Source: Elusimicrobium sp. An273
GTDB taxonomy: Bacteria; Elusimicrobiota; Elusimicrobia; Elusimicrobiales; Elusimicrobiaceae
NCBI RefSeq assembly: GCF_002159705.1
Contig: NZ_NFJD01000001.1
Coordinates: 186,001 to 250,000 of the forward strand
Direction: 5' to 3'
Length of the DNA stretch: 64,000 bases
In this document: in pieces, positions 1 through 64,000 of the stretch
Position numbering within the stretch: the first letter of the stretch is position 1
How the letters are laid out: each line of letters begins with the position of its first letter
Program-made: the position numbers and the translations under genes
Notes under the pieces: generated by a model
The model's database searches: none
The model's input: only the letters and a program-made list of their open reading frames with translations
What the model was told of the DNA's origin: nothing

Positions 1-1051
1 AGCGAAGGTATTGCTCATACTGATACGAATAATAAATGTCTTCTCCGTTGGGGCCCGTACTCTTCACCGGGCGGCCCAGCGCGTCCCGCTTCAACACGGT
101 CTCTTCAGAGAAAACCGTAGGGAAAAAAGCCCCTTGCTTTTGGAACGTATAGGTTTGAGAAGCAACTCTTTTTCCCTGTTTATAGGTATGAAGCACGAAA
201 ACGTTGTGATCCTTCTGTTCAATCAGAAACGGCCCTTTGGAGGCGGATTGCCCGCGCACATAAAATTCATCCGACCGGGGACATAAACTTTTCCACCCGC
301 TCTCGGCACCGCGAACGGTATGCCGCGTCAAATCAATTAAATTAATGATTCCGTCCGCCTCGTCGCAGGAAATGGACGAATTGTCCTTCATCGTGCCTTT
401 CCCCGAGCGCATAGAAGAATAGCGGTCGTGGGTATTAGCGTCGCGGGCTTCTTCGTATTGGTCGCTAAGTCCCAGCGAGTGCCCGATTTCGTGCAAACCA
501 ATCGACGAGGTGGATACTTTCCCCGCGGAGAACAGCTTAAGCCAAAAATGATCTTCCGGTAGGTAAATACGGGGTTTTCCCCCGGGAGACTCTACCCGAA
601 AATAACACCCGCCCGCCCCGGCGCCGCAATGCTCTTGCATGGTCTTAAAAGGAACGATAAAGAAAACAATATCTGCTTCTTCCTCCCTATTTACAAAATT
701 CACTTGAATGCCTTTTTGCAAAAGGGGCAGGATATCGCCAAATTCCTGCTGGCGTTTGTTTGCTTGAATAATGCTTGCGGTTTCGGTAAACCATTTATTA
801 TAGTTTTCTGCAATAATGGTTTGATATTTGTCCAGTCGGTTTTCTTTTTCTTGGGACACGGAAACATAAATACGAATCGGCTGGCCCGCCAGAATTTTGG
901 GCATCAGGTAGCGCGCCCCCATCGCGGGGGCGGCAATCGCGGGAGAATTGTTTTTTAACGGTTGGTCAAAATCCCGCATCGCCCCCCACGGCGCACTCCA
1001 CAGGCCGGGAGCCAACCCCAAAAGAAAACATAAAGATATAATCTTACGCAT
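1..1051 (-). CDS. secreted metzincin-like zinc metalloprotease (3' end outside window)
   Basis: Translating the minus strand from the ATG at 1051 gives an open frame of 350 codons that runs off the left edge, so the C-terminus is missing. The N-terminus (MRKIISLCFLLGLAPGLWSA) is a signal peptide. Residues 187-197 read HEIGHSLGLSD, which fits the metzincin zinc signature HExxHxxGxxD. The Asp as third ligand resembles snapalysin-type enzymes. A downstream RYSSM could supply the Met-turn. This suggests a secreted zinc endopeptidase. The substrate is unknown, and the exact family (M7, M10 or M43-like) cannot be told from this. A TATACT hexamer at 1092-1097 (read on the minus strand) could be its -10 box. 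Confidence 0.8.
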   Translation of the reverse strand, partial: MRKIISLCFLLGLAPGLWSAPWGAMRDFDQPLKNNSPAIAAPAMGARYLMPKILAGQPIRIYVSVSQEKENRLDKYQTIIAENYNKWFTETASIIQANKRQQEFGDILPLLQKGIQVNFVNREEEADIVFFIVPFKTMQEHCGAGAGGCYFRVESPGGKPRIYLPEDHFWLKLFSAGKVSTSSIGLHEIGHSLGLSDQYEEARDANTHDRYSSMRSGKGTMKDNSSISCDEADGIINLIDLTRHTVRGAESGWKSLCPRSDEFYVRGQSASKGPFLIEQKDHNVFVLHTYKQGKRVASQTYTFQKQGAFFPTVFSEETVLKRDALGRPVKSTGPNGEDIYYSYQYEQYLR

Positions 1052-1108
1052 ACCGTTTCCCGTTCGTTTTCTCCAAATTCACTGTTACTAATAGTATAGG
1101 GTTTTTTC

Positions 1109-1140
1109 AAAAAAACCACCCCCCTTTTGCAAGGGGGGTG
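1109..1140 (-). terminator. Rho-independent terminator of the MscS-type gene
   Basis: A 10-bp perfect stem (1117-1126 with 1131-1140, loop TTGC) is followed on the minus strand by seven T. It lies 15 nt after the stop of the gene ending at 1156. Confidence 0.85.
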
Positions 1141-1155
1141 CCGTGCACAAGCGGT

Positions 1156-1836
1156 CTATTTTTCTTCTTTTTTAAAGAGTTCTCTTAAAAAATCCGCCAC
1201 CAGCTCTTTAGAACCAAGCCCGACTCCAATGCCAAAGGCAAGCCCCAAAGAAGCCAGCACAATAATGACCACATTATTTACCAACTGGTTGGCAAAGCCC
1301 AAATTTTCCACCGCAATCAACGCACAGAAAAACACAATAAAGATGTTTACCGCTTTGGAAATAAAGAACCCGCCTTTTAAATTGTTGGCTTGAGCGGAGT
1401 TTTCAATAATGTTGCCCATCAACTTGCCAAACAACAGCCCCGCAAACAAAATCAACACCGACACAAACAGCGTGGGGATAAATTCCAAAAATTGCGTAAA
1501 CAAATTGCGGATAATATCCAAATGCAGCACTTCGGCCGCCAATACCACGGCATAAAAGATCACCGCCCACGCCAGCACGAAGGAAATAATATAGGTAGGC
1601 GATTTGCCCAGCCCAAAACGCACGCACAGCTCGTTAATGCCGAGTTTTGAGGTTTTGTCGTCAAACGAAATTTTATTTAAAATTTTCTTAACGTAAGATC
1701 CCACAAACCGGGAAATATACAAACCGATTACCAAAATCAATACCGCCACAACGAGTGCCGCCAGCACCTTCAAACTGCTCTGGCCCACCTGCAGCAGGTG
1801 CGCGCTGACTTGTGTGGAAATGGCTTCTAAATCCAT
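1156..1836 (-). CDS. small mechanosensitive-channel-like membrane protein (MscS pore region, no beta domain)
   Basis: This is a 226-aa protein. It has an N-terminal hydrophobic helix (about residues 22-45), further membrane segments, and a C-terminal Gly/Ala-rich helix (LGLAFGIGVGLGSKELVADF). That helix is like the pore-lining TM3 of MscS-type channels and the 'conserved TM helix' family. It stops soon after the pore helix, so the cytoplasmic beta domain and vestibule of true MscS are absent. The ATG at 1836 is chosen because GGAGGG sits just upstream; a longer reading to 1920 would run into the recG start. It probably releases solutes under turgor stress, but this is inferred. It is divergent from recG and followed by its own terminator. 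Confidence 0.75.
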   Translation of the reverse strand: MDLEAISTQVSAHLLQVGQSSLKVLAALVVAVLILVIGLYISRFVGSYVKKILNKISFDDKTSKLGINELCVRFGLGKSPTYIISFVLAWAVIFYAVVLAAEVLHLDIIRNLFTQFLEFIPTLFVSVLILFAGLLFGKLMGNIIENSAQANNLKGGFFISKAVNIFIVFFCALIAVENLGFANQLVNNVVIIVLASLGLAFGIGVGLGSKELVADFLRELFKKEEK

Positions 1837-1896
1837 AAGAGTACCCTCCTTTTTTTTAATTGTAGCATATATTATTTGTAAAATAAGTATATACGT

Positions 1897-3993
1897 ATGA
1901 CGGCAACCACCCAAATCCAATTTTTAAAAGGCATCGGCCCGGCCAAAGCCAAACTCTTTGAGCGTTTGGAAATCCACACCGTGGAAGATTTGCTGCACTA
2001 CTATCCGCGCACCTACCAAGACCGCCGGCTGGATACGCCCCCCAACGAATATAATTCCGATGCGCTGGTCGTATTCAAAGGCCGCGTACTGCGCACGCAG
2101 GAAATACCGGCCCGCAGCGTGCTTATTTTTAAAGCGTTTTTGGAAAACGAAAAGGGCGAACACGTGGAATGTACCTGGTTTAAACGGCGGATGTACCGCG
2201 GATTTCGGTTTGACCCGTTCGGCACGCTTAAAAAAGATTTTAAAATGAATCAGGAAGTATGGGTGATTGGCAAGCGGGACGATAAAAACAATTTTTTCGG
2301 CAATAAAATTACGGTGGACGAGCATTACCCGGCGGCCGACGCTCTAACCAAACTGCACGCCGGACGGCTGACCCCCATTTACGGCCTTACCGAAGGACTG
2401 ACCAACAAACAGTTTCGCCAGTTTGTTTACGAAGCGCTGCAAACCAGCTCGCTGGAGCGGGAGCCGGAAGTTCTGCCGCCGGACTTGCTGTCCAAACGCA
2501 AGTTGCTAAGCGCGCCGCAGGCGCTGAAAGCGGTGCATTTTCCCAATTCGCTGGCCGAGCTGCAAAACGCCCGCACCCGCCTGGCGTATGAAGAATTTTT
2601 GCTGTTGGCCACGGCCTGGGGCATTAAACGCACGCAAACCAAAATTCTGGCCAAAGACTATTCTTACCAAATTAAAAAAACGCTTCTTACCCCTTTCCGC
2701 CAGCAGCTGGGATTTGAATTTACCAACAGCCAGAAAAAAGTAATCAACGAAATTTTTAAAGACTTATGCTCCCCCCGCCCCATGAACCGCCTGCTGCAAG
2801 GGGATGTGGGTTCCGGCAAAACGGTGGTGGCCCTGTGCGCCATGCTGTTGGCGGCCGAGAACGGCTACCAAGCGGCCCTGATGGCGCCCACCGAAATCTT
2901 GGCGGAGCAGCACTTTTTAACATTTAAACGCCTGCTAAGCGGCCTTAACGTAAATATAGCGGTGCTGACCTCCAGCACCAAAACGGCCGCCCGCAAAAAA
3001 ATTTTAAAAGAACTGGCAGAAGGGGAAATTGACATTTTGGTGGGCACCCACGCCGTCATTCAGGACGAAGTACAATTTCATAACCTGCGCCTGGCCGTTA
3101 TTGACGAGCAACACCGCTTTGGCGTCAAACAGCGCAGCCGCCTAAAAGAAAAAACGGCCAAGCTGGATTTGCTGACCATGACGGCCACCCCCATTCCCCG
3201 CACCTTGGCCTTGGCTTTTTACGGCGATTTGGAAGTATCCACCTTAAACGAACTTCCCCCCGGCCGCCAGCCCATTCGCACCGAGTCGGCCACCTCCAAG
3301 CTGGCCTACGACCGCGTGCGGGAAGAAGTTCAAAAAGGACGGCAGGCCTATATCGTTTTCCCTTTAATTGAAGAAAGCGAAAAAATTTCCGCCAAAGCCG
3401 TTACGGAAGAATTTGAAAAACTCAAAAAAGTGTTTCCGCAGTTCCGGCTGGCTATTTTGCACGGGCAGATGAGCCAAGCCGAAAAAGAAAATGTCATGGC
3501 GGATTTTGCCGCCCATAAAACCGATATTTTGGTAGCCACCCCCGTGATTGAAGTGGGGATAGACGTCAAAAACGCAACCGTTATGGTGATTGAAAATGCG
3601 GAGCGGTTTGGCCTGGCCAGCCTGCACCAGCTGCGCGGGCGGGTGGGCCGCGGCGAGCACGAAAGTTATTGTATTTTGGTGCCCCAGCACCCCGGCAGCG
3701 TGGCCAAGGAACGGGTGGATATCATTTGCGCGACGCGGGACGGATTTAAAATCGGCGAGCGGGATATGCAGCTAAGAGGCCCGGGCGAAATTTTGGGAAC
3801 GCGCCAAAGCGGGGAACTGGAATTTAAAGCCGGGGATATTTTTAAAGACAAAGACATCCTCTACTGGGCCATAGAAGACCGCGACGCACTCCTCTCCCAA
3901 GACCCTTCCCTCACAGCGCCCGAGCATGCACGTTTTCGGCAAAAACTGGTGGAGTTATATCAGAAAGACTGGCACTTAATTGATTTAAGCTAA
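1897..3993 (+). CDS. recG: ATP-dependent DNA helicase RecG
   Basis: This 698-aa protein has the normal length for RecG, the superfamily 2 helicase that reverses stalled forks and migrates branched DNA. The N-terminal part is the wedge/OB-fold. Walker A (GDVGSGKT) is near residue 303. The DEQHRFGVKQR box, typical of RecG, is near 404. TATPIPRTLA and the late QLRGRVGRG motif complete the helicase core. No Shine-Dalgarno precedes the ATG: the upstream bases are AT-rich, with TAAAAT ending 12 nt before the start. The message is therefore probably leaderless or nearly so. The gene is convergent with the ankyrin gene and ends in a shared palindromic terminator. Confidence 0.97.
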   Translation: MTATTQIQFLKGIGPAKAKLFERLEIHTVEDLLHYYPRTYQDRRLDTPPNEYNSDALVVFKGRVLRTQEIPARSVLIFKAFLENEKGEHVECTWFKRRMYRGFRFDPFGTLKKDFKMNQEVWVIGKRDDKNNFFGNKITVDEHYPAADALTKLHAGRLTPIYGLTEGLTNKQFRQFVYEALQTSSLEREPEVLPPDLLSKRKLLSAPQALKAVHFPNSLAELQNARTRLAYEEFLLLATAWGIKRTQTKILAKDYSYQIKKTLLTPFRQQLGFEFTNSQKKVINEIFKDLCSPRPMNRLLQGDVGSGKTVVALCAMLLAAENGYQAALMAPTEILAEQHFLTFKRLLSGLNVNIAVLTSSTKTAARKKILKELAEGEIDILVGTHAVIQDEVQFHNLRLAVIDEQHRFGVKQRSRLKEKTAKLDLLTMTATPIPRTLALAFYGDLEVSTLNELPPGRQPIRTESATSKLAYDRVREEVQKGRQAYIVFPLIEESEKISAKAVTEEFEKLKKVFPQFRLAILHGQMSQAEKENVMADFAAHKTDILVATPVIEVGIDVKNATVMVIENAERFGLASLHQLRGRVGRGEHESYCILVPQHPGSVAKERVDIICATRDGFKIGERDMQLRGPGEILGTRQSGELEFKAGDIFKDKDILYWAIEDRDALLSQDPSLTAPEHARFRQKLVELYQKDWHLIDLS

Positions 3994-4028
3994 TAAAAAA
4001 CCTGCTTTTAAAAGCAGGTTTTTTATTA
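3991..4028. terminator. bidirectional terminator between recG and the ankyrin gene
   Basis: A 38-bp perfect palindrome contains the stem ACCTGCTTTT/AAAAGCAGGT flanked by A and T runs on both sides. It serves both converging genes. The recG stop (TAA, 3991-3993) and the ankyrin stop (TAA read from 4026-4028) both lie at its edges. Confidence 0.93.
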
Positions 4029-4670
4029 GGGGATCGGAAAAATAAGCGGTTCCTCAACCGGTTTTGGCTTAGATGCGGGAACAGAAGAAGCGGGCTTCGC
4101 CGCTTGTTTCTTTGCGGGCTTCGGTTTGGGGCAAGCGCTGATAATTTGTTTCGGCGTCTTTCCCTTGGAATTTGGCAAAGTGGGGTTAGCACCGTGTTCC
4201 AGCAAATAATTATACACACGGAAGTTACATTTTAAAGCTGCCAGATGAAGCGGCGTATTGCGGTCATTTATTTCTTCTTTATCTCCCCGCCGCCTCATAT
4301 TCAACAGGCGTTTGGTCAAAGCGGGGTCTTCTTCCGAAGTAAGGCGCACTAACAAACGTACCATTGGTTCATCGTCATTGGACACCGCGATATGCAGTGC
4401 ATTGCCGGGTTGGGCGATATTGCCTAAACGGGAAAAAGAATCCGCCAGCAAACTCACCATTTTAAGGTTTCGCGTTTCCACCGCCACCAAAAAAGGCGTC
4501 ATACCGCGTTTGTCTGCCGTAAAAACCAAGATTTTGTTCTTGGACAGCATTTCTTCTACCCGCTGGCTGTTGCCGTTGCGCACCGCCGCAAAAAATTCAT
4601 CCACTTCTTTTGCCTGACCGGACGAAACGCTCAACAATAAAAATAAACCAATTAATAAAAATGTTTTCAT
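4026..4670 (-). CDS. secreted ankyrin-repeat protein
   Basis: This is a 214-aa protein with a clear signal peptide (MKTFLLIGLFLLLSVSSGQA). Ankyrin-like repeats follow: GMTPFLVAVETRNLKMVSLL, NALHIAVSNDDEPMVRLLV and NTPLHLAALKCNFRVYNYLL, then EHGANP and KGKTP. It closes with a Lys/Pro/Ala-rich tail. Ankyrin repeats bind other proteins. The signal peptide points to the periplasm or the outside of the cell, so it may act as a periplasmic scaffold or inhibitor; the partner is unknown. The gene stands alone and starts without a Shine-Dalgarno, just after a -10-like TAAACT. Confidence 0.88.
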   Translation of the reverse strand: MKTFLLIGLFLLLSVSSGQAKEVDEFFAAVRNGNSQRVEEMLSKNKILVFTADKRGMTPFLVAVETRNLKMVSLLADSFSRLGNIAQPGNALHIAVSNDDEPMVRLLVRLTSEEDPALTKRLLNMRRRGDKEEINDRNTPLHLAALKCNFRVYNYLLEHGANPTLPNSKGKTPKQIISACPKPKPAKKQAAKPASSVPASKPKPVEEPLIFPIP

Positions 4671-4682
4671 TTTTTTAGTTTA
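4671..4682 (-). promoter_or_regulatory. leaderless-type promoter of the ankyrin gene
   Basis: Read on the minus strand, TAAACT is followed by six A and then the ATG. A transcription start about 7 nt after the -10 box would fall on the start codon itself. No Shine-Dalgarno is present. Confidence 0.5.
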
Positions 4683-4714
4683 ATCTATTTTCTTTCCTTT
4701 TACAAGCCATAAAT

Positions 4715-4743
4715 AAAGCGGCCGGGGAAAACCGGCCGCTTTT
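4715..4743 (-). terminator. terminator of the kdsC-tmk-holB-metG operon
   Basis: A GC-rich stem AAAGCGGCCGG/CCGGCCGCTTT with a 6-nt loop lies 17 nt past the metG stop. On the minus strand it is followed by TTTATTTAT. Confidence 0.85.
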
Positions 4744-4759
4744 ATACATCAGATTTTCT

Positions 4760-6271
4760 CTATTTTTTATCGGCTTCCAACCGCGGAAACAGCGGCGGAT
4801 ATTTTTCAATTTTTCCCGGCAGCAGGCGTTTTTGCATTTCCTTGGCTACCGTAGGCATAAACGGCTCCAGCCACACGGCCACCTTGCGCAGGCACGCCAC
4901 CAGCTCCAGCAAAACGGCTTTGGCCGCTTCGGGGTCGGTTTTGGCAAGTTCCCAGGGCTTTTTGGTATCCACCAATTTGTTTAAATCGCTGGCAAAGCCG
5001 TAGATGTTTTCAAGCACCTTGTCAAAAGCCAGCTGGTCGTAAGCGGCATCAATGGCTTTTTCCACTTCGGCCGACTTGGCAAGGAGCGGATAGTCGCCTT
5101 CAATTTTTTCCGGCAGCTCGCCGATGTTTTTGGCCGCCATATTAAGCGTGCGGGAAAGCAGGTTGCCGATGTTGTTGGCCAAGTCGGAATTGTAGCGGTT
5201 TTTAAAGCTTTCCATAGAAAAATCGCCGTCTTGCCCGAAAGGCACCTCGCGGAATAAAAACGCCCGCAGCGGATCCACACCGTACTGCGCGGCCACTTTG
5301 GCGGGGTCAATGATGTTGCCCAGCGATTTGGACATTTTTTCCCCTTCCACCGTCCACCAGCCGTGGGCAAACACTTTTTTCGGAAGAGGCAGCCCCAGCG
5401 CCATTAACACTGCCGGCCAAATGACTGTGTGGAAACGGAAAATTTCTTTGCCCACCATATGCAAGTCCGCCGGCCACAAATCTTCAAATTTGTCCGCGCG
5501 GATTTGTTTCAGCTGCGCTTCGTGCAAGGTTTTGTCTTCGCACAAGACGGTGCCGTATCCTGCGGCGGAAATATAGTTGATCAGCGCGTCAAACCACACG
5601 TAAATGGTGTGGTGCGGGTTGCTGGGCACGGGGATGCCCCACGCCACTTTGGTGCGCGTGACGGACAAGTCCTGCAATCCGCCTTTTACAAAGTTGATAA
5701 TTTCGTGCGCGCGGGTTTTGGGGCTTAAAAATTCGGGGTGTTCCTCATAGTATTTCAGCAGCGGTTTTTCATAGCGGGACAGTTTAAAAAAGTACGTTTC
5801 CTCGTGCACTTCGGTCAGCGGGCGTTTGTGCACGGGGCAGAGGTTGCCTTCCAAAATTTCGCTTTCGTTGTAGTATTGCTCGCAGGAGAGGCAGTATTTG
5901 CCGGAGTAGGAACCCAAATAAATATCGCCGCTTTTTAACAGTTTTTCAAAAATGGCCTGTACCACCTGTTCGTGTTTTTTATCGGTGGTGCGGATGAAAT
6001 CGTCGTAGGAAATGTTAAGCGTTTTCCACAGGGCTTTGTATTTGTCCGAAACTTCATCTGCCCATTGTTTGGGCGTTACACCGGCGGCGGTGGCGGATTT
6101 TTCAATGTTGGCGCCGTGTTCGTCGGTACCGGTCAAAAAGCGTACGTCAAAGCCTTTTTGGCGTTTATAGCGCGCCAGCACATCTTGGGCGATGGTGGTG
6201 TAGGCATGGCCGATGTGCGGCACCGAATTGACGTAGTAAATAGGGGTGGTGATATAGAATTTCTTGGTCAT
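4760..6271 (-). CDS. metG: methionyl-tRNA synthetase
   Basis: This 503-aa class I synthetase charges tRNA-Met. The HIGH motif is at 19-22 and KMSKS at 312-316. A single zinc knuckle (CLSC followed by CPVH) lies in the connective domain. The length and the absence of a C-terminal EMAPII-like tRNA-binding domain fit the short monomeric type. It lies 12 nt after holB and is the last gene of a four-gene operon (kdsC, tmk, holB, metG). A tmk-holB-metG arrangement is also familiar from Firmicutes. Confidence 0.97.
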   Translation of the reverse strand: MTKKFYITTPIYYVNSVPHIGHAYTTIAQDVLARYKRQKGFDVRFLTGTDEHGANIEKSATAAGVTPKQWADEVSDKYKALWKTLNISYDDFIRTTDKKHEQVVQAIFEKLLKSGDIYLGSYSGKYCLSCEQYYNESEILEGNLCPVHKRPLTEVHEETYFFKLSRYEKPLLKYYEEHPEFLSPKTRAHEIINFVKGGLQDLSVTRTKVAWGIPVPSNPHHTIYVWFDALINYISAAGYGTVLCEDKTLHEAQLKQIRADKFEDLWPADLHMVGKEIFRFHTVIWPAVLMALGLPLPKKVFAHGWWTVEGEKMSKSLGNIIDPAKVAAQYGVDPLRAFLFREVPFGQDGDFSMESFKNRYNSDLANNIGNLLSRTLNMAAKNIGELPEKIEGDYPLLAKSAEVEKAIDAAYDQLAFDKVLENIYGFASDLNKLVDTKKPWELAKTDPEAAKAVLLELVACLRKVAVWLEPFMPTVAKEMQKRLLPGKIEKYPPLFPRLEADKK

Positions 6272-6283
6272 ATGTTCTCCGTA

Positions 6284-7288
6284 TTAAAAAATCTGCACGT
6301 TTAAGCCGTCTAAACTCATCAGTGCGGTTTCCAGCACCAACGCGGGCGATACGTTGCGCCCGATACTGCGCTTGTAGGTTTCAAATTGGTTGAGCACCTG
6401 CTGCAGCCGGCGTTGTTCGCGCGGGTCTTGCGTTTGCGTCCACCGGCGGTGAAGCGCGCAAATCAGCACGTCCAGCACCGCCTGCGCTTCCTGCCGGGCC
6501 GCCACTAATGTGCGCGAGAGCCCCGCCGCCACGCTGCACGGCCCCTGCGGCGTGCCGAACTGGCCATTTTGCAACAGTTCCAACGCTTCCGCCGCTTTGA
6601 GCGCCCCCGACACGGAACCGCCGCTGTAGCGGGCGCATAAATCGGGATCCGGTACGTCCGCCCCTGTGTTTTTTAAAATTTGCGTTACGTTTTCCTGCGA
6701 AAGCGGCGCAAACGCCAGCGGCTGACAGCGCGACAAAATGGTTTTAAGCATGGTGGCGCGCTTGTTGGTAATTAAAATCCAAACGGTTTTATAGGGCGGC
6801 TCTTCAATAAATTTAAGTAGCGCATTGGCGGCCGCGCCCTGCATGGTCTGCGCCTGATCTATAATCAGCACCTTCCACCCGCCGCCCACGGCTTTTTGCT
6901 GGGATTTGGCGGTTACGTCGCGGATGGTATCCACATTGATGTGCTGCTGTTTGGCGATTTCTTTTTCCAGTTCGTCTTCGTAACCCTTGCTGGAAAAATC
7001 TTTCTTCACTTCCAGCCGCGCCTGGTACGTAAAATCCACAAATGTAACATCCGGATGTGTTCCCTTGGCAATGGCCTGGCAGCTGGCGCACACGCCGCAG
7101 GCGTCCCCCGTTTGGCGGGCCTGCGGATCCAGACAGTTGAGCGCCTGCGCAAATAAAACCGCCGCGCGGGCTTTGCCCACGCCGTCCGGCCCGTAAAACA
7201 AAAGAGCTCCCGGAACTTTTTGCGCTCCGGCCAGCTTTTTTAAATACGAGGAGGCTTTTTCCTGCCCCAGGATATCGGCAAACGGCAT
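6284..7288 (-). CDS. holB: DNA polymerase III delta' subunit
   Basis: This is a 334-aa clamp-loader subunit. The N-terminus MPFADILGQEKA is typical of delta'. A P-loop (GPDGVGKA) is near residue 34, a zinc cluster CGVCASC follows, and the SRC motif (LSRCQ) is retained. The Walker B-like stretch LIIDQAQTM lacks the usual DEAD-type acidic pair, in keeping with delta' not hydrolysing ATP. Its start codon shares one base with the tmk stop (TAATG), so the two are probably translationally coupled. Confidence 0.95.
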   Translation of the reverse strand: MPFADILGQEKASSYLKKLAGAQKVPGALLFYGPDGVGKARAAVLFAQALNCLDPQARQTGDACGVCASCQAIAKGTHPDVTFVDFTYQARLEVKKDFSSKGYEDELEKEIAKQQHINVDTIRDVTAKSQQKAVGGGWKVLIIDQAQTMQGAAANALLKFIEEPPYKTVWILITNKRATMLKTILSRCQPLAFAPLSQENVTQILKNTGADVPDPDLCARYSGGSVSGALKAAEALELLQNGQFGTPQGPCSVAAGLSRTLVAARQEAQAVLDVLICALHRRWTQTQDPREQRRLQQVLNQFETYKRSIGRNVSPALVLETALMSLDGLNVQIF

Positions 7289-7905
7289 TAATCTATAATA
7301 TGGTGCTCTTCCAACAATTTTAACACGCGGGCCTGAATATCGCGGATGTTTTTATCGGCGTCAATCAAATACGCATGGGGCGTGCGGTCAATCATTTCCA
7401 AATACCCTTTGCGCATTTTTTGGCGGAAGGCCAGGTCTTCCTGTTCCAAACGGTCGGAAAACAAATACTCGCCGCGTTCGGTAAAATACTTGTCGGACAT
7501 TAAAAAAACAAGCGTTAAATCGGGCTGCGTATCTTGGGTAGCGATTTTATTGAGAATATCAATCGTCTCCAGCGCAATGCCGCGCCCATACCCCTGATAG
7601 GCGCAAGTAGACATGGTGTAGCGCTCGCAGATGACGGTTTTTCCTTCCGCCAACGCCGGAAGAATTTTTTCCTGCGTATGTTGGGCCCGGGAAGCTTCAT
7701 ATAGCAAAAGCTCCGCCAGCGGGCGTACATCCAGCCCCGGCTCCAATACGATTTGGCGGATCCGCTCCGCCGTGGGCGTTCCCCCCGGTTCGCGCGTTAA
7801 AATAACGTCTTTCCCGCGCGCCACCAGCTGGTTATAAAGCATTTTGGCTTGGGTGGATTTGCCGCAGCGGTCGGGGCCTTCCAATACAATAAATTTTCCT
7901 CTCAT
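7288..7905 (-). CDS. tmk: thymidylate kinase
   Basis: This 205-aa protein phosphorylates dTMP to dTDP. The P-loop GPDRCGKST is near the N-terminus. The TREPGGT motif, the DRY-like ERYTMSTCAYQGYG and the LID region (SDRLEQEDLAF) follow in the normal order. The ATG at 7905 is preferred because GGGGA lies 6 nt upstream; a TTG four codons earlier is also in frame. The gene is in operon with kdsC (16 nt gap) and holB (1-nt overlap). Confidence 0.95.
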   Translation of the reverse strand: MRGKFIVLEGPDRCGKSTQAKMLYNQLVARGKDVILTREPGGTPTAERIRQIVLEPGLDVRPLAELLLYEASRAQHTQEKILPALAEGKTVICERYTMSTCAYQGYGRGIALETIDILNKIATQDTQPDLTLVFLMSDKYFTERGEYLFSDRLEQEDLAFRQKMRKGYLEMIDRTPHAYLIDADKNIRDIQARVLKLLEEHHIID

Positions 7906-7921
7906 AGTTGTCCCCAAATGC

Positions 7922-8521
7922 TTACGCCAAGCCTTCCTGCGAGGTAATGACTTCCATTTCCGGGCGTTTGCCCGACGTCCAGGCCGAAGCTTCCACCTGC
8001 TCCAAAATAGGGGCCAGTTTCCCTTGGGCGTTTAGGATAAAATCAATAATTTCGCGGTAGGCGCCGTCTCCTCCCACGCGTTTTGTAATATAATGGGCAT
8101 GTTTTTTGACGCAGTCCAACGCGTTTGGCACCGTGGCGGCAAAGCCGACTTCGGCCAACAGCGGGATATCGGTGATATCGTCTCCGATATAGGCTACTTC
8201 TTCCGCGGTCAGGTTTTCTTTTTCCAGAATATCGTTCAGCGGGCCGATTTTGGTCAAAAACCCTTGGTACATGTATTTAAACCCCAGATTTTTGGCTCGT
8301 GCCACCGTAGTGGGGTGGCGCCGGCCGGTGATGATGCCGCACACAATGTGGGCGCTGTGGCAGAGCAGTACGGCAATGCCGTCCTGCGTGTGAAAAGATT
8401 TAAATTCGTCTATTTTACCGTCGTCCCGCACGAAAAAGTTTACTTTTCCGTCCGTTAAAATACCGTCCACGTCGGTTAAAATGGCTTTGATTTTTTGAGC
8501 CCGTTTAATTGCTTCTTCCAT
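7922..8521 (-). CDS. kdsC: 3-deoxy-D-manno-octulosonate 8-phosphate phosphatase (KdsC-type HAD phosphatase)
   Basis: This 199-aa HAD-superfamily protein has nucleophile motif TDVDGILTDG (Asp17, Asp19), then IITGR and YIGDDITDIPLL. These are the class C0 signatures of the KdsC family. KdsC dephosphorylates KDO-8-phosphate in LPS inner-core synthesis, which agrees with the LPS export genes in the window. It has a C-terminal extension of about 30 residues beyond the usual KdsC end. It is the first gene of the operon and starts 9 nt after an extended -10 box, so its leader is very short. Confidence 0.88.
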   Translation of the reverse strand: MEEAIKRAQKIKAILTDVDGILTDGKVNFFVRDDGKIDEFKSFHTQDGIAVLLCHSAHIVCGIITGRRHPTTVARAKNLGFKYMYQGFLTKIGPLNDILEKENLTAEEVAYIGDDITDIPLLAEVGFAATVPNALDCVKKHAHYITKRVGGDGAYREIIDFILNAQGKLAPILEQVEASAWTSGKRPEMEVITSQEGLA

Positions 8522-8539
8522 ATATAAGGTATTATACCA
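8522..8539 (-). promoter_or_regulatory. extended -10 promoter of kdsC operon
   Basis: The minus strand reads TGGTATAAT, an extended -10 (TGN plus consensus TATAAT), ending 9 nt before the kdsC ATG. No Shine-Dalgarno fits between them. Confidence 0.65.
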
Positions 8540-8633
8540 AATATCGTTTCCGGCAAGATAAGCTCCCGCCCTATGCTTCTTTCGGTCTGTGCAGCCGCAC
8601 GGCGCCGGTTTCAGCGGCTTTTATGCCCCTCTA

Positions 8634-8660
8634 CAAAAAACGAGCCTTCCGGCCCGTTTT
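8634..8660 (-). terminator. terminator of the prepilin gene
   Basis: Minus strand: stem AACGGGCC/GGCTCGTT with one G-U pair and a GGAA loop, followed by TTTTTTG. It lies 13 nt past the prepilin stop. Confidence 0.8.
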
Positions 8661-8673
8661 CAATTTTCCTTTT

Positions 8674-9207
8674 TTAATTCAGCCAATAGCGTTTGCACGA
8701 AGGGCAGTAGCTGCCACCCGCCGTACCGTCCGGCGTACCGGGCTGGTCTTCACACAGTTTTTGCATTCGGCTGCTGGACGCGCCCGCCCGGCATTCGCGC
8801 CGCCCGGCCTGATTGGCGGCATAGTCCAGCCACATCACATACGCCACATAATTGCCGGAAGGCGTAAACGTATTGGTGTCAAAATTCATCATCCCTACGA
8901 TGTTTTCATCGTCTCCGTCCAGATAATCAATATAAAATTTCCCGCATTGCGCAACGGTTTTATCCGTCTGCAGGGTGCACCCGGCCGGCAGCTCGATATC
9001 CAAATCTTCCAGTGAATCCGGATAACTTCCCGTCATCATCCGGGCCAGTTCCACCCCGTCTTTTACCGATTTAACCACCACCTGCAGCTGGGTATAGCGG
9101 CTGGCATCCACCGCCGTCTGGTACCACGGCACGGCGATTGCCGCCAAAATACCAATAATGACCACCACGACCAGCAACTCCGTAAGCGTAAACCCGTGTT
9201 TATTCAT
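8674..9207 (-). CDS. type IV prepilin / pseudopilin
   Basis: This 177-aa protein begins MNKHGFTLTELLVVVVIIGI. It is a classical prepilin leader with cleavage after the Gly and a Phe at mature position 1; Glu5 and the hydrophobic spine are intact. The following GSYPDSLEDLDIELPAGC region and paired cysteines suit a globular pilin head. It is presumably processed by PilD and assembled into a pilus or type II-like pseudopilus. pilT lies elsewhere in the window. The ATG at 9207 follows GAGG. A longer frame to 9429 would invade clpC and is rejected. Confidence 0.93.
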   Translation of the reverse strand: MNKHGFTLTELLVVVVIIGILAAIAVPWYQTAVDASRYTQLQVVVKSVKDGVELARMMTGSYPDSLEDLDIELPAGCTLQTDKTVAQCGKFYIDYLDGDDENIVGMMNFDTNTFTPSGNYVAYVMWLDYAANQAGRRECRAGASSSRMQKLCEDQPGTPDGTAGGSYCPSCKRYWLN

Positions 9208-9295
9208 CTTGCAGTGCCTCGTTTGGTTTACTGTAGCAAAAAAAGCCCTGTCGCTCAAGTTGTCAAACCCGCTCCGCGCCGCGGTGTTATTTTTA

Positions 9296-9301
9296 TATAA
9301 T
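9296..9301 (+). promoter_or_regulatory. -10 box of clpC-recA
   Basis: Consensus TATAAT lies 32 nt upstream of the clpC ATG. No good -35 is visible at the normal spacing. Confidence 0.55.
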
Positions 9302-9333
9302 GGAAGTAATCGCTGTAAAGGGGTATTAGGAAG

Positions 9334-11862
9334 ATGGCAAAACGATTTACCGAAAATGCGCAAAAAATCATTCTCATCGCGCAAGAAGAGGCCAAGCGTC
9401 TCAATCATGACTATGTAGGAACCGAACATATTTTACTGGGGCTAAGCGCCATAGAAGGCACCGTGTCCAATAAGATTTTAACGGGGCTTGGCGTTACGTT
9501 TCGCAAAGTACGTTTGGAAATAGAAAAAATGGTGGGCATTGGCGACACCATTATGCTGCTGGGCGAAATTCCGTTCACGCCGCGCGCCAAAAAAGTGTTG
9601 GAATTTTCGGTGGAAGAATCCCAAATGCTGGGAAGCGACCACATCGGCACGGAACACATTTTGCTGGGCCTGATCCGCGAAGAAGAAGGAATGGCCGGAC
9701 GGATTTTGGAAAATTTAGGCTTAAACTTAGACGCCGTGCGCGACGCCGTGCTTAACTTTATCGGCGATGCGGCACCCGGAGACCTCAATGAAGACGTGCC
9801 GGATATGCCGCAGGAAATCAACCTCAATTCCGCCCCCAGACGGGAACGCGAACCTTTAGAAAAGAAAAAAACCAAAACCCCCACGCTGGATGAATACACC
9901 CGCGATTTAACCAAACTGGCGGCCAAAAACCAGCTGGATCCGGTCATCGGCCGAGAAGAAGAAATAGAACGCCTGGTGCAAATTTTGGCGCGGCGCACCA
10001 AGAACAACCCCGTTCTTATCGGAGAGCCGGGCGTAGGCAAAACGGCTATTGTGGAAGGGCTGGCGCAAAAAATGGCCCGCGGCGAAATTTCGGACGTGCT
10101 TTGCAACAAACGCCTGCTGGCGCTGGACTTGGCGTCCGTCATTGCCGGTACCAAGTACCGCGGCGAGTTTGAACAGCGTTTAAAAAACATTATTGACGAA
10201 CTGGCCTCCGCCAAAGACGCCATTATTTTTATTGACGAGCTGCACACCATTATCGGCGCCGGCGCGGCGGAAGGCTCCATAGACGCTTCCAATATGTTAA
10301 AACCCGCCCTGGCCCGCGGCGAAGTGCAGTGCATCGGCGCCACTACGTTTGACGAATACCGCAAATATATTGAAGCCGACACCGCCTTGGAACGCCGCTT
10401 TCAGCCCGTCGTGGCCGACCCGCCGGACGTAGACGAAACCATCACCATTTTAAAAGGCATCCGCTCCAAATACGAGCAGCACCACAAGGTCAAATATACC
10501 GACGGCGCCATCCGCGCCGCGGCCGCCATTGCCGACCGCTATATTACCGACCGTGCCATGCCGGATAAAGCCATCGACCTGTTTGACGAAGCCGGTGCCC
10601 GCGCCCGCCTTAAAAACGCGGTATTCCCGCCGGAAATCAAACAAAAACAAATGGAATACAACCAGGCCGTACAGGAAAAAGACGAAGCCCTTTCCAAAAA
10701 AGAATTTGAGAAAGCCGCCGCCGCCAAAGACACCGAAGACCGCTTAAAAGCGTATGTGGAACACCTTAAACAGCAGTGGCACGAAAAACACGACAAAGAA
10801 GTGCCTCAAGTAACGGAAGAAGACATTGCGCTGGTGGCCTCCAAATGGACGGGCATCCCCGTTACGCGCCTGACGCAAAGCGAAACCGAAAAGATTTTAC
10901 ATATGGAAGAGCACCTGCACGAACGCATCATCGGGCAGGACGACGCGGTAAAAGCCGTTTCGCTGGCCATCCGCAGAAACCGCACGGGCCTAGGCAACCC
11001 GCACCGGCCGATTGGCGGCTTTTTGTTCTTGGGCCCCACCGGGGTAGGCAAGACGGAACTGGCCAAAAGTTTGGCCACCTTCCTGTTTGGAGACGAGGAC
11101 GCCATGATCCGGCTGGATATGTCGGAATACATGGAAAAGTTTGCCGTCTCGCGCCTGATCGGGGCGCCGCCCGGCTACGTGGGATATGAAGAAGGCGGCC
11201 AGCTGACCGAAGCCGTGCGCCGCCGCCCCTACAGCGTGGTAGTGCTGGACGAGCTGGAAAAAGCCCACCCGGATATTTATAATATCCTGCTGCAAGTGCT
11301 TGATGAAGGCTCTTTGTCGGACAATTTAGGGCACAAAGTCAGCTTTAAAAACTGCGTGATTATCATGACGTCCAACGTCGGCGCGCGGGAAATTACCAAC
11401 AAGGGCAACACCTTGGGGTTTGCCGCTCACCAATCCGAAGAACAGCAATACCAGGATATGCGCAAAAACGTAATGGACGAAGTGAAAAAAACGTTTAATC
11501 CGGAGTTTATCAACCGTATTGACGAAATTGTGGTGTTCCACTCGCTTTCCAAAGAAAACATCGGCCAAATTCTGGACTTGGCGTTAAAAGATGTGGACGC
11601 CAAACTGGCGGACAAGGAATTGAGCTTAAAATTAACGCCCAAAGCCAAGGATTTTCTGGTGGAGAAAGGCTTTGACGTCAAATTCGGCGCGCGCCCGCTT
11701 TTGCGCACGCTGCAGCGCGAGCTGGAAGACCCGCTGGCGGAGAATATCCTCGTCAGCCGCTATCCGGCACATACCGAAATTTTGGTAGACTTAGATAAAG
11801 ATGCCGGCAAATTGACCTTTTCCGGCGCGGCGGTAAAAGAGAAAAACGCCGTAACGATTTAA
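9334..11862 (+). CDS. clpC: ATP-dependent Clp protease ATPase subunit ClpC
   Basis: This 842-aa AAA+ unfoldase has two N-terminal Clp repeats (residues about 1-145). The first AAA domain has Walker A GEPGVGKTA near residue 230. The middle coiled/UVR-like region with many Lys and Glu (about 420-465) marks the ClpC class. The second AAA domain has GPTGVGKTE near 567. It feeds substrates to ClpP, which is not in the window. It is preceded by AGGAAG and followed 22 nt later by recA, so the two are likely co-transcribed. Confidence 0.97.
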   Translation: MAKRFTENAQKIILIAQEEAKRLNHDYVGTEHILLGLSAIEGTVSNKILTGLGVTFRKVRLEIEKMVGIGDTIMLLGEIPFTPRAKKVLEFSVEESQMLGSDHIGTEHILLGLIREEEGMAGRILENLGLNLDAVRDAVLNFIGDAAPGDLNEDVPDMPQEINLNSAPRREREPLEKKKTKTPTLDEYTRDLTKLAAKNQLDPVIGREEEIERLVQILARRTKNNPVLIGEPGVGKTAIVEGLAQKMARGEISDVLCNKRLLALDLASVIAGTKYRGEFEQRLKNIIDELASAKDAIIFIDELHTIIGAGAAEGSIDASNMLKPALARGEVQCIGATTFDEYRKYIEADTALERRFQPVVADPPDVDETITILKGIRSKYEQHHKVKYTDGAIRAAAAIADRYITDRAMPDKAIDLFDEAGARARLKNAVFPPEIKQKQMEYNQAVQEKDEALSKKEFEKAAAAKDTEDRLKAYVEHLKQQWHEKHDKEVPQVTEEDIALVASKWTGIPVTRLTQSETEKILHMEEHLHERIIGQDDAVKAVSLAIRRNRTGLGNPHRPIGGFLFLGPTGVGKTELAKSLATFLFGDEDAMIRLDMSEYMEKFAVSRLIGAPPGYVGYEEGGQLTEAVRRRPYSVVVLDELEKAHPDIYNILLQVLDEGSLSDNLGHKVSFKNCVIIMTSNVGAREITNKGNTLGFAAHQSEEQQYQDMRKNVMDEVKKTFNPEFINRIDEIVVFHSLSKENIGQILDLALKDVDAKLADKELSLKLTPKAKDFLVEKGFDVKFGARPLLRTLQRELEDPLAENILVSRYPAHTEILVDLDKDAGKLTFSGAAVKEKNAVTI

Positions 11863-11884
11863 CCTGATTGGGAGGAACTGTTGA

Positions 11885-12946
<1,062 letters not shown>

Positions 12947-12961
12947 ATCTTCTGCAAGCAA

Positions 12962-12991
12962 AACGCCTCCCCTGCGGGAGGCGTTTTTTAT
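12962..12991 (+). terminator. terminator of clpC-recA
   Basis: A 10-bp perfect stem AACGCCTCCC/GGGAGGCGTT with CTGC loop is followed by TTTTTTATT. The next 230 bases up to the xerD promoter hold no convincing gene. Confidence 0.95.
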
Positions 12992-13222
12992 TCCTGCGCC
13001 GGCCATGCAAAAAGTGCGGCGGCTTATTTATGTGAAAACGCCCATTCCTTTTCCGTTACACGATTCCGCGCTGTTTACAGCGCCTTTCCAGAAAGCCTGT
13101 TTTTCGGCAAACCCGTTGCTTTATGATTTTCCCGAATGTCTGACACCTGCTGAAGCCCCGCTTTTTTTCGTTTTTTACCGAGGTTTGCGTCCTTCAGTTT
13201 CCGCACGCCTGTTTAAAAAACT

Positions 13223-13233
13223 TATAATAAAGT
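13223..13233 (+). promoter_or_regulatory. leaderless-type promoter of xerD
   Basis: TATAAT (13223-13228) is followed by only five bases (AAAGT) and then the ATG. The predicted transcription start coincides with the start codon. No Shine-Dalgarno. Confidence 0.6.
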
Positions 13234-14121
13234 ATGGAAAACTTTTTGCTGGAAGACTTTAGAAACCACCTTACCTTTGAACGCCAACTCTCCAAAAACA
13301 CGGTAGCGTCCTACGGTTCTGACGTGGAAAGTTTTCTGGAGTACTGCCAAGCTAACGAAAAAGATCCCCTGCAAATCACGCCGGATTTTTTAGACCAATA
13401 CACCTACCAGCTGCGCGAAGTAGAAAAACTGGCCCCTTCCAGCGTGTTTCGCAAGCTGGAAGCGGTGAAATGTTTTTACAAATTTTTGCTGATTGAAGAA
13501 AAAATAAAAGACGACCCCACCCGTTTTTTAAAATCTCCCAAGCTGGCGCAAAAAATCCCCACCCAGCTCACGCGCGAAGAAATGGATCGGCTGCTGTCTT
13601 ATCCTGCCGAAACGCTGGCGGAAATTCGAACGGTAACGATTATAGAACTGCTCTACGCCGCCGGCCTGCGCGTAAGCGAACTGATTAATTTGCGGCTGGA
13701 AAACGTCAACACGCAGGAAGGGTGGGTTTTGGCGTTTGGCAAGGGCGGCAAACAGCGTTTTGTGCCCATTCATCCGCGTGCCTGCGAACGCATCAAACAA
13801 TACCTGGCGGTGCGCGAAGCGCACTTTGCCGACAAAAACGTAGGCTCGGAAGTATTTTTAAACAAAAACGGCAAAAAAATCAGCCGCATATCCGTCTGGA
13901 AAGACTTGTCCGCCCTCGGCCGCAAAGCCAACATTTCCCAGCCTCTTCACCCGCACCTTTTCCGCCACACGTTTGCAAGCCATATGCTCCAAGGCGGGGC
14001 CGACCTAAGAAGCCTGCAGGAAATGCTGGGGCACGCCAATTTAACCACCACCCAAATCTACACGCACTTGGACGTGAGCGATTTAAAAGAAAAACACAAA
14101 AAATTCCACCCGCGCGGCTAA
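13234..14121 (+). CDS. xerD: site-specific tyrosine recombinase XerC/XerD
   Basis: This 295-aa protein has an N-terminal SAM-like core-binding domain (about 1-90) and a complete catalytic set: Arg146 (GLRVSEL), Lys170 (GKGGKQRFVP), His241 and Arg244 (HLFRHTF), His267 (GHANLTTTQ) and nucleophile Tyr276. Xer recombinases resolve chromosome dimers at dif. Only one Xer is present here and no dif site was recognised. Its upstream region has a TATAAT box so close to the ATG that the mRNA should be leaderless. XerC and XerD cannot be told apart with certainty. Confidence 0.93.
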   Translation: MENFLLEDFRNHLTFERQLSKNTVASYGSDVESFLEYCQANEKDPLQITPDFLDQYTYQLREVEKLAPSSVFRKLEAVKCFYKFLLIEEKIKDDPTRFLKSPKLAQKIPTQLTREEMDRLLSYPAETLAEIRTVTIIELLYAAGLRVSELINLRLENVNTQEGWVLAFGKGGKQRFVPIHPRACERIKQYLAVREAHFADKNVGSEVFLNKNGKKISRISVWKDLSALGRKANISQPLHPHLFRHTFASHMLQGGADLRSLQEMLGHANLTTTQIYTHLDVSDLKEKHKKFHPRG

Positions 14122-14188
14122 ACCTAGCAACCGGCCGTTTGGCACTTGGTTTGCCCAATACACCGGGGCTGATTTTAAAACTAAAAAT

Positions 14189-14206
14189 TGTTAAAATAAA
14201 AGTAGT
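14189..14206 (+). promoter_or_regulatory. extended -10 promoter of leuS
   Basis: TGT followed by TAAAAT (14192-14197) ends 9 nt before the leuS ATG. No Shine-Dalgarno is present, so the leader would be about 3 nt. Confidence 0.5.
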
Positions 14207-16720
14207 ATGAGTATTGATAACTTTCCGCAAATTGACAAGAAACAACAAGACCGCTGGGAAAAAGCCAACCTTTTCGCCAGCCCCAGAATGCCCAAAGGCA
14301 AAAAGTTTTACTGCTTGGATATGTTCCCATATCCGTCGGGCGCCGGCTTGCACGTCGGCCATCCGGAAGGGTATACCGCTTCGGACATTTTGGTACGCTA
14401 TAAACTGATGAACGGCTACGACGTGCTGCACCCCATGGGGTGGGACGCCTTCGGCCTACCTGCGGAAAATTACGCCATTGCCACCGGGGTTCACCCGCGC
14501 ATTACTACTCATAAAAACATCGCCAATTTTAAACGCCAAATCAAATCCATCGGCCTCGCCTACGACTGGAGCCGCGAAATCGACACCACCGACCCGAAGT
14601 ATTATAAATGGACGCAGTGGATTTTTCTGCAGCTTTTCAAAAAAGGCCTCGCGTATGAATCCACCGTGCCGATCAACTGGTGCCCATCGTGCAAAACGGG
14701 GCTTGCCAACGAAGAAGTGTTTAACGGCAAGTGCGAACGCTGCGGCCACGAAATCGAACGCAAGGCCCTGCGCCAGTGGATTTTGCGCATTACCAACTAC
14801 GCCGAAAAACTGCTGGAAGGGTTGGACAAGCTGGACTGGCCCGAAAGCACGCTGACCATGCAGCGCAACTGGATTGGCAAGTCCAACGGGGCGGAAGTCA
14901 AATTCAAGCTGGACGGGCACGACGATATTTTAACCGTATTTACCACCCGCCCGGACACGCTTTTCGGCGCCACGTATATGGTGGTTTCGCCGGAACACCC
15001 GATTTTGAAAAAAATTGTTACGCCCGAGCAAAAAGCCGCGGTGGAACATTACCAGGCCGAAGCCGCCAAAAAAAGCGACTTGGAACGCGGCGACTTAAAT
15101 AAAGACAAAACCGGCGTATTTACCGGCGCCTACGCCATCAACCCGGTAAACGGCAAAAAAATCCCGGTGTGGACGTCCGACTATGTGCTGATGGGCTACG
15201 GCACCGGCGCGATTATGGCCGTGCCGGCGCACGACGAGAGGGACTACGCTTTTGCCAAAAAATTCGGGTTGGATATCATCGAAGTTATCAAAAGCGAACA
15301 AGGCGTGGAAAAAGAAGCCTTTACGGGAGACGGAGAACTCGTCAACTCCGGCTTTTTAAACGGCATGCACGTGCAAGAGTCCAAAGCCGCCATGATTGAC
15401 TGGCTGACGCAGCGCGGCTTGGGCAACGCCAAAACCAGCTATAAACTGCGCGACTGGGTGTTTGCCCGCCAACGCTACTGGGGCGAACCGATCCCCATTG
15501 TGCACTGCCCCAAATGCGGCGTGGTGCCGCTGCCGGAAGACCAGCTGCCGCTGACGCTGCCGGAAGTAGAAAAATTTGAACCCTCGGGCACGGGCGAATC
15601 GCCGCTTTCCACGGTGGAAAGTTGGGTAAACACCACCTGCCCGCACTGCGGCGGCCCGGCCAAACGCGAAACCAACACCATGCCCCAATGGGCCGGCTCC
15701 TGCTGGTATTATCTGCGCTATATGGATCCGCACAACGACAAAGCGCTGGTAGACCCGGAAATTGAAAAAGCCTACGGCCCCGTGGACTGCTACATCGGCG
15801 GTGCGGAACACGCCGTGCTGCATTTATTGTACGCGCGCTTCTGGCACCATGTGCTGTTTGACTTGGGCGTCGTAAGCCACCCGGAACCGTTCCAAAAATT
15901 GCGCCACCAAGGCATGATTTTGGCGTTCTCGTACCGGGATAAAATGGGCGCCTACCACGGCTACGACGAAATTGATTTTAAAGACGGAAAAGCCTTCTTA
16001 AAAACCACCGGGGAGGAACTTTCCCCCATGGTGGAAAAAATGTCCAAATCCAAAAAGAACGTCATCAACCCCGATGAAATTCTTTCCCAGTACGGGGCGG
16101 ATGCTTTCCGCATGTACGAAATGTTTATGGGCCCGTTTGAGGCCAGCAAACCTTGGGACATGAAAGGCATTGAAGGCATTTCCCGCTTTTTAAAGCGCAC
16201 AGCCGCCTGGAGCGAAAGCGTAAAGCTTTTTGAAGGGCCGGATCCGAAAAAGAGCGAAATCCTGAAGAACAAAACCATCGCCAAAGTAAGCGAAGATATT
16301 GAAAATTTCCGTTTCAATACCGCCATTTCGGCACTGATGGTGTTGTTTAACGATATCAGCAAACTGCCGCAAGTAAGCCAAGACACGTTCCAAACGTTCT
16401 TAAAACTCTTACACCCGTTTGCCCCGCACTTAACCGAAGAAATCTGGCAGCAAAAAGGCTACGAAGGATTTGTGGTTAAATCCGCCTGGCCGAAGGTCAA
16501 CCCGGATCTGCTGCAGGACGATTCCGTAGAAATCGGCGTGCAGGTAAACGGCAAAGTGCGCGACCGAATTTCCGTGCCGGCAAACGCTTCGCGCGAAGAA
16601 ATGGAAAAGCTGGCCCGCGCCAGCGCCAAAGTACAGCGCAGCTTGGAAGGATTGGAAATTAAAAAAGTAATTGTCGTCCCCGGCCGCATGGTCAGCTTTG
16701 TGGCCGCCCCCCAAAAATAA
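14207..16720 (+). CDS. leuS: leucyl-tRNA synthetase
   Basis: This 837-aa class I synthetase has the HIGH-type motif HVGH at 49-52 and KMSKS at 611-615. The CP1 editing domain (about 220-410) has a [13 protein letters not shown] motif and [16 protein letters not shown] zinc-binding CPKCG lies before the second half of the active site. All expected bacterial LeuRS blocks are present at normal length. It heads a leuS-lptE-holA cluster, the same order as in E. coli. Confidence 0.98.
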
Positions 16721-16755
16721 AAAGCCCGCCCAAAGGCCGGCAAAAGGGAGTCTGT

Positions 16756-17337
16756 ATGAAAAAATTCTTGTCTGTTTTATGTGCGGCCGCCGCGCTTGCG
16801 GCGTGCGCCAGCGAAGGGGCCGTGTACAAACCGCAGGCCCAAATTATGCCGCAGCACATCAAAAAAATCGCGGTGCGCCAAATCCTCAACAAGACGGAAG
16901 TCTTCGCCTTGGAAGACAAGTTCTATAACGAGCTTTACGACGAATTTTTGCGCGACGGTTCCTATCAAATCGTCTCCGAAAACAACGGCGCCGAAGGCGT
17001 GGTGGTAACCACCATTTCCCGCTATTTAAATGTGCCCATCCAGTACGACAGCCAACTCATTCCCACCGTGTACCGCATGGACATTTGGCTGGATGTGGTG
17101 TTTATGGACAAAACCACCAACGCGCCCGTCTGGCGCGAGCCGGCGTTTTTGGGCACGCAAATTTATGCGGCTTCCACCCTGCCCGGCGGCATGACCGAGG
17201 TACAGGCGCGGGACGTGGTGTTTGAAAAACTCTCCAAAGACATCGTCAAACGCACGGTGGAAGGGTTTGGCTCGGTGATGAGCGAAAACAAAAAGAAAGT
17301 GATGAACAACCCGGAATATACCACCATTACCCAATAA
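16756..17337 (+). CDS. lptE: LptE-like outer-membrane lipoprotein
   Basis: This 193-aa protein has a lipoprotein signal and lipobox LAAC, with Cys17 as the lipidated residue. The body alternates beta strands and helices (HIKKIAVRQILNKT, GVVVTTISRYLNVP, MDIWLDVVF), as in the LptE fold that plugs the LptD barrel in LPS insertion. Sequence alone would only give a generic lipoprotein. The call rests on its position between leuS and holA, exactly as in E. coli, and on lptF/lptG elsewhere in the window. A GGGAG site precedes the ATG. Confidence 0.75.
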   Translation: MKKFLSVLCAAAALAACASEGAVYKPQAQIMPQHIKKIAVRQILNKTEVFALEDKFYNELYDEFLRDGSYQIVSENNGAEGVVVTTISRYLNVPIQYDSQLIPTVYRMDIWLDVVFMDKTTNAPVWREPAFLGTQIYAASTLPGGMTEVQARDVVFEKLSKDIVKRTVEGFGSVMSENKKKVMNNPEYTTITQ

Positions 17338-17340
17338 CAT

Positions 17341-18351
17341 ATGTCCAAAATCTCCGCGGAAAAATTAAACACCGAACTTGCCAAAAATACCGTTTCCCCC
17401 GTCTATTTGCTGACGGGGGAAGACGTCTATCGCAAGAATTTGGCCATTCAAAAAATCCGCGAAGTGCTCCACCCGGACGATTTCAATTCCTACCAAAGCG
17501 AGGCCGACAAGGCAGACCTGGGTGAAGTATTGGCCCTGGCCAACACGGCGCCCGTATTTTCGGAAAACCGCCTGGTGGTGCTGACCGGCATTGAAAAACT
17601 GCGCAAAGACCCCAAAGAAGCGCTGATCCGCTACTTGGATAATCCGCTGCCCACCACCACCTTGGTGCTGACGCACAACGACGCCAAAAAAATGAAAACG
17701 GAAAAGGTACTGGCGGAAGTTTGCTCGGACGCGGGACGCGTCGTAAGCTTTGACGAGCTGAAAAAGGATGAACTCAACGCTTGGGTGCGCCAAAAAATGC
17801 AGGAAAAAGGACTGCAGCCCGATTTTGATTCGGTGGATTTATTGTGCGAAAGCATCGGCGGCGAATTAAACGCGCTGGAAAACGAAATTGAAAAACTCTC
17901 CCTCTACACCGCCGACCGGGCCGACAAACACATCACCAAGCCCGACGTACTGGCCTGCATCGGATTTAGCAAAGAAGAAAACCCGTTTGAACTGTCCAAC
18001 GCCATTACCGCCTGCAACAAAAACCGGGCGGTGCAGTTGGTGGACAAATTGGTGGACGACGGGGAAGAGCCCGTATCTATTTTAAGCAAGATGACTTTCC
18101 CCATTTTAAAAATGGCGCGCATCAAACGCTTGAGCCAAGCCGGTATGGCGCCGGCCGAAATTTTACGCGCGGCAGGGCTGATGTATTGGGAAAGCCGCCT
18201 GGTCAACCAAGCCCGGCTGTTCCCTTCGCAAAGCCATTTTTTAAGTGCGTTAAACCGCATTATAGAGGCCGATGCGGCGTTTAAATCCTCCACCTCATCC
18301 GACCCCAAAATTTTGCTAAAAGGCATTCTCTTGACGCTGTTTAGCAAATAG
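17341..18351 (+). CDS. holA: DNA polymerase III delta subunit
   Basis: This 336-aa clamp-loader wrench subunit contains VYLLTGEDVYRKNLAIQKI near the N-terminus, a non-functional ATPase fold, and the LENEIEKLSLY and PFELSNAI motifs typical of HolA. It starts 3 nt after the lptE stop and has no clear Shine-Dalgarno of its own, which suggests coupling. The strong terminator right after it ends the leuS-lptE-holA operon. Confidence 0.94.
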   Translation: MSKISAEKLNTELAKNTVSPVYLLTGEDVYRKNLAIQKIREVLHPDDFNSYQSEADKADLGEVLALANTAPVFSENRLVVLTGIEKLRKDPKEALIRYLDNPLPTTTLVLTHNDAKKMKTEKVLAEVCSDAGRVVSFDELKKDELNAWVRQKMQEKGLQPDFDSVDLLCESIGGELNALENEIEKLSLYTADRADKHITKPDVLACIGFSKEENPFELSNAITACNKNRAVQLVDKLVDDGEEPVSILSKMTFPILKMARIKRLSQAGMAPAEILRAAGLMYWESRLVNQARLFPSQSHFLSALNRIIEADAAFKSSTSSDPKILLKGILLTLFSK

Positions 18352-18374
18352 TATTCCAATTTCTTCCCAAATAA

Positions 18375-18406
18375 AAAGAGCTCTTCAACAGAAGAGCTCT
18401 TTTATT
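18375..18406 (+). terminator. terminator of leuS-lptE-holA
   Basis: A 12-bp perfect stem AAAGAGCTCTTC/GAAGAGCTCTTT with AACA loop, followed by TTTTATTT. Confidence 0.92.
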
Positions 18407-18434
18407 TACCCCCCGATACGTGAAATTTATATGT

Positions 18435-18454
18435 TTTACTTACCGGTAAGTAAA
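18435..18454. promoter_or_regulatory. candidate repressor operator (20-bp perfect palindrome)
   Basis: TTTACTTACCGGTAAGTAAA is a perfect inverted repeat with no spacer. It has no T run or loop, so it is not a terminator, and it resembles TetR-family operators. It starts with TTTACT, which lies 17 nt before a -10-like TAACAT (18458-18463), so a bound protein would block that promoter. The gene downstream is the DedA-family gene at 18530. No TetR-type regulator is encoded in the window. Confidence 0.5.
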
Positions 18455-18517
18455 TAATAACATAATCGCTGCCAAAATGCAATTTTTTCTTTCCGGAAGA
18501 CGCTCCCCGCTATTTAG

Positions 18518-18529
18518 TACAATTTAAAT
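18518..18529 (+). promoter_or_regulatory. leaderless-type promoter of the DedA gene
   Basis: TACAAT (18518-18523), then six bases, then ATG. No Shine-Dalgarno. Confidence 0.5.
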
Positions 18530-19180
18530 ATGGAATTATTATCGCAAGTTCTTGATATTTTTTTGCACCTGGATGTGCATCTCAACGCCTGGGCGGCCTG
18601 GATGGGCGTCTGGTTATACGTAGTGATTTTTGCAGTGGTTTTCTGCGAAACGGGCTTGGTGGTTACGCCTTTTTTGCCGGGAGATTCGCTGTTGTTTGCC
18701 TGCGGCGCACTGGCCGCCGCCGAAGGAAGCAGCATCAACCTGTATTGGCTGATTCCCGTTATTTTTGCAGCCGCCGTGCTGGGAGATTTTTGCAATTATG
18801 AAATCGGCAAATGGCTGGGGCCAAAGGTATTTACCAAAGAAGACAGTATCTTTTTAAATAAAGACCACCTCAACAAAGCCCACGCTTTCTACGAAAAATA
18901 CGGCGGCAAAACCATCATTTTGGCGCGCTTTATACCCATTATCCGCACGTTTGCGCCGTTTGTGGCGGGCATTGGGAAAATGACGTACTTTCACTTTGCC
19001 TCTTACAATCTAATCGGCGCCGCACTGTGGGTGCTGGCTTTTACGCTGGGCGGCTATTTCTTTGCCGATTTGCCCGTGGTGCAAAACCATTTCCACTATG
19101 TCGTGGTGGCTATTATCGTGATTTCGTTGCTGCCTGCGGTGTACGAGTTTTGGAACGCACATCGGCAGCCGAAGAAGTAG
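18530..19180 (+). CDS. DedA-family membrane protein
   Basis: This 216-aa protein of the DedA/VTT family acts in the inner membrane. Members are undecaprenyl-phosphate or lipid flippases/transporters linked to envelope integrity. The family hallmarks are visible: ETGLVVTPFLPGDSLLF (about 41-58), the GDFCNYEIGKWLG segment, then FYEKYGGKTIILARFIPIIRTFAPFVAG, where the RFxPxxRTFxPxxAG signature carries the essential Arg residues. Several hydrophobic helices and a short basic tail follow. The last 68 bases overlap the end of the convergent NagZ-like gene. A candidate operator lies about 75 bp upstream of the start. Confidence 0.93.
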   Translation: MELLSQVLDIFLHLDVHLNAWAAWMGVWLYVVIFAVVFCETGLVVTPFLPGDSLLFACGALAAAEGSSINLYWLIPVIFAAAVLGDFCNYEIGKWLGPKVFTKEDSIFLNKDHLNKAHAFYEKYGGKTIILARFIPIIRTFAPFVAGIGKMTYFHFASYNLIGAALWVLAFTLGGYFFADLPVVQNHFHYVVVAIIVISLLPAVYEFWNAHRQPKK

Positions 19181-20810
19181 TTTCGGGCGGCAGCTGCAAA
19201 TCCACCGGCAGTACGCCCTGCGGGGCCAAGTTGCCCAAGATGATATTCGCCGCTGTTTGCAAAGCGTATTTATTTAACCCATAGGTAGCCAGAATAACGT
19301 CCGCCTCCGGGTAATTTTTGATATCGTACGGGCTCATGGTGGAGATAAACACCACATTTTTATTTTCCTCAATCAGCCCGTGAATGGCGTTTTTTTGGTT
19401 GATGTTGGTTTTATCGGCCCATTGCAGGCTGGTTAAAATCAGCAAATCCGCCCCTTTGGCGCAGGCGGCGGCGCGCTGGCTGTCTTTTTTGCGCGGGGTA
19501 AGCGCCGCGTTGTAACTGCGCACGTTCCACCCTTTCTCCAAAAACGGTTTGGAAAAACCCATCAGCTGGTCTGCAAAGCGCGAAGGCGCAAAAAACACCG
19601 CGCACACGGTGGGCTTTTTCCCCTCCGGCACCGTAAAAGGAATCATTCCGTTTCGGTCTCGCACCAAAGTAACGGACTCGTCGCTTATTTTCTCAAGTTC
19701 CGCTTTGTACGCCTGCTCAATGGGGGCGGGGATTTCGGCCGTTCCGTCCAAAAGGCCCAATTCTTCTTTTAGGGCAAACATCCGCCGGGCGGCATCTTCC
19801 ACCCGCGGCTGCATGTTTTTTTGCCGGGTTTCCGTTAAAATTTGTTTAAACACCGTCAGCGGTTTAATGTAGCGGCCCAGCAAAATCATATCGGCCCCGC
19901 TGTCCAGCGCGCGCACCGCGCAGCCGGCAATGGTACAGAAAGAAGTGGCGCTTTTCATATCCAAACTGTCGGTAACCACAAAGCCTTTAAATCCCAGTTT
20001 TTCGCGCAGCAGGTCGTGCAGAATCGGCTTGGAAAAGGTGGCGATGTTTTTGCTGTCCAGCGCCGGGTACAAAATATGCCCCGTCATCACGCCGGGCACG
20101 CCTTGGCGCACGGCCTCGGCAAACGGCGCCAGGTGGATTTTTTGCAGTTCTTCGTAACCGGCTTTTACCACCGGCACTTTGTAGTGGGAATCGGCCGACG
20201 TATCCCCATGACCGGGAAAATGCTTGACGACGCTGATAATCCCCGCCGCTTTAAATCCGTTCATCAGCGAGATGCCCATTTTGGTAACGTTCTGCGGGTC
20301 TGAGCCAAAAGAACGCACGCCGATAATCGGGTTATTGGGGTTACTGTTAACGTCCAGCACGGGCGAAAAATTGATGTGAATGCCGGCCCGGCGCAGCTCC
20401 AGCCCGGCCAAATAAGCAATGGCGGCGGCGCCTTCTTCATCCTGCGAGGCCGAAAGCATCATGTTGGTAGGCAGGTAGTCAAACCCCAGCGTAATGGGTG
20501 TGTAGACGGTGCCCCCCTCGTAGTCAATGGCGATTAACAGCGGGATTTGATGCGGGCTTTTGGCGGCCCAGCTTTGCAATTTTTCAATCAGCTCCTGGGT
20601 TTGCTTCAGGGAATAGTTGCCCCATTGAATCAGCACCCCGCCCACTTTGCCCTGCTCTATGGCCGGGCGCACCAGCGAAGCGCTGTCTATATCCACAAAC
20701 ACCACCAGCGTCTGCCCCAGTTTTTCTTCGTAGGACAAATCCTCAAACCGCGTAGCCGCCGCCAGCGGCAGCGCCGCACACAAGAGCAGAACGCTTAGCC
20801 AATGCTTCAT
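19113..20810 (-). CDS. nagZ: NagZ-like beta-N-acetylhexosaminidase (glycoside hydrolase family 3)
   Basis: This is a 565-aa two-domain GH3 enzyme with a signal peptide (MKHWLSVLLLCAALPLAAA). Motifs: IAIDYEGG; KHFPGHGDTSADSH, with the NagZ-specific Asp207-His209 acid/base dyad; and VVTDSLDM, where Asp281 is the nucleophile. A C-terminal GH3_C-like domain (about 380-540) makes it resemble the exported two-domain NagZ of Bacillus more than cytoplasmic E. coli NagZ. It probably trims GlcNAc from cell-wall fragments in the periplasm. Its start overlaps the phosphoesterase stop by 4 nt (ATGA), and its 3' end overlaps dedA. Confidence 0.92.
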   Translation of the reverse strand: MKHWLSVLLLCAALPLAAATRFEDLSYEEKLGQTLVVFVDIDSASLVRPAIEQGKVGGVLIQWGNYSLKQTQELIEKLQSWAAKSPHQIPLLIAIDYEGGTVYTPITLGFDYLPTNMMLSASQDEEGAAAIAYLAGLELRRAGIHINFSPVLDVNSNPNNPIIGVRSFGSDPQNVTKMGISLMNGFKAAGIISVVKHFPGHGDTSADSHYKVPVVKAGYEELQKIHLAPFAEAVRQGVPGVMTGHILYPALDSKNIATFSKPILHDLLREKLGFKGFVVTDSLDMKSATSFCTIAGCAVRALDSGADMILLGRYIKPLTVFKQILTETRQKNMQPRVEDAARRMFALKEELGLLDGTAEIPAPIEQAYKAELEKISDESVTLVRDRNGMIPFTVPEGKKPTVCAVFFAPSRFADQLMGFSKPFLEKGWNVRSYNAALTPRKKDSQRAAACAKGADLLILTSLQWADKTNINQKNAIHGLIEENKNVVFISTMSPYDIKNYPEADVILATYGLNKYALQTAANIILGNLAPQGVLPVDLQLPPETTSSAADVRSKTRTPQAATKSR

Positions 20811-21886
20811 GCGTTTACCTCAATAATCGGGATTTCCGCCGGCGCCAAAAACCGCAGCGGAATACCCCAGTAAAACAGACCGGACGTAATGTAAAATTTC
20901 ATTTGCCCTACGGCAAACAGCCCATACACCCGCGGAAACTGCAGCCGCACCAAAAAATTGAACGGAAAAATCTGCCCATTATGCGTATGCCCGCTGACCA
21001 TCAGATCGGCACCCTGTCGGGCGGCCTCTTCGGCGTAAAGCGGCGTATGGCTTAAATAGAGAAGCGTACGGGCCGGATCGGCCTGGCGGAGCAGCTGTTC
21101 CACATCCCGCGCGCGGACATGTGCCGTGCGCACGTCTTTCACCCCGGCCACTTGCACGCCGTTAGGCAGTTGGGCCAGTTCGTTTTCCAGCAGTTTTATT
21201 CCCGCTTCTTTATAAAATTCCTTGGACGCGTCATACCCCACATAATACTCGTGATTTCCAAACACGCCGTACGCCCCCAGCGGCGTTTGTACCTGCGCCA
21301 GTCGTTTGGCATACGCCAAGCGGTTGGGCCCGTATTCAAAAATATCCCCCAACACCAGCAGCGCGTCGGGCTTTTGTTCTTCCACGCGTTTTAGCGCCTT
21401 GTCCAACCGGTTTAGCGAAACGCCCATTCCCAAATGCGCGTCCGACAACAGCGCCAACTTCATTTTAGGCGCCCCGGGAAGGGTAACCGAAATGTGCTTT
21501 ACGCGCGGCGAAGCAACTCCCCCGTAAACAGCCAGCGCCGCGGTAACCGCCATCAGCCCTACGCTAAGCGGCCCCAGCCACGCCCGCGCCTGCACATGAA
21601 AAAAGAACAACCCCCACTGGACAAACGCGCATACCGCACAAATGCAAAAAGCCAAAAACGCAAGCCCCGCCCACGCATAGGCAAAATAATACGCCCAGCT
21701 TTCCCATACGCCCCAATGCGTGCGGGTGTAGGACATAAATACCTGAAACAAAACCGTCATCAGCAGCGGCACTGCCGCCACAGGCACTTTCCAGCCTATT
21801 TGCGGGAAAGCAAAATACAGCCACGCCCCTACCGTTACCTGCATCAGCCACAGCACGATAGACGCCACTACAAAAAACGCACTCAC
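20807..21886 (-). CDS. membrane-anchored calcineurin-like metallophosphoesterase
   Basis: This is a 359-aa protein. About four hydrophobic helices fill the first 125 residues. A phosphoesterase domain follows with the metal-binding set SDAHLG, LGDIFE, FGNHEYY, LYLSHTP and SGHTHNGQ, as in the YkuE/YaeI group. Such enzymes hydrolyse phospholipid or lipid-linked phosphates such as UDP-diacylglucosamine-type substrates; the substrate here is not known. The GTG at 21886 is chosen because AAGGAG lies 8 nt upstream (a TTG two codons earlier is too close). It is translationally coupled to the NagZ-like gene, suggesting a cell-envelope role. Confidence 0.9.
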   Translation of the reverse strand: MSAFFVVASIVLWLMQVTVGAWLYFAFPQIGWKVPVAAVPLLMTVLFQVFMSYTRTHWGVWESWAYYFAYAWAGLAFLAFCICAVCAFVQWGLFFFHVQARAWLGPLSVGLMAVTAALAVYGGVASPRVKHISVTLPGAPKMKLALLSDAHLGMGVSLNRLDKALKRVEEQKPDALLVLGDIFEYGPNRLAYAKRLAQVQTPLGAYGVFGNHEYYVGYDASKEFYKEAGIKLLENELAQLPNGVQVAGVKDVRTAHVRARDVEQLLRQADPARTLLYLSHTPLYAEEAARQGADLMVSGHTHNGQIFPFNFLVRLQFPRVYGLFAVGQMKFYITSGLFYWGIPLRFLAPAEIPIIEVNA

Positions 21887-22008
21887 GTACAACGCTCCTT
21901 CTTCAAAAAGTTATCAAAACTTACTTTTATATATTTTAAAAAATTTCCCATAATAAGTATAATATATTTATAACGTATACTATATAACAACAGAGGACAC
22001 CATACCTT

Positions 22009-23472
22009 ATGACCGTAAGAGTTAGATTTGCCCCGTCTCCGACTGGATTTTTACACATCGGAGGGGTTCGTACTGCGCTTTTTAACTACCTTTTTGCCAA
22101 AAAAAATAAAGGCACGTTTTTACTCCGCATTGAAGATACCGACGAAGAACGCTCCACCCAAGCTTCCACCGATGCCATTTTTGAAGGCATGCAATGGATG
22201 AATTTAAACTGGGACGAAGGCCCCATGCCAGACGGCACCAACAAAGGGCCCGACGCCCCCTATTACCAGGCACAGCGCGCCGATATGGGCATTTATAAAA
22301 AATACATTGACCAGCTCCTTGCCGAAGGCAAAGCCTACAAATGCTACTGCACCGAAGAAGAACTGGAAGAAAACCGCCAAAAATGCCTGGCCGAACACCG
22401 CCCGCCCAAGTACAGCGGCAAATGCAGCCACTTAACGGAAGAACAGCAAAAAGAGCTGGAAGCCCAAGGCCGCAAATACGTCATCCGTTTCCGCATGCCG
22501 CAGGAAGGCGACGTGGAATGGGACGATATGATCCGCGGGCACGTAAAATTTGCCAGCAAAGATTTGTATGACCTGGTCATCCAAAAAACCAGCGGCTACC
22601 CCACCTATAACTTTGCCGTCGTGGTGGACGACCATTTGATGCGCATGACGCACGTCATCCGCGGCGATGACCACATTTCCAATACGCCGGCCCAAATCCA
22701 GATTTACCGCGCCCTCGGCTGGAAAGAACCCATTTTTGCCCACCTGTCCATGATTCACGGGCCGGACGGCAAAAAACTTTCCAAGCGCCACGGCGCCACG
22801 AATGTGGTGGAATTTCGCAATATGGGCTACCTGCCCGAAGCGCTTAAAAACTATTTGGCGCTTTTGGGGTGGGCCACGCCCGATTCCCAGCAGTTGTTTG
22901 CCCCGGGCGAACTGGAAGAAAAATTTGACATCTCCGGCTGCCAGCCCAGCCCGGCCGTAATGGATCCGGAAAAGCTGAACTGGATGAACGGGGAATACAT
23001 TCGCGCCACGCCCCTTTCCCGCCTGACGGATCTGGCCCTGCCGTTTATTGAAAAAGCCGGCATCAACGTTTCGGGCGTAGACCGCGCCCGGCTGGAAGGA
23101 ATCATCGGGCTGGAACAGGAAAAATACAAATTGTTGACCGAAATTCCCGATTTGATCCGCTTCTTCTTTGAAGACCCGGTATTTGAACAGGAAGCGATTG
23201 ACAAAGTTTTCTCCAAACCCGAAGCCAAAAAAGTGCTGGAAGGGATGATTCAAGTATACGGGAATTTAACCGACTTCACGGAAACCAACCTGGAAACCGC
23301 CGCCCGCGCTTACGCCAAAGAAAACGGCATGAAAGCGGGGCAGATTTTCCACCCGGTGCGCGTGGCCGTTTCCGGCCGCACCCACGGGCCCACGTTGTTT
23401 AAAATGTTGGAATATATGGGGAAGGACACCGTACTCGCGCGGCTTAAAAACGCGCTGCAGTATTGCAAATAA
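22009..23472 (+). CDS. gltX: glutamyl-tRNA synthetase
   Basis: This 487-aa class I synthetase starts MTVRVRFAPSPTGFLHIGG, with the HIGH equivalent HIGG at 16-19, and has KLSKR at 256-260. Normal length for the bacterial enzyme. Whether it is discriminating or also charges tRNA-Gln cannot be seen; no glnS or gatCAB is present in the window. AGAGGA lies 13 nt upstream of the ATG. The very AT-rich 115 bp in front hold candidate -10 boxes (TATAAT, TATACT). Confidence 0.97.
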   Translation: MTVRVRFAPSPTGFLHIGGVRTALFNYLFAKKNKGTFLLRIEDTDEERSTQASTDAIFEGMQWMNLNWDEGPMPDGTNKGPDAPYYQAQRADMGIYKKYIDQLLAEGKAYKCYCTEEELEENRQKCLAEHRPPKYSGKCSHLTEEQQKELEAQGRKYVIRFRMPQEGDVEWDDMIRGHVKFASKDLYDLVIQKTSGYPTYNFAVVVDDHLMRMTHVIRGDDHISNTPAQIQIYRALGWKEPIFAHLSMIHGPDGKKLSKRHGATNVVEFRNMGYLPEALKNYLALLGWATPDSQQLFAPGELEEKFDISGCQPSPAVMDPEKLNWMNGEYIRATPLSRLTDLALPFIEKAGINVSGVDRARLEGIIGLEQEKYKLLTEIPDLIRFFFEDPVFEQEAIDKVFSKPEAKKVLEGMIQVYGNLTDFTETNLETAARAYAKENGMKAGQIFHPVRVAVSGRTHGPTLFKMLEYMGKDTVLARLKNALQYCK

Positions 23473-23500
23473 CTCCGCCCGATAGGGGCAAGGAGCCGCC

Positions 23501-25297
23501 ATGAAGTACTGGTTTTTTGACGGAAATGACGTCGTCGGCCCGTTTGAGCCCAAAGAGCTTGCGGCCCGGCGCGGTTTTGCGGCGACCAGCTTGGTCTGTC
23601 CCGAAAATTTCAGTGAAGACCAAGACAGCTGGAAAATGGCGGTTTCCTTTCCAGATTTCCATTTTGATCCTTCGGAAGTAATTTCCATTCCTGCGCCGGA
23701 ACCGGCGCAGGAAACGGATTCTTTTGACCAGGAAATGGACACCTTGCTAAAAGAACGTTCCCCGCTGGGCGATTTGGAAGAAACGCCTTCGGTGGAATCA
23801 CCTTCCTTGGAAATTCCTAAAAAACCGGCCAAACCCGGCCCGATTGAAGACTATTTCAATAACATCAAAGGCGAAGATTTGGGCAACATTCTGGGCATTC
23901 CCGATCCGAATGAAAATTCGGATATGAACTTGGCGCGCGCCCTGCAAACCCAATTTGAAAAAACAAATCCGCCTACGGATAAGGAAGTCCAGCCGATAGA
24001 AGACGACCCTTTTGACGAGTTTACTCCCAAAGAGGAACCCGAAGAACTGCCCGAGGAAACGGCGCCTGTTTCCGCCCCGGCTAACGAAAAAGCGGCCGCC
24101 GCGGAACCGCTCAAAAAGGCGGAGCCTGCTCCCGCCGCGGAACCGACACCGGCCTCTATCCCCATGTCCAAAACGGCCGAGGAAGATTTGGTTTTAACCG
24201 TTCACGGGCAACCGCCTGCGTCTAAGGAACAACCGCTGCAGCAAACGCCTGCAAAACAAGAAACCTCGACGGCCAAACCGGAACAGGAAACGCTGCAAAC
24301 GACCTCCCAACTGCCGGTGCTGGGCCAGCCGGAAACACAGCTGCCGCCTTTACCCGAGCAAAAAATTTCCTCTTTTGCTTCTTCTCCCCAGTTTAACCAG
24401 ACGCCCGAACCGGCCCCTGCGCCGGACGCCGAGCAAAAAACGATTTCCGAAGTGAAATCTCCCCAAAAGGAGGCTCCCGCAAAAGAAGACGCACAACCGG
24501 AAGAATTGGTGCCGGCTTCCAAACAACCGGAACCGGTGGACGTTGCCCCTTTGCAAGCAGAAGTTCCTGCCGACACTCCGCCTGCCGAAGATCCCAAGGA
24601 AGCGACCGTGCGGCATATTTTGGAAGGGAAATTGGACGTAACGCCCACGCCGGAAGTGCTGGAGCCGATTAAAAACGTTACGGTGGAACCGCAGGTAAAC
24701 CATGTGCGTCCGCGCCTGAAACAAACGCCGGAAATTCAAGAATTTTTAAACCAAACCCGCAACGAACGTATCGAACGGGAACGGAAAAACAAAAAAGCCA
24801 TGGCGGCTCTTTCGGTGCTTATTGCGTTGTTGGCGGTAGGTGCGGCGGCTTATATCAATAAAACCGTTATGGGGGCTTCGGATCCGACGCCCCAGGCTGC
24901 GGCTCCGCAAGCACAGTCGGTTCAGCCGCAGGAGAAAAGCCCGGCCGATTCCAGCGAACTGCTGCCGGATATTCCCGTCCCACCTCCGCCGCAAACCATC
25001 ACGGAGCCTTCGCAAGAAAACAAGGCCCTTTCGCTGGTGCAAAATTACCGCCTGCCCGGAAACAAGGGGACGATTGCCGCTTATCTTAATCAGCTTTATC
25101 GGCCGCAGCTTACGCAAGGGTATACCGCCAGCTGGTCTGTGGAGCCTTTGCACAAGAGCACATATATTGTAAAATACAGGCTAACCAAAACCCGCATGGA
25201 ACCGGTTGTCTATATCTTCCAGGCGGACGTGGAGGCCGGCAAACTGACCGGTGCTTTGAACAACATCACACTGGACTTGGTAGGAAAAATTCAATAA
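23501..25297 (+). CDS. GYF_2-domain membrane protein with long acidic/Pro-rich linker
   Basis: This 598-aa protein is not a known family as a whole. Residues 1-50 (MKYWFFDGNDVVGPFEPKEL onward) match the GYF_2 pattern, a small protein-protein interaction fold. Residues about 60-400 are low complexity, rich in Pro, Glu, Ala and Lys, and should be disordered. One membrane helix (about 430-448, AALSVLIALLAVGAAAYI) follows, then another Pro/Gln stretch. A folded C-terminal domain of about 95 residues would be periplasmic. The topology puts the GYF_2 domain in the cytoplasm. It lies 28 nt after gltX and 15 nt before pilT with AAGGAG, so it may work with the pilus motor. Confidence 0.82.
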   Translation: MKYWFFDGNDVVGPFEPKELAARRGFAATSLVCPENFSEDQDSWKMAVSFPDFHFDPSEVISIPAPEPAQETDSFDQEMDTLLKERSPLGDLEETPSVESPSLEIPKKPAKPGPIEDYFNNIKGEDLGNILGIPDPNENSDMNLARALQTQFEKTNPPTDKEVQPIEDDPFDEFTPKEEPEELPEETAPVSAPANEKAAAAEPLKKAEPAPAAEPTPASIPMSKTAEEDLVLTVHGQPPASKEQPLQQTPAKQETSTAKPEQETLQTTSQLPVLGQPETQLPPLPEQKISSFASSPQFNQTPEPAPAPDAEQKTISEVKSPQKEAPAKEDAQPEELVPASKQPEPVDVAPLQAEVPADTPPAEDPKEATVRHILEGKLDVTPTPEVLEPIKNVTVEPQVNHVRPRLKQTPEIQEFLNQTRNERIERERKNKKAMAALSVLIALLAVGAAAYINKTVMGASDPTPQAAAPQAQSVQPQEKSPADSSELLPDIPVPPPPQTITEPSQENKALSLVQNYRLPGNKGTIAAYLNQLYRPQLTQGYTASWSVEPLHKSTYIVKYRLTKTRMEPVVYIFQADVEAGKLTGALNNITLDLVGKIQ

Positions 25298-25312
25298 CAA
25301 AGAGGGTTACTT

Positions 25313-26392
25313 ATGATTTTAATGGACGATCTGTTCAAGTTGATGAAAGCCAAAAACGCTTCCGATATTCACCTGACGGTCGGCGTGCCGCCGGTCTTGC
25401 GTATCCAGGGCCGCTTGTATGCCACCCAGTTTGAGCCGCTTACCAAAGAAACGGCGCAAACCCTCATCTACTCCATTATGACCGACGAACAGCGCCAACA
25501 ATTTGAAGAAGATTTGGAATTGGACTTTTCGTTCGGGTTAAAATCTTTGGGCCGTCTTCGTGTTAATATTTATAAACAAAAAGGCTGCGTGGCCGCGGCC
25601 CTGCGCTCCATTCCGAACGATTTCAAATCGTTTGAGGAATTAAACCTGCCGCCCGTGGTATACAACATTATGAAGCTCAACAAAGGGCTGGTGTTGGTAA
25701 CGGGGTGCACGGGGTCTGGTAAATCTACGTCTTTAGCCAGCATGATCAACTACCTGAATATGAACGAAAGCAACCATATTATGACGGTAGAAGACCCCAT
25801 CGAATTCGTCCACCCGCACAAACGCAGTATCGTCAACCAGCGCGAAGTGGGCGCGGACACCCATTCCTTTGCCGCGGCGCTCAAGCACTTTCTGCGCCAA
25901 GACCCGGATATCATTCTGGTCGGCGAGTTGCGCGACCGGGAAACCATGGAAGCCTGCCTGACGCTGGCCGAAACGGGGCACTTGGTGTTTGCCACCTTGC
26001 ACACCAACGACGCGGTGCAGTCCATCAACCGTATTATTGACGTCTTCCCCGCCGAACAACAGCCGCAGATCCGCACGCAGCTTTCTTTCGTGCTGGAAGC
26101 AATTTTGTCCCAGCAGTTAATTCCCACCTTAACCGGCGGGCGCGCCATGGCGTGCGAAGTGTTGTTGGCCAACTCCGCCGTGCGCAGCTTAATCCGCGAC
26201 GGCAAGGCCGAGCAGATTATCTCTACCATGCAAACCAGCGTGGGCATGGGGATGATTACCATGAACCAAGCCTTGGGCGATTTGTATATTCAAAAGAAAA
26301 TCAGCTATCAAGAAGCGCTCTCGCACACCAGCGATCCTTCCGGCTTGAAGACTTATCTCCAGCAAAAACTGGGAACGTCCAGCTTTAAATAA
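25313..26392 (+). CDS. pilT: type IV pilus retraction ATPase PilT
   Basis: This 359-aa hexameric secretion-type ATPase powers pilus disassembly and twitching. Walker A GCTGSGKST is at 131-139, the Asp box is TVEDPIEF, Walker B is LVGELRDRETMEA, and the His box is GHLVFATLHTNDA. The PilT-specific AIRNLIRE-like motif appears as AVRSLIRDGKAEQI near the C-terminus. The start ATG (25313) follows AGAGGG; a second ATG lies three codons on. It is the last gene of gltX-GYF_2-pilT, ended by a strong terminator. The other pilus genes are not nearby apart from the prepilin at 8.7-9.2 kb. Confidence 0.96.
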   Translation: MILMDDLFKLMKAKNASDIHLTVGVPPVLRIQGRLYATQFEPLTKETAQTLIYSIMTDEQRQQFEEDLELDFSFGLKSLGRLRVNIYKQKGCVAAALRSIPNDFKSFEELNLPPVVYNIMKLNKGLVLVTGCTGSGKSTSLASMINYLNMNESNHIMTVEDPIEFVHPHKRSIVNQREVGADTHSFAAALKHFLRQDPDIILVGELRDRETMEACLTLAETGHLVFATLHTNDAVQSINRIIDVFPAEQQPQIRTQLSFVLEAILSQQLIPTLTGGRAMACEVLLANSAVRSLIRDGKAEQIISTMQTSVGMGMITMNQALGDLYIQKKISYQEALSHTSDPSGLKTYLQQKLGTSSFK

Positions 26393-26405
26393 AAGCGTTC
26401 TGCGC

Positions 26406-26441
26406 AAAAAACGCCTTGGAAAAATTCCAAGGCGTTTTTTT
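26406..26441. terminator. bidirectional terminator between pilT and uvrC
   Basis: A long perfect stem AAAAAACGCCTTGGAA/TTCCAAGGCGTTTTTT with a 3-nt A loop. It has T runs on both strands and serves both converging genes. Confidence 0.95.
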
Positions 26442-26457
26442 ATGGCGTAAAATCGGC

Positions 26458-27828
26458 TTACAAATCCCGGCCGGCGGGATCTTTGCCGTCTATCAGGCCT
26501 TCCTGACTTTGGTGGCCGGTCAGCTCGGCCTTGCCGCGCAGTTTGCGGTGGTAGGTAATGGCAAAGCGGTGCACCTCATCGCGGATTTCCATCAGCAGGT
26601 TAAGCGCCGGATCGCCAATGGGCAGCTTAATGCTTTCCGCCGCGCCGGGCAGATAAATGCCTTCGTGCGTTTCGGCCAACGCAATAAACGGAATATAGAG
26701 GCCCGCGCGGTCAAACGCGTTCATGGCGGCTGAAATTTGGCTTTTGCCGCCGTCTAGCAAAATTAAATCCGGCGTTTGGGACGGATCGCGCTTTAATTGG
26801 CGCAGACGGCGGTAGACGCTTTCTTCCATCATGGCAAAATCACTGCCGCCCCGTTCGGGCAGTTTGGAGCGGATTTTAAAGCGGCGGTAATGTTCGTGGT
26901 TCTTTTCGCCGTTGATATAGCACACCATACAGCCCACGGCTTCCCGTCCAAAAAGGTGCGAGTTATCAAACGCCTCTATATGCGCCGGCAGTTTATGCAT
27001 GCCAATTACCTGAGCCAAGCGTTTTAGTTTGTCGGTATTTTCCATGGCTGTCGTAATCTGATCGTCCTTAAACCGCCCCACGATAACCCGCTCCTGCATG
27101 TGGGCCAGCGCCTGCAAAAAATTGCGGTACACAGCGGCTTGCTCGTACTCTAGCTTTTGGGCGTGTTGGTGCATCAGCGAGGTAATGGTTTCGGTAATGT
27201 TGCCAAAGTGCCCGTCTAAAAATTCGGCCATGCGTTGGGCGATGGCGCGGTAATCCTCGTAAGAAATTTTTCCGGCGCAGGGGGCCGGGCATTGGCCGGT
27301 GTGGTAATAAATGCAGGTGTTGATTTTGCGCTCGTCCAACGGCTTCTGGCGCGAAAAATTCCATTTACACGGCCGAAGCGGCGCGTATTTGCTTTTCCAC
27401 AAAAAGCGCATCAGACTTTTGACGATGCTGGACTTGGGGTAAGGCCCGAAATACAAATCTTTCCCGCGCACCACGCGGCGCGTGAGCTGCAGGCGGGGGT
27501 AGTCCTCCCCCATCGTCAGCTTTAAATACGGGTAGCTTTTGCCGTCTTTCCCCAGCGAGTTGAAAAACGGCTGGTACTGCTTAATCAGCTTTTCTTCCAG
27601 CACCAAAGCGTCGCGTTCGCTGGCGGTGGTTACATAGTCTATCTTGGCGATCAGCGGCAGCAGGCAGGGCAGCTTCCAGCCGCGGGAATAGAGGTTGGAT
27701 TCCTGAAAGTACTGTTTTACCCGGTCGGACAGGTTTTTGGCTTTTCCGACGTAAATAATCGTGCCCTCTTTGGAGCGCATGATGTAAACGCCGGGTTTAT
27801 TTGGTAAAATATCTAAACGGGGATCCAT
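26458..27828 (-). CDS. uvrC: excinuclease ABC subunit C, short form lacking the C-terminal HhH region
   Basis: At 456 aa this is about 150 residues shorter than usual UvrC. The GIY-YIG nuclease (GVY 13-15, YVG 26-28) is intact. The Cys-rich CPAPC segment, the UVR motif (YEQAAVYRNFLQAL) and the RNase H-like 5' nuclease core are present (FDNSHLFG, HYRRFKI, LILLDGGKSQI, EVHRFAITYHRK). The protein ends 20 residues after the last motif, so the two helix-hairpin-helix units are missing. The sequence after the stop is the pilT terminator, so a recent frameshift is unlikely. The start has a TAAAAT box 6 nt upstream and no Shine-Dalgarno. Confidence 0.93.
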   Translation of the reverse strand: MDPRLDILPNKPGVYIMRSKEGTIIYVGKAKNLSDRVKQYFQESNLYSRGWKLPCLLPLIAKIDYVTTASERDALVLEEKLIKQYQPFFNSLGKDGKSYPYLKLTMGEDYPRLQLTRRVVRGKDLYFGPYPKSSIVKSLMRFLWKSKYAPLRPCKWNFSRQKPLDERKINTCIYYHTGQCPAPCAGKISYEDYRAIAQRMAEFLDGHFGNITETITSLMHQHAQKLEYEQAAVYRNFLQALAHMQERVIVGRFKDDQITTAMENTDKLKRLAQVIGMHKLPAHIEAFDNSHLFGREAVGCMVCYINGEKNHEHYRRFKIRSKLPERGGSDFAMMEESVYRRLRQLKRDPSQTPDLILLDGGKSQISAAMNAFDRAGLYIPFIALAETHEGIYLPGAAESIKLPIGDPALNLLMEIRDEVHRFAITYHRKLRGKAELTGHQSQEGLIDGKDPAGRDL

Positions 27829-27843
27829 ATTTTTATTTTAACA
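27829..27843 (-). promoter_or_regulatory. leaderless-type extended -10 promoter of uvrC
   Basis: The minus strand reads TGT-TAAAAT, then six bases (AAAAAT), then ATG. The expected transcription start is the A of the ATG. Confidence 0.6.
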
Positions 27844-27879
27844 TTTCCCGCGCCGGCAGGGCGGATTGTTAAAAAGAAG

Positions 27880-27908
27880 TTGACCCGGAAAAAATAAAAG
27901 GATAAAAT
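27880..27908 (+). promoter_or_regulatory. sigma-70-type promoter of rpsT
   Basis: TTGACC (27880-27885), a 17-bp spacer, then TAAAAT (27903-27908). The leader is about 28 nt and contains GAGGAA as Shine-Dalgarno. It is the clearest conventional promoter in the window. Confidence 0.85.
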
Positions 27909-27943
27909 ATAAATAACCGATTTTTGTATAGAGGAATTATTAA

Positions 27944-28222
27944 ATGGCAAAATTAAAAACTGGTAGACACACTAGCGCCATCAAAGCGCAGCGCCAAGCT
28001 GAAAAAAGAACTTCCGCAAACAAAGGACTGACCAAAAAAGTCCGCTTGGCCACCAAAGCCGTAGTAGCCGCCGCCAAGACGAAAGCCGCTACGCTTAAAG
28101 AAGACTTGAAAAAAGCAGAATCTTGCATCGACAAGGCCGCCAAAAAGAGCGTGATGCACTGGAAAACGGCCGCCCGCAAGAAATCCCGCTTGGCCAAAGC
28201 CGCTAACAAAGCTGCTAAATAA
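27944..28222 (+). CDS. rpsT: 30S ribosomal protein S20
   Basis: This 92-aa, very Lys/Ala-rich helical protein starts MAKLKTGRHTSAIKAQRQAE. The pattern of KxxRQAEKR, the conserved central region and the C-terminal IDKAAKKSVMHWKTAARKKS stretch match S20, which binds 16S rRNA early in 30S assembly. It is a stand-alone gene with its own strong promoter and terminator, as is common for rpsT. Confidence 0.96.
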   Translation: MAKLKTGRHTSAIKAQRQAEKRTSANKGLTKKVRLATKAVVAAAKTKAATLKEDLKKAESCIDKAAKKSVMHWKTAARKKSRLAKAANKAAK

Positions 28223-28236
28223 GCCGGAATCCTTTT

Positions 28237-28267
28237 AAAAACCGCCCTTAACAAGGGCGGTTTTTTT
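28237..28267 (+). terminator. terminator of rpsT
   Basis: Stem AAAAACCGCCCTT/AAGGGCGGTTTTT with a 3-nt loop, followed by T. It starts 15 nt after the stop. Confidence 0.95.
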
Positions 28268-28286
28268 ATGCTTTTTAAGCACACAA

Positions 28287-28322
28287 CAAAAAAGGCGTTT
28301 CCAAACGGAAACGCCTTTTTAA
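28287..28322 (-). terminator. terminator of the nupG-type gene
   Basis: Stem AAAAAGGCGTTTCC/GGAAACGCCTTTTT with a 4-nt loop. On the minus strand it ends in TTTTTTG, 14 nt after the stop. Confidence 0.93.
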
Positions 28323-28335
28323 AATAAACGGTCAA

Positions 28336-29652
28336 TTATGCTTCCGGCACGTGTTTGTATTTAAACACAAAGGCAAACAGAATTGCCACGACAAGCGAGA
28401 ACCCCGCAAACACAAACCAGGATTCGCTCCAGCCGTTCATAATCGCCTTAGACACATCCGCCGGATACACCGACCCCGCCGGCAAAAAGCCGTTGGCCGC
28501 CGTATAGGCGTTGATGTGCACGTTTACCAATTTGTTAATTACCCACTGCGCGCCCAGCGTGCCGATCATGGCGCCAAAGCCGTTGGTCATCAGCATAAAT
28601 ACGCCCTGTGCGCTGGAGCGGATGGCCGGGTCGGTTTCCTTGTCCACATACAAGGAGCCGGACACGTTAAAGAAGTCAAACGCTACCCCGTACACAATCA
28701 TGGAAAGCACCAACAGCACAATGCCGGAGGCCGTGGACGGATTGCCGATGCCGAAGAATCCGAAGCGTAGCACCCAGGCAAACATACTGATTAACATCAC
28801 TTTCTTGATGCCGAAGCGTTTTAAGAAGAACGGAATCAGCAAAATACAAAGCGTTTCGGACATTTGGGAAAGCGAAATTAACGCGTTGGCGTTATTGGCG
28901 CCCCAAGAGCCGGCAAACCCTTCCAAGGAGTTAAACCCGTTGATAAAGGGGTTGGCATAGGCGTTGGTTACCTGCAAAGACATCCCAAGCAGCATGGAGA
29001 AAATAAAGAAAATCGCCATTTTCTTTTCTTTAAACAACGCAAACGCCTTGAGGCCCAGCGCTTCGGCCAAGGTTTTGGCTTTGGTTTCGCAGGTAGGGCA
29101 GTTGGGCAGCGTAAAGCAGTACAGCCCCAGCACCAAGCCTAAAATACCGGAGAAATACCATTGCATATAGGTGTTCTGGAAGCCGGTAAAGTTGGACGTC
29201 AGCATCGCGCAAATGAAACCCACCGTACCGAACACGCGGATGGGCGGGAAAGACGTGACCGTATTAAAATTGTGCTGGCGCAGCACGGTATAGGCCACCG
29301 AGTTGGAAAGGGCAATGGTAGGCATATAGAAAGCCACGCTGAACAAATACATGCCAAATACCGCCGCAAAGCTGACTTGCGGCAGCGAGCCGAAATAGGC
29401 CGCCGCGGCCATACCGGCCGCCGCCAAGAAATGGCAAATGCCCAATAATTTTTGGGCAGGAACCCAGCGGTCTGCCACGATGCCGATGATTGCCGGCATA
29501 AAAAGCGACACAAAACCTTGTGCCGCATAGAACCAACCAATCTTCTCCGCCAAGCCCGCTCCGGCCAGGAACGTACCCATAGACGTCAAATACGCCCCCC
29601 AGACGGCAAACTGGAGAAAATTCATTACGGTCAAACGAATTTTAATGTTCAT
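28336..29652 (-). CDS. nupG: NupG-type nucleoside:proton symporter (MFS)
   Basis: This 438-aa protein has 12 hydrophobic segments. Long stretches match E. coli NupG: LQFAVWGAYLTSMG at the start, FPPIRVFGTVGF, MAIFFIFSMLLG, and MIVYGVAFDFFNVSGSLYV near the end. NupG imports purine and pyrimidine nucleosides with protons across the inner membrane. The ATG at 29652 is preferred over an in-frame TTG two codons earlier. The gene is monocistronic, with a terminator shortly after it and a -10-like TATTTT just before the start. Confidence 0.9.
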   Translation of the reverse strand: MNIKIRLTVMNFLQFAVWGAYLTSMGTFLAGAGLAEKIGWFYAAQGFVSLFMPAIIGIVADRWVPAQKLLGICHFLAAAGMAAAAYFGSLPQVSFAAVFGMYLFSVAFYMPTIALSNSVAYTVLRQHNFNTVTSFPPIRVFGTVGFICAMLTSNFTGFQNTYMQWYFSGILGLVLGLYCFTLPNCPTCETKAKTLAEALGLKAFALFKEKKMAIFFIFSMLLGMSLQVTNAYANPFINGFNSLEGFAGSWGANNANALISLSQMSETLCILLIPFFLKRFGIKKVMLISMFAWVLRFGFFGIGNPSTASGIVLLVLSMIVYGVAFDFFNVSGSLYVDKETDPAIRSSAQGVFMLMTNGFGAMIGTLGAQWVINKLVNVHINAYTAANGFLPAGSVYPADVSKAIMNGWSESWFVFAGFSLVVAILFAFVFKYKHVPEA

Positions 29653-29768
29653 AAGCAAAATACCGCCGGAAAGCCCGGCGCCACGTTACACGTCAACCTC
29701 CGTAGAATAGGCGGGAAAAACGTCAAACAGCGGTTGCCTCGCCGATAAAATCATTGTACAAAAAAAGA

Positions 29769-29817
29769 TATAATATAGGAAATAAATCGGCTCCCGCCGA
29801 TGACGGAGGTATACCAA
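29769..29817 (+). promoter_or_regulatory. yajQ promoter and leader with hairpin
   Basis: TATAAT (29769-29774) is followed by a leader of about 37 nt. The leader holds a small hairpin ATCGGC-TCCC-GCCGAT (29786-29801), directly before the GGAGG Shine-Dalgarno at 29805-29809. The hairpin could stabilise the message or modulate initiation. Confidence 0.55.
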
Positions 29818-30312
29818 ATGGCAGATTACAGCTTTGATATCGTTTCCAAAGTGGATTTGAACGTAATTTCGGAGGCCGTCTCCGCCGCGAATAAAGAAAT
29901 TACCAACCGCTACGATTTTAAAGGAACCAATTCCAGCATTGAACTGAACCAAAAAGACAACGAGCTCAAACTCGCTTCCAGCGATGAATACAAGGTAAAC
30001 ACCCTGCGCGACATTATTTTTACCCGCATCGCCAAGCGCGGCATTCCGCTTAAAAACATGCTCCCGCAAAAAATTGAAGCCGCTCTTGGCGGAAACGCCA
30101 AACAGACGGTCAAAATTCAGCAGGGCATCCCGGCCGACAAAGCCAAGGAAATTTCCAAAGCCATCAAGGACGCCAAACTGAAAGTTTCGGCTTCCATCCA
30201 GGGTGATCAGCTACGGGTATCGTCCAAATCCAAAGACGAACTGCAAAACACCATGGCCCTCTTAAGAGGCAAAGATTTTGGAGTGGAACTCCAGTTTACC
30301 AACTACAGATAA
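29818..30312 (+). CDS. yajQ: YajQ-family nucleotide-binding protein
   Basis: This 164-aa UPF0234/YajQ protein has two ferredoxin-like halves. Diagnostic blocks are SFDIVSKVDLNVISEAVSAA, EITNRYDFKG, and the C-terminal QVSSKSKDELQ-like region (LRVSSKSKDELQNTMALL). Relatives bind nucleotides, and some bind cyclic-di-GMP and act in regulation; the role here is not known. The ATG at 29818 follows GGAGG. Only 2 nt separate it from the TPR gene. Confidence 0.94.
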   Translation: MADYSFDIVSKVDLNVISEAVSAANKEITNRYDFKGTNSSIELNQKDNELKLASSDEYKVNTLRDIIFTRIAKRGIPLKNMLPQKIEAALGGNAKQTVKIQQGIPADKAKEISKAIKDAKLKVSASIQGDQLRVSSKSKDELQNTMALLRGKDFGVELQFTNYR

Positions 30313-30314
30313 CT

Positions 30315-31574
30315 ATGAATAAACTGTTTATTACCGCTGTGGCGGTTCTTTTTGCCGCCCCCTGCGTCTGCGCGGCAGACGCCGCCGCTTCGCTTGAGTT
30401 TTATAAGAAGCAGGCACTTACCCTTTCCGCCGAGCCTACCCGCGAGGAACGTGCTTTTTCCAAAACGCTGGCAGATAACCTCGGCACGTGGATTAAACAA
30501 AATCCTACCCAGCCCGCAGTAGCCGACGCCCTGCTGTTGCAGGCCCGCCTGTACCTGCGCGCCGAAGAAGACGACCGCGCCTTGGTAACGCTGTTTACCC
30601 TGCGCCAGCAGTTTCCGCAGGTGGATATGGCGCTTCTCACGCCGCTGATGGCCGATGCCGTGCTGGCCGTAAACCCCAAAGAGCGCGACAGCGCCACCGC
30701 GTTGTTTATGGCGGTTCCGGACGTAAAAACGACCACCCCGGCCCAGCGCCAAGCCCAGGCGTTGTATGCGCTTTCCAAACTGTCGGGCCGCTCCCTCTAC
30801 GAGCCGGCCGCCCAAGCCTTTGAAGCGTTTTTTGTGGCCAACCCCAACTACGAAGCTACCGATATGGTAGAACTGTGGTACGGCGACCTGCACCGCGTAA
30901 ACGGGAACTATTTGGCGGCCATTTCGCAGTACAAAAAAGCCGGTGAACTGTACCCCAAAACGCCCTACCGGGCGGCCAGCCTGCGCTTAATTGGCGATAT
31001 CTACGCCGATAACTTAAAAGACACCGCCAACGCCATGGCTACTTATACCCAAGTCCTGCGCGAATTTCCGGGTTCGTCCGAAACGGGCATTGTGTACAAA
31101 CACATGGCCATTTTGGACGAAAACAACAAACAATACGACAGCGCCCTGATTAATTACGACAAAGCCATCGAGCTCCTGGGCACTACCCCGGCCGCCTACG
31201 AGGCGTATCAGGGAAAGGCCGACGTGTATACCAAAACCAAAAATTACACCGAGGCTTATAACACCCTGCACCAAACGGCAGCCGTTTTCCAACAGGATGA
31301 AGAAAAATCCACCGCGGCCTTGTTAAAAGCGGCGGATTTGGCCCGCAAAAAAATGCGCGATGACAACAAATATATCCAATCTATGGAAAAAGCGCTCTTG
31401 GCCCATCCGAAAGGCCCCAACGCGCCCCAACTGATGTACGATTTAGGCCGGGCGTATGAACAGCAAAGCCGCAATGCCCAAGCGGTGGAAATTTACAAGA
31501 AACTCATCATCAACCACCCGACGGACAAGCTGGCCACCCGGGCCCAAGGGCGTCTTTCCCGGCTGGAAAAATAA
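30315..31574 (+). CDS. exported tetratricopeptide-repeat protein
   Basis: This 419-aa protein has a signal peptide (MNKLFITAVAVLFAAPCVCA). TPR-like helical pairs follow, for example YLAAISQYKKAGELYPKTPY, ANAMATYTQVLREFPGSSET and YDSALINYDKAIELLG. The final NAQAVEIYKKLIINHPTDKL resembles the YbgF/CpoB-type repeat. Such proteins scaffold periplasmic or outer-membrane complexes; the partner is unknown. It starts 2 nt after yajQ without its own Shine-Dalgarno, so it is translationally coupled, and ends in a strong terminator. Confidence 0.88.
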   Translation: MNKLFITAVAVLFAAPCVCAADAAASLEFYKKQALTLSAEPTREERAFSKTLADNLGTWIKQNPTQPAVADALLLQARLYLRAEEDDRALVTLFTLRQQFPQVDMALLTPLMADAVLAVNPKERDSATALFMAVPDVKTTTPAQRQAQALYALSKLSGRSLYEPAAQAFEAFFVANPNYEATDMVELWYGDLHRVNGNYLAAISQYKKAGELYPKTPYRAASLRLIGDIYADNLKDTANAMATYTQVLREFPGSSETGIVYKHMAILDENNKQYDSALINYDKAIELLGTTPAAYEAYQGKADVYTKTKNYTEAYNTLHQTAAVFQQDEEKSTAALLKAADLARKKMRDDNKYIQSMEKALLAHPKGPNAPQLMYDLGRAYEQQSRNAQAVEIYKKLIINHPTDKLATRAQGRLSRLEK

Positions 31575-31589
31575 CTTTTAGGGCCAAAC

Positions 31590-31621
31590 AAAAAACCCGC
31601 GTGTTTACACGCGGGTTTTTT
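31590..31621 (+). terminator. terminator of yajQ-TPR operon
   Basis: Near-perfect palindrome AAAAACCCGCGTGT/ACACGCGGGTTTTT with T run. Confidence 0.92.
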
Positions 31622-31684
31622 AATGCAACGGCCTGAATTTATTCCCAAAAATAAAAAATCCGTTTTTGCGGTTTCAAAATTTCA

Positions 31685-31716
31685 AAGAAAAGGCGGGCAA
31701 GTAAATTTGCCCGCCT
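31685..31716 (-). terminator. terminator of the buk-ptb-M23-AAA_28-SEC-C cluster
   Basis: Stem GGCGGGCAA/TTGCCCGCC, 6-nt loop, then TTTTCTTT on the minus strand. It lies 23 nt after the SEC-C gene stop. Confidence 0.85.
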
Positions 31717-31738
31717 GATTTAATTTGTAGCAAACGCC

Positions 31739-32134
31739 CTATTTGCCTGCGCCGCAGCATTTTTTGTATTTCTTGCCGCTGCCGCACGGGCACGGATCGT
31801 TGCGCCCGATTTTGGGCCCTTCGTGCACCACGGTTTCCACCTTGGTCACCGTGCCGCCGCCGGCTTCGGCCCGCAGTTCGGCTTCGTGGGCTTTCATCCA
31901 TTTTTTCATTTGGCGGATGCTCTTAAAGTCCACGCCGTCTTTTTCCATGCGTTTGGCAATATCGATAAAACGTTTTTTGATGGCCGGATCTTTGAGTTTG
32001 CCTTTAATCATATCCGGCAGGGAGTCAATCTCCCGCTCCAAACGTTCTTCTATTGATTCCTTTTTGGAAGGCTCCGCCGCAGCCTGCTGCGGGGCGGCTT
32101 CCCCTTCCTGTTTTTTCTTAAACGGATTCCACAT
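31739..32134 (-). CDS. small SEC-C motif protein
   Basis: This 131-aa protein has a charged helical body. It ends in [20 protein letters not shown], the zinc-binding SEC-C motif also found at the SecA C-terminus, where it contacts SecB and ribosomes. Here it is a free-standing protein of unknown function, perhaps a ribosome or translocation adaptor. It is the last gene of the minus-strand cluster, 20 nt after the second AAA_28 gene. Confidence 0.88.
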
Positions 32135-32154
32135 ACGTAATTACTGCTCCTTTA

Positions 32155-32718
32155 TTATTCGGAAATAAGTTTTTCTACGAAATTTTTGATAATTTCCGCT
32201 TTTTCAAAATAATGTTTTTCCCGCGGGACGACCAGGCGGTTGGGGTGTTTTTCCCAAATTTTTAAAATTTTGTCGTCAATTTCAAACGCCTGCTGCAAGC
32301 TTTCGGTGCGGACGTTGGTGGCCTGATAAAAATCTTTTTCCGGCGGCGGCGAAAGGTGAATGACCGCATCGTAGCGGGCCAGTTCGGCCTCCAGGGAGCT
32401 GTGCATGGAGGTGAAGAAATTCTCCGGGCCGTACGGCCAGTAAACGGCGCCGTCGATAGACCCGCGGTCGCACACCATTACTTTGGCGTTGGAAGTAACT
32501 TCCGCCAAGTGCTCCAGCTGGTGCACCGTATAGAAAATGATGTTTTGCGCGTGTTCAATATGAACGGGGCTGTTGTCCTTGCGGGGGAAACCGCCGCTGT
32601 AAATCAGCGTGGCCGCTTCCTGCACAAGCGCGATTTTGTTGCCAAACGTTTCTTTCAAAATGGAAAGAGCCGTGGTTTTGCCGCCGCTGGGGCCGCCGGT
32701 TAAAACGATTTTTTTCAT
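32155..32718 (-). CDS. AAA_28-type P-loop NTPase, copy 2
   Basis: This 187-aa P-loop protein has Walker A GGPSGGKTT at residues 8-16, VCDRGSIDGAVYWP in the DRG (Walker-B-like) position, and an RTESLQQAFEIDDKI lid region. It belongs to the AAA_28 group, which includes NadR-like and Ttd14-like nucleotide kinases. It could phosphorylate a nucleoside, nicotinamide riboside or a similar small molecule; the substrate is not known. It is clearly a tandem paralogue of the gene immediately upstream (3 nt away), with roughly two thirds of residues identical by eye. AAAGGA precedes the start. Confidence 0.88.
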   Translation of the reverse strand: MKKIVLTGGPSGGKTTALSILKETFGNKIALVQEAATLIYSGGFPRKDNSPVHIEHAQNIIFYTVHQLEHLAEVTSNAKVMVCDRGSIDGAVYWPYGPENFFTSMHSSLEAELARYDAVIHLSPPPEKDFYQATNVRTESLQQAFEIDDKILKIWEKHPNRLVVPREKHYFEKAEIIKNFVEKLISE

Positions 32719-32721
32719 AAG

Positions 32722-33291
32722 TTATCCTTTGATGATTTTTTCTACAAAATTTTTGATGACTTCCGCTTTTTCAAAAAAGTGTTCCGTCCCGCCCACGACC
32801 AAACGGTTGGGGTGTTTTTCCCAAATTTTAAGGATTTTTCTGTCAATCTCAAACGCCTGCTGCAGGCTTTCGGTGCGCACGTGCGTGGATTGATAAAAAG
32901 CCGGGTTGGAAGGCGGCGACAAATGCAGCACCGCATCGTAGCGGGCCAGTTCGGCCTCCAGCGTGGTGCCCATGCGGGCAAAAAAGTCTTCCACCCCGCC
33001 GGGCCAATAGACGGCGGCGTCCACCGTGCCGCGGTCGCACACGATTAAAGGCGCGTCGGAAGATTCTTCGGCCAAGCTTTCCATTTCCCGCGTTGCGTAG
33101 AAAATAATCTGCTGGGCGGCTTCAATATGGGGGCGGCTGTTGTCCTGCCGCGGAAACCCGCCGCTGAAAATCATCGTGGCGGCTTCGCGCACCAATTCTA
33201 CTTTGGGGCCGAACGTTTCCTTTAAAATAGAAAGGGCCGTGGTTTTGCCGCTGTTGGGGCCTCCGGTAAGCGCAATCTTTTTATGCTTCAT
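32722..33291 (-). CDS. AAA_28-type P-loop NTPase, copy 1
   Basis: This 189-aa protein has Walker A GGPNSGKTT, VCDRGTVDAAVYWP, HLSPP and RTESLQQAFEI at the same positions as its downstream neighbour. The two arose by tandem duplication. The differences cluster around the P-loop, the middle helix and the segment after LVV, which suggests that substrate or partner specificity may have diverged. It overlaps the end of the M23 peptidase gene by 11 nt, so the cluster is tightly coupled. Confidence 0.88.
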   Translation of the reverse strand: MKHKKIALTGGPNSGKTTALSILKETFGPKVELVREAATMIFSGGFPRQDNSRPHIEAAQQIIFYATREMESLAEESSDAPLIVCDRGTVDAAVYWPGGVEDFFARMGTTLEAELARYDAVLHLSPPSNPAFYQSTHVRTESLQQAFEIDRKILKIWEKHPNRLVVGGTEHFFEKAEVIKNFVEKIIKG

Positions 33292-34567
33292 CCTGTTCCT
33301 CCGACGCGGACGGCTTTTTAAAAGCCTCTTTTTTTGCCGCGTCCAATTCCTTTAAGTATAACACTTTTAGCTCTTCAAATTCTTTCCGCTTGTTTTTGGG
33401 TACGTCCCGCACGGCGGAGTTGCGGTTTTTCATCTTTAAGAAATCCACAAATTTGTTTTTCTCTTTGATGCGGAAATCCAAATGCGGCCCCGTGGAAAGC
33501 CCCGTACTGCCCACATAGCCCACCGTTTGGCCTTGCTTGACTTTGGCGCCGGACTTGATGCCTTTGCCGTAGCCTTTTAAGTGACCGTACATGGTGGTAT
33601 AGCCGTTGGCGTGGCGGATTTCCACAAAGTTGCCGTATCCCCCGTTGCGCCCGGCAAAGCGCACGGTACCGTCCGCCACCGCCTGCACGGGCGTACCCGC
33701 CGGGGCGGCATAGTCAATCCCCAAGTGGGGGCGGCGCACCTTCAGAATGGGGTGCATCCGTCCGTACGAGAAGCGGGACGAAATGCGGTAATTGCGGAAG
33801 CTGATGGGCGATTTTAAGAACATTTTGCGGCTCATTTTGCCGGTTTCGTCGTAAAAATCTCCCTCAAAATAGAAGGCGTTGGTCGTGGTGCCGCGTTCAA
33901 TTTCTTTGTAAGAGGCCGCCAGCAAGTCCTGCCCGGTGATCTCGCCCGAAGCGGTGTAGTGTTCTTCCCACAAGGCGGAGTATTCGTCGCCGTTGCGGGT
34001 ATCGGTGTTAAAGTCTATCGTCCAGGAAAAAGCGTCCGTAAAATCTAAAATAAGCGGCACTTCAAGCCCTTTGGAAAGCATGGAATTAAACAAAGAGCCT
34101 TCCACCTTCCCCGCGGCCGTTTTCACGCGGGTTTTAATTTCCACATCGCTCACGCCGGCAACTAACGCGCCTTCTACGTTGGCCACATAATAGCGCTTAA
34201 ATCCTTGCGTCAGCAACAGCAAAATAAAATTTCCGTCCGAATCCACCGACACGGAATATACATTCTGTTTCTGCAGTTTGCGCGTATCCACCACGGAAGA
34301 AAGCTTGCTTACAATTTGCGCCACCAGCTGATTGTCCAGCCCCGCTTCCTGCAGGGCCACATAAATCGGTTTTTCTTTGACGGTATATTCCGCCACCGGG
34401 ATTTCCCGCTCGTGCAGGTTTTCGCGTTCCTGGGCGTTTTTGGCACGGGAAATTTCCACCGCCGCAAAAGTAGATACGGCTATCACGCACAGGGTAAGTA
34501 CGTAAAAAAGGATATCGTGGTAGCGCCGGTAATGACGCTGCAATAAAGCTAAAATCTTTTTTCTCAT
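33281..34567 (-). CDS. M23-family (LytM) peptidase with N-terminal membrane anchor
   Basis: This 428-aa protein has a basic start and one membrane helix (about 18-38), an OapA/CsdB-like middle part (IYVALQEAGL, then VDTRKLQKQNVY), and a LytM domain (about 275-385). The domain has HLGIDYAAPAG (HxxxD zinc ligands) and TMYGHL (catalytic His). The last motif reads PHLDF (His362, Asp364) where active enzymes have HxH. It may be a cell-wall endopeptidase with an altered ligand, or a degenerate regulator like EnvC. The ATG at 34567 is chosen to keep the membrane anchor in a usual place; no Shine-Dalgarno is visible and the start follows a hairpin. Confidence 0.85.
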   Translation of the reverse strand: MRKKILALLQRHYRRYHDILFYVLTLCVIAVSTFAAVEISRAKNAQERENLHEREIPVAEYTVKEKPIYVALQEAGLDNQLVAQIVSKLSSVVDTRKLQKQNVYSVSVDSDGNFILLLLTQGFKRYYVANVEGALVAGVSDVEIKTRVKTAAGKVEGSLFNSMLSKGLEVPLILDFTDAFSWTIDFNTDTRNGDEYSALWEEHYTASGEITGQDLLAASYKEIERGTTTNAFYFEGDFYDETGKMSRKMFLKSPISFRNYRISSRFSYGRMHPILKVRRPHLGIDYAAPAGTPVQAVADGTVRFAGRNGGYGNFVEIRHANGYTTMYGHLKGYGKGIKSGAKVKQGQTVGYVGSTGLSTGPHLDFRIKEKNKFVDFLKMKNRNSAVRDVPKNKRKEFEELKVLYLKELDAAKKEAFKKPSASEEQDEA

Positions 34568-34577
34568 AGACACAGGC

Positions 34578-34603
34578 AAGGGCGGCCGCTGAGGGCCGCC
34601 CTT
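34578..34603 (-). terminator. hairpin after ptb (weak terminator or processing site)
   Basis: A 10-bp perfect GC-rich stem AAGGGCGGCC/GGCCGCCCTT with a 6-nt loop. On the minus strand the T tract is poor (TTGCC), so it may only attenuate transcription or mark an mRNA 3' end between ptb and the M23 gene. Confidence 0.6.
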
Positions 34604-34615
34604 TGCATGAAGCAA

Positions 34616-35533
34616 TTATTTTTGATCTTTCAGATACGAGCAAAGCGCAATGGCGTTGAGCTTGACCTTCGGATCGTCGGCGCGGGAAGGCAGAATGACC
34701 GGGATTTTCGGCCCCACCAATACGGCCGCGGCTTCCATCTGGTCGCCAAAGAACGTAAGCGCTTTGTAAAGCGGGTTGGCCGCGTCCAGATCCGGCAGCA
34801 TCAAAATGTCGGCGTCGCCGGCCACGGTTTTGCCCGTAATGCCTTTTTCGGCCGCTTTCTCGGCAGACAACGAAATGTACAAATCATACGGCCCTTCCAC
34901 CGTGCAGCCGGTAATTTTGCCTTCTGCATTCAGCTGCGCCAAGGCCGCGGCTTCCACCGTAGACGGGATTTTTTCGTTTACTTTTTCCACCGGGCACACG
35001 CAGGCCACTTTGGGGTGTTCCAACCCCAGCTTGTGCATGGTGTTGACGGCGTTTTGAATGATTTTTACTTTTTGTTCCAAGGTCGGTGCAATCACGACGG
35101 CGGAATCCGTTACGGCAAACGGTTTTTTGTATTTGGGCGTGCTAAACAACACAAAGTGCGACAACAGCGCCCCTTCCGGCACCAGGTGGGCTTCCTTGTT
35201 CAGGATGGCTTTCATATAATACTTCGTATCCACCAGCCCTTTAATCAAGAAATCGCCTTTCCCGGCCAAAATTTGGTCTACCGCCAGTTTGCACATGGTG
35301 GGGACGTCTTCGCAGTCAATAAACTCAAACTTGCTTTCGTCCAGCCCCACTTTGGCCACCGTTTCTTTTACGGCCGCCAGCGGCCCGATTAAAATACCAT
35401 GGGAAATAAGACCGTTCTCATCGGCCATTTTAATGGCTTGCAGGGCTTCTTTGTTATTGGCCCCCGGAACGACGACTCTGTTTGATTTTCCTTTTACTTG
35501 GTTAATCAAATCAGCAAAGCTTTTGAATTTCAT
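34616..35533 (-). CDS. ptb: phosphate butyryltransferase (phosphotransacylase)
   Basis: This 305-aa protein of the PTA_PTB family swaps CoA for phosphate on an acyl group. Blocks: VVVPGANNKEAL at the start, a long central ADILMLPDLDAANPLYK, and the C-terminal GPKIPVILPSRADDPKVKLN that forms the active site. Its length (about 300) and the butyrate kinase directly upstream favour Ptb over acetyl-specific Pta. Together they turn butyryl-CoA or branched acyl-CoA into the acid with ATP formation. AAGGAG lies 12 nt upstream. Confidence 0.93.
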   Translation of the reverse strand: MKFKSFADLINQVKGKSNRVVVPGANNKEALQAIKMADENGLISHGILIGPLAAVKETVAKVGLDESKFEFIDCEDVPTMCKLAVDQILAGKGDFLIKGLVDTKYYMKAILNKEAHLVPEGALLSHFVLFSTPKYKKPFAVTDSAVVIAPTLEQKVKIIQNAVNTMHKLGLEHPKVACVCPVEKVNEKIPSTVEAAALAQLNAEGKITGCTVEGPYDLYISLSAEKAAEKGITGKTVAGDADILMLPDLDAANPLYKALTFFGDQMEAAAVLVGPKIPVILPSRADDPKVKLNAIALCSYLKDQK

Positions 35534-35566
35534 ACGTTTTGTTTCTCCTTCAAGTAATAATACAGA

Positions 35567-36679
35567 TCAGCTATACTGTTTTACAATTTTCGGATTGTCC
35601 AGCGCCCGGCGGGCCGCGTCGCGAAGGGCGTCTTTTTCCTCACTGCCGGGGAACACGTACATCGGGGCAATCCAGCCCACATAACGGCTGATTTCCTGCG
35701 GAATAATTTTGCTGTGCATCAGCCCGCCCGTAAGCGCGATAAAATCCACTTTCCCTTCCAGCACCACGGCCATGGAACCGATGTATTTGGAAATTTGGTA
35801 AATCATGGCGTCTTCGGCCAGTTTGGCCTCTTCGCGGGTGCAGTGAATCAGCGAGCCGGGGCGTTTTTCCCCGGTGCGGATAAATTCTTCCAAATCTTTT
35901 ACGTCCGACGTGCCGGTATACGCCACCAGCCCGCCTTTGCCGCGCAGTTTCAGGCGGATGTCGCGCAGGGTGTATTTGCCGGAAAAGCACATCTGCACCA
36001 GCCCCGCGTTGGGCGTGCCGCCGCTTCGCTGGGGGGTCATCGGGCCGTCGCCTTCGTAGCCGTTGTTGACGTCCACCACCTTCCCCTGCCGGTGTGCGCC
36101 CACGGTAATCCCGCCGCCGCCGTGGCAGACGATGCAGTTTACTTTTTCGTAATGGGTACCCATTTTTTCGGCAATTAAGCGCGCCACCCGTTTTTGACTG
36201 AGGGCGTGAAAAATGGAAATGCGGGGATTTTCGGGCATGCCCGAATAGCGGGCGACGGGCTGGAGTTCATCAATGACCACCGGGTTTGCAATAAAGCTGG
36301 GACAGCCGGCGTATTGGGCGATTTCTTTGGCTAAAATCCCCCCTAAATTGCTGGGGTGGATGCCGCCGTAGCGGCCCGTTTCCAAATCGCTTACCATTTG
36401 ATCGTTGACGGCGTACACGCCGCCTTCCATGGCGCGGATAAAACCGCCGCGGCCGATGACGGCGTCAATCTCTTTAAGCGGCACTTTATGATCCAGCAAA
36501 TAATCCAAGATCAGTTTGCGCCGCAAGGGCAATTGTTCGGTAACGTTTTTGCCTTCGTAGGGTTCCAAATCGGTCAGCGAGTAGCGTACGGTAACTTCAA
36601 AAACGGGTTTATCCCCTCTGTAATAGCCGATATCATCCGAGGTGGATCCCGGATTGATGACTAGGATATTATAAGCCAT
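35567..36679 (-). CDS. buk: butyrate kinase (acyl kinase)
   Basis: This 370-aa ASKHA-fold acyl kinase makes ATP from acyl phosphate. Family blocks include NPGSTS near the N-terminus, VIGRGGFIRAMEGGVYAVN, a VCHGGGGITVGAHRQGK phosphate loop, and the IALTGGLMHSK adenosine motif. After NPGSTS the usual Thr-Lys is Asp-Asp, an odd change beside the nucleotide site. It is the first gene of the cluster, with GGGGGAG before the ATG and TAGAAT further upstream as a -10 candidate. Confidence 0.93.
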   Translation of the reverse strand: MAYNILVINPGSTSDDIGYYRGDKPVFEVTVRYSLTDLEPYEGKNVTEQLPLRRKLILDYLLDHKVPLKEIDAVIGRGGFIRAMEGGVYAVNDQMVSDLETGRYGGIHPSNLGGILAKEIAQYAGCPSFIANPVVIDELQPVARYSGMPENPRISIFHALSQKRVARLIAEKMGTHYEKVNCIVCHGGGGITVGAHRQGKVVDVNNGYEGDGPMTPQRSGGTPNAGLVQMCFSGKYTLRDIRLKLRGKGGLVAYTGTSDVKDLEEFIRTGEKRPGSLIHCTREEAKLAEDAMIYQISKYIGSMAVVLEGKVDFIALTGGLMHSKIIPQEISRYVGWIAPMYVFPGSEEKDALRDAARRALDNPKIVKQYS

Positions 36680-36740
36680 AGCGCTCCCCCTTTTGCATAT
36701 ACCTATATTCTAACAAAATATCCGGCTTTTGACCGTTAAA

Positions 36741-37451
36741 TTACGGCAGTTTTTCGGCTAATTTTTCGGCCCATTTTTTAAGAAAAAACAACTGCTCGCG
36801 CGAAAGCCCCTGTTTGGCTAACATGTGCCGCAAAAGCGCTTTGCGCTGGGCGGAGGAAAAATCGGTTTTAAATTGGGCCTTTTCAAACAAACGATCCGCC
36901 GCCGAGATAAAAATTTCTTTTTGCGCGTCCGTCGGCAGCTGCGGGCCGGCGCCGGGCGTGCGCAGGGCGGCAAAATCCGGCCGGCGGGAAAGCTCGTAAC
37001 AGGTTAAAATGACTGCTTGGGCCAAATTAATGGAGGGCTGTTTGGCGGCCGTCGGGATATTCAGCACGGCGTCGCACCGTTCAATGTCTTCGTTGGAAAG
37101 GCCGCTTTTTTCGTTTCCAAACACCAACGCCACCCGCTGGGCTTGCTGACGGGCCAGCCGTTCGTTTAACTGCGGCAGGGTAATAATTTCCTGGCGGATA
37201 TCCCGGTTTTTTAGCGCCGTAGATGCCAGCGAAAACTGCGTGTCCGCCAGTGCCTCGTCCAACGTTTCGCACCGGGCGGCGTGCTGCAAAATGTCGCCCA
37301 CGCCCACCGCACTGACGGCCTCGCGCCAGACGGGCGGATACGGATCCACTACCCGCAAATCCGACAGTCCGAAATTGCCCATCGCCCGCGCACACGCCCC
37401 GATATTGTTCGGGTCGCGCGGGCGGACGAGGACAATGCAAAAAGCGCTCAT
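36741..37451 (-). CDS. trmJ: TrmJ/LasT-type tRNA 2'-O-methyltransferase (SpoU family)
   Basis: This 236-aa SPOUT protein has the three knot motifs: DPNNIGACARAMGNFGL at the N-terminus, LVFGNEKSGLSNEDI in the middle, and SINLAQAVILTCYEL. The C-terminal helical extension of about 70 residues is typical of TrmJ, which methylates the ribose at tRNA position 32. The exact target cannot be read from sequence. It overlaps lpd by 4 nt (ATGA), so lpd lies upstream in transcription and the stop/start may be coupled. Confidence 0.88.
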   Translation of the reverse strand: MSAFCIVLVRPRDPNNIGACARAMGNFGLSDLRVVDPYPPVWREAVSAVGVGDILQHAARCETLDEALADTQFSLASTALKNRDIRQEIITLPQLNERLARQQAQRVALVFGNEKSGLSNEDIERCDAVLNIPTAAKQPSINLAQAVILTCYELSRRPDFAALRTPGAGPQLPTDAQKEIFISAADRLFEKAQFKTDFSSAQRKALLRHMLAKQGLSREQLFFLKKWAEKLAEKLP

Positions 37452-38818
37452 TTGGCGGCCGCCTCTCCCAAGGATTCGGCAAACGTCGGGTGGGCAAAAA
37501 TTACTTCTTTAAATTGCTCCACCGTCATCTGTGCGGCCAGTGCTACGCTGAGGGTGTGCACCAGCTCCGTAGCGTTGGCTCCCGCCAGCACGCCGCCAAG
37601 CAACCGGCCGGTGTTGGCGTCGCTGATGAGTTCGTAGTAGCCTTCCGTTTGATCTTGCGCCACGGCGCGCCCGTTGGCCAATAAGAAAGCCTTGTGGGTT
37701 TTGACGGAAAATCCTTGTGCTTCGGCTTGCGCGCGCGTGAGCCCGGCCGAGGCAATTTCGGGCGTGGTATAGATGGCACGCGGCACGGCCTGATTGTGAT
37801 ACACGGCCGGCACCCCGCACAAGTTGCTGGCGGCCACCTCGCCCTGGCGGCTGGCGGCGTGCGCCAGCTGGAAGAGGCCGTTTACGTCTCCCACGGCATA
37901 AATATCGTCTTTTAGCTGCAGCGTCTGCGGATTTACCTGCACGCCTTTGCGCGTCCATTCCACGCCGATATTTTCCATATGAAGCGCACTTAAATCCACC
38001 GTCCGGCCGATAGCGGCCAGCACCGCCGCGCACGAAAGCGTCTGCCCGTTGGAAAGTGTCAGCGTAAACCGTTCGCCTTCGCGGCGGACGGCCGCCGCGC
38101 TCGTGCCCGTGTAGAAATGAACCCCGCGCTTGGAAAGTGCCTGAGCAAGCACGCGCGCGGCGTTTTCATCTTCCAGCGGCAGGATGCGCGGCTGCATTTC
38201 AATAACGCTTACCTCCACCCCCAGCGAGTTCATCAAATCCGCCATTTCGCACCCAATCACGCCGCCGCCCACAATGGCAAGAGTTTCGGGCAGGGCGGGA
38301 ATATCAAAAATAGTGGAATTGTCGTAAATCTGGTCTTTTATTTGGTCAAACGGCGGCGGAAAAAACGCTTCCGACCCCGCGGCCAAAATAACGCCGTCGC
38401 ACGAGAGGGTTTTTTCGCTTCCGTCCGGCAATGTTACCGCCACCGTATGCGCGTCCCGAAAAGAAGCCACCCCCTGCAGTACTTCCACCCCCGCTTTTTT
38501 AAGAAGGAATGCAATCCCCTGCGTCAGCTTGCGGGTAGCCGCTTTCTGGCGGGCTTGGATTTTGGGCCAGTCCCGCAGGGCAAACAGCGCTTGCGCCGCT
38601 TCGTCCGCCCCGGCGGCACACAATGAAGAAATGGTTTTTACCGTGTGGAAACGGTGCGCCGCATCCAACAAGGATTTAGAAGGAATGCACCCGCAATTTA
38701 GGCACACGCCCCCCAGCTGGCCTTTTTCCACCAGCGTTACTTTTGCCCCCAATGCGGCGGCTTTCAAAGCGGCCGGGTATCCCCCCGGGCCCCCGCCGAT
38801 TACCACGATATTTTTCAT
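37448..38818 (-). CDS. lpd: dihydrolipoyl dehydrogenase
   Basis: This 456-aa flavoprotein of the class I disulfide reductase family has the FAD motif GGGPGG at 8-13, redox-active Cys39 and Cys44 in CLNCGC (with an extra Cys42), the NAD-binding GGGVIGCE, the second FAD motif YAVGDV, and the C-terminal His-Glu pair in HPTFAES. It oxidises dihydrolipoamide in 2-oxoacid dehydrogenase or glycine cleavage complexes; none of these partners is in the window. The ATG at 38818 with AGGTGG upstream is chosen over an in-frame GTG that overlaps the Shine-Dalgarno. Confidence 0.93.
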   Translation of the reverse strand: MKNIVVIGGGPGGYPAALKAAALGAKVTLVEKGQLGGVCLNCGCIPSKSLLDAAHRFHTVKTISSLCAAGADEAAQALFALRDWPKIQARQKAATRKLTQGIAFLLKKAGVEVLQGVASFRDAHTVAVTLPDGSEKTLSCDGVILAAGSEAFFPPPFDQIKDQIYDNSTIFDIPALPETLAIVGGGVIGCEMADLMNSLGVEVSVIEMQPRILPLEDENAARVLAQALSKRGVHFYTGTSAAAVRREGERFTLTLSNGQTLSCAAVLAAIGRTVDLSALHMENIGVEWTRKGVQVNPQTLQLKDDIYAVGDVNGLFQLAHAASRQGEVAASNLCGVPAVYHNQAVPRAIYTTPEIASAGLTRAQAEAQGFSVKTHKAFLLANGRAVAQDQTEGYYELISDANTGRLLGGVLAGANATELVHTLSVALAAQMTVEQFKEVIFAHPTFAESLGEAAAK

Positions 38819-38872
38819 ATTTTCCACCTGTTTTGTATGTGTTGGTTATACCTATTGTAGCATTAAAAACAG

Positions 38873-38878
38873 TATAAT
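38873..38878 (+). promoter_or_regulatory. -10 box of radC
   Basis: Consensus TATAAT 18 nt before the radC ATG, with AGGAAA as Shine-Dalgarno in between. Confidence 0.55.
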
Positions 38879-38896
38879 AAAAAAACAGGAAACACT

Positions 38897-39586
38897 ATGG
38901 CAAAAAACAGTAAGCCTTCTTATATCGGACACCGTGAACGCATCCGTGAAAAATTTGCTTCGGCCGGGTTAGACGCTTTTTTAGACCACGAAACACTGGA
39001 ACTGCTGCTTACCTACGCCGTTGCCCGCAAAGACACTAAACCGATTGCCTGGGCTTTACTTAAAAAATTCGGTTCTTTATCCGCCGTGTTGGACGCCGAT
39101 CCCGAACAACTGATGACGGTACCGGGCGTAGGGCCGAATACGGCCCAGTTTCTAAAATTAATCCGGGCCGTATTTAAAAAATACTCGTTTGAAGAAGTAA
39201 AAGAACGCATCACCATCCGCACCCCGCAGCAGGTGTTGGAGTATTGCAAGGCCTCGTTGGCCGGGAAAACAGAAGAATGTTTGGAAGTCATTTATCTCTC
39301 GGTGCGCAATACGGTGATGAGTACGCAGGTGGTGGCCTCGGGGCTGATTGACCGGGTGGCCGTGTCGCCGCGCAAAATTGTGGAATGCGCCCTAGCGGCA
39401 AAAGCCTCCGCCATTATTTTGGTGCACAACCACCCTTCGGGGGACGCCACCCCGTCGAAGGAAGACATCGCCCTTACGCAGGACGTCATCCGGGCGGCGG
39501 AACTGTTCGGCATTTCGGTGCACGACCATATTATCGTGGGCAAAGGCTCCCACTACAGTTTAAAAGCAAACGGAAAAATAGCATGA
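38897..39586 (+). CDS. radC: RadC-family (UPF0758) JAB-domain protein
   Basis: This 229-aa protein has an N-terminal helix-hairpin-helix-like half (LMTVPGVGPNTAQFLKLI). A C-terminal JAB/MPN domain carries the metal motif HNH...S..D: His177, His179, Ser187 and Asp190 in HNHPSGDATPSKED. The name RadC is historic, and a DNA-repair function is not established; the fold suggests a metal-dependent hydrolase. It overlaps the next gene by 4 nt (ATGA), so they form an operon. Confidence 0.94.
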   Translation: MAKNSKPSYIGHRERIREKFASAGLDAFLDHETLELLLTYAVARKDTKPIAWALLKKFGSLSAVLDADPEQLMTVPGVGPNTAQFLKLIRAVFKKYSFEEVKERITIRTPQQVLEYCKASLAGKTEECLEVIYLSVRNTVMSTQVVASGLIDRVAVSPRKIVECALAAKASAIILVHNHPSGDATPSKEDIALTQDVIRAAELFGISVHDHIIVGKGSHYSLKANGKIA

Positions 39587-40872
39587 ACATTTTAAAAGAA
39601 GTATTAAAATATCAGGTCTATCCGGCCATGGGATGTACGGAGCCGGTGTCGGTCGCGCTGTGCGCGGCCTATGCCGCCAAAGAATTGGGCGAGCCGATCG
39701 CCCGGGCGGATTTTAAGCTGGATGCCGGCACCTATAAAAACGGCATGGGGGTGCGCATCCCCAATACCGACGGGGAAAAAGGAAATCTGCTGGCGGGAGC
39801 CATGGGGATTGTGTTGGCTCAGCCGGAGCTGAACATGCAGATTTTGGGCGGAGCCGACAAACAAACCGTTGCCAAAGCCAAAGAATTGCTCCAGGCCCAC
39901 CGGGTACATATGGAGGTAGCGCCCGACGTACACGGCTTTTACATTGAAGCCGAGCTGACGGGCCTTAGCGGCAAAACGGCCAAATGCATTATTGCCGGCA
40001 GCCATACGGAAGTGGTGTTTTTGGCGCAGGGGCAAAACGTAAAGATCAACCAGCTGCCGCTGGAAAACAATACCCAGCAGGCCAACGAGTTTAAAGCCTC
40101 CCTTAAAAAAGCCACCCTGAAGGAACTGCTGGACGCGGCGGACAACGCAGACGAAGAAGATTTGGCCTATATTAAAAAGGGTGTAGAAATGAATTTAAAA
40201 GCCGCCGAACTGGGGCAGGCACTGCAAAAAGTAGGGTTCTACATTAAAGAACTAGTGCGCAAAAAACTGCTTCAGATGGATTTAATTTCCTCCACCAAAA
40301 TTTTAACCGCCTGCGCGGCCGACGCCCGCATGGACGGCCAAGCTGTGGCGGTTATGTCCAGCGGGGAATCGGGCAACCAGGGCGTGGTAACCATTTTGGT
40401 GCCTTGGAAAGTGGGCAAAGAAATGGAAGTGGACGAAAAAACCATTTTAAAAAGCATCGCACTTTCCCATTTGCTCAACGGATACGTAAAAGTGTTTACC
40501 GGCGAGCTGGCCCCCATTTGCGGCTGCGCCATTGCGGCCGGGGTGGGCGCTTCCGCCGCGATAGTGTATCAACAGCGCGGCAAATGCGTGCCGGCCGTTA
40601 CCTTGTCCATCAACAACATCATCAGCGATATTGGCGGCATGCTCTGCGACGGGGCCAAAAGCGGCTGCGCCTTAAAAGTGGTCAGCTCCACCGACGCCGC
40701 CATCCGCGCCGCCTATATGGCCATTCACGACTACGGCATTACGGAAGTGGAAGGATTCGTCGGAAAAACGGCCGAAGAAACCATCCGCAATTTGGGCTCC
40801 ATTTCCAGCATTGGCATGCGGCAGGTAGACCCGATGATTGTGGATATTATGCAGGAAAAATGCAGGCAATAA
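39583..40872 (+). CDS. cyuA: L-cysteine desulfidase / serine dehydratase-alpha-like protein (CyuA/YhaM family)
   Basis: This 429-aa protein of the UPF0597 (CyuA) family is an iron-sulfur enzyme that breaks cysteine into pyruvate, ammonia and sulfide. It begins MNILKEVLKYQVYPAMGCTE; the MGCTEP motif is a family mark. Conserved cysteines for the cluster appear in APICGC and in GGMLCDGAKSGC. The ATG at 39583 overlaps the radC stop; a longer reading would lie inside radC. It suggests cysteine catabolism in an anaerobe, which is inference. Confidence 0.9.
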   Translation: MNILKEVLKYQVYPAMGCTEPVSVALCAAYAAKELGEPIARADFKLDAGTYKNGMGVRIPNTDGEKGNLLAGAMGIVLAQPELNMQILGGADKQTVAKAKELLQAHRVHMEVAPDVHGFYIEAELTGLSGKTAKCIIAGSHTEVVFLAQGQNVKINQLPLENNTQQANEFKASLKKATLKELLDAADNADEEDLAYIKKGVEMNLKAAELGQALQKVGFYIKELVRKKLLQMDLISSTKILTACAADARMDGQAVAVMSSGESGNQGVVTILVPWKVGKEMEVDEKTILKSIALSHLLNGYVKVFTGELAPICGCAIAAGVGASAAIVYQQRGKCVPAVTLSINNIISDIGGMLCDGAKSGCALKVVSSTDAAIRAAYMAIHDYGITEVEGFVGKTAEETIRNLGSISSIGMRQVDPMIVDIMQEKCRQ

Positions 40873-40893
40873 GCGCACGCCTGCCACCTTTTT

Positions 40894-40919
40894 ATCCGGC
40901 CGCCCGGCCGGATTTTTTA
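40894..40919 (+). terminator. terminator of radC-cyuA
   Basis: Stem ATCCGGCCG/CGGCCGGAT followed by TTTTTTATT. Its T run abuts the end of the convergent comF. Confidence 0.85.
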
Positions 40920-41648
40920 TTCCCGCGCAAACGTATACGCCAGCACACGGCGGGCCCCGGCCGCTTTTAAAGCGGCGGCACAGCCTTCCAGCGTGGCGCC
41001 GGTGGTGGCCACGTCGTCTATCAGCAAAACGGTTTTCCCTTTTACCCATTCGGGCCGACGGCAGGCAAAGGCGCCCGCCATATTTTGCAGTCTTCCCGCG
41101 CGGCCCAGCTTGGTTTGGCTGACGGTGTTGCGCACCCGCACAAGCGCCTTGGTTTGCACGGGCAGGCCCACCTGCGGCGCAAAAAAACGTGCCAGCAATT
41201 CGCTTTGGTTATATCCGCGCTTGCGCCCGCGGCGCGGGAAAAGCGGCACCGGCATCACCACTTCGGCCGCGGCCAGCTCGGGATACCGGGCAAAGCGTTT
41301 GGCCATCAGCCCGCCCATATACCGGGCCAAATAGTCGGCCCCGGCATATTTAAGCGCGTGCACCAACGCCCGCGAAGAGGTGTTAAACACAAAAGCCGAA
41401 CGGATCACCCGGCACTTATACGCGCGTTCCTTGCTGCCGCGGCAGGCATAGCAATGCGCCCCGCCCTCTGTAAGCACCGCCCCGCAGCGGCGGCAAATAT
41501 GCGGCCCGGGCGTTTTAAGCCCTTGGGCGCACGCGGCGCACAGCGGCTCCTCTCGCCTCCACGGCAGGTCGCAGCCGCAGGCAAAACAAGTGCGCGGAAA
41601 GAAAAAATGCAACAGCAGCCGCCACAGTGTCTTTAAAGTTTTTTTCAT
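40917..41648 (-). CDS. comF: ComF-family phosphoribosyltransferase-like protein
   Basis: This 243-aa protein has an N-terminal zinc-ribbon region with paired cysteines (CFACG, CAAC, CRRCG, CYAC). A PRTase domain follows with the PRPP loop VLLIDDVATTGAT and the RGYNQSELLA motif. ComF proteins assist DNA uptake in competent bacteria, with type IV pilus machinery. It starts only 4 nt after the stop of the giant barrel gene, so it is the last gene of that operon. Confidence 0.92.
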   Translation of the reverse strand: MKKTLKTLWRLLLHFFFPRTCFACGCDLPWRREEPLCAACAQGLKTPGPHICRRCGAVLTEGGAHCYACRGSKERAYKCRVIRSAFVFNTSSRALVHALKYAGADYLARYMGGLMAKRFARYPELAAAEVVMPVPLFPRRGRKRGYNQSELLARFFAPQVGLPVQTKALVRVRNTVSQTKLGRAGRLQNMAGAFACRRPEWVKGKTVLLIDDVATTGATLEGCAAALKAAGARRVLAYTFARE

Positions 41649-41652
41649 ACCG

Positions 41653-44600
41653 TCAGAATTGCACCGTTACGTTGGCCGCCACATTGTAGGCCGTATAATC
41701 TTCGGTTTCCACATACGCGTGGTTGAGCAGTGTAAATCCGCCGCCTACGGTAAAGCGCAGGTTTTGCGAAAGTTCATAATCCAGCGAGGTGCTGAAATCA
41801 AATTTTTTGTAGTTTTCCGTTACTTCCACCGGAGAGCGTTTGTCCGTATACGAAAAAGTGGTGTTCCAAATCACGCGGTTGGTGGCGTTGTACATTTTAT
41901 TGATAAACGGCAGTTTAAAACCGCGCGGGAGGTTGAAGTCCCAGCGGAGGTTCAGGCTGGGGGTAGTTTCGGTACTGCTTTCGCTGATTTGGCCCGCCAC
42001 CAGCCATTTTTCGTGCGACGTGTGAAGCAGTTTGGGCGTAACGCGCATGGAGCCGATGTAAAAAGAAGTCTGGGCCGAAATATCGTTATCCTCAATGCGC
42101 TCCAAACTGGTGCCGGCGCGCAAGTCCGTCTTGTCGGAGGTTTTGCGCGTATAGTTAAGCACCGTGTCAAAATAATTAAACAGCATAAACCGCAAGTCCC
42201 CCCCGTACTGGGTGGTGTATTGTTCGTCCGTTCCCGGGGTGTTTTGCTCCACCCAGCTGTAGCGCAGTTTTAAGTTGGACGAGCTGAACCAGCGGCCGCC
42301 GTAAAAGAATTTTTCCAAGTCGGAAATGGAAAACGTCATATCCGGCAAGGTTAAGCTGGTGGAATCATACAGCGTGCCGGTTTGGTCGTTGGTTTGCAGG
42401 GTGCGGGTAAAGTTGTTAATCAGCGAAATCGTCTTTAACGGGGCGGCGGCGCCTTCCAGGTTGTACTGCGAAAGCGGACTCCAGCGCTGGGTAGAGGTGA
42501 ACGTGTCGCGCAAGGTTAAGCTCTTGCGATAGCCGTATTCCCCCACGTCTTTTAAGGAACTGCGGATCCACAAATCTTTGCGGGAGTCGTAGTCGCTGTC
42601 CACGTCGTACCAGGAGTCCGCGTCCTGGATGCGGTAGCTGGAGGAAATGACAAACGTGTTAAAGAGCTTGCTGTTGGGCAGGATTTCATTTCCGTTTAGC
42701 GTCAGCGAGATACCGCCGTCTGCGTTGCGGTTGATGGTTTTTACTTCTCCCACCCCCACGGTTACCTGCTGCCCGGCGGCGTTAAGCGTTTTGGCCGTCA
42801 GGTTGTTGCTTTCCACGGTACTGATGTTGTAGCTGACGGACGGCGCCAGCCATTTGGTGATTTTCCACGTGCTGTTAAAACCGGTGTTCTGGCTCATGGC
42901 TTTGGGATAGCTGATGTTTTGGGCGGACGTTTCCTGATAGGTAGTGCGGTCTTCCTTGCTTTTGCTTAAACTGTAACTGGGGGTAAAGTTAAAATTATTC
43001 GTCGGCTGGTACGTTACCTTCATGTTCATTTTTTGGGTGTTTTCGTCGGTATTGTAGTAATTGTCGGACTCCAAATGCCGCGTCCGGTCATAATTAATGG
43101 ACGAGTCGGTAATGTGGTACCCGGCCGTAATGTTTTTAAACGTGCCGGCCGAATGCGTCAGCGTGGCGCCGTAGGTGCGGGCGTCGTCCTTGCGTTTCAT
43201 CGCGTCGTATTCCACCTGATCGGTGGTGTATTCCAAGCCGATTTGAGGGAAGTTATCTTTCTTAAAGTCGCCGCGCACGACCGCGCTTTGCCGGTCTACC
43301 TTGCCTTTATCCAACAGGCTGATGGTGTTGTAATCCGTCGTGTCCGTTACCAAGGGGGTTACGGTGCTGGAACGGGTTAAATTGGCCTGCATGGGAAATT
43401 CTTTAATTTTATCCACTTTCAAAAAGTATTCTTCCTGCGTGACTTCCTGATTTTTGGACACGGCAAGCGGCGTTTCAAAATTGCTGTCCTGATACTTATA
43501 CTTGGCCCCCGCACTGCCCCAGCCGTCCAGGTTTACCACCACATCTCCCTTATAGGCCGTGCCTTCCAGCGTAATGGATTCGGCCAAGTGAATTACATTC
43601 AGCCACACTTCGCCCTGGCTGCCCAGTGCGCTTACCTGATCCAGCACCGCCGTGTACGATTTGCCGTTTTCCAGCGTAACGGCATAAGAGCCGTCCGCCT
43701 GCGTGGAAACGGTTTGCACCGTCCCCGCGGAAACCGTAAAATTGGCATCGCCGTACAGCGCCAGCCCCGGCTGCAAAATGCCGCGGGCAAAAAGGGTTTG
43801 CGTGTTATCCTGCTGCGTAAACGTGTACGTATAGCGGCTTTCGGGCTGCACGCCCGTAAACATCAAGCTGACTTCTCTAAAGTTAAGCAATCCGCCCGGC
43901 CCCCGGTGGTGCACGACACGCACATTGTAGGAGGGATCCGATATATTTTCAAACGAGTCGGGCACGCCGTCCATATCCGTATCCACCATCCGCAGGGAAA
44001 TAAGACGCCAGCCGCGGAAATCGGTCGGCACGATGATTTTGTCAAAATTGTTTTCCGTACCCACTTTTAAAAAGAACTCCGTGCCGGGCTGGTTTAACGG
44101 GCGGGCGCCGCCCTGCTCCATGGCGCCGTGCAGCAAAAAGCGGAATTCCCGGTGCTGGGTAAAATCCATACTGGAGAAGTTGCGGTTGGCGTAGCGTTCG
44201 CCCGCCGGATTGTTTTCCGTGCTGTCGTCCCGCACGGGGGAAAGGCCGATGGTATTAAATTTAATGTTCAGGGCCTGATCCAAGGCGTTGGCAGAGCCGG
44301 TGGCCTGTTTATAGTTATTAACCGAGCCGTACAAATAATTAAATACCGTCAGCCCGTCGCCAGTGGTATCGGCAAAGATCGGCTCGTAGTTGGTGTCGTC
44401 CACATTGTTGATGCCCGCCACGGAGAAAACATCCGGATCGGTTTCGTTTTGGGCGTTCCACGCCGTGCCGGACAAAGACACGTTGGCAATTTTAATTTGC
44501 CCTTTTAATTTGCCGGCGCGTTTCATTTCGTCGGTTAATTTAAGCGTAATACGCAGGTGGCGCACGGCCGTCCATTGTTCCTTTTCTTCCGTAGACAATA

Positions 44601-47307
44601 AAAGCGGCATCGTGTAGGTCGTCCACGCGGTGTTGGATGCCGTATTGTTCACCATTCCGTCAATAGACGCCCCCGCAAAACCGAAGTTGCCCTGGGCGGG
44701 CATACTTTCGGCGTCATAGGCGCCGTTGCCGTTTAAATCCTGCGTATCAATGCGCCCGTTGGGCTGGGATTCGGGGTTGTAGACGTTGTTTACAAACGGA
44801 TTATAGCGTTCTTCCGTCCCGTCCGGGTTGGTAAACAGCCAGCCGATATCTTCATTCGGCGCCAGGGTGTTGCGGCAGTAAATGTCTTCGGTCTTGGGAA
44901 CGTTAGTGCCGCATTGGGTATCCATTCCGTTGGAAGAATCGGAGTATTCGGAAATATTACCGAAAGCAAAGTTGACCTGCGGGCCGTTTTCTTCGCCCAG
45001 CATCGTCAGTTCAAAAGAGGTTTTGCTGGACAAATCCATCCCGCTTTGGCTCAGCGGATAGACGATGGAAACCTCGTCGCGCCCTTCCTCGTTTAAAAAC
45101 GGCTGCCCGGTTGTTTGGTCAATGGTGGTGGCCGGAAGGGTGAAATCGTAATTTAACACCAGCACTTGCTGTTTGTCGTTATAATTGGCGATGGAGTGCG
45201 GGTTGATTTCCAGCGAAGGCAAATCCTGCGTGTCCCAATGGATAGAGTTTAAGAAAGCGGGTTTGCCGCTGGGGTTGGAAGCAAAAATCCAGTCCCTGAA
45301 AATGCGCGAACCGGCCACTTGTTCGGTGGCTTCGTTCATGCTGTCCACCATGGCGTAGCCAAACAGGTTTTGATTTTTTTTGCTTTTGGCCACTTCCGCG
45401 CTGAAATCCACCGACAGCGGCTCTGCCAGCCGAATGTCTTTGCCGTTAATATCCGCCCCGTAAACGAGCAAATCCTTGGAATAATTGCCCACCTGCGGAA
45501 CGGTGTTGGGTTTTTCGCCGCTTTCTTTAAGCATGGTGGCGCCCATGATGATTTTGTCAAACAGTTTATAATCCAGCCGCCCGCCCATCACCGAGTTGTT
45601 GGAACTGGAGCCGGTGGTGGTATCGTAGGTAATGTCTATGACGGAATTTTCGGTAATTTCATCCCCTTTATAAAAAGTGATAAAGCCGGAGGTATAGTCA
45701 ATATAATAATCGTTGTTGCGCGTGAGGGTGCGGCCGTTTAATTTGACGGTTTCGGATTCAATCACGATGCCCGACTCGATAAAGTAGGTTTTTACGGTGG
45801 ATTCGTACTGAATTTTAAACGTCAGGTTTTTAGAGGACGTCGGCGTGGCGCCGTAGAGCCCGGTGTCGTTAATGCGGTAGGCCAGGTCAAAAATACCGCT
45901 GTCAAAATCCACGTCAATATACGTGGGATAGGTATAATAGGGGCTGGTAAGCGCCTGGCCGTTGGCGTCTTGCAATTGCAAAATAAAATTGCCTTTTCCG
46001 TTGTCCTGCGTAATTTTTTGCGCGCCGATATTGTAATACGTTTTCAGCTCCAGTTTGTTGGCGGTCTCGGTTACCATGGCGGGGCCGGTTTCAATGGATT
46101 TGTCGTTGGCGGTTTTAATCAGTTTAATGGTGCCGGTTTTCCCCAAGACATTGCTTAACTGGTTGCCGCGGGTGTCGCGGTAATCCACGGCGATAACGCT
46201 CTCCGCCGTAACCGTGCGTTTAAACGTAATGATGCCGCTTGCATAATCCACCGTATAGTCCACGCCGCGCGTTAAAAGCTGCCACTTGGCGGGATATTCC
46301 GTACTGCCCAAAGCGTCGGTGGCAATGCGGTCTATCGGCACGTAATCGGAGGAGGTGGAAGAATCGTTGCTGTAGTAATAAATTTCTTCCGTGCCGGGCG
46401 AGATGCTGCCCATCACGGTGCGCCACTCATCATACGCGGTGCGGTCTACCGGGTAGCGGATGCTGCCGCCGTCGTCAATATACGGGCGGACGTTGCCGCC
46501 GAACGTCAAATCGTAATACGTGCGGCGCAGATAGGAAGTGTCCGCCAGCGAAATAATTTCCGACACGCTGCTGCCGATAAATTGCTTTTGTTTGCTGGAA
46601 CCTTTGGTTTGCGAGCCGATTAAATACAAATTGGCGTTTTTGTGCTGCAAGTGCATTTTGGCGCCGAACAGTTGCTTTTGATAGGCGATAAACTCCGTTT
46701 CCGGCAGGGACAAATTAATATCCCCGAATTCAGCCAGCTGCACCAGTTCCCCCGGTTTGCCGCGGTAAGCCACGGAAATGGTTTTTTCCTCTTCGCGCTG
46801 GTCGTCGTAGTCGATATCCACAAACACGCGCTCCAAAATTTTACCCTGCATTTTAAGCTGCATTTCCTGCTGCATTTCAAACGTGCTGGTGTTGCGTTTA
46901 TTGATGTCGTTATTGGAGTCTTTTTTGTATTTCTGCGCCGCCATTTGGAACCCCAGCACATAGCGCCCGGTTAAAGCGATGCTGGTGCCGTAAAGCGGCA
47001 GGGAAAGAGTGGGATTTAAAAGCGTCAAGTCCGGAATCGGCTCCGGCTCGTTGTCCAGCTTATACGAGCCCTCCACCGAAGTAACCGCCTGGCGCCAAAA
47101 CTCGTTGGTAAATTTAAGCAGCTGGGCGTCGTCCGGCGGGTCTTGAATCGTAAGGGCCTCTTCTTCTTTTTCGGCTTGGTCTTCGGCAAAAATATCGTAT
47201 TGATCGCGGTCTACCAGGGTGTACGGCAGCGATTCGGCGCCGGCCGGAGGGGCGGCGACGAATTGCAAAATAAGCAGCAGGGCCACAGGCAGCCGCAGTA
47301 TTTTCAT
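41653..47307 (-). CDS. giant SprA-like outer-membrane barrel protein
   Basis: This 1884-aa protein has a signal peptide (MKILRLPVALLLILQFVAAP) and ends in VAANVTVQF. A terminal Phe is usual for BAM-inserted barrels. The segment GELVQLAEFGDINLSLPETE followed by QKQLFGAKMHLQHKNANLYL (about 185-225) resembles the SprA_N pattern (GNVSLP...SLFGIKAQLQ). Two copies of a DYxxDYxSGxITF motif (near 352 and 542) also recall SprA, the 36-strand channel of the type IX secretion system. A DTDMDGVPDSFEN calcium-type repeat lies near 1110; the last 500 residues are amphipathic strands. It is about 500 residues shorter than Bacteroidota SprA. It could be a secretion channel or surface barrel; no other T9SS gene is seen here. 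Confidence 0.72.
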   Translation of the reverse strand: MKILRLPVALLLILQFVAAPPAGAESLPYTLVDRDQYDIFAEDQAEKEEEALTIQDPPDDAQLLKFTNEFWRQAVTSVEGSYKLDNEPEPIPDLTLLNPTLSLPLYGTSIALTGRYVLGFQMAAQKYKKDSNNDINKRNTSTFEMQQEMQLKMQGKILERVFVDIDYDDQREEEKTISVAYRGKPGELVQLAEFGDINLSLPETEFIAYQKQLFGAKMHLQHKNANLYLIGSQTKGSSKQKQFIGSSVSEIISLADTSYLRRTYYDLTFGGNVRPYIDDGGSIRYPVDRTAYDEWRTVMGSISPGTEEIYYYSNDSSTSSDYVPIDRIATDALGSTEYPAKWQLLTRGVDYTVDYASGIITFKRTVTAESVIAVDYRDTRGNQLSNVLGKTGTIKLIKTANDKSIETGPAMVTETANKLELKTYYNIGAQKITQDNGKGNFILQLQDANGQALTSPYYTYPTYIDVDFDSGIFDLAYRINDTGLYGATPTSSKNLTFKIQYESTVKTYFIESGIVIESETVKLNGRTLTRNNDYYIDYTSGFITFYKGDEITENSVIDITYDTTTGSSSNNSVMGGRLDYKLFDKIIMGATMLKESGEKPNTVPQVGNYSKDLLVYGADINGKDIRLAEPLSVDFSAEVAKSKKNQNLFGYAMVDSMNEATEQVAGSRIFRDWIFASNPSGKPAFLNSIHWDTQDLPSLEINPHSIANYNDKQQVLVLNYDFTLPATTIDQTTGQPFLNEEGRDEVSIVYPLSQSGMDLSSKTSFELTMLGEENGPQVNFAFGNISEYSDSSNGMDTQCGTNVPKTEDIYCRNTLAPNEDIGWLFTNPDGTEERYNPFVNNVYNPESQPNGRIDTQDLNGNGAYDAESMPAQGNFGFAGASIDGMVNNTASNTAWTTYTMPLLLSTEEKEQWTAVRHLRITLKLTDEMKRAGKLKGQIKIANVSLSGTAWNAQNETDPDVFSVAGINNVDDTNYEPIFADTTGDGLTVFNYLYGSVNNYKQATGSANALDQALNIKFNTIGLSPVRDDSTENNPAGERYANRNFSSMDFTQHREFRFLLHGAMEQGGARPLNQPGTEFFLKVGTENNFDKIIVPTDFRGWRLISLRMVDTDMDGVPDSFENISDPSYNVRVVHHRGPGGLLNFREVSLMFTGVQPESRYTYTFTQQDNTQTLFARGILQPGLALYGDANFTVSAGTVQTVSTQADGSYAVTLENGKSYTAVLDQVSALGSQGEVWLNVIHLAESITLEGTAYKGDVVVNLDGWGSAGAKYKYQDSNFETPLAVSKNQEVTQEEYFLKVDKIKEFPMQANLTRSSTVTPLVTDTTDYNTISLLDKGKVDRQSAVVRGDFKKDNFPQIGLEYTTDQVEYDAMKRKDDARTYGATLTHSAGTFKNITAGYHITDSSINYDRTRHLESDNYYNTDENTQKMNMKVTYQPTNNFNFTPSYSLSKSKEDRTTYQETSAQNISYPKAMSQNTGFNSTWKITKWLAPSVSYNISTVESNNLTAKTLNAAGQQVTVGVGEVKTINRNADGGISLTLNGNEILPNSKLFNTFVISSSYRIQDADSWYDVDSDYDSRKDLWIRSSLKDVGEYGYRKSLTLRDTFTSTQRWSPLSQYNLEGAAAPLKTISLINNFTRTLQTNDQTGTLYDSTSLTLPDMTFSISDLEKFFYGGRWFSSSNLKLRYSWVEQNTPGTDEQYTTQYGGDLRFMLFNYFDTVLNYTRKTSDKTDLRAGTSLERIEDNDISAQTSFYIGSMRVTPKLLHTSHEKWLVAGQISESSTETTPSLNLRWDFNLPRGFKLPFINKMYNATNRVIWNTTFSYTDKRSPVEVTENYKKFDFSTSLDYELSQNLRFTVGGGFTLLNHAYVETEDYTAYNVAANVTVQF

Positions 47308-47390
47308 AAGAAGGAAAAATACCTCATTATTTCATTCTATAATATTTACCCTTTCTCTACCGTCTGTATTTGTTTCCTGTTTTGCCCATC

Positions 47391-47417
47391 AAAAAGCCCC
47401 CTCTCGGGGGGCTTTCT
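47391..47417 (-). terminator. terminator of the secreted protease gene
   Basis: Stem AAAGCCCCC/GGGGGGCTTT with a small loop. On the minus strand it is followed by TTTTTGATG. It separates the protease from the giant barrel gene. Confidence 0.85.
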
Positions 47418-47433
47418 TAAAAACGAATTTTTA

Positions 47434-48606
47434 TTAAGAAATACCGACGGAAACCGTCCGATCCACAAACCGATGTTTTACGATTTCAAATTCCAAAAAA
47501 TCGCCATGCTGCACGTCGGGAAACAACCACTCCGCATGTTCCGGGTCAAACCGGCCGTTATATTTGGGCAGATATACTTTGTGCAGCAGCGTGCCGCCTT
47601 GGTCAAAGTGATACACCCAGCCGATCGTTTCTTCCGCTTGGATTTGCAGCACGTCCCGGCCATACACCTTATACGTAAGCGGCGCCGGCAGTTTGCCTTG
47701 TTCGTAGCTTTCCAACAGCCACTCCAGCGCTTGGCGGGCATTGACCGCAAACACCTGCCCTTGCTCCGGGTCATGGCCGCTGTAAATACCGGCCACTTGC
47801 CCTTGCGCATTTAAAACGGGACTGCCGCACAAACCGTTAAATTCTTCCGATACGTCCGGGCTGTCCATCACCATTTTAATTCCTTGCGCCAGCGTTACTT
47901 TTAACTCATCTATTCGTGCAAATCCTTCGCAGGCATACGGGCTGCCCCACACCACCAGTTCGCTGCCTTTCTCCGGCAAAGAGGGGGCTATCGTTAGCGG
48001 CCGCACATACGCTTGGGCCTCTTGCGGCAAAGCGATGATGGCTGCGTCCGGCGCATTAATGCCGAACGAGCCCGCCGCATTGACAATTAACCCGTTATAC
48101 ACAACCGGGGCCCCTTTTTCCGGATACGTCCGCACCGCCACGGTATTTCCTTTCCGCCCCACCACATGATACGATACCACCGCATACAATCGCCCCGAAC
48201 GCGACTGTACCACAAATCCGCTTCCCATCAGGTCTCCACTGGCTCTGCCCACCACTTCCACTAACGAGGCGCGGATATGCTTTTCGGTCTGGGCCAAAGA
48301 AGTTGTTTCGGCAGGAGCCTGCAGGCCGCCGAGGGTTTGGCGGGCAATCGTCCGCTGCAGTGGGCTGAAATCAGCCACCTCCTGTTCGTTTCGGACGGGC
48401 GGTTTAACGACGGCGGTTTTGGCCGTTTGAAAAGCGCTTTGCGCCGCCAAAGAAGCCGGGGGAATATAGCGAAGATTAAGCAGGATATTTTTTTCTATTT
48501 TGGCGGGAGCCAGCCCGCCGCGCAGGAAATTCTTAGCCGGAAGTTTCTGGGCTGCTGCAAAGGGGACTGTCAGCAAGCAAGATAATACGAAAAGAAACGC
48601 TCTCAT
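47434..48606 (-). CDS. secreted trypsin-fold protease with Cys at the nucleophile position
   Basis: This 390-aa protein has a signal peptide (MRAFLFVLSCLLTVPFAAA), an approximately 100-residue spacer, and a chymotrypsin/HtrA-like domain. The triad positions are His147 (VVSYHVVGRKG), Asp187 (NAPDAAIIALP) and Cys260 in NGLCGSPVLNAQGQVAGI, where S1 proteases have GNSGGP. A Cys nucleophile is known from viral 3C proteases; it could also mean an inactive or differently active enzyme. The C-terminal 100 residues form a further domain without recognised motifs. The ATG at 48606 lies 6 nt after TATAAT with no Shine-Dalgarno. Confidence 0.82.
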   Translation of the reverse strand: MRAFLFVLSCLLTVPFAAAQKLPAKNFLRGGLAPAKIEKNILLNLRYIPPASLAAQSAFQTAKTAVVKPPVRNEQEVADFSPLQRTIARQTLGGLQAPAETTSLAQTEKHIRASLVEVVGRASGDLMGSGFVVQSRSGRLYAVVSYHVVGRKGNTVAVRTYPEKGAPVVYNGLIVNAAGSFGINAPDAAIIALPQEAQAYVRPLTIAPSLPEKGSELVVWGSPYACEGFARIDELKVTLAQGIKMVMDSPDVSEEFNGLCGSPVLNAQGQVAGIYSGHDPEQGQVFAVNARQALEWLLESYEQGKLPAPLTYKVYGRDVLQIQAEETIGWVYHFDQGGTLLHKVYLPKYNGRFDPEHAEWLFPDVQHGDFLEFEIVKHRFVDRTVSVGIS

Positions 48607-48618
48607 ATCTATATTATA
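48607..48618 (-). promoter_or_regulatory. leaderless-type promoter of the secreted protease
   Basis: On the minus strand, consensus TATAAT is followed by ATAGAT and then ATG, so the predicted transcript starts at the initiation codon. Confidence 0.65.
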
Positions 48619-48715
48619 TCCGCTGCATCCGGCGGCCGCCAGAGCCAAAAGGCCTATAAAAGCGCTGGGTCTTGCCTCTCTTCAGAGATTTCTCCTGCGG
48701 GCGGGTTTGATATTT

Positions 48716-48731
48716 TGTTAGAATAATATAT
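48716..48731 (+). promoter_or_regulatory. leaderless-type extended -10 promoter of lptF-lptG
   Basis: TGT-TAGAAT (48716-48724), then seven bases, then ATG. No Shine-Dalgarno. It is divergent from the protease promoter about 100 bp away. Confidence 0.6.
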
Positions 48732-49826
48732 ATGCGCGTCAGCATTTTTACCAAATACATTGCAAAAAGTCTCCTTACGTTTTTTATAGGCGTATTGGGA
48801 GTGCTGACGTTTGTTATTTTTATGAACCAGTTCATCCGTATCCTGGATATGGCCATGACGTACGGCACCAGTTTCGGGTGGATTGTATCTTCTCTTCTTA
48901 ACGTGCTGCCCAATGTGTTTTGCTTAAGCGCGCCGATGGCCTTTCAGATTGCCATTTTGCTGACGCTGACCAATATGAGCGAACACGGCGAACTTATTGC
49001 CTTGCGCGCGGCGGGATTTTCGTTTAAAGAGATTATCCGGCCGCTTTTTATTTGCGCCCTGGGGCTGACGGTGGTAATGTTTGTCATGCAAAATTGGCTG
49101 ACTCCGCGCAGCTACAAACGCCTCTTAGACCGCCGCAGCGAAGCCCGCAGTAAAATTACCAAAGTAAATTTGGAACCCAAAACATTCTTAAATTTAGGCG
49201 AATGGGATTTGTATTTGGAAAGCTTGGACAAAGACACGGATGTCGCCCGGCAAATTCATCTGATTAAAAAAGAAGATAACGGCGCCCTGAGCACCAAAGT
49301 AAACGCTTCTTCCGGCAAAGTGATTTTAACCCATACGGCCATCGGCCTGCAGCTCAAAGACGGGCAAATGCAGCGCCTGGACGACAAAGATCCTTCCTCT
49401 TTTATCGCCGCCAATTTTGACGAATACATTATGAGCATTTCCCTCTTAAAGGCCCAATACCGCCGTTTGCGCGTAGGGGAAATGTCCACCACCAAACTGC
49501 TTAGACGCATGCGCCAAATGCCTTTAGATCCCGAAACCATCAACGAATACCGCACCGAAATCAGCATGCGCAACGTACTCGCTTTCTCCCCGATTGTATT
49601 GCTGTTTGTCAGCTGTCCGATCGGATTCTCCTTCGGCAAAAGAACCAATAAGGGCTGGGGAATGCTCTTTAGCGTGATTATCATTTTTACGTTCTATTTA
49701 TTAATGACGCTGGGCCTTTCTTTAGGGAAAAAATACGGATGGATTGCCTACCCCGGCCCGTGGCTGCCGATTATAGCCGGCATTTTTGCGGCCCGTTACC
49801 TATGGAAAAAGAGGTTAAACATTTAA
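48732..49826 (+). CDS. lptF: LPS export permease LptF
   Basis: This 364-aa YjgP/YjgQ-family permease has three N-terminal membrane helices, a periplasmic jellyroll-like domain (about 130-260) and three C-terminal helices. FTKYIAKSLLTFFIGVLGVL and VLPNVFCLSAPMAFQIAILL are typical. With LptG and LptB it extracts LPS from the inner membrane. It is the first of a two-gene operon and starts without a Shine-Dalgarno. LptF/LptG assignment follows order only. Confidence 0.9.
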   Translation: MRVSIFTKYIAKSLLTFFIGVLGVLTFVIFMNQFIRILDMAMTYGTSFGWIVSSLLNVLPNVFCLSAPMAFQIAILLTLTNMSEHGELIALRAAGFSFKEIIRPLFICALGLTVVMFVMQNWLTPRSYKRLLDRRSEARSKITKVNLEPKTFLNLGEWDLYLESLDKDTDVARQIHLIKKEDNGALSTKVNASSGKVILTHTAIGLQLKDGQMQRLDDKDPSSFIAANFDEYIMSISLLKAQYRRLRVGEMSTTKLLRRMRQMPLDPETINEYRTEISMRNVLAFSPIVLLFVSCPIGFSFGKRTNKGWGMLFSVIIIFTFYLLMTLGLSLGKKYGWIAYPGPWLPIIAGIFAARYLWKKRLNI

Positions 49827-49827
49827 T

Positions 49828-50913
49828 ATGCGGATTTATTTCTATATCGCCCGAAAATTCTGGGGGCCCTTTTTCTTTGCCCTAGGCGTATTTACGGCAT
49901 TGGTGGTACTGGGCGACACCTTTGAAAAAATGAAAAACCTGGGCAACGGCGTAACCACAATGATGGATCTGCTTTCTTATTCGCTGGTTACGTTTCCCAA
50001 TTGGCTGGCCACCATTATGCCCGTTGCCTGCCTGCTGGGGGCCATTTCCGTCATTTCCGAAATGGTGGCCAACGGCGAATGGACGGCCTGTGTGGCCAGC
50101 GGCTTTGCCCCGCGCCAGTTGTTTAAACCCGTTATCCTGTGTATTTTAGGGGTCGTGTTGGCGACTATGGTGCTGCAGGAATTTGTCATTCCCCCCTTAA
50201 ACGCCAAGTCGGAGCGTATTTACAATACCCGCATCAACCCCTCGGAAGACCCCTTTAACCCCGATGCCGAACGTGATGTTATTTTAAAAATTTCCCCCAA
50301 CCAGATGTTATTTGCCAAAGAGGTAAACCTGAAAGAGGGCACCATGAAACGCGTTTCGCTGGACACCTACGACTCCGGCTGGAACATTGCCAACCAAATT
50401 GTAGCCGATCAGATGCTATGGAACCCGGACACCAAAAGCTGGCTGTTTTCCAAGGGCATTCAGCGCGTTTTTATAGATTCCATGGACACCACGGAAGAAT
50501 CGTTTGAAACGGCGGATTCGCCCGTCAATTTAAATCCTTCCGAAATGGCCATAGACCGCACGGACAACAAGCTCCTCAGCATCCGCGAGCTCTACAAACG
50601 CATTCACTTCTTTAAAAAAAGCGGTCTTTCTTCCTATGCGGCGCAAACGATGCTCCAGTCCAAACTGGCCACGCCGTTTGTTACGCTTATTATGTGCCTG
50701 CTCGGCATGCCGTTTGCCATCAGCGTCCGGCGCAAAAGCAAAATTCTAAACATTATTGCTTCGCTTGTGATTGCTTTTACGTTTTGGTGGCTGATTACGA
50801 TGTTTACATCCATCGGAGAAAACGGCTACATCAACCCTTATCTGGCCGGTTGGGGCCCCGTACTGGTATTTGCGGTAGTCGTATTTTTTGAATTTAAATG
50901 GCTTAAGCTCTAA
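49828..50913 (+). CDS. lptG: LPS export permease LptG
   Basis: This 361-aa protein of the same YjgP/YjgQ fold has six membrane helices around a periplasmic domain. VTFPNWLATIMPVACLLGAI matches the conserved second-helix region, and the C-terminal half ends WGPVLVFAVVVFFEFKWLKL. It follows lptF with a single base between stop and start. No lptB ATPase or lptC is in the window, so the operon is only the permease pair. Confidence 0.9.
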   Translation: MRIYFYIARKFWGPFFFALGVFTALVVLGDTFEKMKNLGNGVTTMMDLLSYSLVTFPNWLATIMPVACLLGAISVISEMVANGEWTACVASGFAPRQLFKPVILCILGVVLATMVLQEFVIPPLNAKSERIYNTRINPSEDPFNPDAERDVILKISPNQMLFAKEVNLKEGTMKRVSLDTYDSGWNIANQIVADQMLWNPDTKSWLFSKGIQRVFIDSMDTTEESFETADSPVNLNPSEMAIDRTDNKLLSIRELYKRIHFFKKSGLSSYAAQTMLQSKLATPFVTLIMCLLGMPFAISVRRKSKILNIIASLVIAFTFWWLITMFTSIGENGYINPYLAGWGPVLVFAVVVFFEFKWLKL

Positions 50914-50930
50914 AATAACTTCACCCAAAC

Positions 50931-50964
50931 AAAAAAGCCGCCTGCGTTTGCAGGCGGCTTTTTT
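50931..50964. terminator. bidirectional terminator between lptG and the response regulator
   Basis: Stem AAAAAAGCCGCCTGC/GCAGGCGGCTTTTTT with GTTT loop. T runs on both strands between converging genes. Confidence 0.95.
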
Positions 50965-50977
50965 ACGCAAAACGGTT

Positions 50978-51337
50978 TCAGCGCGAAACCCGCTGAATGG
51001 CCGACAACAGCTCATCGGTGTCAAACGGTTTGTACAGCACGCCGTCTGCCCCCAGCCGCTGGGCCTCTTCCAGAATTGTGTCCTGCCGCAGCCCCGTTAC
51101 AATCAGCACTTTTACCTGCGGCATATGCTTTTTGAGTTTGGCCAAAATGTCCAATCCGTTTTCCGTCGGGAAGAAAATATCCAGCAAAATCAGTTCCACG
51201 CCGCTGTTTTCAATCTTTGAAAACAATTCGGCGGATCCTCCCGCTTCAAAAACAACTTTAAATCCGGACGATTCCAACACGTTCTTAATGGCCGAACGCA
51301 AAATCACCGAATCATCCACCAACGCTATTTTTAACAT
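50978..51337 (-). CDS. single-domain response regulator (CheY-like receiver)
   Basis: This 119-aa protein is just a receiver domain: acidic pair Asp8-Asp9, phospho-acceptor Asp53 (LLDIFFP), Thr81 (VTG) and Lys103 (KPF) are all in place. No output domain and no histidine kinase lie nearby. It may signal through protein contact, for example to pilus or motility machinery. It starts 9 nt after the phosphohexomutase stop, so they are in one operon, with the regulator last. Confidence 0.92.
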   Translation of the reverse strand: MLKIALVDDSVILRSAIKNVLESSGFKVVFEAGGSAELFSKIENSGVELILLDIFFPTENGLDILAKLKKHMPQVKVLIVTGLRQDTILEEAQRLGADGVLYKPFDTDELLSAIQRVSR

Positions 51338-51346
51338 GCATTCCTC

Positions 51347-52756
51347 TTATTTTTGGTAAGGAGCCAGTATTTTTTCTCCGAAATTCAACAACGCCTGCGT
51401 ATCTTTTTTGGTCGCGCTTTCGGCGTAAATGCGCAAAAGCGGTTCGGTGCCCGAGGGGCGCAACAGCAGCCATTCGTCGTTATCAAAAACAATCTTCAGC
51501 CCGTCCGACGTCAACGTTTCGGCAATGCGGCGGCCGTTGATTTTTTTGGGAAGTTTTTTGCGCAGTTTCTCGGACAAGGCCGCTTTGTCTACCGGTTTGG
51601 AAATCGGCAAATCCCGGCGCATATAAACCGAAGCCCCGTATTCCTGCACCACATCCGCGCACAGCTGGCTGGCTTTTTTGCCCGTGGCGGCCATAATGCC
51701 CAAAAACGCCAAGGCTACCGTGAGTCCGTCTCGGTCGGGCAAATTGCCTTTCCAGGCAAACCCGCCGGATTCTTCCACGCCAAAGGCGACATCATCCAAA
51801 CTCATCCGCTCGGCTACATTTTTAAAGCCCACGCCCACTTCTTCAAACAGCATTTCATACTTGCGGGCAATGCGCTTGAGCAAATAGCCCATGGAGACCG
51901 TCTGCACGATTTTGCCTTTTAATTTTTTGTATTTCACCAAATAATTGCACAGCACGGCCGCAATCATACACGGGGTTAAATAGGTTCCTTTTTCGTCTAT
52001 TAATGCCACCCGGTCGCCGTCTCCGTCAAAGGCAATGCCCAGCGCGGCTTTTTTCTCGGTTACCGTTTTCTTTAGAACGGACAAATTCTTCTCCACCGGT
52101 TCCGGCTGCTCTCCCTCAAACGTGGGTTCTCTGTCCGCACGCAAGGCGATCACTTGTTTGGGCGAGAGGAATTTTTCCAAATAGCCGGCCGCCGCCCCGT
52201 GCATATAATCAATCACCACTTTGGATTTAAACGTTTTTAATTTTTTGGTGTTGGCATGTGCGGCCACATATTTAAAATAAAGGTCGGAACAATCTTTCTG
52301 TTCCGCTTTCTGCCCGTATAAGAACAAAACGGAATTTTGATCCAAGTACTCTTCAATTTCTTTCGTAACGCGAGACGAGGCCGACCCGCCCGCCAGCTTG
52401 ATTTTAATGCCGTTATAATGGGGCGGATTGTGGCTGGCTGTTACCATCACGCTCATCCAGAATTTGCTTAAGCTTAAACACGCCGCCACCGGCGTAGAAA
52501 TGGGGCAGGACGAGAGCGTAACGTCTATTTTATTGGAACGGAAAATGCTGGCAATGTCGGCGGCGAACAAGTCCGACATAAAGCGGCGGTCGTAACCCAC
52601 AAAAATCTTAGGCTGTTTGCCGTTTTCGCCCACCGGAGCGTTTTCGTTGATATAGTCGGCCAGAGCCTGCGCCAAGCGGCGTACGTTTTCAAAGGTAAAA
52701 TCCCAAGCGATAATGCCTCTCCACCCGTCGGTACCGAACTTAATCTCAGCTGCCAT
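51347..52756 (-). CDS. phosphoglucomutase/phosphomannomutase
   Basis: This 469-aa alpha-D-phosphohexomutase has the phosphoserine loop TASHNPPHYNGIKIK, the metal loop FDGDGDR, the sugar loop GVEESGG and the phosphate-binding RPSGTEPLLRIYAE. All four active-site parts are complete. It interconverts hexose 1- and 6-phosphates for cell-envelope sugars; glucose, mannose or glucosamine specificity is not visible. The ATG at 52756 has GGGAG upstream; a longer frame exists but lacks one. Confidence 0.93.
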   Translation of the reverse strand: MAAEIKFGTDGWRGIIAWDFTFENVRRLAQALADYINENAPVGENGKQPKIFVGYDRRFMSDLFAADIASIFRSNKIDVTLSSCPISTPVAACLSLSKFWMSVMVTASHNPPHYNGIKIKLAGGSASSRVTKEIEEYLDQNSVLFLYGQKAEQKDCSDLYFKYVAAHANTKKLKTFKSKVVIDYMHGAAAGYLEKFLSPKQVIALRADREPTFEGEQPEPVEKNLSVLKKTVTEKKAALGIAFDGDGDRVALIDEKGTYLTPCMIAAVLCNYLVKYKKLKGKIVQTVSMGYLLKRIARKYEMLFEEVGVGFKNVAERMSLDDVAFGVEESGGFAWKGNLPDRDGLTVALAFLGIMAATGKKASQLCADVVQEYGASVYMRRDLPISKPVDKAALSEKLRKKLPKKINGRRIAETLTSDGLKIVFDNDEWLLLRPSGTEPLLRIYAESATKKDTQALLNFGEKILAPYQK

Positions 52757-52883
52757 ACATTCTCCCGTTTTTATGTTGGTAAATTCTTTTGTGCACAATT
52801 TCCGTTCCTTCTTTATAACAAAATTTCCGGCCCGTTTATTTCAGGCGGACTCCCCTCGCCGGCAATCCGCCCGCTAAAACCAG

Positions 52884-53227
52884 TGGAGGTGGGGGGATTC
52901 GCACCCCCGTCCGAACATCTTCTCCAACCGGGCGCTACAAGTTTAGCTTCGCTTTTGTAACCGCCGGCTAAGCGCGAAGCGGCACGCCTGCGGTTTGGTT
53001 CGTGGGTCTTAGGCAAAGCCGGACGAACCGCGCCCGCTTTGCCGCATTCCATATAATAACCGTGATCCCTTAGCGTATGGAAGACACCAAAGGCACGGTG
53101 GGACTAAGCGTTAGCCCAAGCGACTTGATTGTCGTTAGTTATTTTTTTGGCCCTATTTTAGCCGGCCTGGCCAACCGGCACTTGCTCCCGGGCGGCAACA
53201 GATACCCGTCGAATCTATTACACCCCC
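52884..53227 (-). ncRNA. ssrA: transfer-messenger RNA (tmRNA)
   Basis: On the minus strand the 5' end GGGGGTG pairs with CACCTCC at the 3' end (7-bp acceptor stem with one G-U), followed by discriminator A (52884). The CCA is not encoded. The 5' part has the tmRNA signature GATTCGACGGG. The 3' part has a T-arm GGGGG-TGCGAAT-CCCCC. The 344-nt length is normal. tmRNA with SmpB rescues stalled ribosomes and tags the products for Clp-type proteases. The tag frame is listed separately. Confidence 0.95.
53104..53151 (-). other. predicted tmRNA tag-peptide frame
   Basis: After AAATAG (compare AAATAGTC before the E. coli resume codon), the frame GCC AAA AAA ATA ... GCT TAG encodes AKKITNDNQVAWANA and a stop. 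NDN is a familiar tag core. The end WANA departs from the usual ALAA-like degron. The resume codon is inferred; other frames stop early. Confidence 0.6.
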
Positions 53228-53321
53228 GTTACATACGGAAATTGTCAAAGAGCTCTTCCTGTAAAAGAGTATTATATTGTATCATTTCTTATAACAATTT
53301 TGCGCAGTAAAGACAATATAT

Positions 53322-53732
53322 ATGTACGTAACTACCAAACCCACCATTTATTTGATTGACGGACTGAACTTGGTGCGCAGTTTTTTGTATGAATTTGCCC
53401 GGACGGAAGAAGAAGTAACGGCGGATTTCCTTGATTTTTTAAGTGAAATTTCGCAAGACGAGCACTACGCCATGCATCAGTACGAGGTAATTTTTGACGG
53501 TTCCTTCCGCCCCGTAGGCCCGCTGTACCGCGGCGGGGTGCATATTTCTTTTTCCGAGGAAGACTCCGCCGACCAGATCATCTACGAACGCGCCGCCTAT
53601 TTAAGCCAAAGCGGCAGCCGCGTGATTGCCGTGACGGACGACCGCCAGCTGCAGCAGGCGCTAAAAGAGCTGGGCGTAAAAACATTTTTCTGCCGTAAAT
53701 TTTACAACAGTTTAAAAACATTTGAAAAATAG
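53322..53732 (+). CDS. YacP-like NYN-domain ribonuclease
   Basis: This 136-aa protein has the PIN-like NYN fold. IYLIDGLNLVRSF carries the first catalytic Asp, then VIFDGS, SADQIIYERAAYL and VTDDRQLQQAL supply further acidic residues, as in YacP/Rae1. Rae1 cleaves mRNA on the ribosome in Bacillus. The gene lies between tmRNA and tRNA-Leu, which fits an RNA-related role, but the target is unknown. The start has a -10-like GACAAT only 4 nt upstream and no good Shine-Dalgarno. Confidence 0.88.
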   Translation: MYVTTKPTIYLIDGLNLVRSFLYEFARTEEEVTADFLDFLSEISQDEHYAMHQYEVIFDGSFRPVGPLYRGGVHISFSEEDSADQIIYERAAYLSQSGSRVIAVTDDRQLQQALKELGVKTFFCRKFYNSLKTFEK

Positions 53733-53792
53733 TTTCCTTCCCATAAAAAAAGTGCAAAGGGCCGTTTTTTTTGTTAAAATAGTGATATAAGA

Positions 53793-53875
53793 GGGCTGGT
53801 GGCGGAATGGCAGACGCGACAGACTTAAAATCTGTTGACCGCAAGGTCGTGGGGGTTCAAGTCCCCCCCTGCCCA
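53793..53875 (+). tRNA. tRNA-Leu (anticodon TAA)
   Basis: This is an 83-nt class II tRNA. The anticodon arm is ACAGA-CTTAAAA-TCTGT with anticodon TAA. A long variable arm (TGACCGCAAGGTCG) is typical of Leu. The T-arm is GGGGG-TTCAAGT-CCCCC. The acceptor stem GGGCTGG/CCTGCCC has one U-U mismatch at the fifth pair. The CCA is not encoded. Confidence 0.93.
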
Positions 53876-53910
53876 CTTAACACTTCCTGCCATTCAATCA
53901 AACCCACCGG

Positions 53911-53921
53911 TATAAAAAGCT
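53911..53921 (+). promoter_or_regulatory. leaderless-type promoter of psd
   Basis: TATAAA (53911-53916), five bases, then ATG. No Shine-Dalgarno. Confidence 0.5.
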
Positions 53922-54590
53922 ATGTTAGAAGATATCAACCGCACGCTTTCTAAGTGTCTTAGCTGGGTTGGCACCGTGTTGCCGTTAGGAATCAAATTTT
54001 TTGCAGTCGCCGTAGCGGCGGCCGCCATTTTGCTGTTTTTTGACCTGCGCACCCTGGGCGTATTGTGCTTGCTGGCGGGTTGTTTCTGCGCGTACTTTTT
54101 CCGCGATCCGAAACGCGAAACCGTTTTTGCAGACGACGAAATCGCCTGCCCGGCGGACGGAACCGTCCTCTCCATTAAAACCGAGGACGACCCCAACTCC
54201 GTCGTCATCCGCATTTTCCTGTCTATTTTTGACGTGCACATTCAGCGCTCTACCGTCAACGGAAGAACGGGCGAAATTTTTTACAACAAAGGCACTTTCC
54301 TGTTTGCCAACAACCCCGCCGCCGACAAAAACGAACGCAATTTAATTCAGCTGTTCCGCAACGGAAACCCGGCGCAGTTTGCCCATGTGGAGCAAATTAC
54401 CGGCGCCATTGCACGGCGCATTGAATGCTGGGTAAAGCCGCAGCAGGATATTAAAATCGGCGGGCACTTGGGGCTGGTGCGCTTTGGGTCGCAAGTGGCG
54501 GTATACCTGCCGAAAAATGCCGTACGCGTATTGGTAAAAGAAGGCCAAAAAGTGCAGGGCGGCATTACGGTGCTGGGGCTTTGGAAATAG
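53922..54590 (+). CDS. psd: phosphatidylserine decarboxylase proenzyme, short type
   Basis: This 222-aa proenzyme makes phosphatidylethanolamine. The two N-terminal hydrophobic helices (about 18-60) anchor it in the inner membrane. FFRDPKRE, CPADGTV and the DVHIQRSTVNG motif are typical of the compact Psd group. Self-cleavage should occur at Gly189-Ser190 in RFGSQVAVYLP, where Ser190 becomes the pyruvoyl group. It is followed 8 nt later by pssA, the enzyme before it in the pathway. Confidence 0.94.
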   Translation: MLEDINRTLSKCLSWVGTVLPLGIKFFAVAVAAAAILLFFDLRTLGVLCLLAGCFCAYFFRDPKRETVFADDEIACPADGTVLSIKTEDDPNSVVIRIFLSIFDVHIQRSTVNGRTGEIFYNKGTFLFANNPAADKNERNLIQLFRNGNPAQFAHVEQITGAIARRIECWVKPQQDIKIGGHLGLVRFGSQVAVYLPKNAVRVLVKEGQKVQGGITVLGLWK

Positions 54591-54598
54591 GGGCGCTT

Positions 54599-55393
54599 AT
54601 GCAAGACGAAAATAAAGAAACCAAAGTTGTGGACAGACTTAAACACACCGGCGCGCTGACGGCGCCTTCCCTGTTTACGCTTGGGAATTTATCCTGCGGA
54701 TTCTTTTCTATTTTAGCCTCCGCCCGGGGCAACTTTGCCCAAGCCGGCTGGCTGATTTTGGCGGCCGCCGTATTTGATATGTTTGACGGACGCATTGCCC
54801 GCTTATTGGACGCCGAAAGCGATTTCGGCGTGGAAATGGATTCTTTGGCCGATGCCGTTTCGTTCTGTGCGGCGCCGGCTTTTTTGATGTATTTTTTCGT
54901 TTTACACGCTCAGCCGCTTTGGGGCGCGCCGATTGCCTGCGTGTATACGTGTTTCGGCGTGTTGCGCTTGGCCAAGTTTAACACCATGGCCCATGCGGGG
55001 CAAGGCTCTAAAAAATATTTCTCCGGTCTGCCCGTTCCGGCGCCGGCGGCGCTGTTGGCTTCGTTTGCCATTTCCTATAGCATTATGGAAGGCGAAATGG
55101 GCGGACGCAACATTCACCTGCTGACGTTGTACCTGCCGCATCTGTACAATTTTGTTTGGTTTGCCATGCTGATTTTATCGCTGTTAATGGTATCCAACAT
55201 TCCGTATGCGGCGTTTAAAGCCAAACGCGAAAAACGCTTGAGCGTATGGACGCTGTTGTTAATCGTGTTTTTGGTGGTAATGTTAATCCGCTTCCCGCAA
55301 GATGTAATCTTTATCGTATTTTCCTTGTATGTCATCTTCGGCTTGCTGGCGGTATTGTACCGGGCTTTCCGCGGCATTAAAGTGGAAAAATAA
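54599..55393 (+). CDS. pssA: CDP-diacylglycerol-serine O-phosphatidyltransferase
   Basis: This 264-aa integral membrane enzyme makes phosphatidylserine. The CDP-alcohol phosphotransferase motif is complete: Asp60, Asp63-Gly64, Ala67-Arg68, Gly77, Asp81 and Asp85. About eight hydrophobic helices. The ATG at 54599 follows GGGG; an in-frame TTG at 54581 overlaps psd and is less likely. With psd it gives phosphatidylethanolamine, the expected main lipid of a diderm. Confidence 0.94.
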   Translation: MQDENKETKVVDRLKHTGALTAPSLFTLGNLSCGFFSILASARGNFAQAGWLILAAAVFDMFDGRIARLLDAESDFGVEMDSLADAVSFCAAPAFLMYFFVLHAQPLWGAPIACVYTCFGVLRLAKFNTMAHAGQGSKKYFSGLPVPAPAALLASFAISYSIMEGEMGGRNIHLLTLYLPHLYNFVWFAMLILSLLMVSNIPYAAFKAKREKRLSVWTLLLIVFLVVMLIRFPQDVIFIVFSLYVIFGLLAVLYRAFRGIKVEK

Positions 55394-55407
55394 ATTTGTA
55401 TTCACAA

Positions 55408-55442
55408 ACACCCCCCAGCCCACAGCCGGGGGGTGTTTTTTT
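55408..55442 (+). terminator. terminator of psd-pssA
   Basis: Stem ACACCCCCC/GGGGGGTGT around an 11-nt loop, then a seven-T run. Confidence 0.88.
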
Positions 55443-55484
55443 GACTTGTTTTGGCTTTTAAACCATCAACGAATGATACCCAAA

Positions 55485-55518
55485 CAAAAACGCCGAGCTT
55501 TTGTAAGCCCGGCGTTTG
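55485..55518 (-). terminator. terminator of the RDD/pilin-like gene
   Basis: Minus strand stem AAACGCCGGGCTT/AAGCTCGGCGTTT with one G-U pair and ACAA loop, then T. Confidence 0.85.
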
Positions 55519-55534
55519 ATGATGTGCCGTTAGA

Positions 55535-56401
55535 TTATTTAGACGTAAAATAAACAGGCGTATTGCGCGCGTCCCGAGCCCGGGCGGAAATTTTGTAGTA
55601 ATTTCCCTGTACGCCAATTTTAAATCCCTTCGGATACAATACCTTTTGCGTATCCCGCTGGAATTGTACCGGATCGCCGGACAATAAAGACAAGCGCAAT
55701 AGATCGTTGGTATAGCTGCCATAGCGGTTGTAATGGGCTTCTTCCAACAGGGCAATCTTGCCCAAATGCTCTTGCGCCCGGCGGATATAGAATTGCTGAA
55801 GCGTCCCGCCTCTTCCAAAAAACTGCGTATAGGAAGTAGCTGCAAACGCCACGAGCAAGACTCCCCCCAGCAAACGCACCATGGTGCGTTCCATCCACGT
55901 TTTTTCGCGGATTTGCACGACCACGCTTCCGCCCAAAAAATCCTGTAAGGCGCGGTGTTTATCATCAAAGAATGCCAATAAGAACCCACACATTAAAAGG
56001 GCCGCGCTGAAATAATATCCAATCGCCCGCAGAAACGCGCGCGGCAGCGAAATGGGGCCGCTTAAATCCTTTTTTACGACGGCAATGCCGACCAACGCCT
56101 TGCCTAAAGTGACGCGGTCTCCGCTGGAGAGAATGGTTTCATACAAAATAAACAAAAGGTTAATCCCAATAAAAATAGAAGCAATTTGCCACAGCTCGGT
56201 AATAGGCCCCATGATGTTCAAAATTACTCTGGCAATAAGCTGGGCGGGGATAAATACGACGCCATAGTCAATTAAAAGCGCCACAAAGCGTTCCGTTACC
56301 GAAGCGTATTCCACTTGTTTTTTTTCAGCGGGTTCTTCGGCTGGCGGCTGCTGCAGCGTGGGAATTTCCGGCTCCATGATATTAATGCGTTTCTCAATCA
56401 T
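55535..56401 (-). CDS. RDD-family membrane protein fused to a pilin-like C-terminal domain
   Basis: This 288-aa protein has a Glu/Pro-rich N-terminal 30 residues. The RDD domain (about 33-160) has SVTERFVALLIDYG (the R and D), several membrane helices, TLGKALVGI and DDKHRALQDFLGG. A further helix (about 172-192) leads to a soluble domain, AQEHLGKIALLEEAHYNRYG, then SYTNDLLRL and GFKIGVQGNYYKISA. This strongly recalls the alpha-1-C plus beta sheet of type IV pilins, but without a prepilin leader. RDD proteins are poorly understood membrane proteins. Start: GGAGGG 10 nt before the ATG at 56401. Confidence 0.8.
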   Translation of the reverse strand: MIEKRINIMEPEIPTLQQPPAEEPAEKKQVEYASVTERFVALLIDYGVVFIPAQLIARVILNIMGPITELWQIASIFIGINLLFILYETILSSGDRVTLGKALVGIAVVKKDLSGPISLPRAFLRAIGYYFSAALLMCGFLLAFFDDKHRALQDFLGGSVVVQIREKTWMERTMVRLLGGVLLVAFAATSYTQFFGRGGTLQQFYIRRAQEHLGKIALLEEAHYNRYGSYTNDLLRLSLLSGDPVQFQRDTQKVLYPKGFKIGVQGNYYKISARARDARNTPVYFTSK

Positions 56402-56453
56402 AAAAAGAAGGCCCTCCGTTTAGTTATTATAACAAGTTTTTTCCTCTCTAAAC

Positions 56454-56485
56454 AAAAAACGGACGGGGAATTTCCCCGTCCGTTT
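56454..56485 (-). terminator. terminator of the SSS symporter gene
   Basis: Stem AAACGGACGGGG/CCCCGTCCGTTT with a short A/T loop. The minus strand continues TTTTTTG. Confidence 0.92.
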
Positions 56486-56499
56486 GGGCAAACTTTTTG

Positions 56500-58098
56500 C
56501 TACGCGGCAATCCCCATCCGCGAAAACAGCACATATACGCCAAAAACACACAGCACAATGGCAATGCTGACCACTACCCGCATATTCCACGGGGTGGTAT
56601 CTACAATGTGCAAATCTTTCCCGTCATCATACTTATTTTTGGCGGGCCAAAATTTGCCGGTAATGTACATAAACACAATGGAAATAACGAACAGTATGGC
56701 CAGCACATGCAAGAAGTGCAAGTCCGTTTTCACAATGCCAAGCTGCGTCAGGCCGTAGCCGATCATAAAGAAAATCAGCGTTACTTTGGCCGCCCACGCC
56801 GGTGCGGTTTTATTGAGCATACCGAAGATAATCAGCGTAAAAATCGGCACATTGTAAAAACCGTTTACCATTTGCAGGTAGTTAAACAATCCCGAAGGAG
56901 CCATGGCAATCAGCGGGGCCACACACATGGAGAAGATCGCCAAAATAATCCCCACATACTTGCCTTTGGTTACCAGGTCTTCGTCGGTGGCGGTGGGCTT
57001 AATCAGCGGTTTGTACACATTGAGCATAAACAGCGTAGAAGAAGAGTTCAGCGCCGCATTAAACGAGCTTACAATGGCACCGAACAATACGGCCGCGAAG
57101 AAGCCGATCAAATAGAACGGAAGCACTTTGTTTACCAGCATCGGGTAAGCCATATCCCCCACCTTCAAGGGGTTATCCTGGAAAATATGGAAGGCCACAA
57201 TGCCCGGAATAATCAGATAAATCGGCCCGATTAACTTAAAAATGGCCGCGAGGAAAAGGCCTTTCTGCCCTTCCTTTAAGTTTTTCGCCGCCAGGGCACG
57301 CTGAATAATGGTTTGGTTGCAGCCCCAGTAAAACAAGTTTACCAGGAACATCCCCGTAAACATGGTGGCAAAAGGCACCGGATCATTCGGGCCGCCAATG
57401 GCGTTAAATTTTTCGGGGTGTGCTTTGACCACTTCCGTAAGCCCGCCTAAAATGTCTCCGCCGCCCACATAGGCCAGCGCGAACAGCGGCACCATCAGTC
57501 CGCCGAAAATAAGCCCGATTCCGTTTAACGTATCGGCAATGGCCATAATGCGAAGGCCGCCGAAAATGGTGTAGAGGCAGCCCAACACGCCAATGGCAAC
57601 CACCACCACGATAATGGCCATCATTTCGGACATGCCGAAAGTATCCATAATGTTAAAAATACCGCCCATTCCAATGGCGCCCGAATACAGCACCGTAGGA
57701 AGCAAAATCAACACATAGCCGGCCAAAAAGAGGAAATTGACAAACTGCTTGGTGGCGGAATCGTACCGATCTCCCACAAAATCCGGAATGGTGGCATATC
57801 CTTTTTTAAGGTACCGGGGCAGAAAGAAAAAAGCTACGATAATCAGCGCCAAAGACGCCCCAATTTCGTAGCCGATTCCGGACATATTGAACATATATCC
57901 CTGCCCGTTTAGCCCTACCATTTGTTCGGTAGACAGGTTCGTTAGCAACAGCGAAGCCGCGATTACCCACCCGGTTAGTCCTCTTCCGGCCAAAAAATAG
58001 CCTTCCGAGGAGGATGCGTCTTTTTTTCTCGTCAAATAATACGACAGCCCCAACACGAGCGCCGTAAATCCGACAAACGACGATATCGTTAGCAGCAT
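56500..58098 (-). CDS. sodium:solute symporter, SGLT-like
   Basis: This 532-aa protein of the SSS family has about 14 membrane helices. SEGYFLAGRGLTGWVIAASL, STEQMVGLNGQGY, TIPDFVGDRYDS and FYWGCNQTIIQRALAAKNL match the Vibrio sodium/galactose symporter type. This suggests Na+-driven uptake of a sugar or related solute. No sugar-catabolic genes are adjacent to name the substrate. It is monocistronic. The divergent 208 bp to the LemA-like gene holds both promoters. Confidence 0.9.
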   Translation of the reverse strand: MLLTISSFVGFTALVLGLSYYLTRKKDASSSEGYFLAGRGLTGWVIAASLLLTNLSTEQMVGLNGQGYMFNMSGIGYEIGASLALIIVAFFFLPRYLKKGYATIPDFVGDRYDSATKQFVNFLFLAGYVLILLPTVLYSGAIGMGGIFNIMDTFGMSEMMAIIVVVVAIGVLGCLYTIFGGLRIMAIADTLNGIGLIFGGLMVPLFALAYVGGGDILGGLTEVVKAHPEKFNAIGGPNDPVPFATMFTGMFLVNLFYWGCNQTIIQRALAAKNLKEGQKGLFLAAIFKLIGPIYLIIPGIVAFHIFQDNPLKVGDMAYPMLVNKVLPFYLIGFFAAVLFGAIVSSFNAALNSSSTLFMLNVYKPLIKPTATDEDLVTKGKYVGIILAIFSMCVAPLIAMAPSGLFNYLQMVNGFYNVPIFTLIIFGMLNKTAPAWAAKVTLIFFMIGYGLTQLGIVKTDLHFLHVLAILFVISIVFMYITGKFWPAKNKYDDGKDLHIVDTTPWNMRVVVSIAIVLCVFGVYVLFSRMGIAA

Positions 58099-58269
58099 GG
58101 ATTCCTCCGTTTGGAAATAAAGAATTGCAAAACTCCGGCAACGGCCGGCCCTACTTGAGAATGTTTCCTATTAACCCGCCGCACACGCCAGGTGGCGGCA
58201 GCAGTCCTTGATTTCTGTCGGGTTAATATTTATACTTTGTAGTAGCTGGGCTGCTACTTTCATTGTAAT

Positions 58270-58275
58270 TATAAT
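58270..58275 (+). promoter_or_regulatory. -10 box of the LemA-like gene
   Basis: Consensus TATAAT 31 nt before the ATG at 58307, with GGAGG as Shine-Dalgarno between. An imperfect inverted repeat GTAGTAGC-TGG-GCTGCTAC lies just upstream. Confidence 0.55.
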
Positions 58276-58306
58276 CCGTCTGTTAGTCAACGGGGAGGAC
58301 GACAAT

Positions 58307-58846
58307 ATGGTGATTTGGTTTTTGTTTGGGGCAATGTGCATGTTGGTGGTGTTACTCATGTTGGCGTACGTCAAATTTGTATCGCTTAATAAAGCGGCGC
58401 AAAACGCGTGGCAGCAGCTGGATAACAATATGAAAAACCGCGCAGAGCTAATTCCCAGTTTGGCCTTGTCGGCCGCGTCTTTCCCGGAACTGGATCGCGA
58501 ATTTATTTACGAACTGTCCCACTTAAAAGACGCCTGCCGCAAAACCGCCACCCTGCAGGAACGGGTACAATTGGAAAGCGACATTACCAAAAAATTTAAA
58601 AAAGTGTTTACCGCCGCCATGCAGCACCCGGAACTCAAAGACGACGAACACTTCTTAAAACTGCAGCGCAGCATCATCCACGCGGAAGGCAAAGTGCAGT
58701 CCTCCAAGAAAAAATACAACAGCGCCGCGCGGGATTTTAATACGATTACCGGGGTAATTCCGCTTAATTTGATTGCCAAAATGTTTGAATTTGAGCCTTA
58801 CGAATACTTTGATTTTGACCCCAGCTTAGAAAAAGTAATGCAGTAA
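58307..58846 (+). CDS. divergent LemA-family protein
   Basis: This 179-aa protein has one N-terminal membrane helix (about 3-22), then a helical bundle with AYVKFVSLNKAAQNAWQQLD and RAELIPSL in place of the typical YNxLV..R..V..AWS.IDVQLKRRxDLIPNL. The late region FNTITGVIPLNLIAKMFEFE matches the LemA IxxFPxNxIA signature. It is a distant paralogue of the lemA at 59951-60514 and converges on the lemA-htpX pair. LemA proteins are membrane helical bundles of unclear function. Start ATG 58307 with GGAGG is preferred over 58208. Confidence 0.83.
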   Translation: MVIWFLFGAMCMLVVLLMLAYVKFVSLNKAAQNAWQQLDNNMKNRAELIPSLALSAASFPELDREFIYELSHLKDACRKTATLQERVQLESDITKKFKKVFTAAMQHPELKDDEHFLKLQRSIIHAEGKVQSSKKKYNSAARDFNTITGVIPLNLIAKMFEFEPYEYFDFDPSLEKVMQ

Positions 58847-58857
58847 CCTTTTGACGC

Positions 58858-58890
58858 AAAAAGCCCCGGCCCTAAGGCCGGGGCTTTTTT
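58858..58890. terminator. bidirectional terminator between the two lemA loci
   Basis: Stem AAAAAGCCCCGGCC/GGCCGGGGCTTTTT with CTAA loop, between converging genes. Confidence 0.94.
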
Positions 58891-58904
58891 GTATGGAAAA
58901 GCGT

Positions 58905-59948
58905 TCAAATTCTTCCGTCCATTTCCTGCAACGCGGCAATGCGCTCTTCCACCGGCGGGTGCGTGGCAAACAAACCCGACAGCGACGCAAACAACCCGTT
59001 CTTTTGAAGCGGATTTTCAATACACATCGCCGCCATACTGGCATGTTCGTCCAACGCTTCCACGCGGGGATCGGCACTGATTTTGCGCAACGCACGGGCC
59101 AAAGCCGCCGGATGACGCGTCATCAAAGCGCCCGTGGCATCTGCCTGAAACTCCCGCGTACGCGAAACCGCCAGCCGTATAAGCGGCGCGACTAAATAGC
59201 CGTATATGGCAAAAAAGATACCTAACACAAACATAAGGGCCGCCGCCCCGCCGGAATTTTTGCTGCTGCGCCGGCTGGCACGCAAACCCATCCGGAAACA
59301 AATTTCCGACAAAAAGGTAAAAAAGGAAATGCCGGCCACCGTAATCAGCATCAGCCGGATATCCCTGTTTTGAATATGGGCCAATTCGTGCGCCACCACT
59401 CCTTCCAGCTCCACCCGTTCCAATTTTTGCACAATTCCTTTCGTCAGCGCGACCGAAGCGTGTTCCGGATCCCGCCCGGTGGCAAACGCATTGAGCGATT
59501 CGTCATCTATAATATAGATGCGCGGCGTGGGAAGCCCTTGGGAAATACACAGGTTTTCCACCAAATTATAAATTTCCGGCTGGTCTTCCCGGTGGATTTC
59601 AATCGCCCGGGCTCCGTGCAGCAACATCCGGTCGCCCGCGAAGTATGCAATGACAATCCACAACACGGCCCCCACCCACAGGAACGGAAGCACGTACAGC
59701 GCCGTTTGGTTGGCGTGCTCCAGCGCGGAAGATCCCTCCTCCGCGGGCGTTTGGGAATAATAGGAGCGCGGGGCCGTTTGAGAATAATAAGAACCCGAGT
59801 AAGACGATTGCCCTTGGGGGGTGGAGGCCAGCTGGTAAAACCCGAACAGGAACACATATCCCAACACCACAAAGGTAATCGGAAATAACAAAACAAGCAG
59901 CCACGTGCGCCGCTTGTTTTGTGCAATATGATCGTAGATGGTAGCCAT
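58905..59948 (-). CDS. htpX: HtpX-like M48 membrane metallopeptidase
   Basis: This 347-aa M48 zinc protease of the inner membrane has one helix at about 17-38, a Ser/Tyr/Gln-rich loop, and a second helix. The zinc motif HELAH is at 187-191. A hydrophobic pair follows, then SRTREFQADA with the third zinc ligand Glu. It probably degrades misfolded membrane proteins. It starts 2 nt after lemA, a pairing common in bacteria. It ends in a palindromic terminator. Confidence 0.92.
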   Translation of the reverse strand: MATIYDHIAQNKRRTWLLVLLFPITFVVLGYVFLFGFYQLASTPQGQSSYSGSYYSQTAPRSYYSQTPAEEGSSALEHANQTALYVLPFLWVGAVLWIVIAYFAGDRMLLHGARAIEIHREDQPEIYNLVENLCISQGLPTPRIYIIDDESLNAFATGRDPEHASVALTKGIVQKLERVELEGVVAHELAHIQNRDIRLMLITVAGISFFTFLSEICFRMGLRASRRSSKNSGGAAALMFVLGIFFAIYGYLVAPLIRLAVSRTREFQADATGALMTRHPAALARALRKISADPRVEALDEHASMAAMCIENPLQKNGLFASLSGLFATHPPVEERIAALQEMDGRI

Positions 59949-59950
59949 TG

Positions 59951-60514
59951 TCAGAATTGGACTTTCACTGCGCTGCGGGCGTCCTGTTCCTCTTCGGCCA
60001 GTTCAAAGAAGTCCCGTTTTTCAAAGTGGAACATGGAAGCAATGATGTTGCTGGGGAACAATTCAATTTTCGTGTTTAACGCCAGCACATTGCCGTTGTA
60101 AAAGCGGCGGGCCGCCTGCAGTTTGTCTTCCGTGTCGCGCAGTTCGCGCTGCAATTCCATAAAGTTGGCGTTGGCTTTTAAGTCCGGATAATTTTCCGAC
60201 AAGGCAAATATGGATTTCAGCGCCCCCGTCAGCATACTTTCCGACTGGGACAGTTCTTTCATATTGCCCTGCGCCGCCATGGCGATATTGCGCGCCTGGA
60301 TGACTTTTTCCAACGTACCGCTTTCGTGCTTGGCGTATCCCTTTACGGTTTCCACCAAGTTCGGAATCAAATCATACCGACGTTTCATTTGCACTTCAAT
60401 ATCGCTCCACGCCTCGGTTACGCGGTTTTTAAGCAAGATGAATTTATTGTACGTCATCATGGCGTAAACGCCAAATACCGCCAGTATTAAAATAACTATC
60501 CAAATTCCGTTCAT
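59951..60514 (-). CDS. lemA: LemA-family protein
   Basis: This 187-aa canonical LemA has an N-terminal helix, YNKFILLKNRVTEAWSDIEV, MKRRYDLIPNLVETVKGYA, and late FYNGNVLALNTKIELFPSNI. The N-terminus is probably outside and the helical bundle inside the membrane. The function is not established. AGGAGA, partly formed by the preceding stop codon, serves as Shine-Dalgarno, so it is coupled to the LTA-synthase-like gene upstream and to htpX downstream. Confidence 0.93.
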   Translation of the reverse strand: MNGIWIVILILAVFGVYAMMTYNKFILLKNRVTEAWSDIEVQMKRRYDLIPNLVETVKGYAKHESGTLEKVIQARNIAMAAQGNMKELSQSESMLTGALKSIFALSENYPDLKANANFMELQRELRDTEDKLQAARRFYNGNVLALNTKIELFPSNIIASMFHFEKRDFFELAEEEQDARSAVKVQF

Positions 60515-60523
60515 TTATTTCTC

Positions 60524-62545
60524 CTAATCGTCGCGTTCATCGCGTTTTTGGTTATGATAGAACTGATAGCGCGAGGTTTCATACAATCCCAGCGCCAAGT
60601 TTTTCATATGCTCAAAGCGGGCAGGGTCTTTCTTTGAGATATCTTCATTATAATTATCCGCCGTAAACTTGTAAAGGCCCTCTTTCCCGCCGGAATTGTG
60701 GTAGTAGTATTCCCCCTGCACAAAGCCAATGGTGGCGGGCGTGCTGGCCCAGCCGTAAATCAGCGAACCGGGTTCCGCTTCGGAGTCCGTCAGCACGTCG
60801 CGGCCGATGGCCCGCGTAAAATACGGGCGGCCCAAAAGCCCCATGGCAATGGGCAGAATATCCACTTGGCTGGCCGTACGGCTGATTACCTGCGGTTTTT
60901 CAATCGGTTTGCCGGCGATAATCAGCGGGATTTGGTGGTTAATCAAGTTCAAATCCACATAGCCGCGCGGCATATTTTCGGACTGCGGGGCCGAGAGGCC
61001 GTGATCGCCGAAAATAAAGAAAACCGTGTTGTCATAATAGTCCGACTTTTCGGCCAATTTAAAGAATTCCCGCAAGGCATGGTCGGAAAAACGCAGCGAG
61101 TTGTATTCCGCCACGCTGACAAAACTGCGCTTGTGCGCCAATTCTTCCCCAATGTCCTTGGGTTCAAAACCGGCGTTGTCGTCCGGAATGGTGTAGGGGC
61201 GGTGATAGCCGGCCGTTTGGATAATGGCAAAGAAGGGTTTCTTCTTGGCTTTTTGTTCTTCATCCAAAATGCGGTTTGCTTCCCGGAACAAATCCAAGTC
61301 CGAAATGCCCCACACGTCGTTGCGGTGTTCGTTTTTAAAATGACCTTCTTCATACATATGCACATCCGTCAGGTTATGCTCCAAAATACCGCGGATGTTG
61401 CCCCAGCTGGCGCTGCCGCCGATGAAGAAATACTTTTCATAATCCCGCAAGGCGTTTACCACTACATGCTGGTCTACAATCAGCGGATTGCGGGAGCTGG
61501 TTTTAAAAGAAGTTACGTCCGGAATGCCCGTTACCGTGGCGAACACGGCCCGCGCGGTGGCGGAAGTGGGCGCAAAGAAATTATTAAACAGAATAGATCT
61601 TTCCGACAATTCTTTTACAAACGGCGTGGGGTCGATGTCGGGATTGGTCATGGAAAGTTTGTTCCACGCCAGCGATTCCATAAAAATAACCACCACGTTG
61701 TAATCTTTCCGCTCGGCGGCAGGTTTGCCGGCAATTACTCTTTCAAAATTCAGCGTTTCTTTATTGGGCTGATCCACCTGCAAGTATTTGGAAACGGCGT
61801 CATAGTACCGGCGGGTTTTTTCTTCGTCATAGCTGTCCGCCTTTACAAACCGGGCCGTATCATAGATGTTCAGCACCGGGTTCAGCGTCAGGTTGCAGAT
61901 GAAGTTGTTGGTGGAGTGATAGGCGTTGCTCCAGCGCAGCGGATACTGGCTCAGCTGGCCAAACATCAGCGCCCCCGTCAGCAACAGGCCGCCAAAGAAC
62001 CATCCCAAATTGCCTTTCCAGCGGTAAGAATCCGTTTGGGCGAACGCTTTCTTTTGCACATAATTGGCAAACCAACCGCCCAAAACGCCCCACAAAGCGA
62101 GTCCCAACAGCCCCCAAACCACCGGATACGTCTCCCACGCCATTTGTAGGGAGATCAGCGGGTTTTCGGCATATTTTAAAATAGAGTAGTTGATGCGCAT
62201 GGAAATATAGGAATAGTGCGCAAAATCCAGAAAATACACCAATAACACGACGGCTTCCAACACGCCGTACAGCCACGCCATTCCTTTGCGGATGGCCCGC
62301 GCTTTGTGCCAAAAAGCGCACACGGTAAAATACAGGCCCAGCGGAATGGCCAATGCACAGGCCAGGCGCATATCAAATTTGGCACCTACATAAAAGGTTT
62401 CCCACAATTCCGGGTAGGACTGCGGCACCAACGCGGCACGGAATACAAACAGGAAAATGCCGCGCATCAGCGTAAAAAGCAACCAGTTCGCCAAGATGAA
62501 CCCAAAATAGGCTTTAATCCACCCCGGCAGGACAATTTTCTTCAT
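60524..62545 (-). CDS. LTA-synthase-like phosphoglycerol/phosphoethanolamine transferase (sulfatase fold)
   Basis: This 673-aa protein has five membrane helices in the first 210 residues and a large periplasmic alkaline-phosphatase/sulfatase domain. VVIFMESLAWNKLS supplies the metal-binding Glu, FFAPTSATARAVFATVTG the nucleophile Thr/Ser, and FFIFGDHGLSAP the Asp-His pair. In Gram-positives the family polymerises lipoteichoic acid. In diderms, relatives such as OpgB/MdoB or EptA-type enzymes decorate periplasmic glucans or LPS, which is more likely here. GGAGGAG precedes the ATG at 62545. It is the first gene of the operon with lemA-htpX. Confidence 0.9.
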   Translation of the reverse strand: MKKIVLPGWIKAYFGFILANWLLFTLMRGIFLFVFRAALVPQSYPELWETFYVGAKFDMRLACALAIPLGLYFTVCAFWHKARAIRKGMAWLYGVLEAVVLLVYFLDFAHYSYISMRINYSILKYAENPLISLQMAWETYPVVWGLLGLALWGVLGGWFANYVQKKAFAQTDSYRWKGNLGWFFGGLLLTGALMFGQLSQYPLRWSNAYHSTNNFICNLTLNPVLNIYDTARFVKADSYDEEKTRRYYDAVSKYLQVDQPNKETLNFERVIAGKPAAERKDYNVVVIFMESLAWNKLSMTNPDIDPTPFVKELSERSILFNNFFAPTSATARAVFATVTGIPDVTSFKTSSRNPLIVDQHVVVNALRDYEKYFFIGGSASWGNIRGILEHNLTDVHMYEEGHFKNEHRNDVWGISDLDLFREANRILDEEQKAKKKPFFAIIQTAGYHRPYTIPDDNAGFEPKDIGEELAHKRSFVSVAEYNSLRFSDHALREFFKLAEKSDYYDNTVFFIFGDHGLSAPQSENMPRGYVDLNLINHQIPLIIAGKPIEKPQVISRTASQVDILPIAMGLLGRPYFTRAIGRDVLTDSEAEPGSLIYGWASTPATIGFVQGEYYYHNSGGKEGLYKFTADNYNEDISKKDPARFEHMKNLALGLYETSRYQFYHNQKRDERDD

Positions 62546-62736
62546 AACTCCTCCGAAAGTAACTTTCTTATATGATATCAAATCTAAACGCCGGGCTAAA
62601 TGCCCTTTCGCCCCCTCAAAGACCCATATAAAGACCTATATTTGGAAGGGCCAATTGGGTTTTAAAAATAGGACTAAAGACCCTTGTGAGCACTTTATAA
62701 AAGCTTTATGCTATTTATATAGATAAAGGAAGGAGC

Positions 62737-62750
62737 ATATATATATATAT
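62737..62750 (+). repeat. (AT)7 dinucleotide repeat between Shine-Dalgarno and start codon
   Basis: Seven AT units end in the ATG of the last gene. The GGAAGGAG Shine-Dalgarno lies just before the repeat. Spacing is 13 nt after GGAG, longer than ideal. Gain or loss of units would change the spacing. Confidence 0.85.
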
Positions 62751-64000
62751 GTCCATTGGAAAATATCTTGTATTTTGTTTGGTTGCCGCCTCTACAGCCA
62801 CTTCGGCGCTGGCCCAAGGCGTCGGGGGTTCGGCGGCCAAAATGATTGAAAAATCCGTTACGGCTTCTAAATTATTACAACAAAACTCTTCCGCGGCTTT
62901 TCTGCGTGAAACCACATTAAAAAATTATTTTTCTTCTTTGGAAGAGTTCCGCCACGCCCTTCGGTCAAACCCCGCTTGGGCGCTTTCTCCCGCAGCGGCT
63001 TCCAGCCGGAAGCAACTGCAGGCCATGGGGCTTTCCCTGCCCGCTCTTCCGCCGGCTTCGGCGGATGTAGCTGCAAAAGAAAAATATCTCCAAGCCCTTT
63101 CCGATATTTTGTACCGCGAGGCAAAAGCATTGGGCCAAATTGTTCAGGCCAACCCGATTCCGGCCTTTCGCACGCCCCATCTTAAAACACTCGTCGAAGC
63201 CGCCAAAACCAACGGCGAACGCTCCCTGCTCAAGCCCTTCACGGTGCCCGCTCCGGATACCTTTTTTGCAGCCGGCGACCCTGACTTTTCCCTGCAAGTG
63301 TCGGGCGTGGGCCAAGTGAGAATTACGCCTTTTATCCCCTCCGAAGACCGGGGCAGCTCTTTATATATAGATCCGGTAGAATATGGCTTTTTCTGCTCTC
63401 ATCTCTTGGCCGGCCCTCAGCAGGCGCTTGATCAAATTGCCAAAAACGACCGCCTGCCCCAAAAGCAAAAAGAATTGATGCTCTCCGTAATGAAAAACAC
63501 TTTTTCTTTATTGGATTTTAACTTCGTACGCAAATACATCATTGCATTTAACCGCCTGCCGCTGGTAGAAACGCCCGCCAATACGGAAATGGAAAAGCTC
63601 TATCAAGCCCAGGGATACGCGGCGGCACAAGAAAAGCGGTTACTTCAAAAATTAAAATCCGCCGGCCGCTGGACGCCCCAGGATTACGAGGCCTTCATCA
63701 GCTGGTCGGTTTATCTGGATCCGCAACAGGCGCAATTACTGCTCAAAGCGATTACTTATTTAGAGCCGGATGCGGCTCTGTTGGTATTGGCGCACCCGCT
63801 TGAGTCCAGCCTCGTCAAAAAAATTGAAGGACAAATAACGCACCTTCAAAACAACCGCCATCTGATCTGGCCCAACGGAATCATCCTTTCCAAAATGCCT
63901 TTGCTGCAGACCCCGCAGAACATGCAGGCGGCCTGGAAAAAAGAATTGACCGAATACTTAGACATCTTGCAAACACGGCTGTCTAAGTTGGCCCAAGAAA
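62749..64000 (+). CDS. secreted protein of unknown function (3' end outside window)
   Basis: The frame is open from the ATG at 62749 through 417 codons to the right edge. The signal peptide is MSIGKYLVFCLVAASTATSA with likely cleavage after ALA. The mature part is mostly helical, with many Ala, Leu, Gln and Lys residues. A middle segment (DFSLQVSGVGQVRITPF, then SSLYIDPVEYGFF) looks like beta structure. I do not recognise a family, and no catalytic motif is seen. It stands alone after a 203-bp gap that holds three AAAGACC repeats. Confidence 0.8.
   Translation, partial: MSIGKYLVFCLVAASTATSALAQGVGGSAAKMIEKSVTASKLLQQNSSAAFLRETTLKNYFSSLEEFRHALRSNPAWALSPAAASSRKQLQAMGLSLPALPPASADVAAKEKYLQALSDILYREAKALGQIVQANPIPAFRTPHLKTLVEAAKTNGERSLLKPFTVPAPDTFFAAGDPDFSLQVSGVGQVRITPFIPSEDRGSSLYIDPVEYGFFCSHLLAGPQQALDQIAKNDRLPQKQKELMLSVMKNTFSLLDFNFVRKYIIAFNRLPLVETPANTEMEKLYQAQGYAAAQEKRLLQKLKSAGRWTPQDYEAFISWSVYLDPQQAQLLLKAITYLEPDAALLVLAHPLESSLVKKIEGQITHLQNNRHLIWPNGIILSKMPLLQTPQNMQAAWKKELTEYLDILQTRLSKLAQE

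What the first reader, a model, noticed from the sequence alone, without database searches (positions are those of the whole stretch)
41653..47307. SprA-like giant barrel outside Bacteroidota
The 1884-residue protein carries SprA_N-like motifs (GDINLSLP...QLFGAKMHLQ), repeated DYxxDYxSGxITF motifs, a signal peptide and a C-terminal Phe. SprA is the type IX secretion channel of Bacteroidota. No GldK-N, SprE, PorV or C-terminal-signal proteins are visible here, so this may be a separate secretion or surface system built on the same barrel. It is co-transcribed with comF.
Basis: partly seen in the sequence, partly recalled or inferred. Interest (0 to 1): 0.65.

Follow-up and report, generated by a model that had tools for sequence, protein, structure and literature searches.

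The report
Type 9-like protein exporter in Elusimicrobiota
A gut Elusimicrobiota bacterium, like nearly its whole phylum, carries the giant outer-membrane channel of the type 9 protein exporter, and in that phylum each exported protein often has its own carrier gene beside it, although reviews say this exporter is absent outside the Bacteroidota and their close relatives.

Summary
The 1,884-aa minus-strand ORF is a true, divergent SprA/Sov homologue. TIGR04189 matches at 1.4e-31 (below its equivalog cut-off). An Elusimicrobiota profile finds only F. johnsoniae SprA in the PDB (1.3e-38). AlphaFold models of both halves match SprA best in Foldseek. It is single-copy, in 129 of 150 sampled Elusimicrobiota genomes, and usually set in comF-sprA<>lptF-lptG.

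Those genes lie elsewhere: PorV is in all 129 SprA-positive genomes, with over a dozen and up to about 60 candidate copies in many free-living lineages. Type A sorting domains end large surface proteins whose genes directly precede a porV gene (69 pairs in 12 genomes against 0.25 expected). This genome keeps one such pair, split over a contig break. GldL, GldM and PorU-type peptidase were not detected, but these negatives are weak.

Best reading: an ancestral, phylum-wide T9SS-like export pathway in which each cargo is co-expressed with its own carrier, perhaps with a different energy source or none of the known motor. I file it as a new variant of a known kind. The papers I could search do not describe T9SS in Elusimicrobiota.

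The parts
41653..47307 (-). SprA/Sov-like outer-membrane translocon, 1,884 aa: signal peptide, giant barrel interrupted by an extracellular jelly-roll (CBM-like) domain at about residues 660-951, C-terminal Phe
40917..41648 (-). comF-like phosphoribosyltransferase, starts 4 nt after the sprA stop codon; next to sprA in most lineages sampled
48732..49826 (+). lptF, LPS-export permease, divergent from sprA
49828..50913 (+). lptG, LPS-export permease
47434..48648 (-). secreted trypsin-like protease upstream of sprA; lineage-specific, probably a bystander
47390..47415 (-). intrinsic-terminator-like hairpin (GCCCCCCGAGAGGGGGC followed by T run) between the protease gene and sprA, which suggests that sprA has its own promoter
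   Evidence: read directly from the sequence

Best explanation
The gene encodes the outer-membrane translocon of a type 9-like protein export pathway that is ancestral to Elusimicrobiota. Shown by computation: it is an SprA homologue; PorV-family carriers occur in all SprA-positive genomes sampled; type A sorting domains end large secreted proteins, and those genes commonly sit directly upstream of, and on the same strand as, a porV gene. Inferred: cargo crosses the inner membrane by Sec, its C-terminal domain enters the SprA pore and is captured there by the PorV made from the same operon, and the cargo-PorV complex leaves sideways into the outer membrane, where the dedicated PorV anchors the cargo. 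Also inferred, with lower confidence: since one carrier is made per cargo and neither a PorU-type sortase nor GldL/GldM was detected, the carrier may not be recycled, and release is driven by an unidentified source or by none of the known motor. This gut genome has reduced the system to one SprA, one PorV and one evident cargo, placed ahead of a Tad-type pilus operon.
For: Homology: TIGR04189 1.4e-31, 18 of 18 orthologues match; an 18-sequence profile hits only SprA in the PDB, 1.3e-38, in three colinear stretches. Fold: the N-half model has SprA as its top four hits, E to 2.9e-40, next hit 2e-3; VIA-align Z 14.9, rmsd 8.4, 806 residues aligned to SprA 132-1496. C-half model: SprA top four, E to 5e-23; 864 residues aligned to SprA 942-2377, Z 14.0, rmsd 12.5. 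Distribution: SprA in 129 of 150 genomes; PorV in all 129 of them, and all 11 PorV-negative genomes lack SprA (Fisher p 2e-11, not corrected for phylogeny). CTD: over the TIGR04183 cut-off in all 12 genomes of the sister family. Pairing: 74 of 150 listed CTDs lie within 1.1 kb of a PorV, all on the same strand, 69 with PorV downstream; 0.25 expected. Pairing in 24 of 40 PorV loci of 40 other genomes across the phylum. Own genome: PorV at C2:327225-328193, preceded by the tail KVARGVYFGLVDFKAQNGREHCQKVVKILVP; the 5' end of the same gene is at the end of C1. Close relatives show the pair intact.
Against: The score is under the SprA equivalog cut-off. In this genome no CTD reaches TIGR04183; the tail of close relatives is recognised only by a profile built from the sister family (domain i-E 1e-7 to 1e-10). 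No export experiment exists. Ten SprA-negative genomes still have PorV-family hits. 16 of 40 strong PorV genes had no CTD recognised directly upstream. PorV belongs to a larger FadL-like barrel family, so weak hits may not be carriers; one of the hits in this genome is a FadL.
Confidence: 0.82

Rival explanations
1. It is a conventional T9SS with a full GldKLMN motor, SprE and PorU that have diverged beyond recognition; nothing is different except the phylum.
For: SprA itself scores only 108.8 bits, so fast-evolving motor proteins could be missed; the GldM and C25 searches rang in no control genome.
Against: No GldM hit in 31 genomes. GldL hits are below cut-off, and unrelated controls such as B. 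subtilis and archaea also ring below cut-off. PorV and CTD, also envelope parts, are found easily in the same genomes. The one-carrier-per-type-A-cargo layout is itself different.
Confidence: 0.35
2. The barrel serves lipid or LPS export with the divergent lptF-lptG genes, a relative or replacement of LptD rather than a protein exporter.
For: The sprA<>lptF-lptG arrangement is conserved in most of the 14 deep loci examined; LptD (PF04453) was not found in this genome.
Against: Both model halves match SprA, not LptD. LptE is in the window (weak hit) and an LptD-like ORF sits beside sprA in one deep lineage, so LPS assembly seems separate. SprA tracks PorV in the genomes sampled.
Confidence: 0.05
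3. The barrel is a decayed or repurposed SprA in the gut lineage, kept for surface architecture and no longer exporting.
For: This lineage has only one convincing PorV and one evident cargo against 16-36 PorV hits in the sister family.
Against: The ORF is intact, with 46-92% identity to gut and other family members and invariant residues shared with free-living lineages; the cargo-PorV pair is intact in complete or near-complete relatives.
Confidence: 0.06

Closest known systems
T9SS translocon SprA/Sov-PorV (F. johnsoniae, P. gingivalis; PDB 6h3i, 8gl8; PMC10994853)
   Same: Homologous translocon, PorV-family carrier, type A-like CTD cargo with Sec signal peptides
   Different: Type A cargos in Bacteroidota are all recognised by PorV (PMC12618676); here there are many PorV paralogues, commonly one per cargo gene. 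Motor and sortase were not found, accessory parts not searched. Shorter barrel protein (about 1,700-2,060 against 2,403 aa)
Type B CTD with cognate PorP/SprF shuttle (PMC12618676)
   Same: Cargo gene often linked to the gene of its own carrier
   Different: Here the carrier is of the PorV family and the signal is type A-like, not type B with PorP/SprF
LptD LPS translocon
   Same: Large outer-membrane barrel; gene neighbours are LPS-export genes
   Different: No match of fold or sequence to LptD above SprA

Membership tests
T9SS | SprA/Sov translocon | tested here: met
   Homology and fold
T9SS | PorV-family carrier in the genome | tested here: met
   92.6 bits over cut-off 90; in all SprA-positive genomes sampled
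T9SS | Cargo with C-terminal sorting domain | tested here: met
   TIGR04183 over cut-off in all 12 sister-family genomes. In the window's own genome only a homologous tail, not reaching TIGR04183
T9SS | GldL/GldM motor | tested here: inconclusive
   No GldM hit in 31 genomes but no positive control; GldL hits all under cut-off, with the control genomes ringing too
T9SS | PorU-type C25 sortase | tested here: inconclusive
   No PF01364 hit in 31 genomes, no positive control
T9SS | GldK, GldN, SprE/PorW, Plug, PPI, PorZ | not tested
T9SS | 36-strand closed barrel | tested here: inconclusive
   Protein exceeds the 1,200-aa fold limit. The two overlapping halves show about 9 and 31 long strands, not all of them transmembrane, in keeping with a barrel of SprA size
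TIGR04189 SprA equivalog | Score of 200 bits or more | tested here: not met
   108.8 bits; 0 of 150 genomes over the cut-off in the six-frame search
Pfam SprA_N (PF14349) | Domain hit in this protein | tested here: not met
   No hit in P0001 up to E 10; one of 18 orthologues hits at 1.2e-7
LptD | LptD family hit in this protein | tested here: not met
   No LptD family among the hits of P0001; SprA is the best Foldseek match for both halves

The most novel reading that the evidence does not exclude
A phylum-wide, ancestral T9SS-like exporter that works without the GldKLMN rotary motor and without a sortase: each type A cargo is co-produced with its own PorV, which is loaded once in the SprA pore and stays as the permanent outer-membrane anchor, so no carrier recycling is needed.
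Probability: 0.4. Interest if true: 0.78.

Novelty: new variant of a known kind. Interest (0 to 1): 0.64.

Why it matters
Reviews hold that T9SS genes are absent outside the FCB group (PMC11285876, PMC11205867). A near-universal SprA-PorV-CTD set in Elusimicrobiota, in conserved synteny and diverging with taxonomy, would place the translocon much deeper in bacterial evolution and predicts the surface proteome of a largely uncultured phylum. The cargo-carrier gene pairs give a direct way to test which steps need the motor, since release from the translocon is thought to be the energy-requiring step in Bacteroidota (PMC10994853).

Tried and rejected
LptD replacement: LptD was not found by Pfam in this genome, but LptE is present as a weak hit, an LptD-like ORF lies next to sprA in one lineage, and the fold is SprA's. 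Second PorV hit in the genome (C3, 428 aa): this is FadL, not PorV. Trypsin-like protease as partner: separated by a terminator-like hairpin and absent from most relatives. VIA-align of the C half ranks several smaller barrels (BtuB, OprC) with Z equal to or above SprA's; they align about 220-460 residues against 864 for SprA, so I read them as generic barrel matches. Paper searches for T9SS or PorV with Elusimicrobi gave no description of such a system; the library lacks most subscription papers and all preprints.

Full report
What is in the window. The ORF at 41653-47307 on the minus strand encodes 1,884 residues with a Sec-type signal peptide and a C-terminal phenylalanine. The genome is an Elusimicrobiota MAG of 1.5 Mb; named close relatives are 'uncultured Elusimicrobiales' and 'Elusimicrobium sp.' MAGs, many labelled as rumen, rectum, colon or faeces. 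The gene lies between comF (4 nt downstream) and the divergent pair lptF-lptG. A secreted trypsin-like protease gene sits just upstream but is separated by a terminator-like hairpin and occurs only in part of the gut lineage.

It is an SprA homologue. NCBIfam TIGR04189 matches at 1.4e-31 with 108.8 bits, well under the 200-bit equivalog cut-off; Pfam SprA_N misses this protein but hits one of 18 orthologues, and all 18 hit TIGR04189. A profile of the 18 phylum-wide orthologues, used against all PDB sequences, returns only F. johnsoniae SprA (1.3e-38) in three colinear stretches. The protein is too long to fold whole here. The model of residues 95-1200 (pLDDT 80, pTM 0.51) has the four SprA entries as its only strong Foldseek hits (2.9e-40; next 2e-3) and aligns over 806 residues to SprA 132-1496 (Z 14.9, rmsd 8.4). 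The model of residues 700-1884 (pLDDT 83, pTM 0.49) also has SprA first (5e-23) and aligns over 864 residues to SprA 942-2377 (Z 14.0, rmsd 12.5), though smaller barrels reach similar or higher Z there over fewer residues. The jelly-roll domain inserted after the first strands resembles carbohydrate-binding modules.

It is a phylum trait. TIGR04189 matches in 129 of 150 Elusimicrobiota genomes; the genomes without a match belong to one family, many of them under 1.4 Mb, which suggests reductive loss. Identity falls with taxonomic distance (62-74% to other gut members, 46% to another genus of the family, 35-37% within order and class, about 27-31% across the phylum). In most of 14 loci taken from other genera, families and classes, comF-sprA and the divergent lptF-lptG are kept together while the flanks beyond change. 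Both points favour vertical inheritance.

The partners are present, outside the window. PorV-family genes (NF033709) occur in 139 of 150 genomes, including all 129 with SprA; the 11 without PorV all lack SprA (Fisher p 2e-11, not corrected for phylogeny). Many free-living lineages have over a dozen, up to about 60 first-look candidates. Type A sorting domains (TIGR04183) are over cut-off in all 12 genomes of the sister family. Of 150 listed CTDs there, 74 lie within 1.1 kb of a listed PorV, every one on the same strand, and 69 have PorV directly downstream; 0.25 would be expected by chance. With a CTD profile built from nine of these, 24 of 40 strong PorV genes from 40 other genomes have a CTD protein ending 80-560 bp upstream of the matched PorV start, on the same strand. 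Cargos include a kelch/fibronectin-III protein and an M4-type metalloprotease.

In this genome one PorV-family protein reaches the curated cut-off (92.6 bits). Directly upstream, at the end of contig C2, is the tail KVARGVYFGLVDFKAQNGREHCQKVVKILVP; the 5' part of the same gene is at the end of contig C1, the window's contig. In relatives with unbroken contigs the cargo (about 1,400-1,800 aa) is followed by porV within tens of bases, and then by Tad-type pilus genes. So the gut lineage appears to have kept a minimal set.

What was not found. GldM had no hit in 31 genomes, GldL only sub-threshold hits of the kind also seen in unrelated controls, and C25 peptidase no hit. No control genome with a known T9SS was available, so absence is not established. 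GldK, GldN, SprE, Plug, PPI and PorZ were not searched.

How it most likely works. By analogy with the Bacteroidota translocon, where the substrate's CTD is bound by a PorV docked in the SprA pore and release of the carrier-substrate complex is the energy-requiring step (PMC10994853), cargo here should be exported by Sec, captured by its own PorV in SprA and released sideways into the outer membrane. Co-translation of cargo and carrier suggests that the carrier is specific and perhaps permanent. In F. johnsoniae dedicated carriers are known for type B cargos with PorP/SprF, whereas type A cargos all use PorV (PMC12618676). The export steps and the anchor role are inferred; the parts and their pairing are shown.

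Known or new. The papers available state that T9SS is confined to the FCB group (PMC11205867) and absent from other phyla (PMC11285876). I found none that describes it in Elusimicrobiota, but subscription papers and preprints were not searchable, and from memory automated annotation already names single PorV and sorting-domain proteins in this phylum. I therefore call it a new variant of a known kind, not a new kind.

Noticed in passing
window 47434-48648 (-); L047, L052: Secreted trypsin-like protease between lptF and sprA; 49-63% identical between species whose neighbouring genes are mostly 80-97% identical, and in two or three tandem copies in L047 and L052.
   Followed up: partly
G000 C1:1-1396 and C2:328303-328396: The two contig ends hold the two ends of one cargo gene, so C1 (the window's contig) and C2 are neighbours in the chromosome; the assembly broke inside the cargo gene, as it seems to do near the same gene in G049 and G011.
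   Followed up: partly
sister-family genomes G020 C6, G029 C50, G019 C20, G028 C15: CTD-bearing open frames of 13,077, 8,413, 6,998 and 6,824 aa: giant surface proteins.
   Followed up: no
L094, L134, L136, L137, L139: In the gut family the cargo-PorV pair stands directly upstream of a Tad/Flp-type pilus operon; functional link unknown.
   Followed up: no
G074: 99% complete genome with 13 or more PorV genes but no SprA hit; assembly gap or real loss.
   Followed up: no
L101 13992-17135: Next to lptG in a deep lineage: an M6-type metalloprotease with T9SS-like tail and a PorV-family protein.
   Followed up: partly

Follow-up and report, generated by a model that had tools for sequence, protein, structure and literature searches.

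We identified, in the window analysed here (64,000 nucleotides of Elusimicrobium sp. An273 DNA), a gene whose product, P0001, is predicted to be an exported cysteine endopeptidase of the PA clan and a member of an expanded, lineage-specific family of Elusimicrobiota. From the sequence comparisons below we consider this reading to be quite probable. The catalytic triad is His-Asp-Cys, with cysteine at the position that serine holds in the related bacterial enzymes. The features of the locus are as follows.

47434 to 48606, minus strand: protease gene P0001, 390 amino acids (open reading frame from ATG, Pfam match, structural model)
48547 to 48606, minus strand: signal-peptide-like segment of P0001, residues 1-20, MRAFLFVLSCLLTVPFAAAQ (family alignment columns)
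48298 to 48546, minus strand: linker of P0001, residues 21-103 (low model confidence, fast-evolving)
47707 to 48297, minus strand: predicted chymotrypsin-fold catalytic domain of P0001, residues 104-300 (Pfam, model, dN/dS)
48166 to 48168, minus strand: codon of putative triad residue His147 (family alignment)
48046 to 48048, minus strand: codon of putative triad residue Asp187 (family alignment)
47827 to 47829, minus strand: codon of Cys260, the putative nucleophile (family alignment)
47437 to 47706, minus strand: C-terminal domain of P0001, residues 301-390, mainly strands in the model (Pfam, model)
41653 to 47307, minus strand: SprA/Sov-like barrel gene, 1884 amino acids, downstream neighbour, given as context (open reading frame, TIGR04189)
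48732 to 49826, plus strand: lptF, divergent neighbour, given as context (profile matches)

The signal segment ends in AAAQ. Among the family genes with a letter at these positions, column 19 is alanine in 118/133 and column 20 is glutamine in 109/133. We infer a signal peptidase I type site at residues 19-20 and export via Sec to the periplasm or beyond. The linker is possibly a propeptide, or else would serve as a tether. The C-terminal domain (residues 301-390) matched no Pfam family, and no PDZ domain was found in P0001 by Pfam at E 1 or better. A scan of positions 47250-48800 returned two promoter-like sites (shuffled sequences: mean 1.2, sd 1.2) and five terminator-like sites (mean 3.0, sd 2.0); both counts lie within about one standard deviation of the shuffles and are thus at chance level.

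The original prediction was of a secreted protease of chymotrypsin fold whose triad reads His-Asp-Cys, and the Pfam match, the structural model and the family-wide conservation of the triad all agree with that description. His147 (SYHVV), Asp187 (NAPDAA) and Cys260 (GLCGSPV) were confirmed at those positions, counted from the methionine of the ATG, and the triad of P0001 is assigned by this order in the sequence. Pfam Trypsin_2 matched residues 128-274 (E 5.8e-7, 30.8 bits against a cut-off of 27.6) over its complete profile, positions 1-144, so that Cys260 falls in the nucleophile loop. The sole serine of GLCGSPV is Ser262, two residues further along, which stands at the second glycine of the usual GxSGG. 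The same Pfam family was matched by 51 of the 61 members of the family alignment A1.

A full-length model of P0001, built from four sequences, had a mean pLDDT of 55.6, with residues 242-259, directly before Cys260, below 50; a trimmed rerun with the same four orthologs was poorer (mean pLDDT 42.7). Foldseek nevertheless aligned the full-length model to DegP with E 1.3e-6 and returned 172 matches at E <=0.001. In a second alignment, run with VIA-align on Foldseek's top chains, residues 97-310 matched Deg1 with Z 15.3 and rmsd 4.1 over 189 residues; of 990 aligned chains, 961 had Z >=8. A double beta-barrel fold of the PA clan is thus supported by the sequence profile together with a model of modest confidence.

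To follow the nucleophile across relatives, 101 genomes were searched. Matches occurred in 37, all belonging to one genus (g1), and part of the matched loci and stretches was collected, giving 138 family genes including that of the window after two truncated duplicates (L003 and a fragment in L021) had been left out of 140 rows. Surveyed for cysteine versus serine, the nucleophile column of these genes from one genus contained Cys in 134/138 and Ser in none (0/138); the remaining four genes have Ala, His, Tyr and Asn, one each. Such a count puts Cys260 beyond chance. The codon is TGC in 124 genes and TGT in 10. The triad histidine was kept in 134/136 genes, and in the aspartate column 126/136 genes have Asp and the other 10 have Asn. 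Among the 132 intact genes, those in which His, Asp or Asn, and Cys are all present, the motif glycines 258 and 261 (G-x-C-G) were found in every one. A larger set from the genus (167 domains after containment filtering) comprised 152 His-Asp-Cys, 10 His-Asn-Cys and 5 other domains.

Asparagine for the triad aspartate marks a His-Asn-Cys subgroup, seen at L047, L044, L048, L045, L053, L066, L041 and L043. Two more rows with Asn in the Asp column also lack the cysteine.

Selection on the gene was estimated as dN/dS by NG86 against three orthologs (L035-L037), with dS large or partly saturated for L036 and L037. Values for the catalytic domain were 0.098, 0.114 and 0.076, compared with 0.03-0.05 for lptF and 0.04-0.07 for sprA against the same orthologs. 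In the linker, dN/dS was 0.46 and 0.38 for the two computable pairs, and identity to the three orthologs was 25-35%. Identity to L035 was 68% for the protease, 97% for sprA and 96% for lptF. Purifying selection thus acts on the catalytic domain, though it is less constrained than lptF and sprA, and the linker evolves fast.

Conservation of the triad bears directly on two explanations in which Cys260 would not be the nucleophile of a protease. One is a pseudoprotease: the domain would have given up its serine and would bind peptides or proteins but no longer cut them. A few family members do carry broken triads (HNA, SDH, HDY and DNN), and the group with Asn187 is possibly losing activity: since the cysteine has gone as well in two Asn rows, this group may be decaying. 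With four of 138 genes lacking Cys and ten having Asn for Asp, some members of the family may have no activity. Loss of function would not, however, be expected to fix the cysteine (134/138), the histidine (134/136) and both glycines (132/132 intact members) among proteins as divergent as these; the 53 paralogs sampled are 16-35% identical to P0001. Moreover, serine is one base away from both TGC and TGT, yet it is absent. For the family as a whole we therefore regard a pseudoprotease as unlikely. The other explanation gives Cys260 a structural role, or makes it a redox or acylation site as in a transacylase or a thiol sensor. Thiol nucleophiles do serve in other acyl-transfer chemistry, and Cys260 may conceivably carry out acyl transfer in place of hydrolysis, but the histidine and aspartate are conserved here as in proteases. 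Nor has Cys260 a conserved partner: it is the sole conserved cysteine column past the signal peptide, the runner-up column having Cys in 37 rows, and in 61 of the 132 intact members the mature part contains no second cysteine, which excludes an internal disulphide for those 61. This explanation seems to us less probable still than a pseudoprotease, and the predicted cysteine endopeptidase is the reading that we retain.

Substrate preference probably differs between paralogs, as position 275, which we take to be an S1-pocket position occupied by His in V8 and 3C enzymes, varies within the family. It is His in 83/132 genes and Tyr in P0001; in the relatives that share the lptF-sprA locus (L006-L017) it is Tyr in 11 of 12 and Phe in L016. 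This variation suggests that paralogs would cut after different residues, and by analogy the members with His275 may prefer Glu or Gln.

Four genes with the cysteine, all GxCG, were found in the genome of the window. Three of them lie away from lptF-sprA, two in tandem on contig 1 (531674-534062) and one on contig 2 (40648-41805). The same genome encodes chymotrypsin-type proteins with serine: L189 and L190 score above the Trypsin_2 cut-off, and L194 and L195, which match it weakly, were assigned to the Ser type by eye. At least two matches to the family profile were present in 43 of the 66 genomes of the genus, with a maximum of 15; scoring covered no more than 22 candidates per genome, and these matches may include a Ser relative. 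For the window genome, with five profile matches against four Cys genes, a Ser relative among the five is probable. Many paralogs sit elsewhere in their genomes, often in tandem.

The position of the gene raises the question of whether protease and SprA-like barrel act together, the protease maturing either the barrel or its cargo. That the gene lies just upstream of the giant barrel gene on the same strand was noted from the outset and is correct, the gap being 126 nt. The barrel itself matched TIGR04189 with E 1.4e-31 and 108.8 bits, below the cut-off of 200. Within the genus, sprA adjoins the protease in all 12 ortholog loci (L006-L017). The opposite neighbour of the protease is lptF in 11 of them, and the twelfth genome carries lptF on a separate contig. 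Judged by coordinates, G005, G046, G048 and G052 likewise have one to four family copies next to lptF. Against a partnership stands the wider survey of lptF, which was matched in 62 of the 66 genomes of the genus. Among the 30 lptF loci inspected, 12 had the protease and one ran off its contig; in the other 17, sprA and lptF stood 98-299 nt apart and no protease separated them. Since 17 of these 30 sites lack the protease, the barrel does not need it, and many family members, including three of the four in the window genome, are located elsewhere. Two families of type IX secretion were also looked for: the TIGR04183 sorting tail had no match in P0001 at E 1 and none in the window genome at E 0.1 (control search: matches in 6/14 genomes, 1 over the cut-off), and the GldM family was not found in that genome either, an absence that says little given that the control search matched 1/14 genomes and none over the cut-off. 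The link between protease and barrel is positional, and we rate a joint function as about as unlikely as a loss of catalysis. As a separate observation, the SprA/Sov-like barrel at 41653-47307 is present in a genome that gave no match to the TIGR04183 or GldM family.

The triad had also been likened to that of viral 3C-type proteases, and here the evidence divides. The shared part is mainly the nucleophile: cysteine in a chymotrypsin fold is quite common among virus proteases (PMC9647873), including the 3C, 3CL and NIa enzymes. Kinship was not borne out, as the best solved matches are bacterial and organellar serine proteases of the Deg/HtrA, V8 and Spl groups. With the family profile, among the best 60 of 231 matches to solved structures, plant Deg2 ranked top (5ilb, E 8.5e-10), followed by HtrA, V8 and Spl; the viral chains among these 60 carry the label non-structural protein or nsp4 serine protease, their E values are about 3e-6 to 4e-6, and the best stretch among them spans 22 profile positions. 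Matches of the 61 aligned members to viral Pfam families were weak: Peptidase_S32 in 17 (best E 0.00017), C3 in 4 (best E 0.0021), S7 in 2 and S29 in 1. S32 and S7 are serine families, and P0001 itself gave no Peptidase_C3 match at E 1. Among the Foldseek matches, a chain of engineered TEV protease stood at rank 30. Capture of a 3C/NIa-like protease from a virus by horizontal transfer could appeal to the common nucleophile, to these weak Pfam matches and to the TEV chain. On the other side, neither P0001 nor one giant-protein domain (see below) matched any of 50,697 phage records or any plasmid, P0001 had no match in PHROGs, and the relatives form a family inside the one phylum searched. The only trace in plasmids was a single weak serine-protease match of one paralog (E 0.05, 13% covered). 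With cellular serine enzymes as the best matches and no phage match for the two queries, the viral likeness is best read as convergent chemistry, and viral capture appears highly improbable. The cysteine is better read, from the tree described below, as a separate bacterial Ser-to-Cys switch than as a sign of 3C kinship. The two groups would also differ in setting: the family is cellular, multi-copy and, by prediction, exported, and the viral enzymes are not its best profile matches. P0001 is encoded by a stand-alone open reading frame.

Compared with known bacterial-type enzymes, P0001 resembles the HtrA/Deg proteins (Deg1, DegP, HTRA1) in fold (Z 14-15 among the matches listed), in best profile match and in its inferred exported location. 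It differs from them in having cysteine (GLCGSPV) in place of serine (GNSGGP), in the lack of a Pfam PDZ match and in its C-terminal domain. The staphylococcal V8 glutamyl endopeptidase and Spl proteases, matched at a profile E of about 1e-7, are likewise secreted enzymes of small size and chymotrypsin fold but have a serine nucleophile, unlike the family of P0001. Their hosts are Gram-positive, and the tandem spl arrays resemble the genetic layout of the family. MarP is a membrane serine protease; its family NF033740 gave the best NCBIfam match of P0001 (E 1.6e-5, residues 76-292), yet at 24.2 bits this lies far below the cut-off of 250. When four proteins were compared with the PADLOC defence library, two had matches, confined to the protease domain: RT-Protease_XI with E 1.4e-6 for P0001 and 1e-11 for a paralog, and LmuA with E 6.8e-6. 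These systems share the protease domain only, and no reverse transcriptase or defence gene was present among five scanned neighbours of P0001.

To trace the family outside the genus, 340 genomes of the phylum were searched. Of these, 63 gave matches at E <=1e-12, and the genus accounts for 44 of the 63. From 19 outside genomes (G115 and G124 left out, G109 and G110 contributing from weaker matches) we obtained 34 domains: 12 His-Asp-Cys, 21 Ser and 1 degenerate. The Ser count includes L110 (G119), whose loop reads GFSGGPV and whose cysteine lies upstream. All 12 His-Asp-Cys domains are in large or giant open reading frames. Genomes G106-G108 represent a second genus, from the same taxonomic family as that of the window. 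In G107 a 3968-aa frame holds three Cys domains and a degenerate one, and a 1371-aa frame holds one; in G108 a 5734-aa frame holds five His-Asp-Cys domains. Single domains of this type occur in G106, in frames of 1077 and 1107 aa, and in G296, in a frame of 3451 aa; those of 1107 and 3451 aa run open into the edge of their contig or stretch.

Several of these frames have further features. The 3968-aa frame (L141:757-12660, G107 being a single contig of 1,643,562 bases) has a signal-peptide-like start and eleven more hydrophobic stretches, and its four protease domains, three His-Asp-Cys and one degenerate, form a run at the C-terminal end; the frame as a whole resembles a polyprotein. In the 5734-aa frame (L142:490-17691) we noted by eye an LPPPxYLxSK...QER-like segment before four of the five Cys domains, as well as helical repeats and, towards the end, a stretch resembling HExxH. 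The G296 frame (L153:3-10355), open at both contig ends, fuses a low-molecular-weight phosphatase domain with the His-Asp-Cys domain. The large frames at L143 (G107) and L144 (G106) have a protein-kinase-like HGDxxxxN or HCDxxxxN stretch, also seen by eye, on one or the other side of the Cys protease domain.

In a tree of 98 domains one branch parts all 76 Cys from 20 Ser domains, with support 89/75, a count that sets aside one long-branch Ser row (the second domain of L119), which falls among the Cys rows and whose inclusion needs two changes. This moderately supported branch favours, without proving, a single Ser-to-Cys switch. Elusimicrobiota are described as tending toward huge encoded proteins, in a study whose main text mentions neither peptidases nor polyproteins (PMC11573180). 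Elusimicrobiota might have evolved a cellular branch of Cys chymotrypsin-fold proteases of their own, in which the domains of giant proteins would cut their own chain into pieces as a counterpart of viral polyproteins, and the arrays in the genus of the window would be the unlinked form. We offer this as a speculative extension that we consider rather improbable.

If P0001 is the cysteine endopeptidase that we predict, the fold suggests how it would work. With His147 to activate it and Asp187 to orient it, the thiolate of Cys260 would attack the peptide bond, and the backbone amides of the Gly258-Cys260 turn would form the oxyanion hole. Engineered trypsins in which serine was replaced by cysteine are very poor enzymes, so the presence of cysteine alone is no proof of activity. 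The host is presumably a gut anaerobe, as judged from related Elusimicrobia, in which an extracytoplasmic thiol nucleophile would be stable. The family would have arisen within Elusimicrobiota from a bacterial trypsin-2-type serine protease, probably by one Ser-to-Cys switch, and its expansion within one genus would then have produced the dispersed genes and the tandem arrays. Its likely role, at the level of a guess, would be to degrade or trim proteins outside the inner membrane.

To our knowledge, the chymotrypsin-fold cysteine members of the peptidase classification are catalogued from viruses. Among the titles and opening lines of abstracts in the open-licence literature we found no description of a bacterial His-Asp-Cys chymotrypsin-fold enzyme, or of such an enzyme in Elusimicrobia. 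The fold itself is known; the family bears a different nucleophile on it as a lineage-wide bacterial trait. To what extent the chymotrypsin fold can be adapted to cysteine, and for what reason serine was abandoned, has been put forward as an open question (PMC9647873). A conserved cellular Cys family of well over 100 genes, with Ser relatives in the same genome, provides natural material for this question, and it is open to expression, comparison and mutation without any virus.

What the first reader, a model, noticed from the sequence alone, without database searches (positions are those of the whole stretch)
48607..48731. Recurrent leaderless gene starts: -10 box 5-7 nt before ATG and no Shine-Dalgarno
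Seven genes share the same layout: a TANAAT-like hexamer, 5-7 bases, then ATG. They are the ankyrin gene (4671-4682), xerD (13223), dedA (18518), uvrC (27835-27840), the secreted protease (48613-48618), lptF (48719) and psd (53911). kdsC and leuS are close (9 nt), recG and the NYN gene looser. Transcription normally starts about 7 nt after the -10, that is, on the ATG. Other genes here, such as rpsT and clpC, have normal leaders with Shine-Dalgarno sites, so both modes coexist. Several leaderless starts also have a TGN extension. Leaderless mRNA is well known in actinobacteria, Deinococcus and archaea; frequent use in this lineage would be worth reporting.
Basis: partly seen in the sequence, partly recalled or inferred. 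Interest (0 to 1): 0.62.

Follow-up and report, generated by a model that had tools for sequence, protein, structure and literature searches.

The report
Leaderless gene starts in Elusimicrobia
In this gut bacterium and most sampled members of its class, many genes have a promoter placed so that the messenger RNA should begin right at the start codon, leaving no ribosome-binding site; this start mode is known in other bacteria but seems little documented in this group.

Summary
The window belongs to a 1.5-Mb Elusimicrobiaceae genome. A -10 box (TANNNT, at least 5/6 of TATAAT) lies exactly 6 nt before a candidate ATG in 99 of 1318 genes (31 at 7 nt, 15 at 8 nt; background 16 +/- 4; only 5 at 5 nt), as expected if transcription starts on the A of the ATG. 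A same-genus genome (median 72% protein identity) keeps the layout in 63 of 82 orthologues, against 41 of 157 at decoy spacings. Of 214 conserved promoters, 51 lie 6-8 nt from the start and 152 at 15 nt or more, with a trough between. The close set has no Shine-Dalgarno site (0/51 vs 78/152), only ATG starts and the same promoter consensus; it avoids genes with highly adapted codons. TATAAT-N6-ATG beats a spacing control in 185 of 189 sampled genomes of the class, only weakly elsewhere in the phylum. Of the seven genes, dedA, uvrC, lptF and the protease fit strictly; xerD probably; ankyrin is weak; psd fails. No 5' ends were mapped. Known phenomenon, apparently undocumented lineage.

The parts
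48613..48618 (-). -10 box TATAAT of the trypsin-like secreted protease gene, 6 nt before its ATG
   Evidence: strict hit
47434..48606 (-). protease gene (Pfam Trypsin_2); predicted leaderless start ATG at 48606, which opens a signal-peptide-like N terminus
   Evidence: Pfam; N terminus read from the sequence
48719..48724 (+). -10 box TAGAAT of lptF, 7 nt before its ATG
   Evidence: 6-9 nt layout in 20 of 29 class genomes (read)
48732..49826 (+). lptF (Pfam LptF_LptG), predicted leaderless or 1-nt leader
48607..48731 (.). 125-bp intergenic region between two divergent predicted leaderless starts (protease and lptF)
18518..18523 (+). -10 box TACAAT of dedA (VTT domain), 6 nt before ATG 18530
   Evidence: kept in 3 of 4 relatives
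27835..27840 (-). -10 box TAAAAT of uvrC, 6 nt before ATG 27828
   Evidence: kept in G019
13223..13228 (+). -10 box TATAAT of xerD, 5 nt before ATG 13234; 6 nt in two relatives, so probably leaderless
4677..4682 (-). weak -10-like TAAACT (4/6), 6 nt before the ankyrin-repeat gene ATG 4670; unconfirmed
14192..14197 (+). -10 box TAAAAT of leuS, 9 nt before ATG 14207; same spacing in four relatives; ultrashort (about 3 nt) leader
8531..8536 (-). -10 box TATAAT of the kdsC-like HAD hydrolase gene, 9 nt before ATG 8521; same spacing in G019
53911..53916 (+).

Best explanation
A housekeeping (sigma-70-type) promoter with an extended -10 element (consensus about AAWWTGnTATAATA, weak -35) is placed so that RNA polymerase, which initiates about 7 nt after the -10 box, starts on or within 0-2 nt of the A of the ATG. 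The mRNA then has no leader and no Shine-Dalgarno site, and ribosomes must recognise the 5'-terminal AUG directly (in other bacteria: 70S, or 30S preloaded with initiator tRNA with the help of IF2). Such genes coexist with Shine-Dalgarno genes served by the same promoter type at 15 nt or more. They make up about a quarter of clearly conserved promoters and roughly 7-10% of genes, mostly of low to moderate predicted expression. Shown here: position, conservation, Shine-Dalgarno absence, coding signature from the ATG, spread in the class. Inferred: the 5' end, the sigma factor and the ribosome pathway.
For: Peak at 6 nt with a one-sided edge. 63/82 orthologues keep it vs 41/157 at decoys. Bimodal spacing of 214 conserved -10s: 51 at 6-8, 11 at 9-14, 152 at 15 or more. 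Shine-Dalgarno 0/51 vs 78/152; ATG 51/51 vs 134/152; T at -1 in 48/51 vs 100/152. Third-codon-position excess of differences begins right after the ATG and is absent upstream. Only 2/99 have an in-frame downstream start with a Shine-Dalgarno site. Same consensus for both promoter sets. N6 beats N12 in 185/189 class genomes and N5 in 47/51.
Against: No transcript 5' ends exist in this data set. Gene starts were called by my own simple caller; comparative and coding-only starts agree in only 492 of 841. The looser TANNNT motif is enriched at 6 nt but not at 7-8 nt. -35 boxes are hardly better than in controls (26% vs 22% with 4/6 or more). xerD sits at 5 nt. 5'-end folding energy does not differ from leadered genes (p = 0.26). 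Four class genomes do not exceed the N12 control and families f4, f9 and f10 show little or no signal. In 18 of the 51 conserved cases the spacing differs between the two genomes.
Confidence: 0.92

Rival explanations
1. The -10 boxes are real but drive transcripts that are translated from a further downstream, Shine-Dalgarno-bearing start; the nearby ATG is incidental.
For: Start calling is uncertain for some genes; 2 of 99 have an in-frame downstream start with a Shine-Dalgarno site; one exact site proved to be an out-of-frame ATG 8 nt before the real start.
Against: Protein-coding conservation starts right at the ATG; the orthologue keeps ATG and spacing; 97 of 99 have no such downstream start.
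Confidence: 0.03
2. The AT-rich hexamer is a translation-initiation context (as in Bacteroidetes, which lack Shine-Dalgarno sites), not a promoter, and true transcription starts lie upstream.
For: Bases around the start are A-rich in both gene sets.
Against: The motif is a promoter consensus with TGn extension, shared with leadered promoters; the peak is one base wide rather than a general AT bias; Shine-Dalgarno use and the anti-Shine-Dalgarno end of 16S rRNA are intact; the set is mostly at the head of transcription units (114 of 130).
Confidence: 0.04
3. Chance or base composition.
Against: 200 shuffles, spacing controls N5 and N12, 294 phylum genomes, orthologue conservation.
Confidence: 0.01

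Closest known systems
TA-led (leaderless) genes in bacteria, Zheng et al. 2011 (PMC3160421; passages, section 7 and Table 2 read)
   Same: TANNNT about 12 bp upstream of the start, no Shine-Dalgarno site, coexistence with Shine-Dalgarno genes, TG extension in some groups; same kind of computational test
   Different: Elusimicrobia is not named in the main text (0 hits); its 'Other Bacteria' row (8 of 20 genomes) is unresolved and the supplement was not read
Mycobacterium tuberculosis leaderless transcriptome (PMC3898074 passages; PMC4633059 abstract)
   Same: About a quarter of genes with a primary start site are leaderless; depleted among growth genes and ribosomal proteins; lower mRNA level
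   Different: ATG and GTG frequencies are similar between leaderless and leadered genes in M. tuberculosis, here 51/51 ATG; 7 of 14 tRNA synthetase genes with a primary start site are leaderless there, whereas here 4 of 30 sampled leadered genes are tRNA synthetases and none of the 45 leaderless genes scanned had one as best family
Lactococcus-Streptococcus leaderless genes (PMC3160421)
   Same: TG extension before the -10 (reported for Lactococcus); S. sanguinis behaves as a positive control in my pattern test (47 vs 21)
   Different: Reported average for Firmicutes with such genes is 4.2% (Table 2)

Membership tests
Leaderless bacterial genes | -10 element centred about 10 nt before the start codon, in excess of chance | tested here: met
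Leaderless bacterial genes | No Shine-Dalgarno site | tested here: met
   0 of 51 in both genomes vs 78 and 83 of 152
Leaderless bacterial genes | Translation from that ATG | tested here: met
   coding signature begins at the ATG; inferred from conservation, not proteomics
Leaderless bacterial genes | Transcription start on the start codon | not testable with these tools
   no RNA data; inferred from -10 spacing
Leaderless bacterial genes | Initiation by 70S / 5'-AUG recognition | not testable with these tools
   inferred from literature (PMC10783764 and PMC3898074 passages)
Sigma-70-type promoters | TTGACA-like -35 at 17 +/- 1 bp | tested here: inconclusive
   weak TTG bias at -35 to -33 in the 6-nt set, but match rate 26% vs 22% in controls
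Bacteroidetes-like non-Shine-Dalgarno initiation | Genome-wide absence of Shine-Dalgarno sites | tested here: not met
   Shine-Dalgarno present in 78/152 leadered promoter genes; 16S 3' end intact

The most novel reading that the evidence does not exclude
Leaderless initiation is an old, class-wide trait of Elusimicrobia: a fixed second start mode, held on the same genes across genera (lptF in 20 of 29 sampled class genomes at 6-9 nt), used mainly for low-abundance maintenance genes while Shine-Dalgarno leaders serve highly expressed ones, and strongly reduced in the rest of the phylum. The class would then be a further bacterial lineage, besides Actinobacteria and Deinococcus-Thermus, in which promoter position sets the mode of translation for about a quarter of promoters.
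Probability: 0.7. Interest if true: 0.55.

Novelty: new member of a known kind. Interest (0 to 1): 0.45.

Why it matters
It adds a poorly studied, mostly uncultured class to the lineages with frequent leaderless genes, with a clear signature: a one-base cliff in promoter spacing, a trough between leaderless and leadered promoters, and gene-level conservation. It also has a practical side: gene finders that expect Shine-Dalgarno sites are likely to misplace these starts and miss small leaderless genes in the many Elusimicrobia metagenome assemblies. The contrast within one phylum offers a setting in which gain or loss of the mode can be traced.

Tried and rejected
Rejected: a polycysteine leaderless short ORF at C3:152469 (18 aa, CCCC) looked like the cysteine attenuators I recall from mycobacteria. 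Reading the place showed an out-of-frame ATG 8 nt before the true start of a signal-peptide protein, and no second case was found in the fetched parts of the two genomes.

Rejected: weaker 5'-end RNA structure in leaderless genes (median -3.90 vs -4.20 kcal/mol, p = 0.26). Rejected: a distinct promoter type for the leaderless set; the consensus is shared. Rejected: psd as a member. Inconclusive: -35 box; S1 protein, where a homologue is present but below the family cut-off.

Set aside: my first lptF table misread loci on the minus strand; one search replaces it. One search covers 29 of the 30 loci: L250 (G132) was dropped because its match starts at residue 99 at a contig end. My script's automatic label picks the best hexamer within 4-19 nt. 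The count of 20 of 29 is my own reading of the printed upstream sequences for a TANNNT hexamer of at least 5/6 at 6-9 nt; in four cases (L244, L246, L247, L251) a TAGAAT at 6-7 nt overlaps a further upstream TATAAT. Two of the 20 start with GTG.

Dropped before counts: gene pairs with under 30 nt upstream space (841 to 512 pairs). Of the 51 conserved leaderless genes, 45 were scanned with NCBIfam; 3 split across fetched stretches were not scanned, and dedA, uvrC and lptF were scanned with Pfam only. Leadered genes annotated: 30 of 152, from a random draw. Nine of the 60 genomes were left out of the N5/N6 comparison because one search did not cover them.

Literature searches. Searches failed on search-term syntax and were not repeated in that form; the paper (GeneMarkS-2) is not held.

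Full report
WHAT WAS GIVEN. The window is G000:C1:186001-250000 of a 1,501,445-bp assembly of 14 contigs. Its LeuS is 93, 87 and 84% identical to those of uncultured Elusimicrobiales, Elusimicrobium sp. and Elusimicrobiaceae metagenome assemblies, so I place it in Elusimicrobiaceae (inference).

GENOME-WIDE TEST. I assembled the fetched stretches (window identical to the genome) and called 1318 genes with a simple codon-pair model that does not use upstream signals. At the called starts (1316 usable) the hexamer (TANNNT, at least 5/6 of TATAAT) lies 6 nt before the start in 65 genes, 7 nt in 23, 8 nt in 13, against 3-20 at the other distances up to 45. Allowing any in-frame candidate ATG near the start: 99, 31 and 15, background 16.3 +/- 4.3 (spacings 12-49), and only 5 at 5 nt. 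The excess over background for 6-8 nt is 96 genes, about 7% of 1318; the raw count at 6-7 nt is 130, about 10%. The 130 are mostly heads of transcription units (114). At comparative starts, 200 dinucleotide shuffles give 4.2 +/- 2.1 at 6 nt against 44 observed, and 4.3 at 5 nt against 0 observed. The looser TANNNT is enriched only at 6 nt. The cliff between 5 and 6 nt is what an initiation point 7 nt after the -10 box (recalled textbook spacing) would give: closer, and the A of AUG would be lost.

COMPARATIVE TEST. G019, another genome of the genus (1.16 Mb fetched), shares 844 reciprocal best hits, median 71.7% identity. Of 144 genes with the hexamer at 6-8 nt, 82 have an orthologue and 63 of these have it at 6-8 nt too; five decoy spacing triplets give 4/22, 10/33, 10/38, 11/35 and 6/29, pooled 41/157, Fisher p = 6e-14. 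In 512 orthologue pairs with room upstream, 214 have an aligned, conserved -10. The one nearest the start lies at 6-8 nt in 51, 9-14 nt in 11, and 15 nt or more in 152. The spacing is identical in both genomes in 33/51 of the close set, against 7/24 at 15-22 nt and 20/152 overall for the far set; short distances are partly favoured by alignment, so I weigh this lightly.

ANATOMY. Close and far promoters share one consensus, about AAWWTGnTATAATA. The close set has no Shine-Dalgarno word in either genome (0/51; far set 78/152 and 83/152), only ATG starts (51/51 vs 134/152) and T before the ATG in 48/51 vs 100/152. Differences between orthologues pile up at third codon positions directly after the ATG (139/100/247) and show no such pattern upstream (321/350/305), so translation most likely begins there. 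The 16S rRNA ends in an intact anti-Shine-Dalgarno sequence, so both modes coexist. -35 matches are hardly above controls (26% vs 22%).

WHICH GENES. Against codon usage of a ribosomal-protein run (8 genes, recognised by eye), 0 of 51 leaderless and 26 of 152 leadered genes fall in the top decile (p = 4e-4); for all 6-7-nt genes 1 of 130 vs 70 of 601 other unit heads (p = 1e-5). NCBIfam best families (some below curated cut-offs) among 45 of the 51 include MutS, RuvA, RNase HII, MiaA, TilS, MnmE, Tgt, RsmI, RbfA, Era, SmpB, peptide deformylase, ClpP, DapF, guanylate kinase and LolC/E-like; uvrC, lptF and dedA come from the window. Thirty sampled leadered genes include four tRNA synthetases, phosphoglycerate kinase, PTS enzyme I, glutamate synthase and DnaB. 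This is a contrast by eye, not an enrichment test.

CLASS AND PHYLUM. Exact TATAAT-N6-ATG against TATAAT-N12-ATG in 294 phylum genomes, both strands, sums by kinship: own genus 2680 vs 668 (58 genomes); rest of family 1117 vs 406 (21); rest of order 2259 vs 906 (46); rest of class 1453 vs 452 (64); rest of phylum 4335 vs 3704 (105). N6 exceeds N12 in 185 of 189 class genomes and in 77 of 105 others, so a weak signal may persist outside the class. Within the class, families f4, f9 and f10 show little or none (103 vs 90, 9 vs 14, 2 vs 4) and f7 the most (934 vs 177). N6 also beats N5 in 47 of 51 class genomes, 1587 vs 607. Twenty-seven named genomes from outside the phylum give, added by hand vs 573; S. 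sanguinis, from a clade with published leaderless genes, gives 47 vs 21, and Lentilactobacillus, near a group reported without, 28 vs 34. A Margulisiibacteriota assembly (41 vs 13) and one Kiritimatiellae assembly (25 vs 6) also stand out.

THE PLACE ITSELF. 48607-48731 is a 125-bp divergent spacer with two predicted leaderless starts: protease (TATAAT, 6 nt) and lptF (TAGAAT, 7 nt). In 29 class genomes of 23 genera (own genus included, the window's genome not), lptF has a -10 at 6-9 nt in 20 (read) and a Shine-Dalgarno word in 1. leuS keeps TAAAAT at 9 nt in the window and all four relatives examined, and kdsC TATAAT at 9 nt in G019: conserved leaders of about 3 nt, which belong to the tail of the same class. 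Of 49 exact N6 sites in the genome, 35 are at called gene starts, 10 intergenic (some with plausible uncalled small genes), 4 within genes.

LITERATURE. Zheng et al. 2011 (PMC3160421; passages, section 7, Table 2) made the same kind of test on 953 bacterial genomes and found leaderless genes in 207; Elusimicrobia is not named in the main text, and its supplement was not read, so a prior computational hit for E. minutum is possible. M. tuberculosis work (PMC3898074, passages) reports 26% leaderless among genes with a primary start site, depletion among growth genes, and lower mRNA levels: the same trend as here. StartLink (PMC9581028, passages) cites 21.6% of bacterial species as predicted to use leaderless transcription. 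PMC5397173 (passages) covers 14 bacterial phyla and does not mention Elusimicrobia (0 hits). PMC10783764 (passages) was found to mention Elusimicrobia only in a table of anti-Shine-Dalgarno types. 'leaderless' with 'elusimicrobi' occurs in 2 papers of the library: the one just named and PMC7448276 (listing only). I therefore call it a known phenomenon in a lineage where I found no report (searches).

VERDICT. Leaderless or near-leaderless starts are a genuine, conserved, class-wide feature; the 5' ends and the ribosomal pathway remain inferred.

Noticed in passing
G315 (genome of L132, Margulisiibacteriota) and G302 (genome of L093, Kiritimatiellae RGIG5952): TATAAT-N6-ATG is clearly above the N12 spacing control (41 vs 13 and 25 vs 6), suggesting frequent leaderless starts in these lineages too.
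   Followed up: no
L027:9174 (G000:C1:409174, +) and L058:14358 (G000:C3:194358, -): Exact TATAAT-N6-ATG sites opening uncalled small ORFs of 50 aa (ribbon-helix-helix-like by eye) and 48 aa (cysteine-rich): likely small leaderless genes that my caller missed.
   Followed up: partly
window 52881-53227: tmRNA gene on the minus strand by Rfam (131.6 bits) that ARAGORN did not report.
   Followed up: no
window 14192-14207 and L082-L084: leuS keeps a -10 box at exactly 9 nt from its ATG in the window and four relatives: a conserved leader of about 3 nt, too short for a Shine-Dalgarno site.
   Followed up: partly
window 41653-47307: Very large ORF (1884 aa, minus strand) next to the protease gene; not examined.
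   Followed up: no
class families f4, f9, f10: A few families of the class lack the N6 signal; possible secondary losses of leaderless starts.
   Followed up: no
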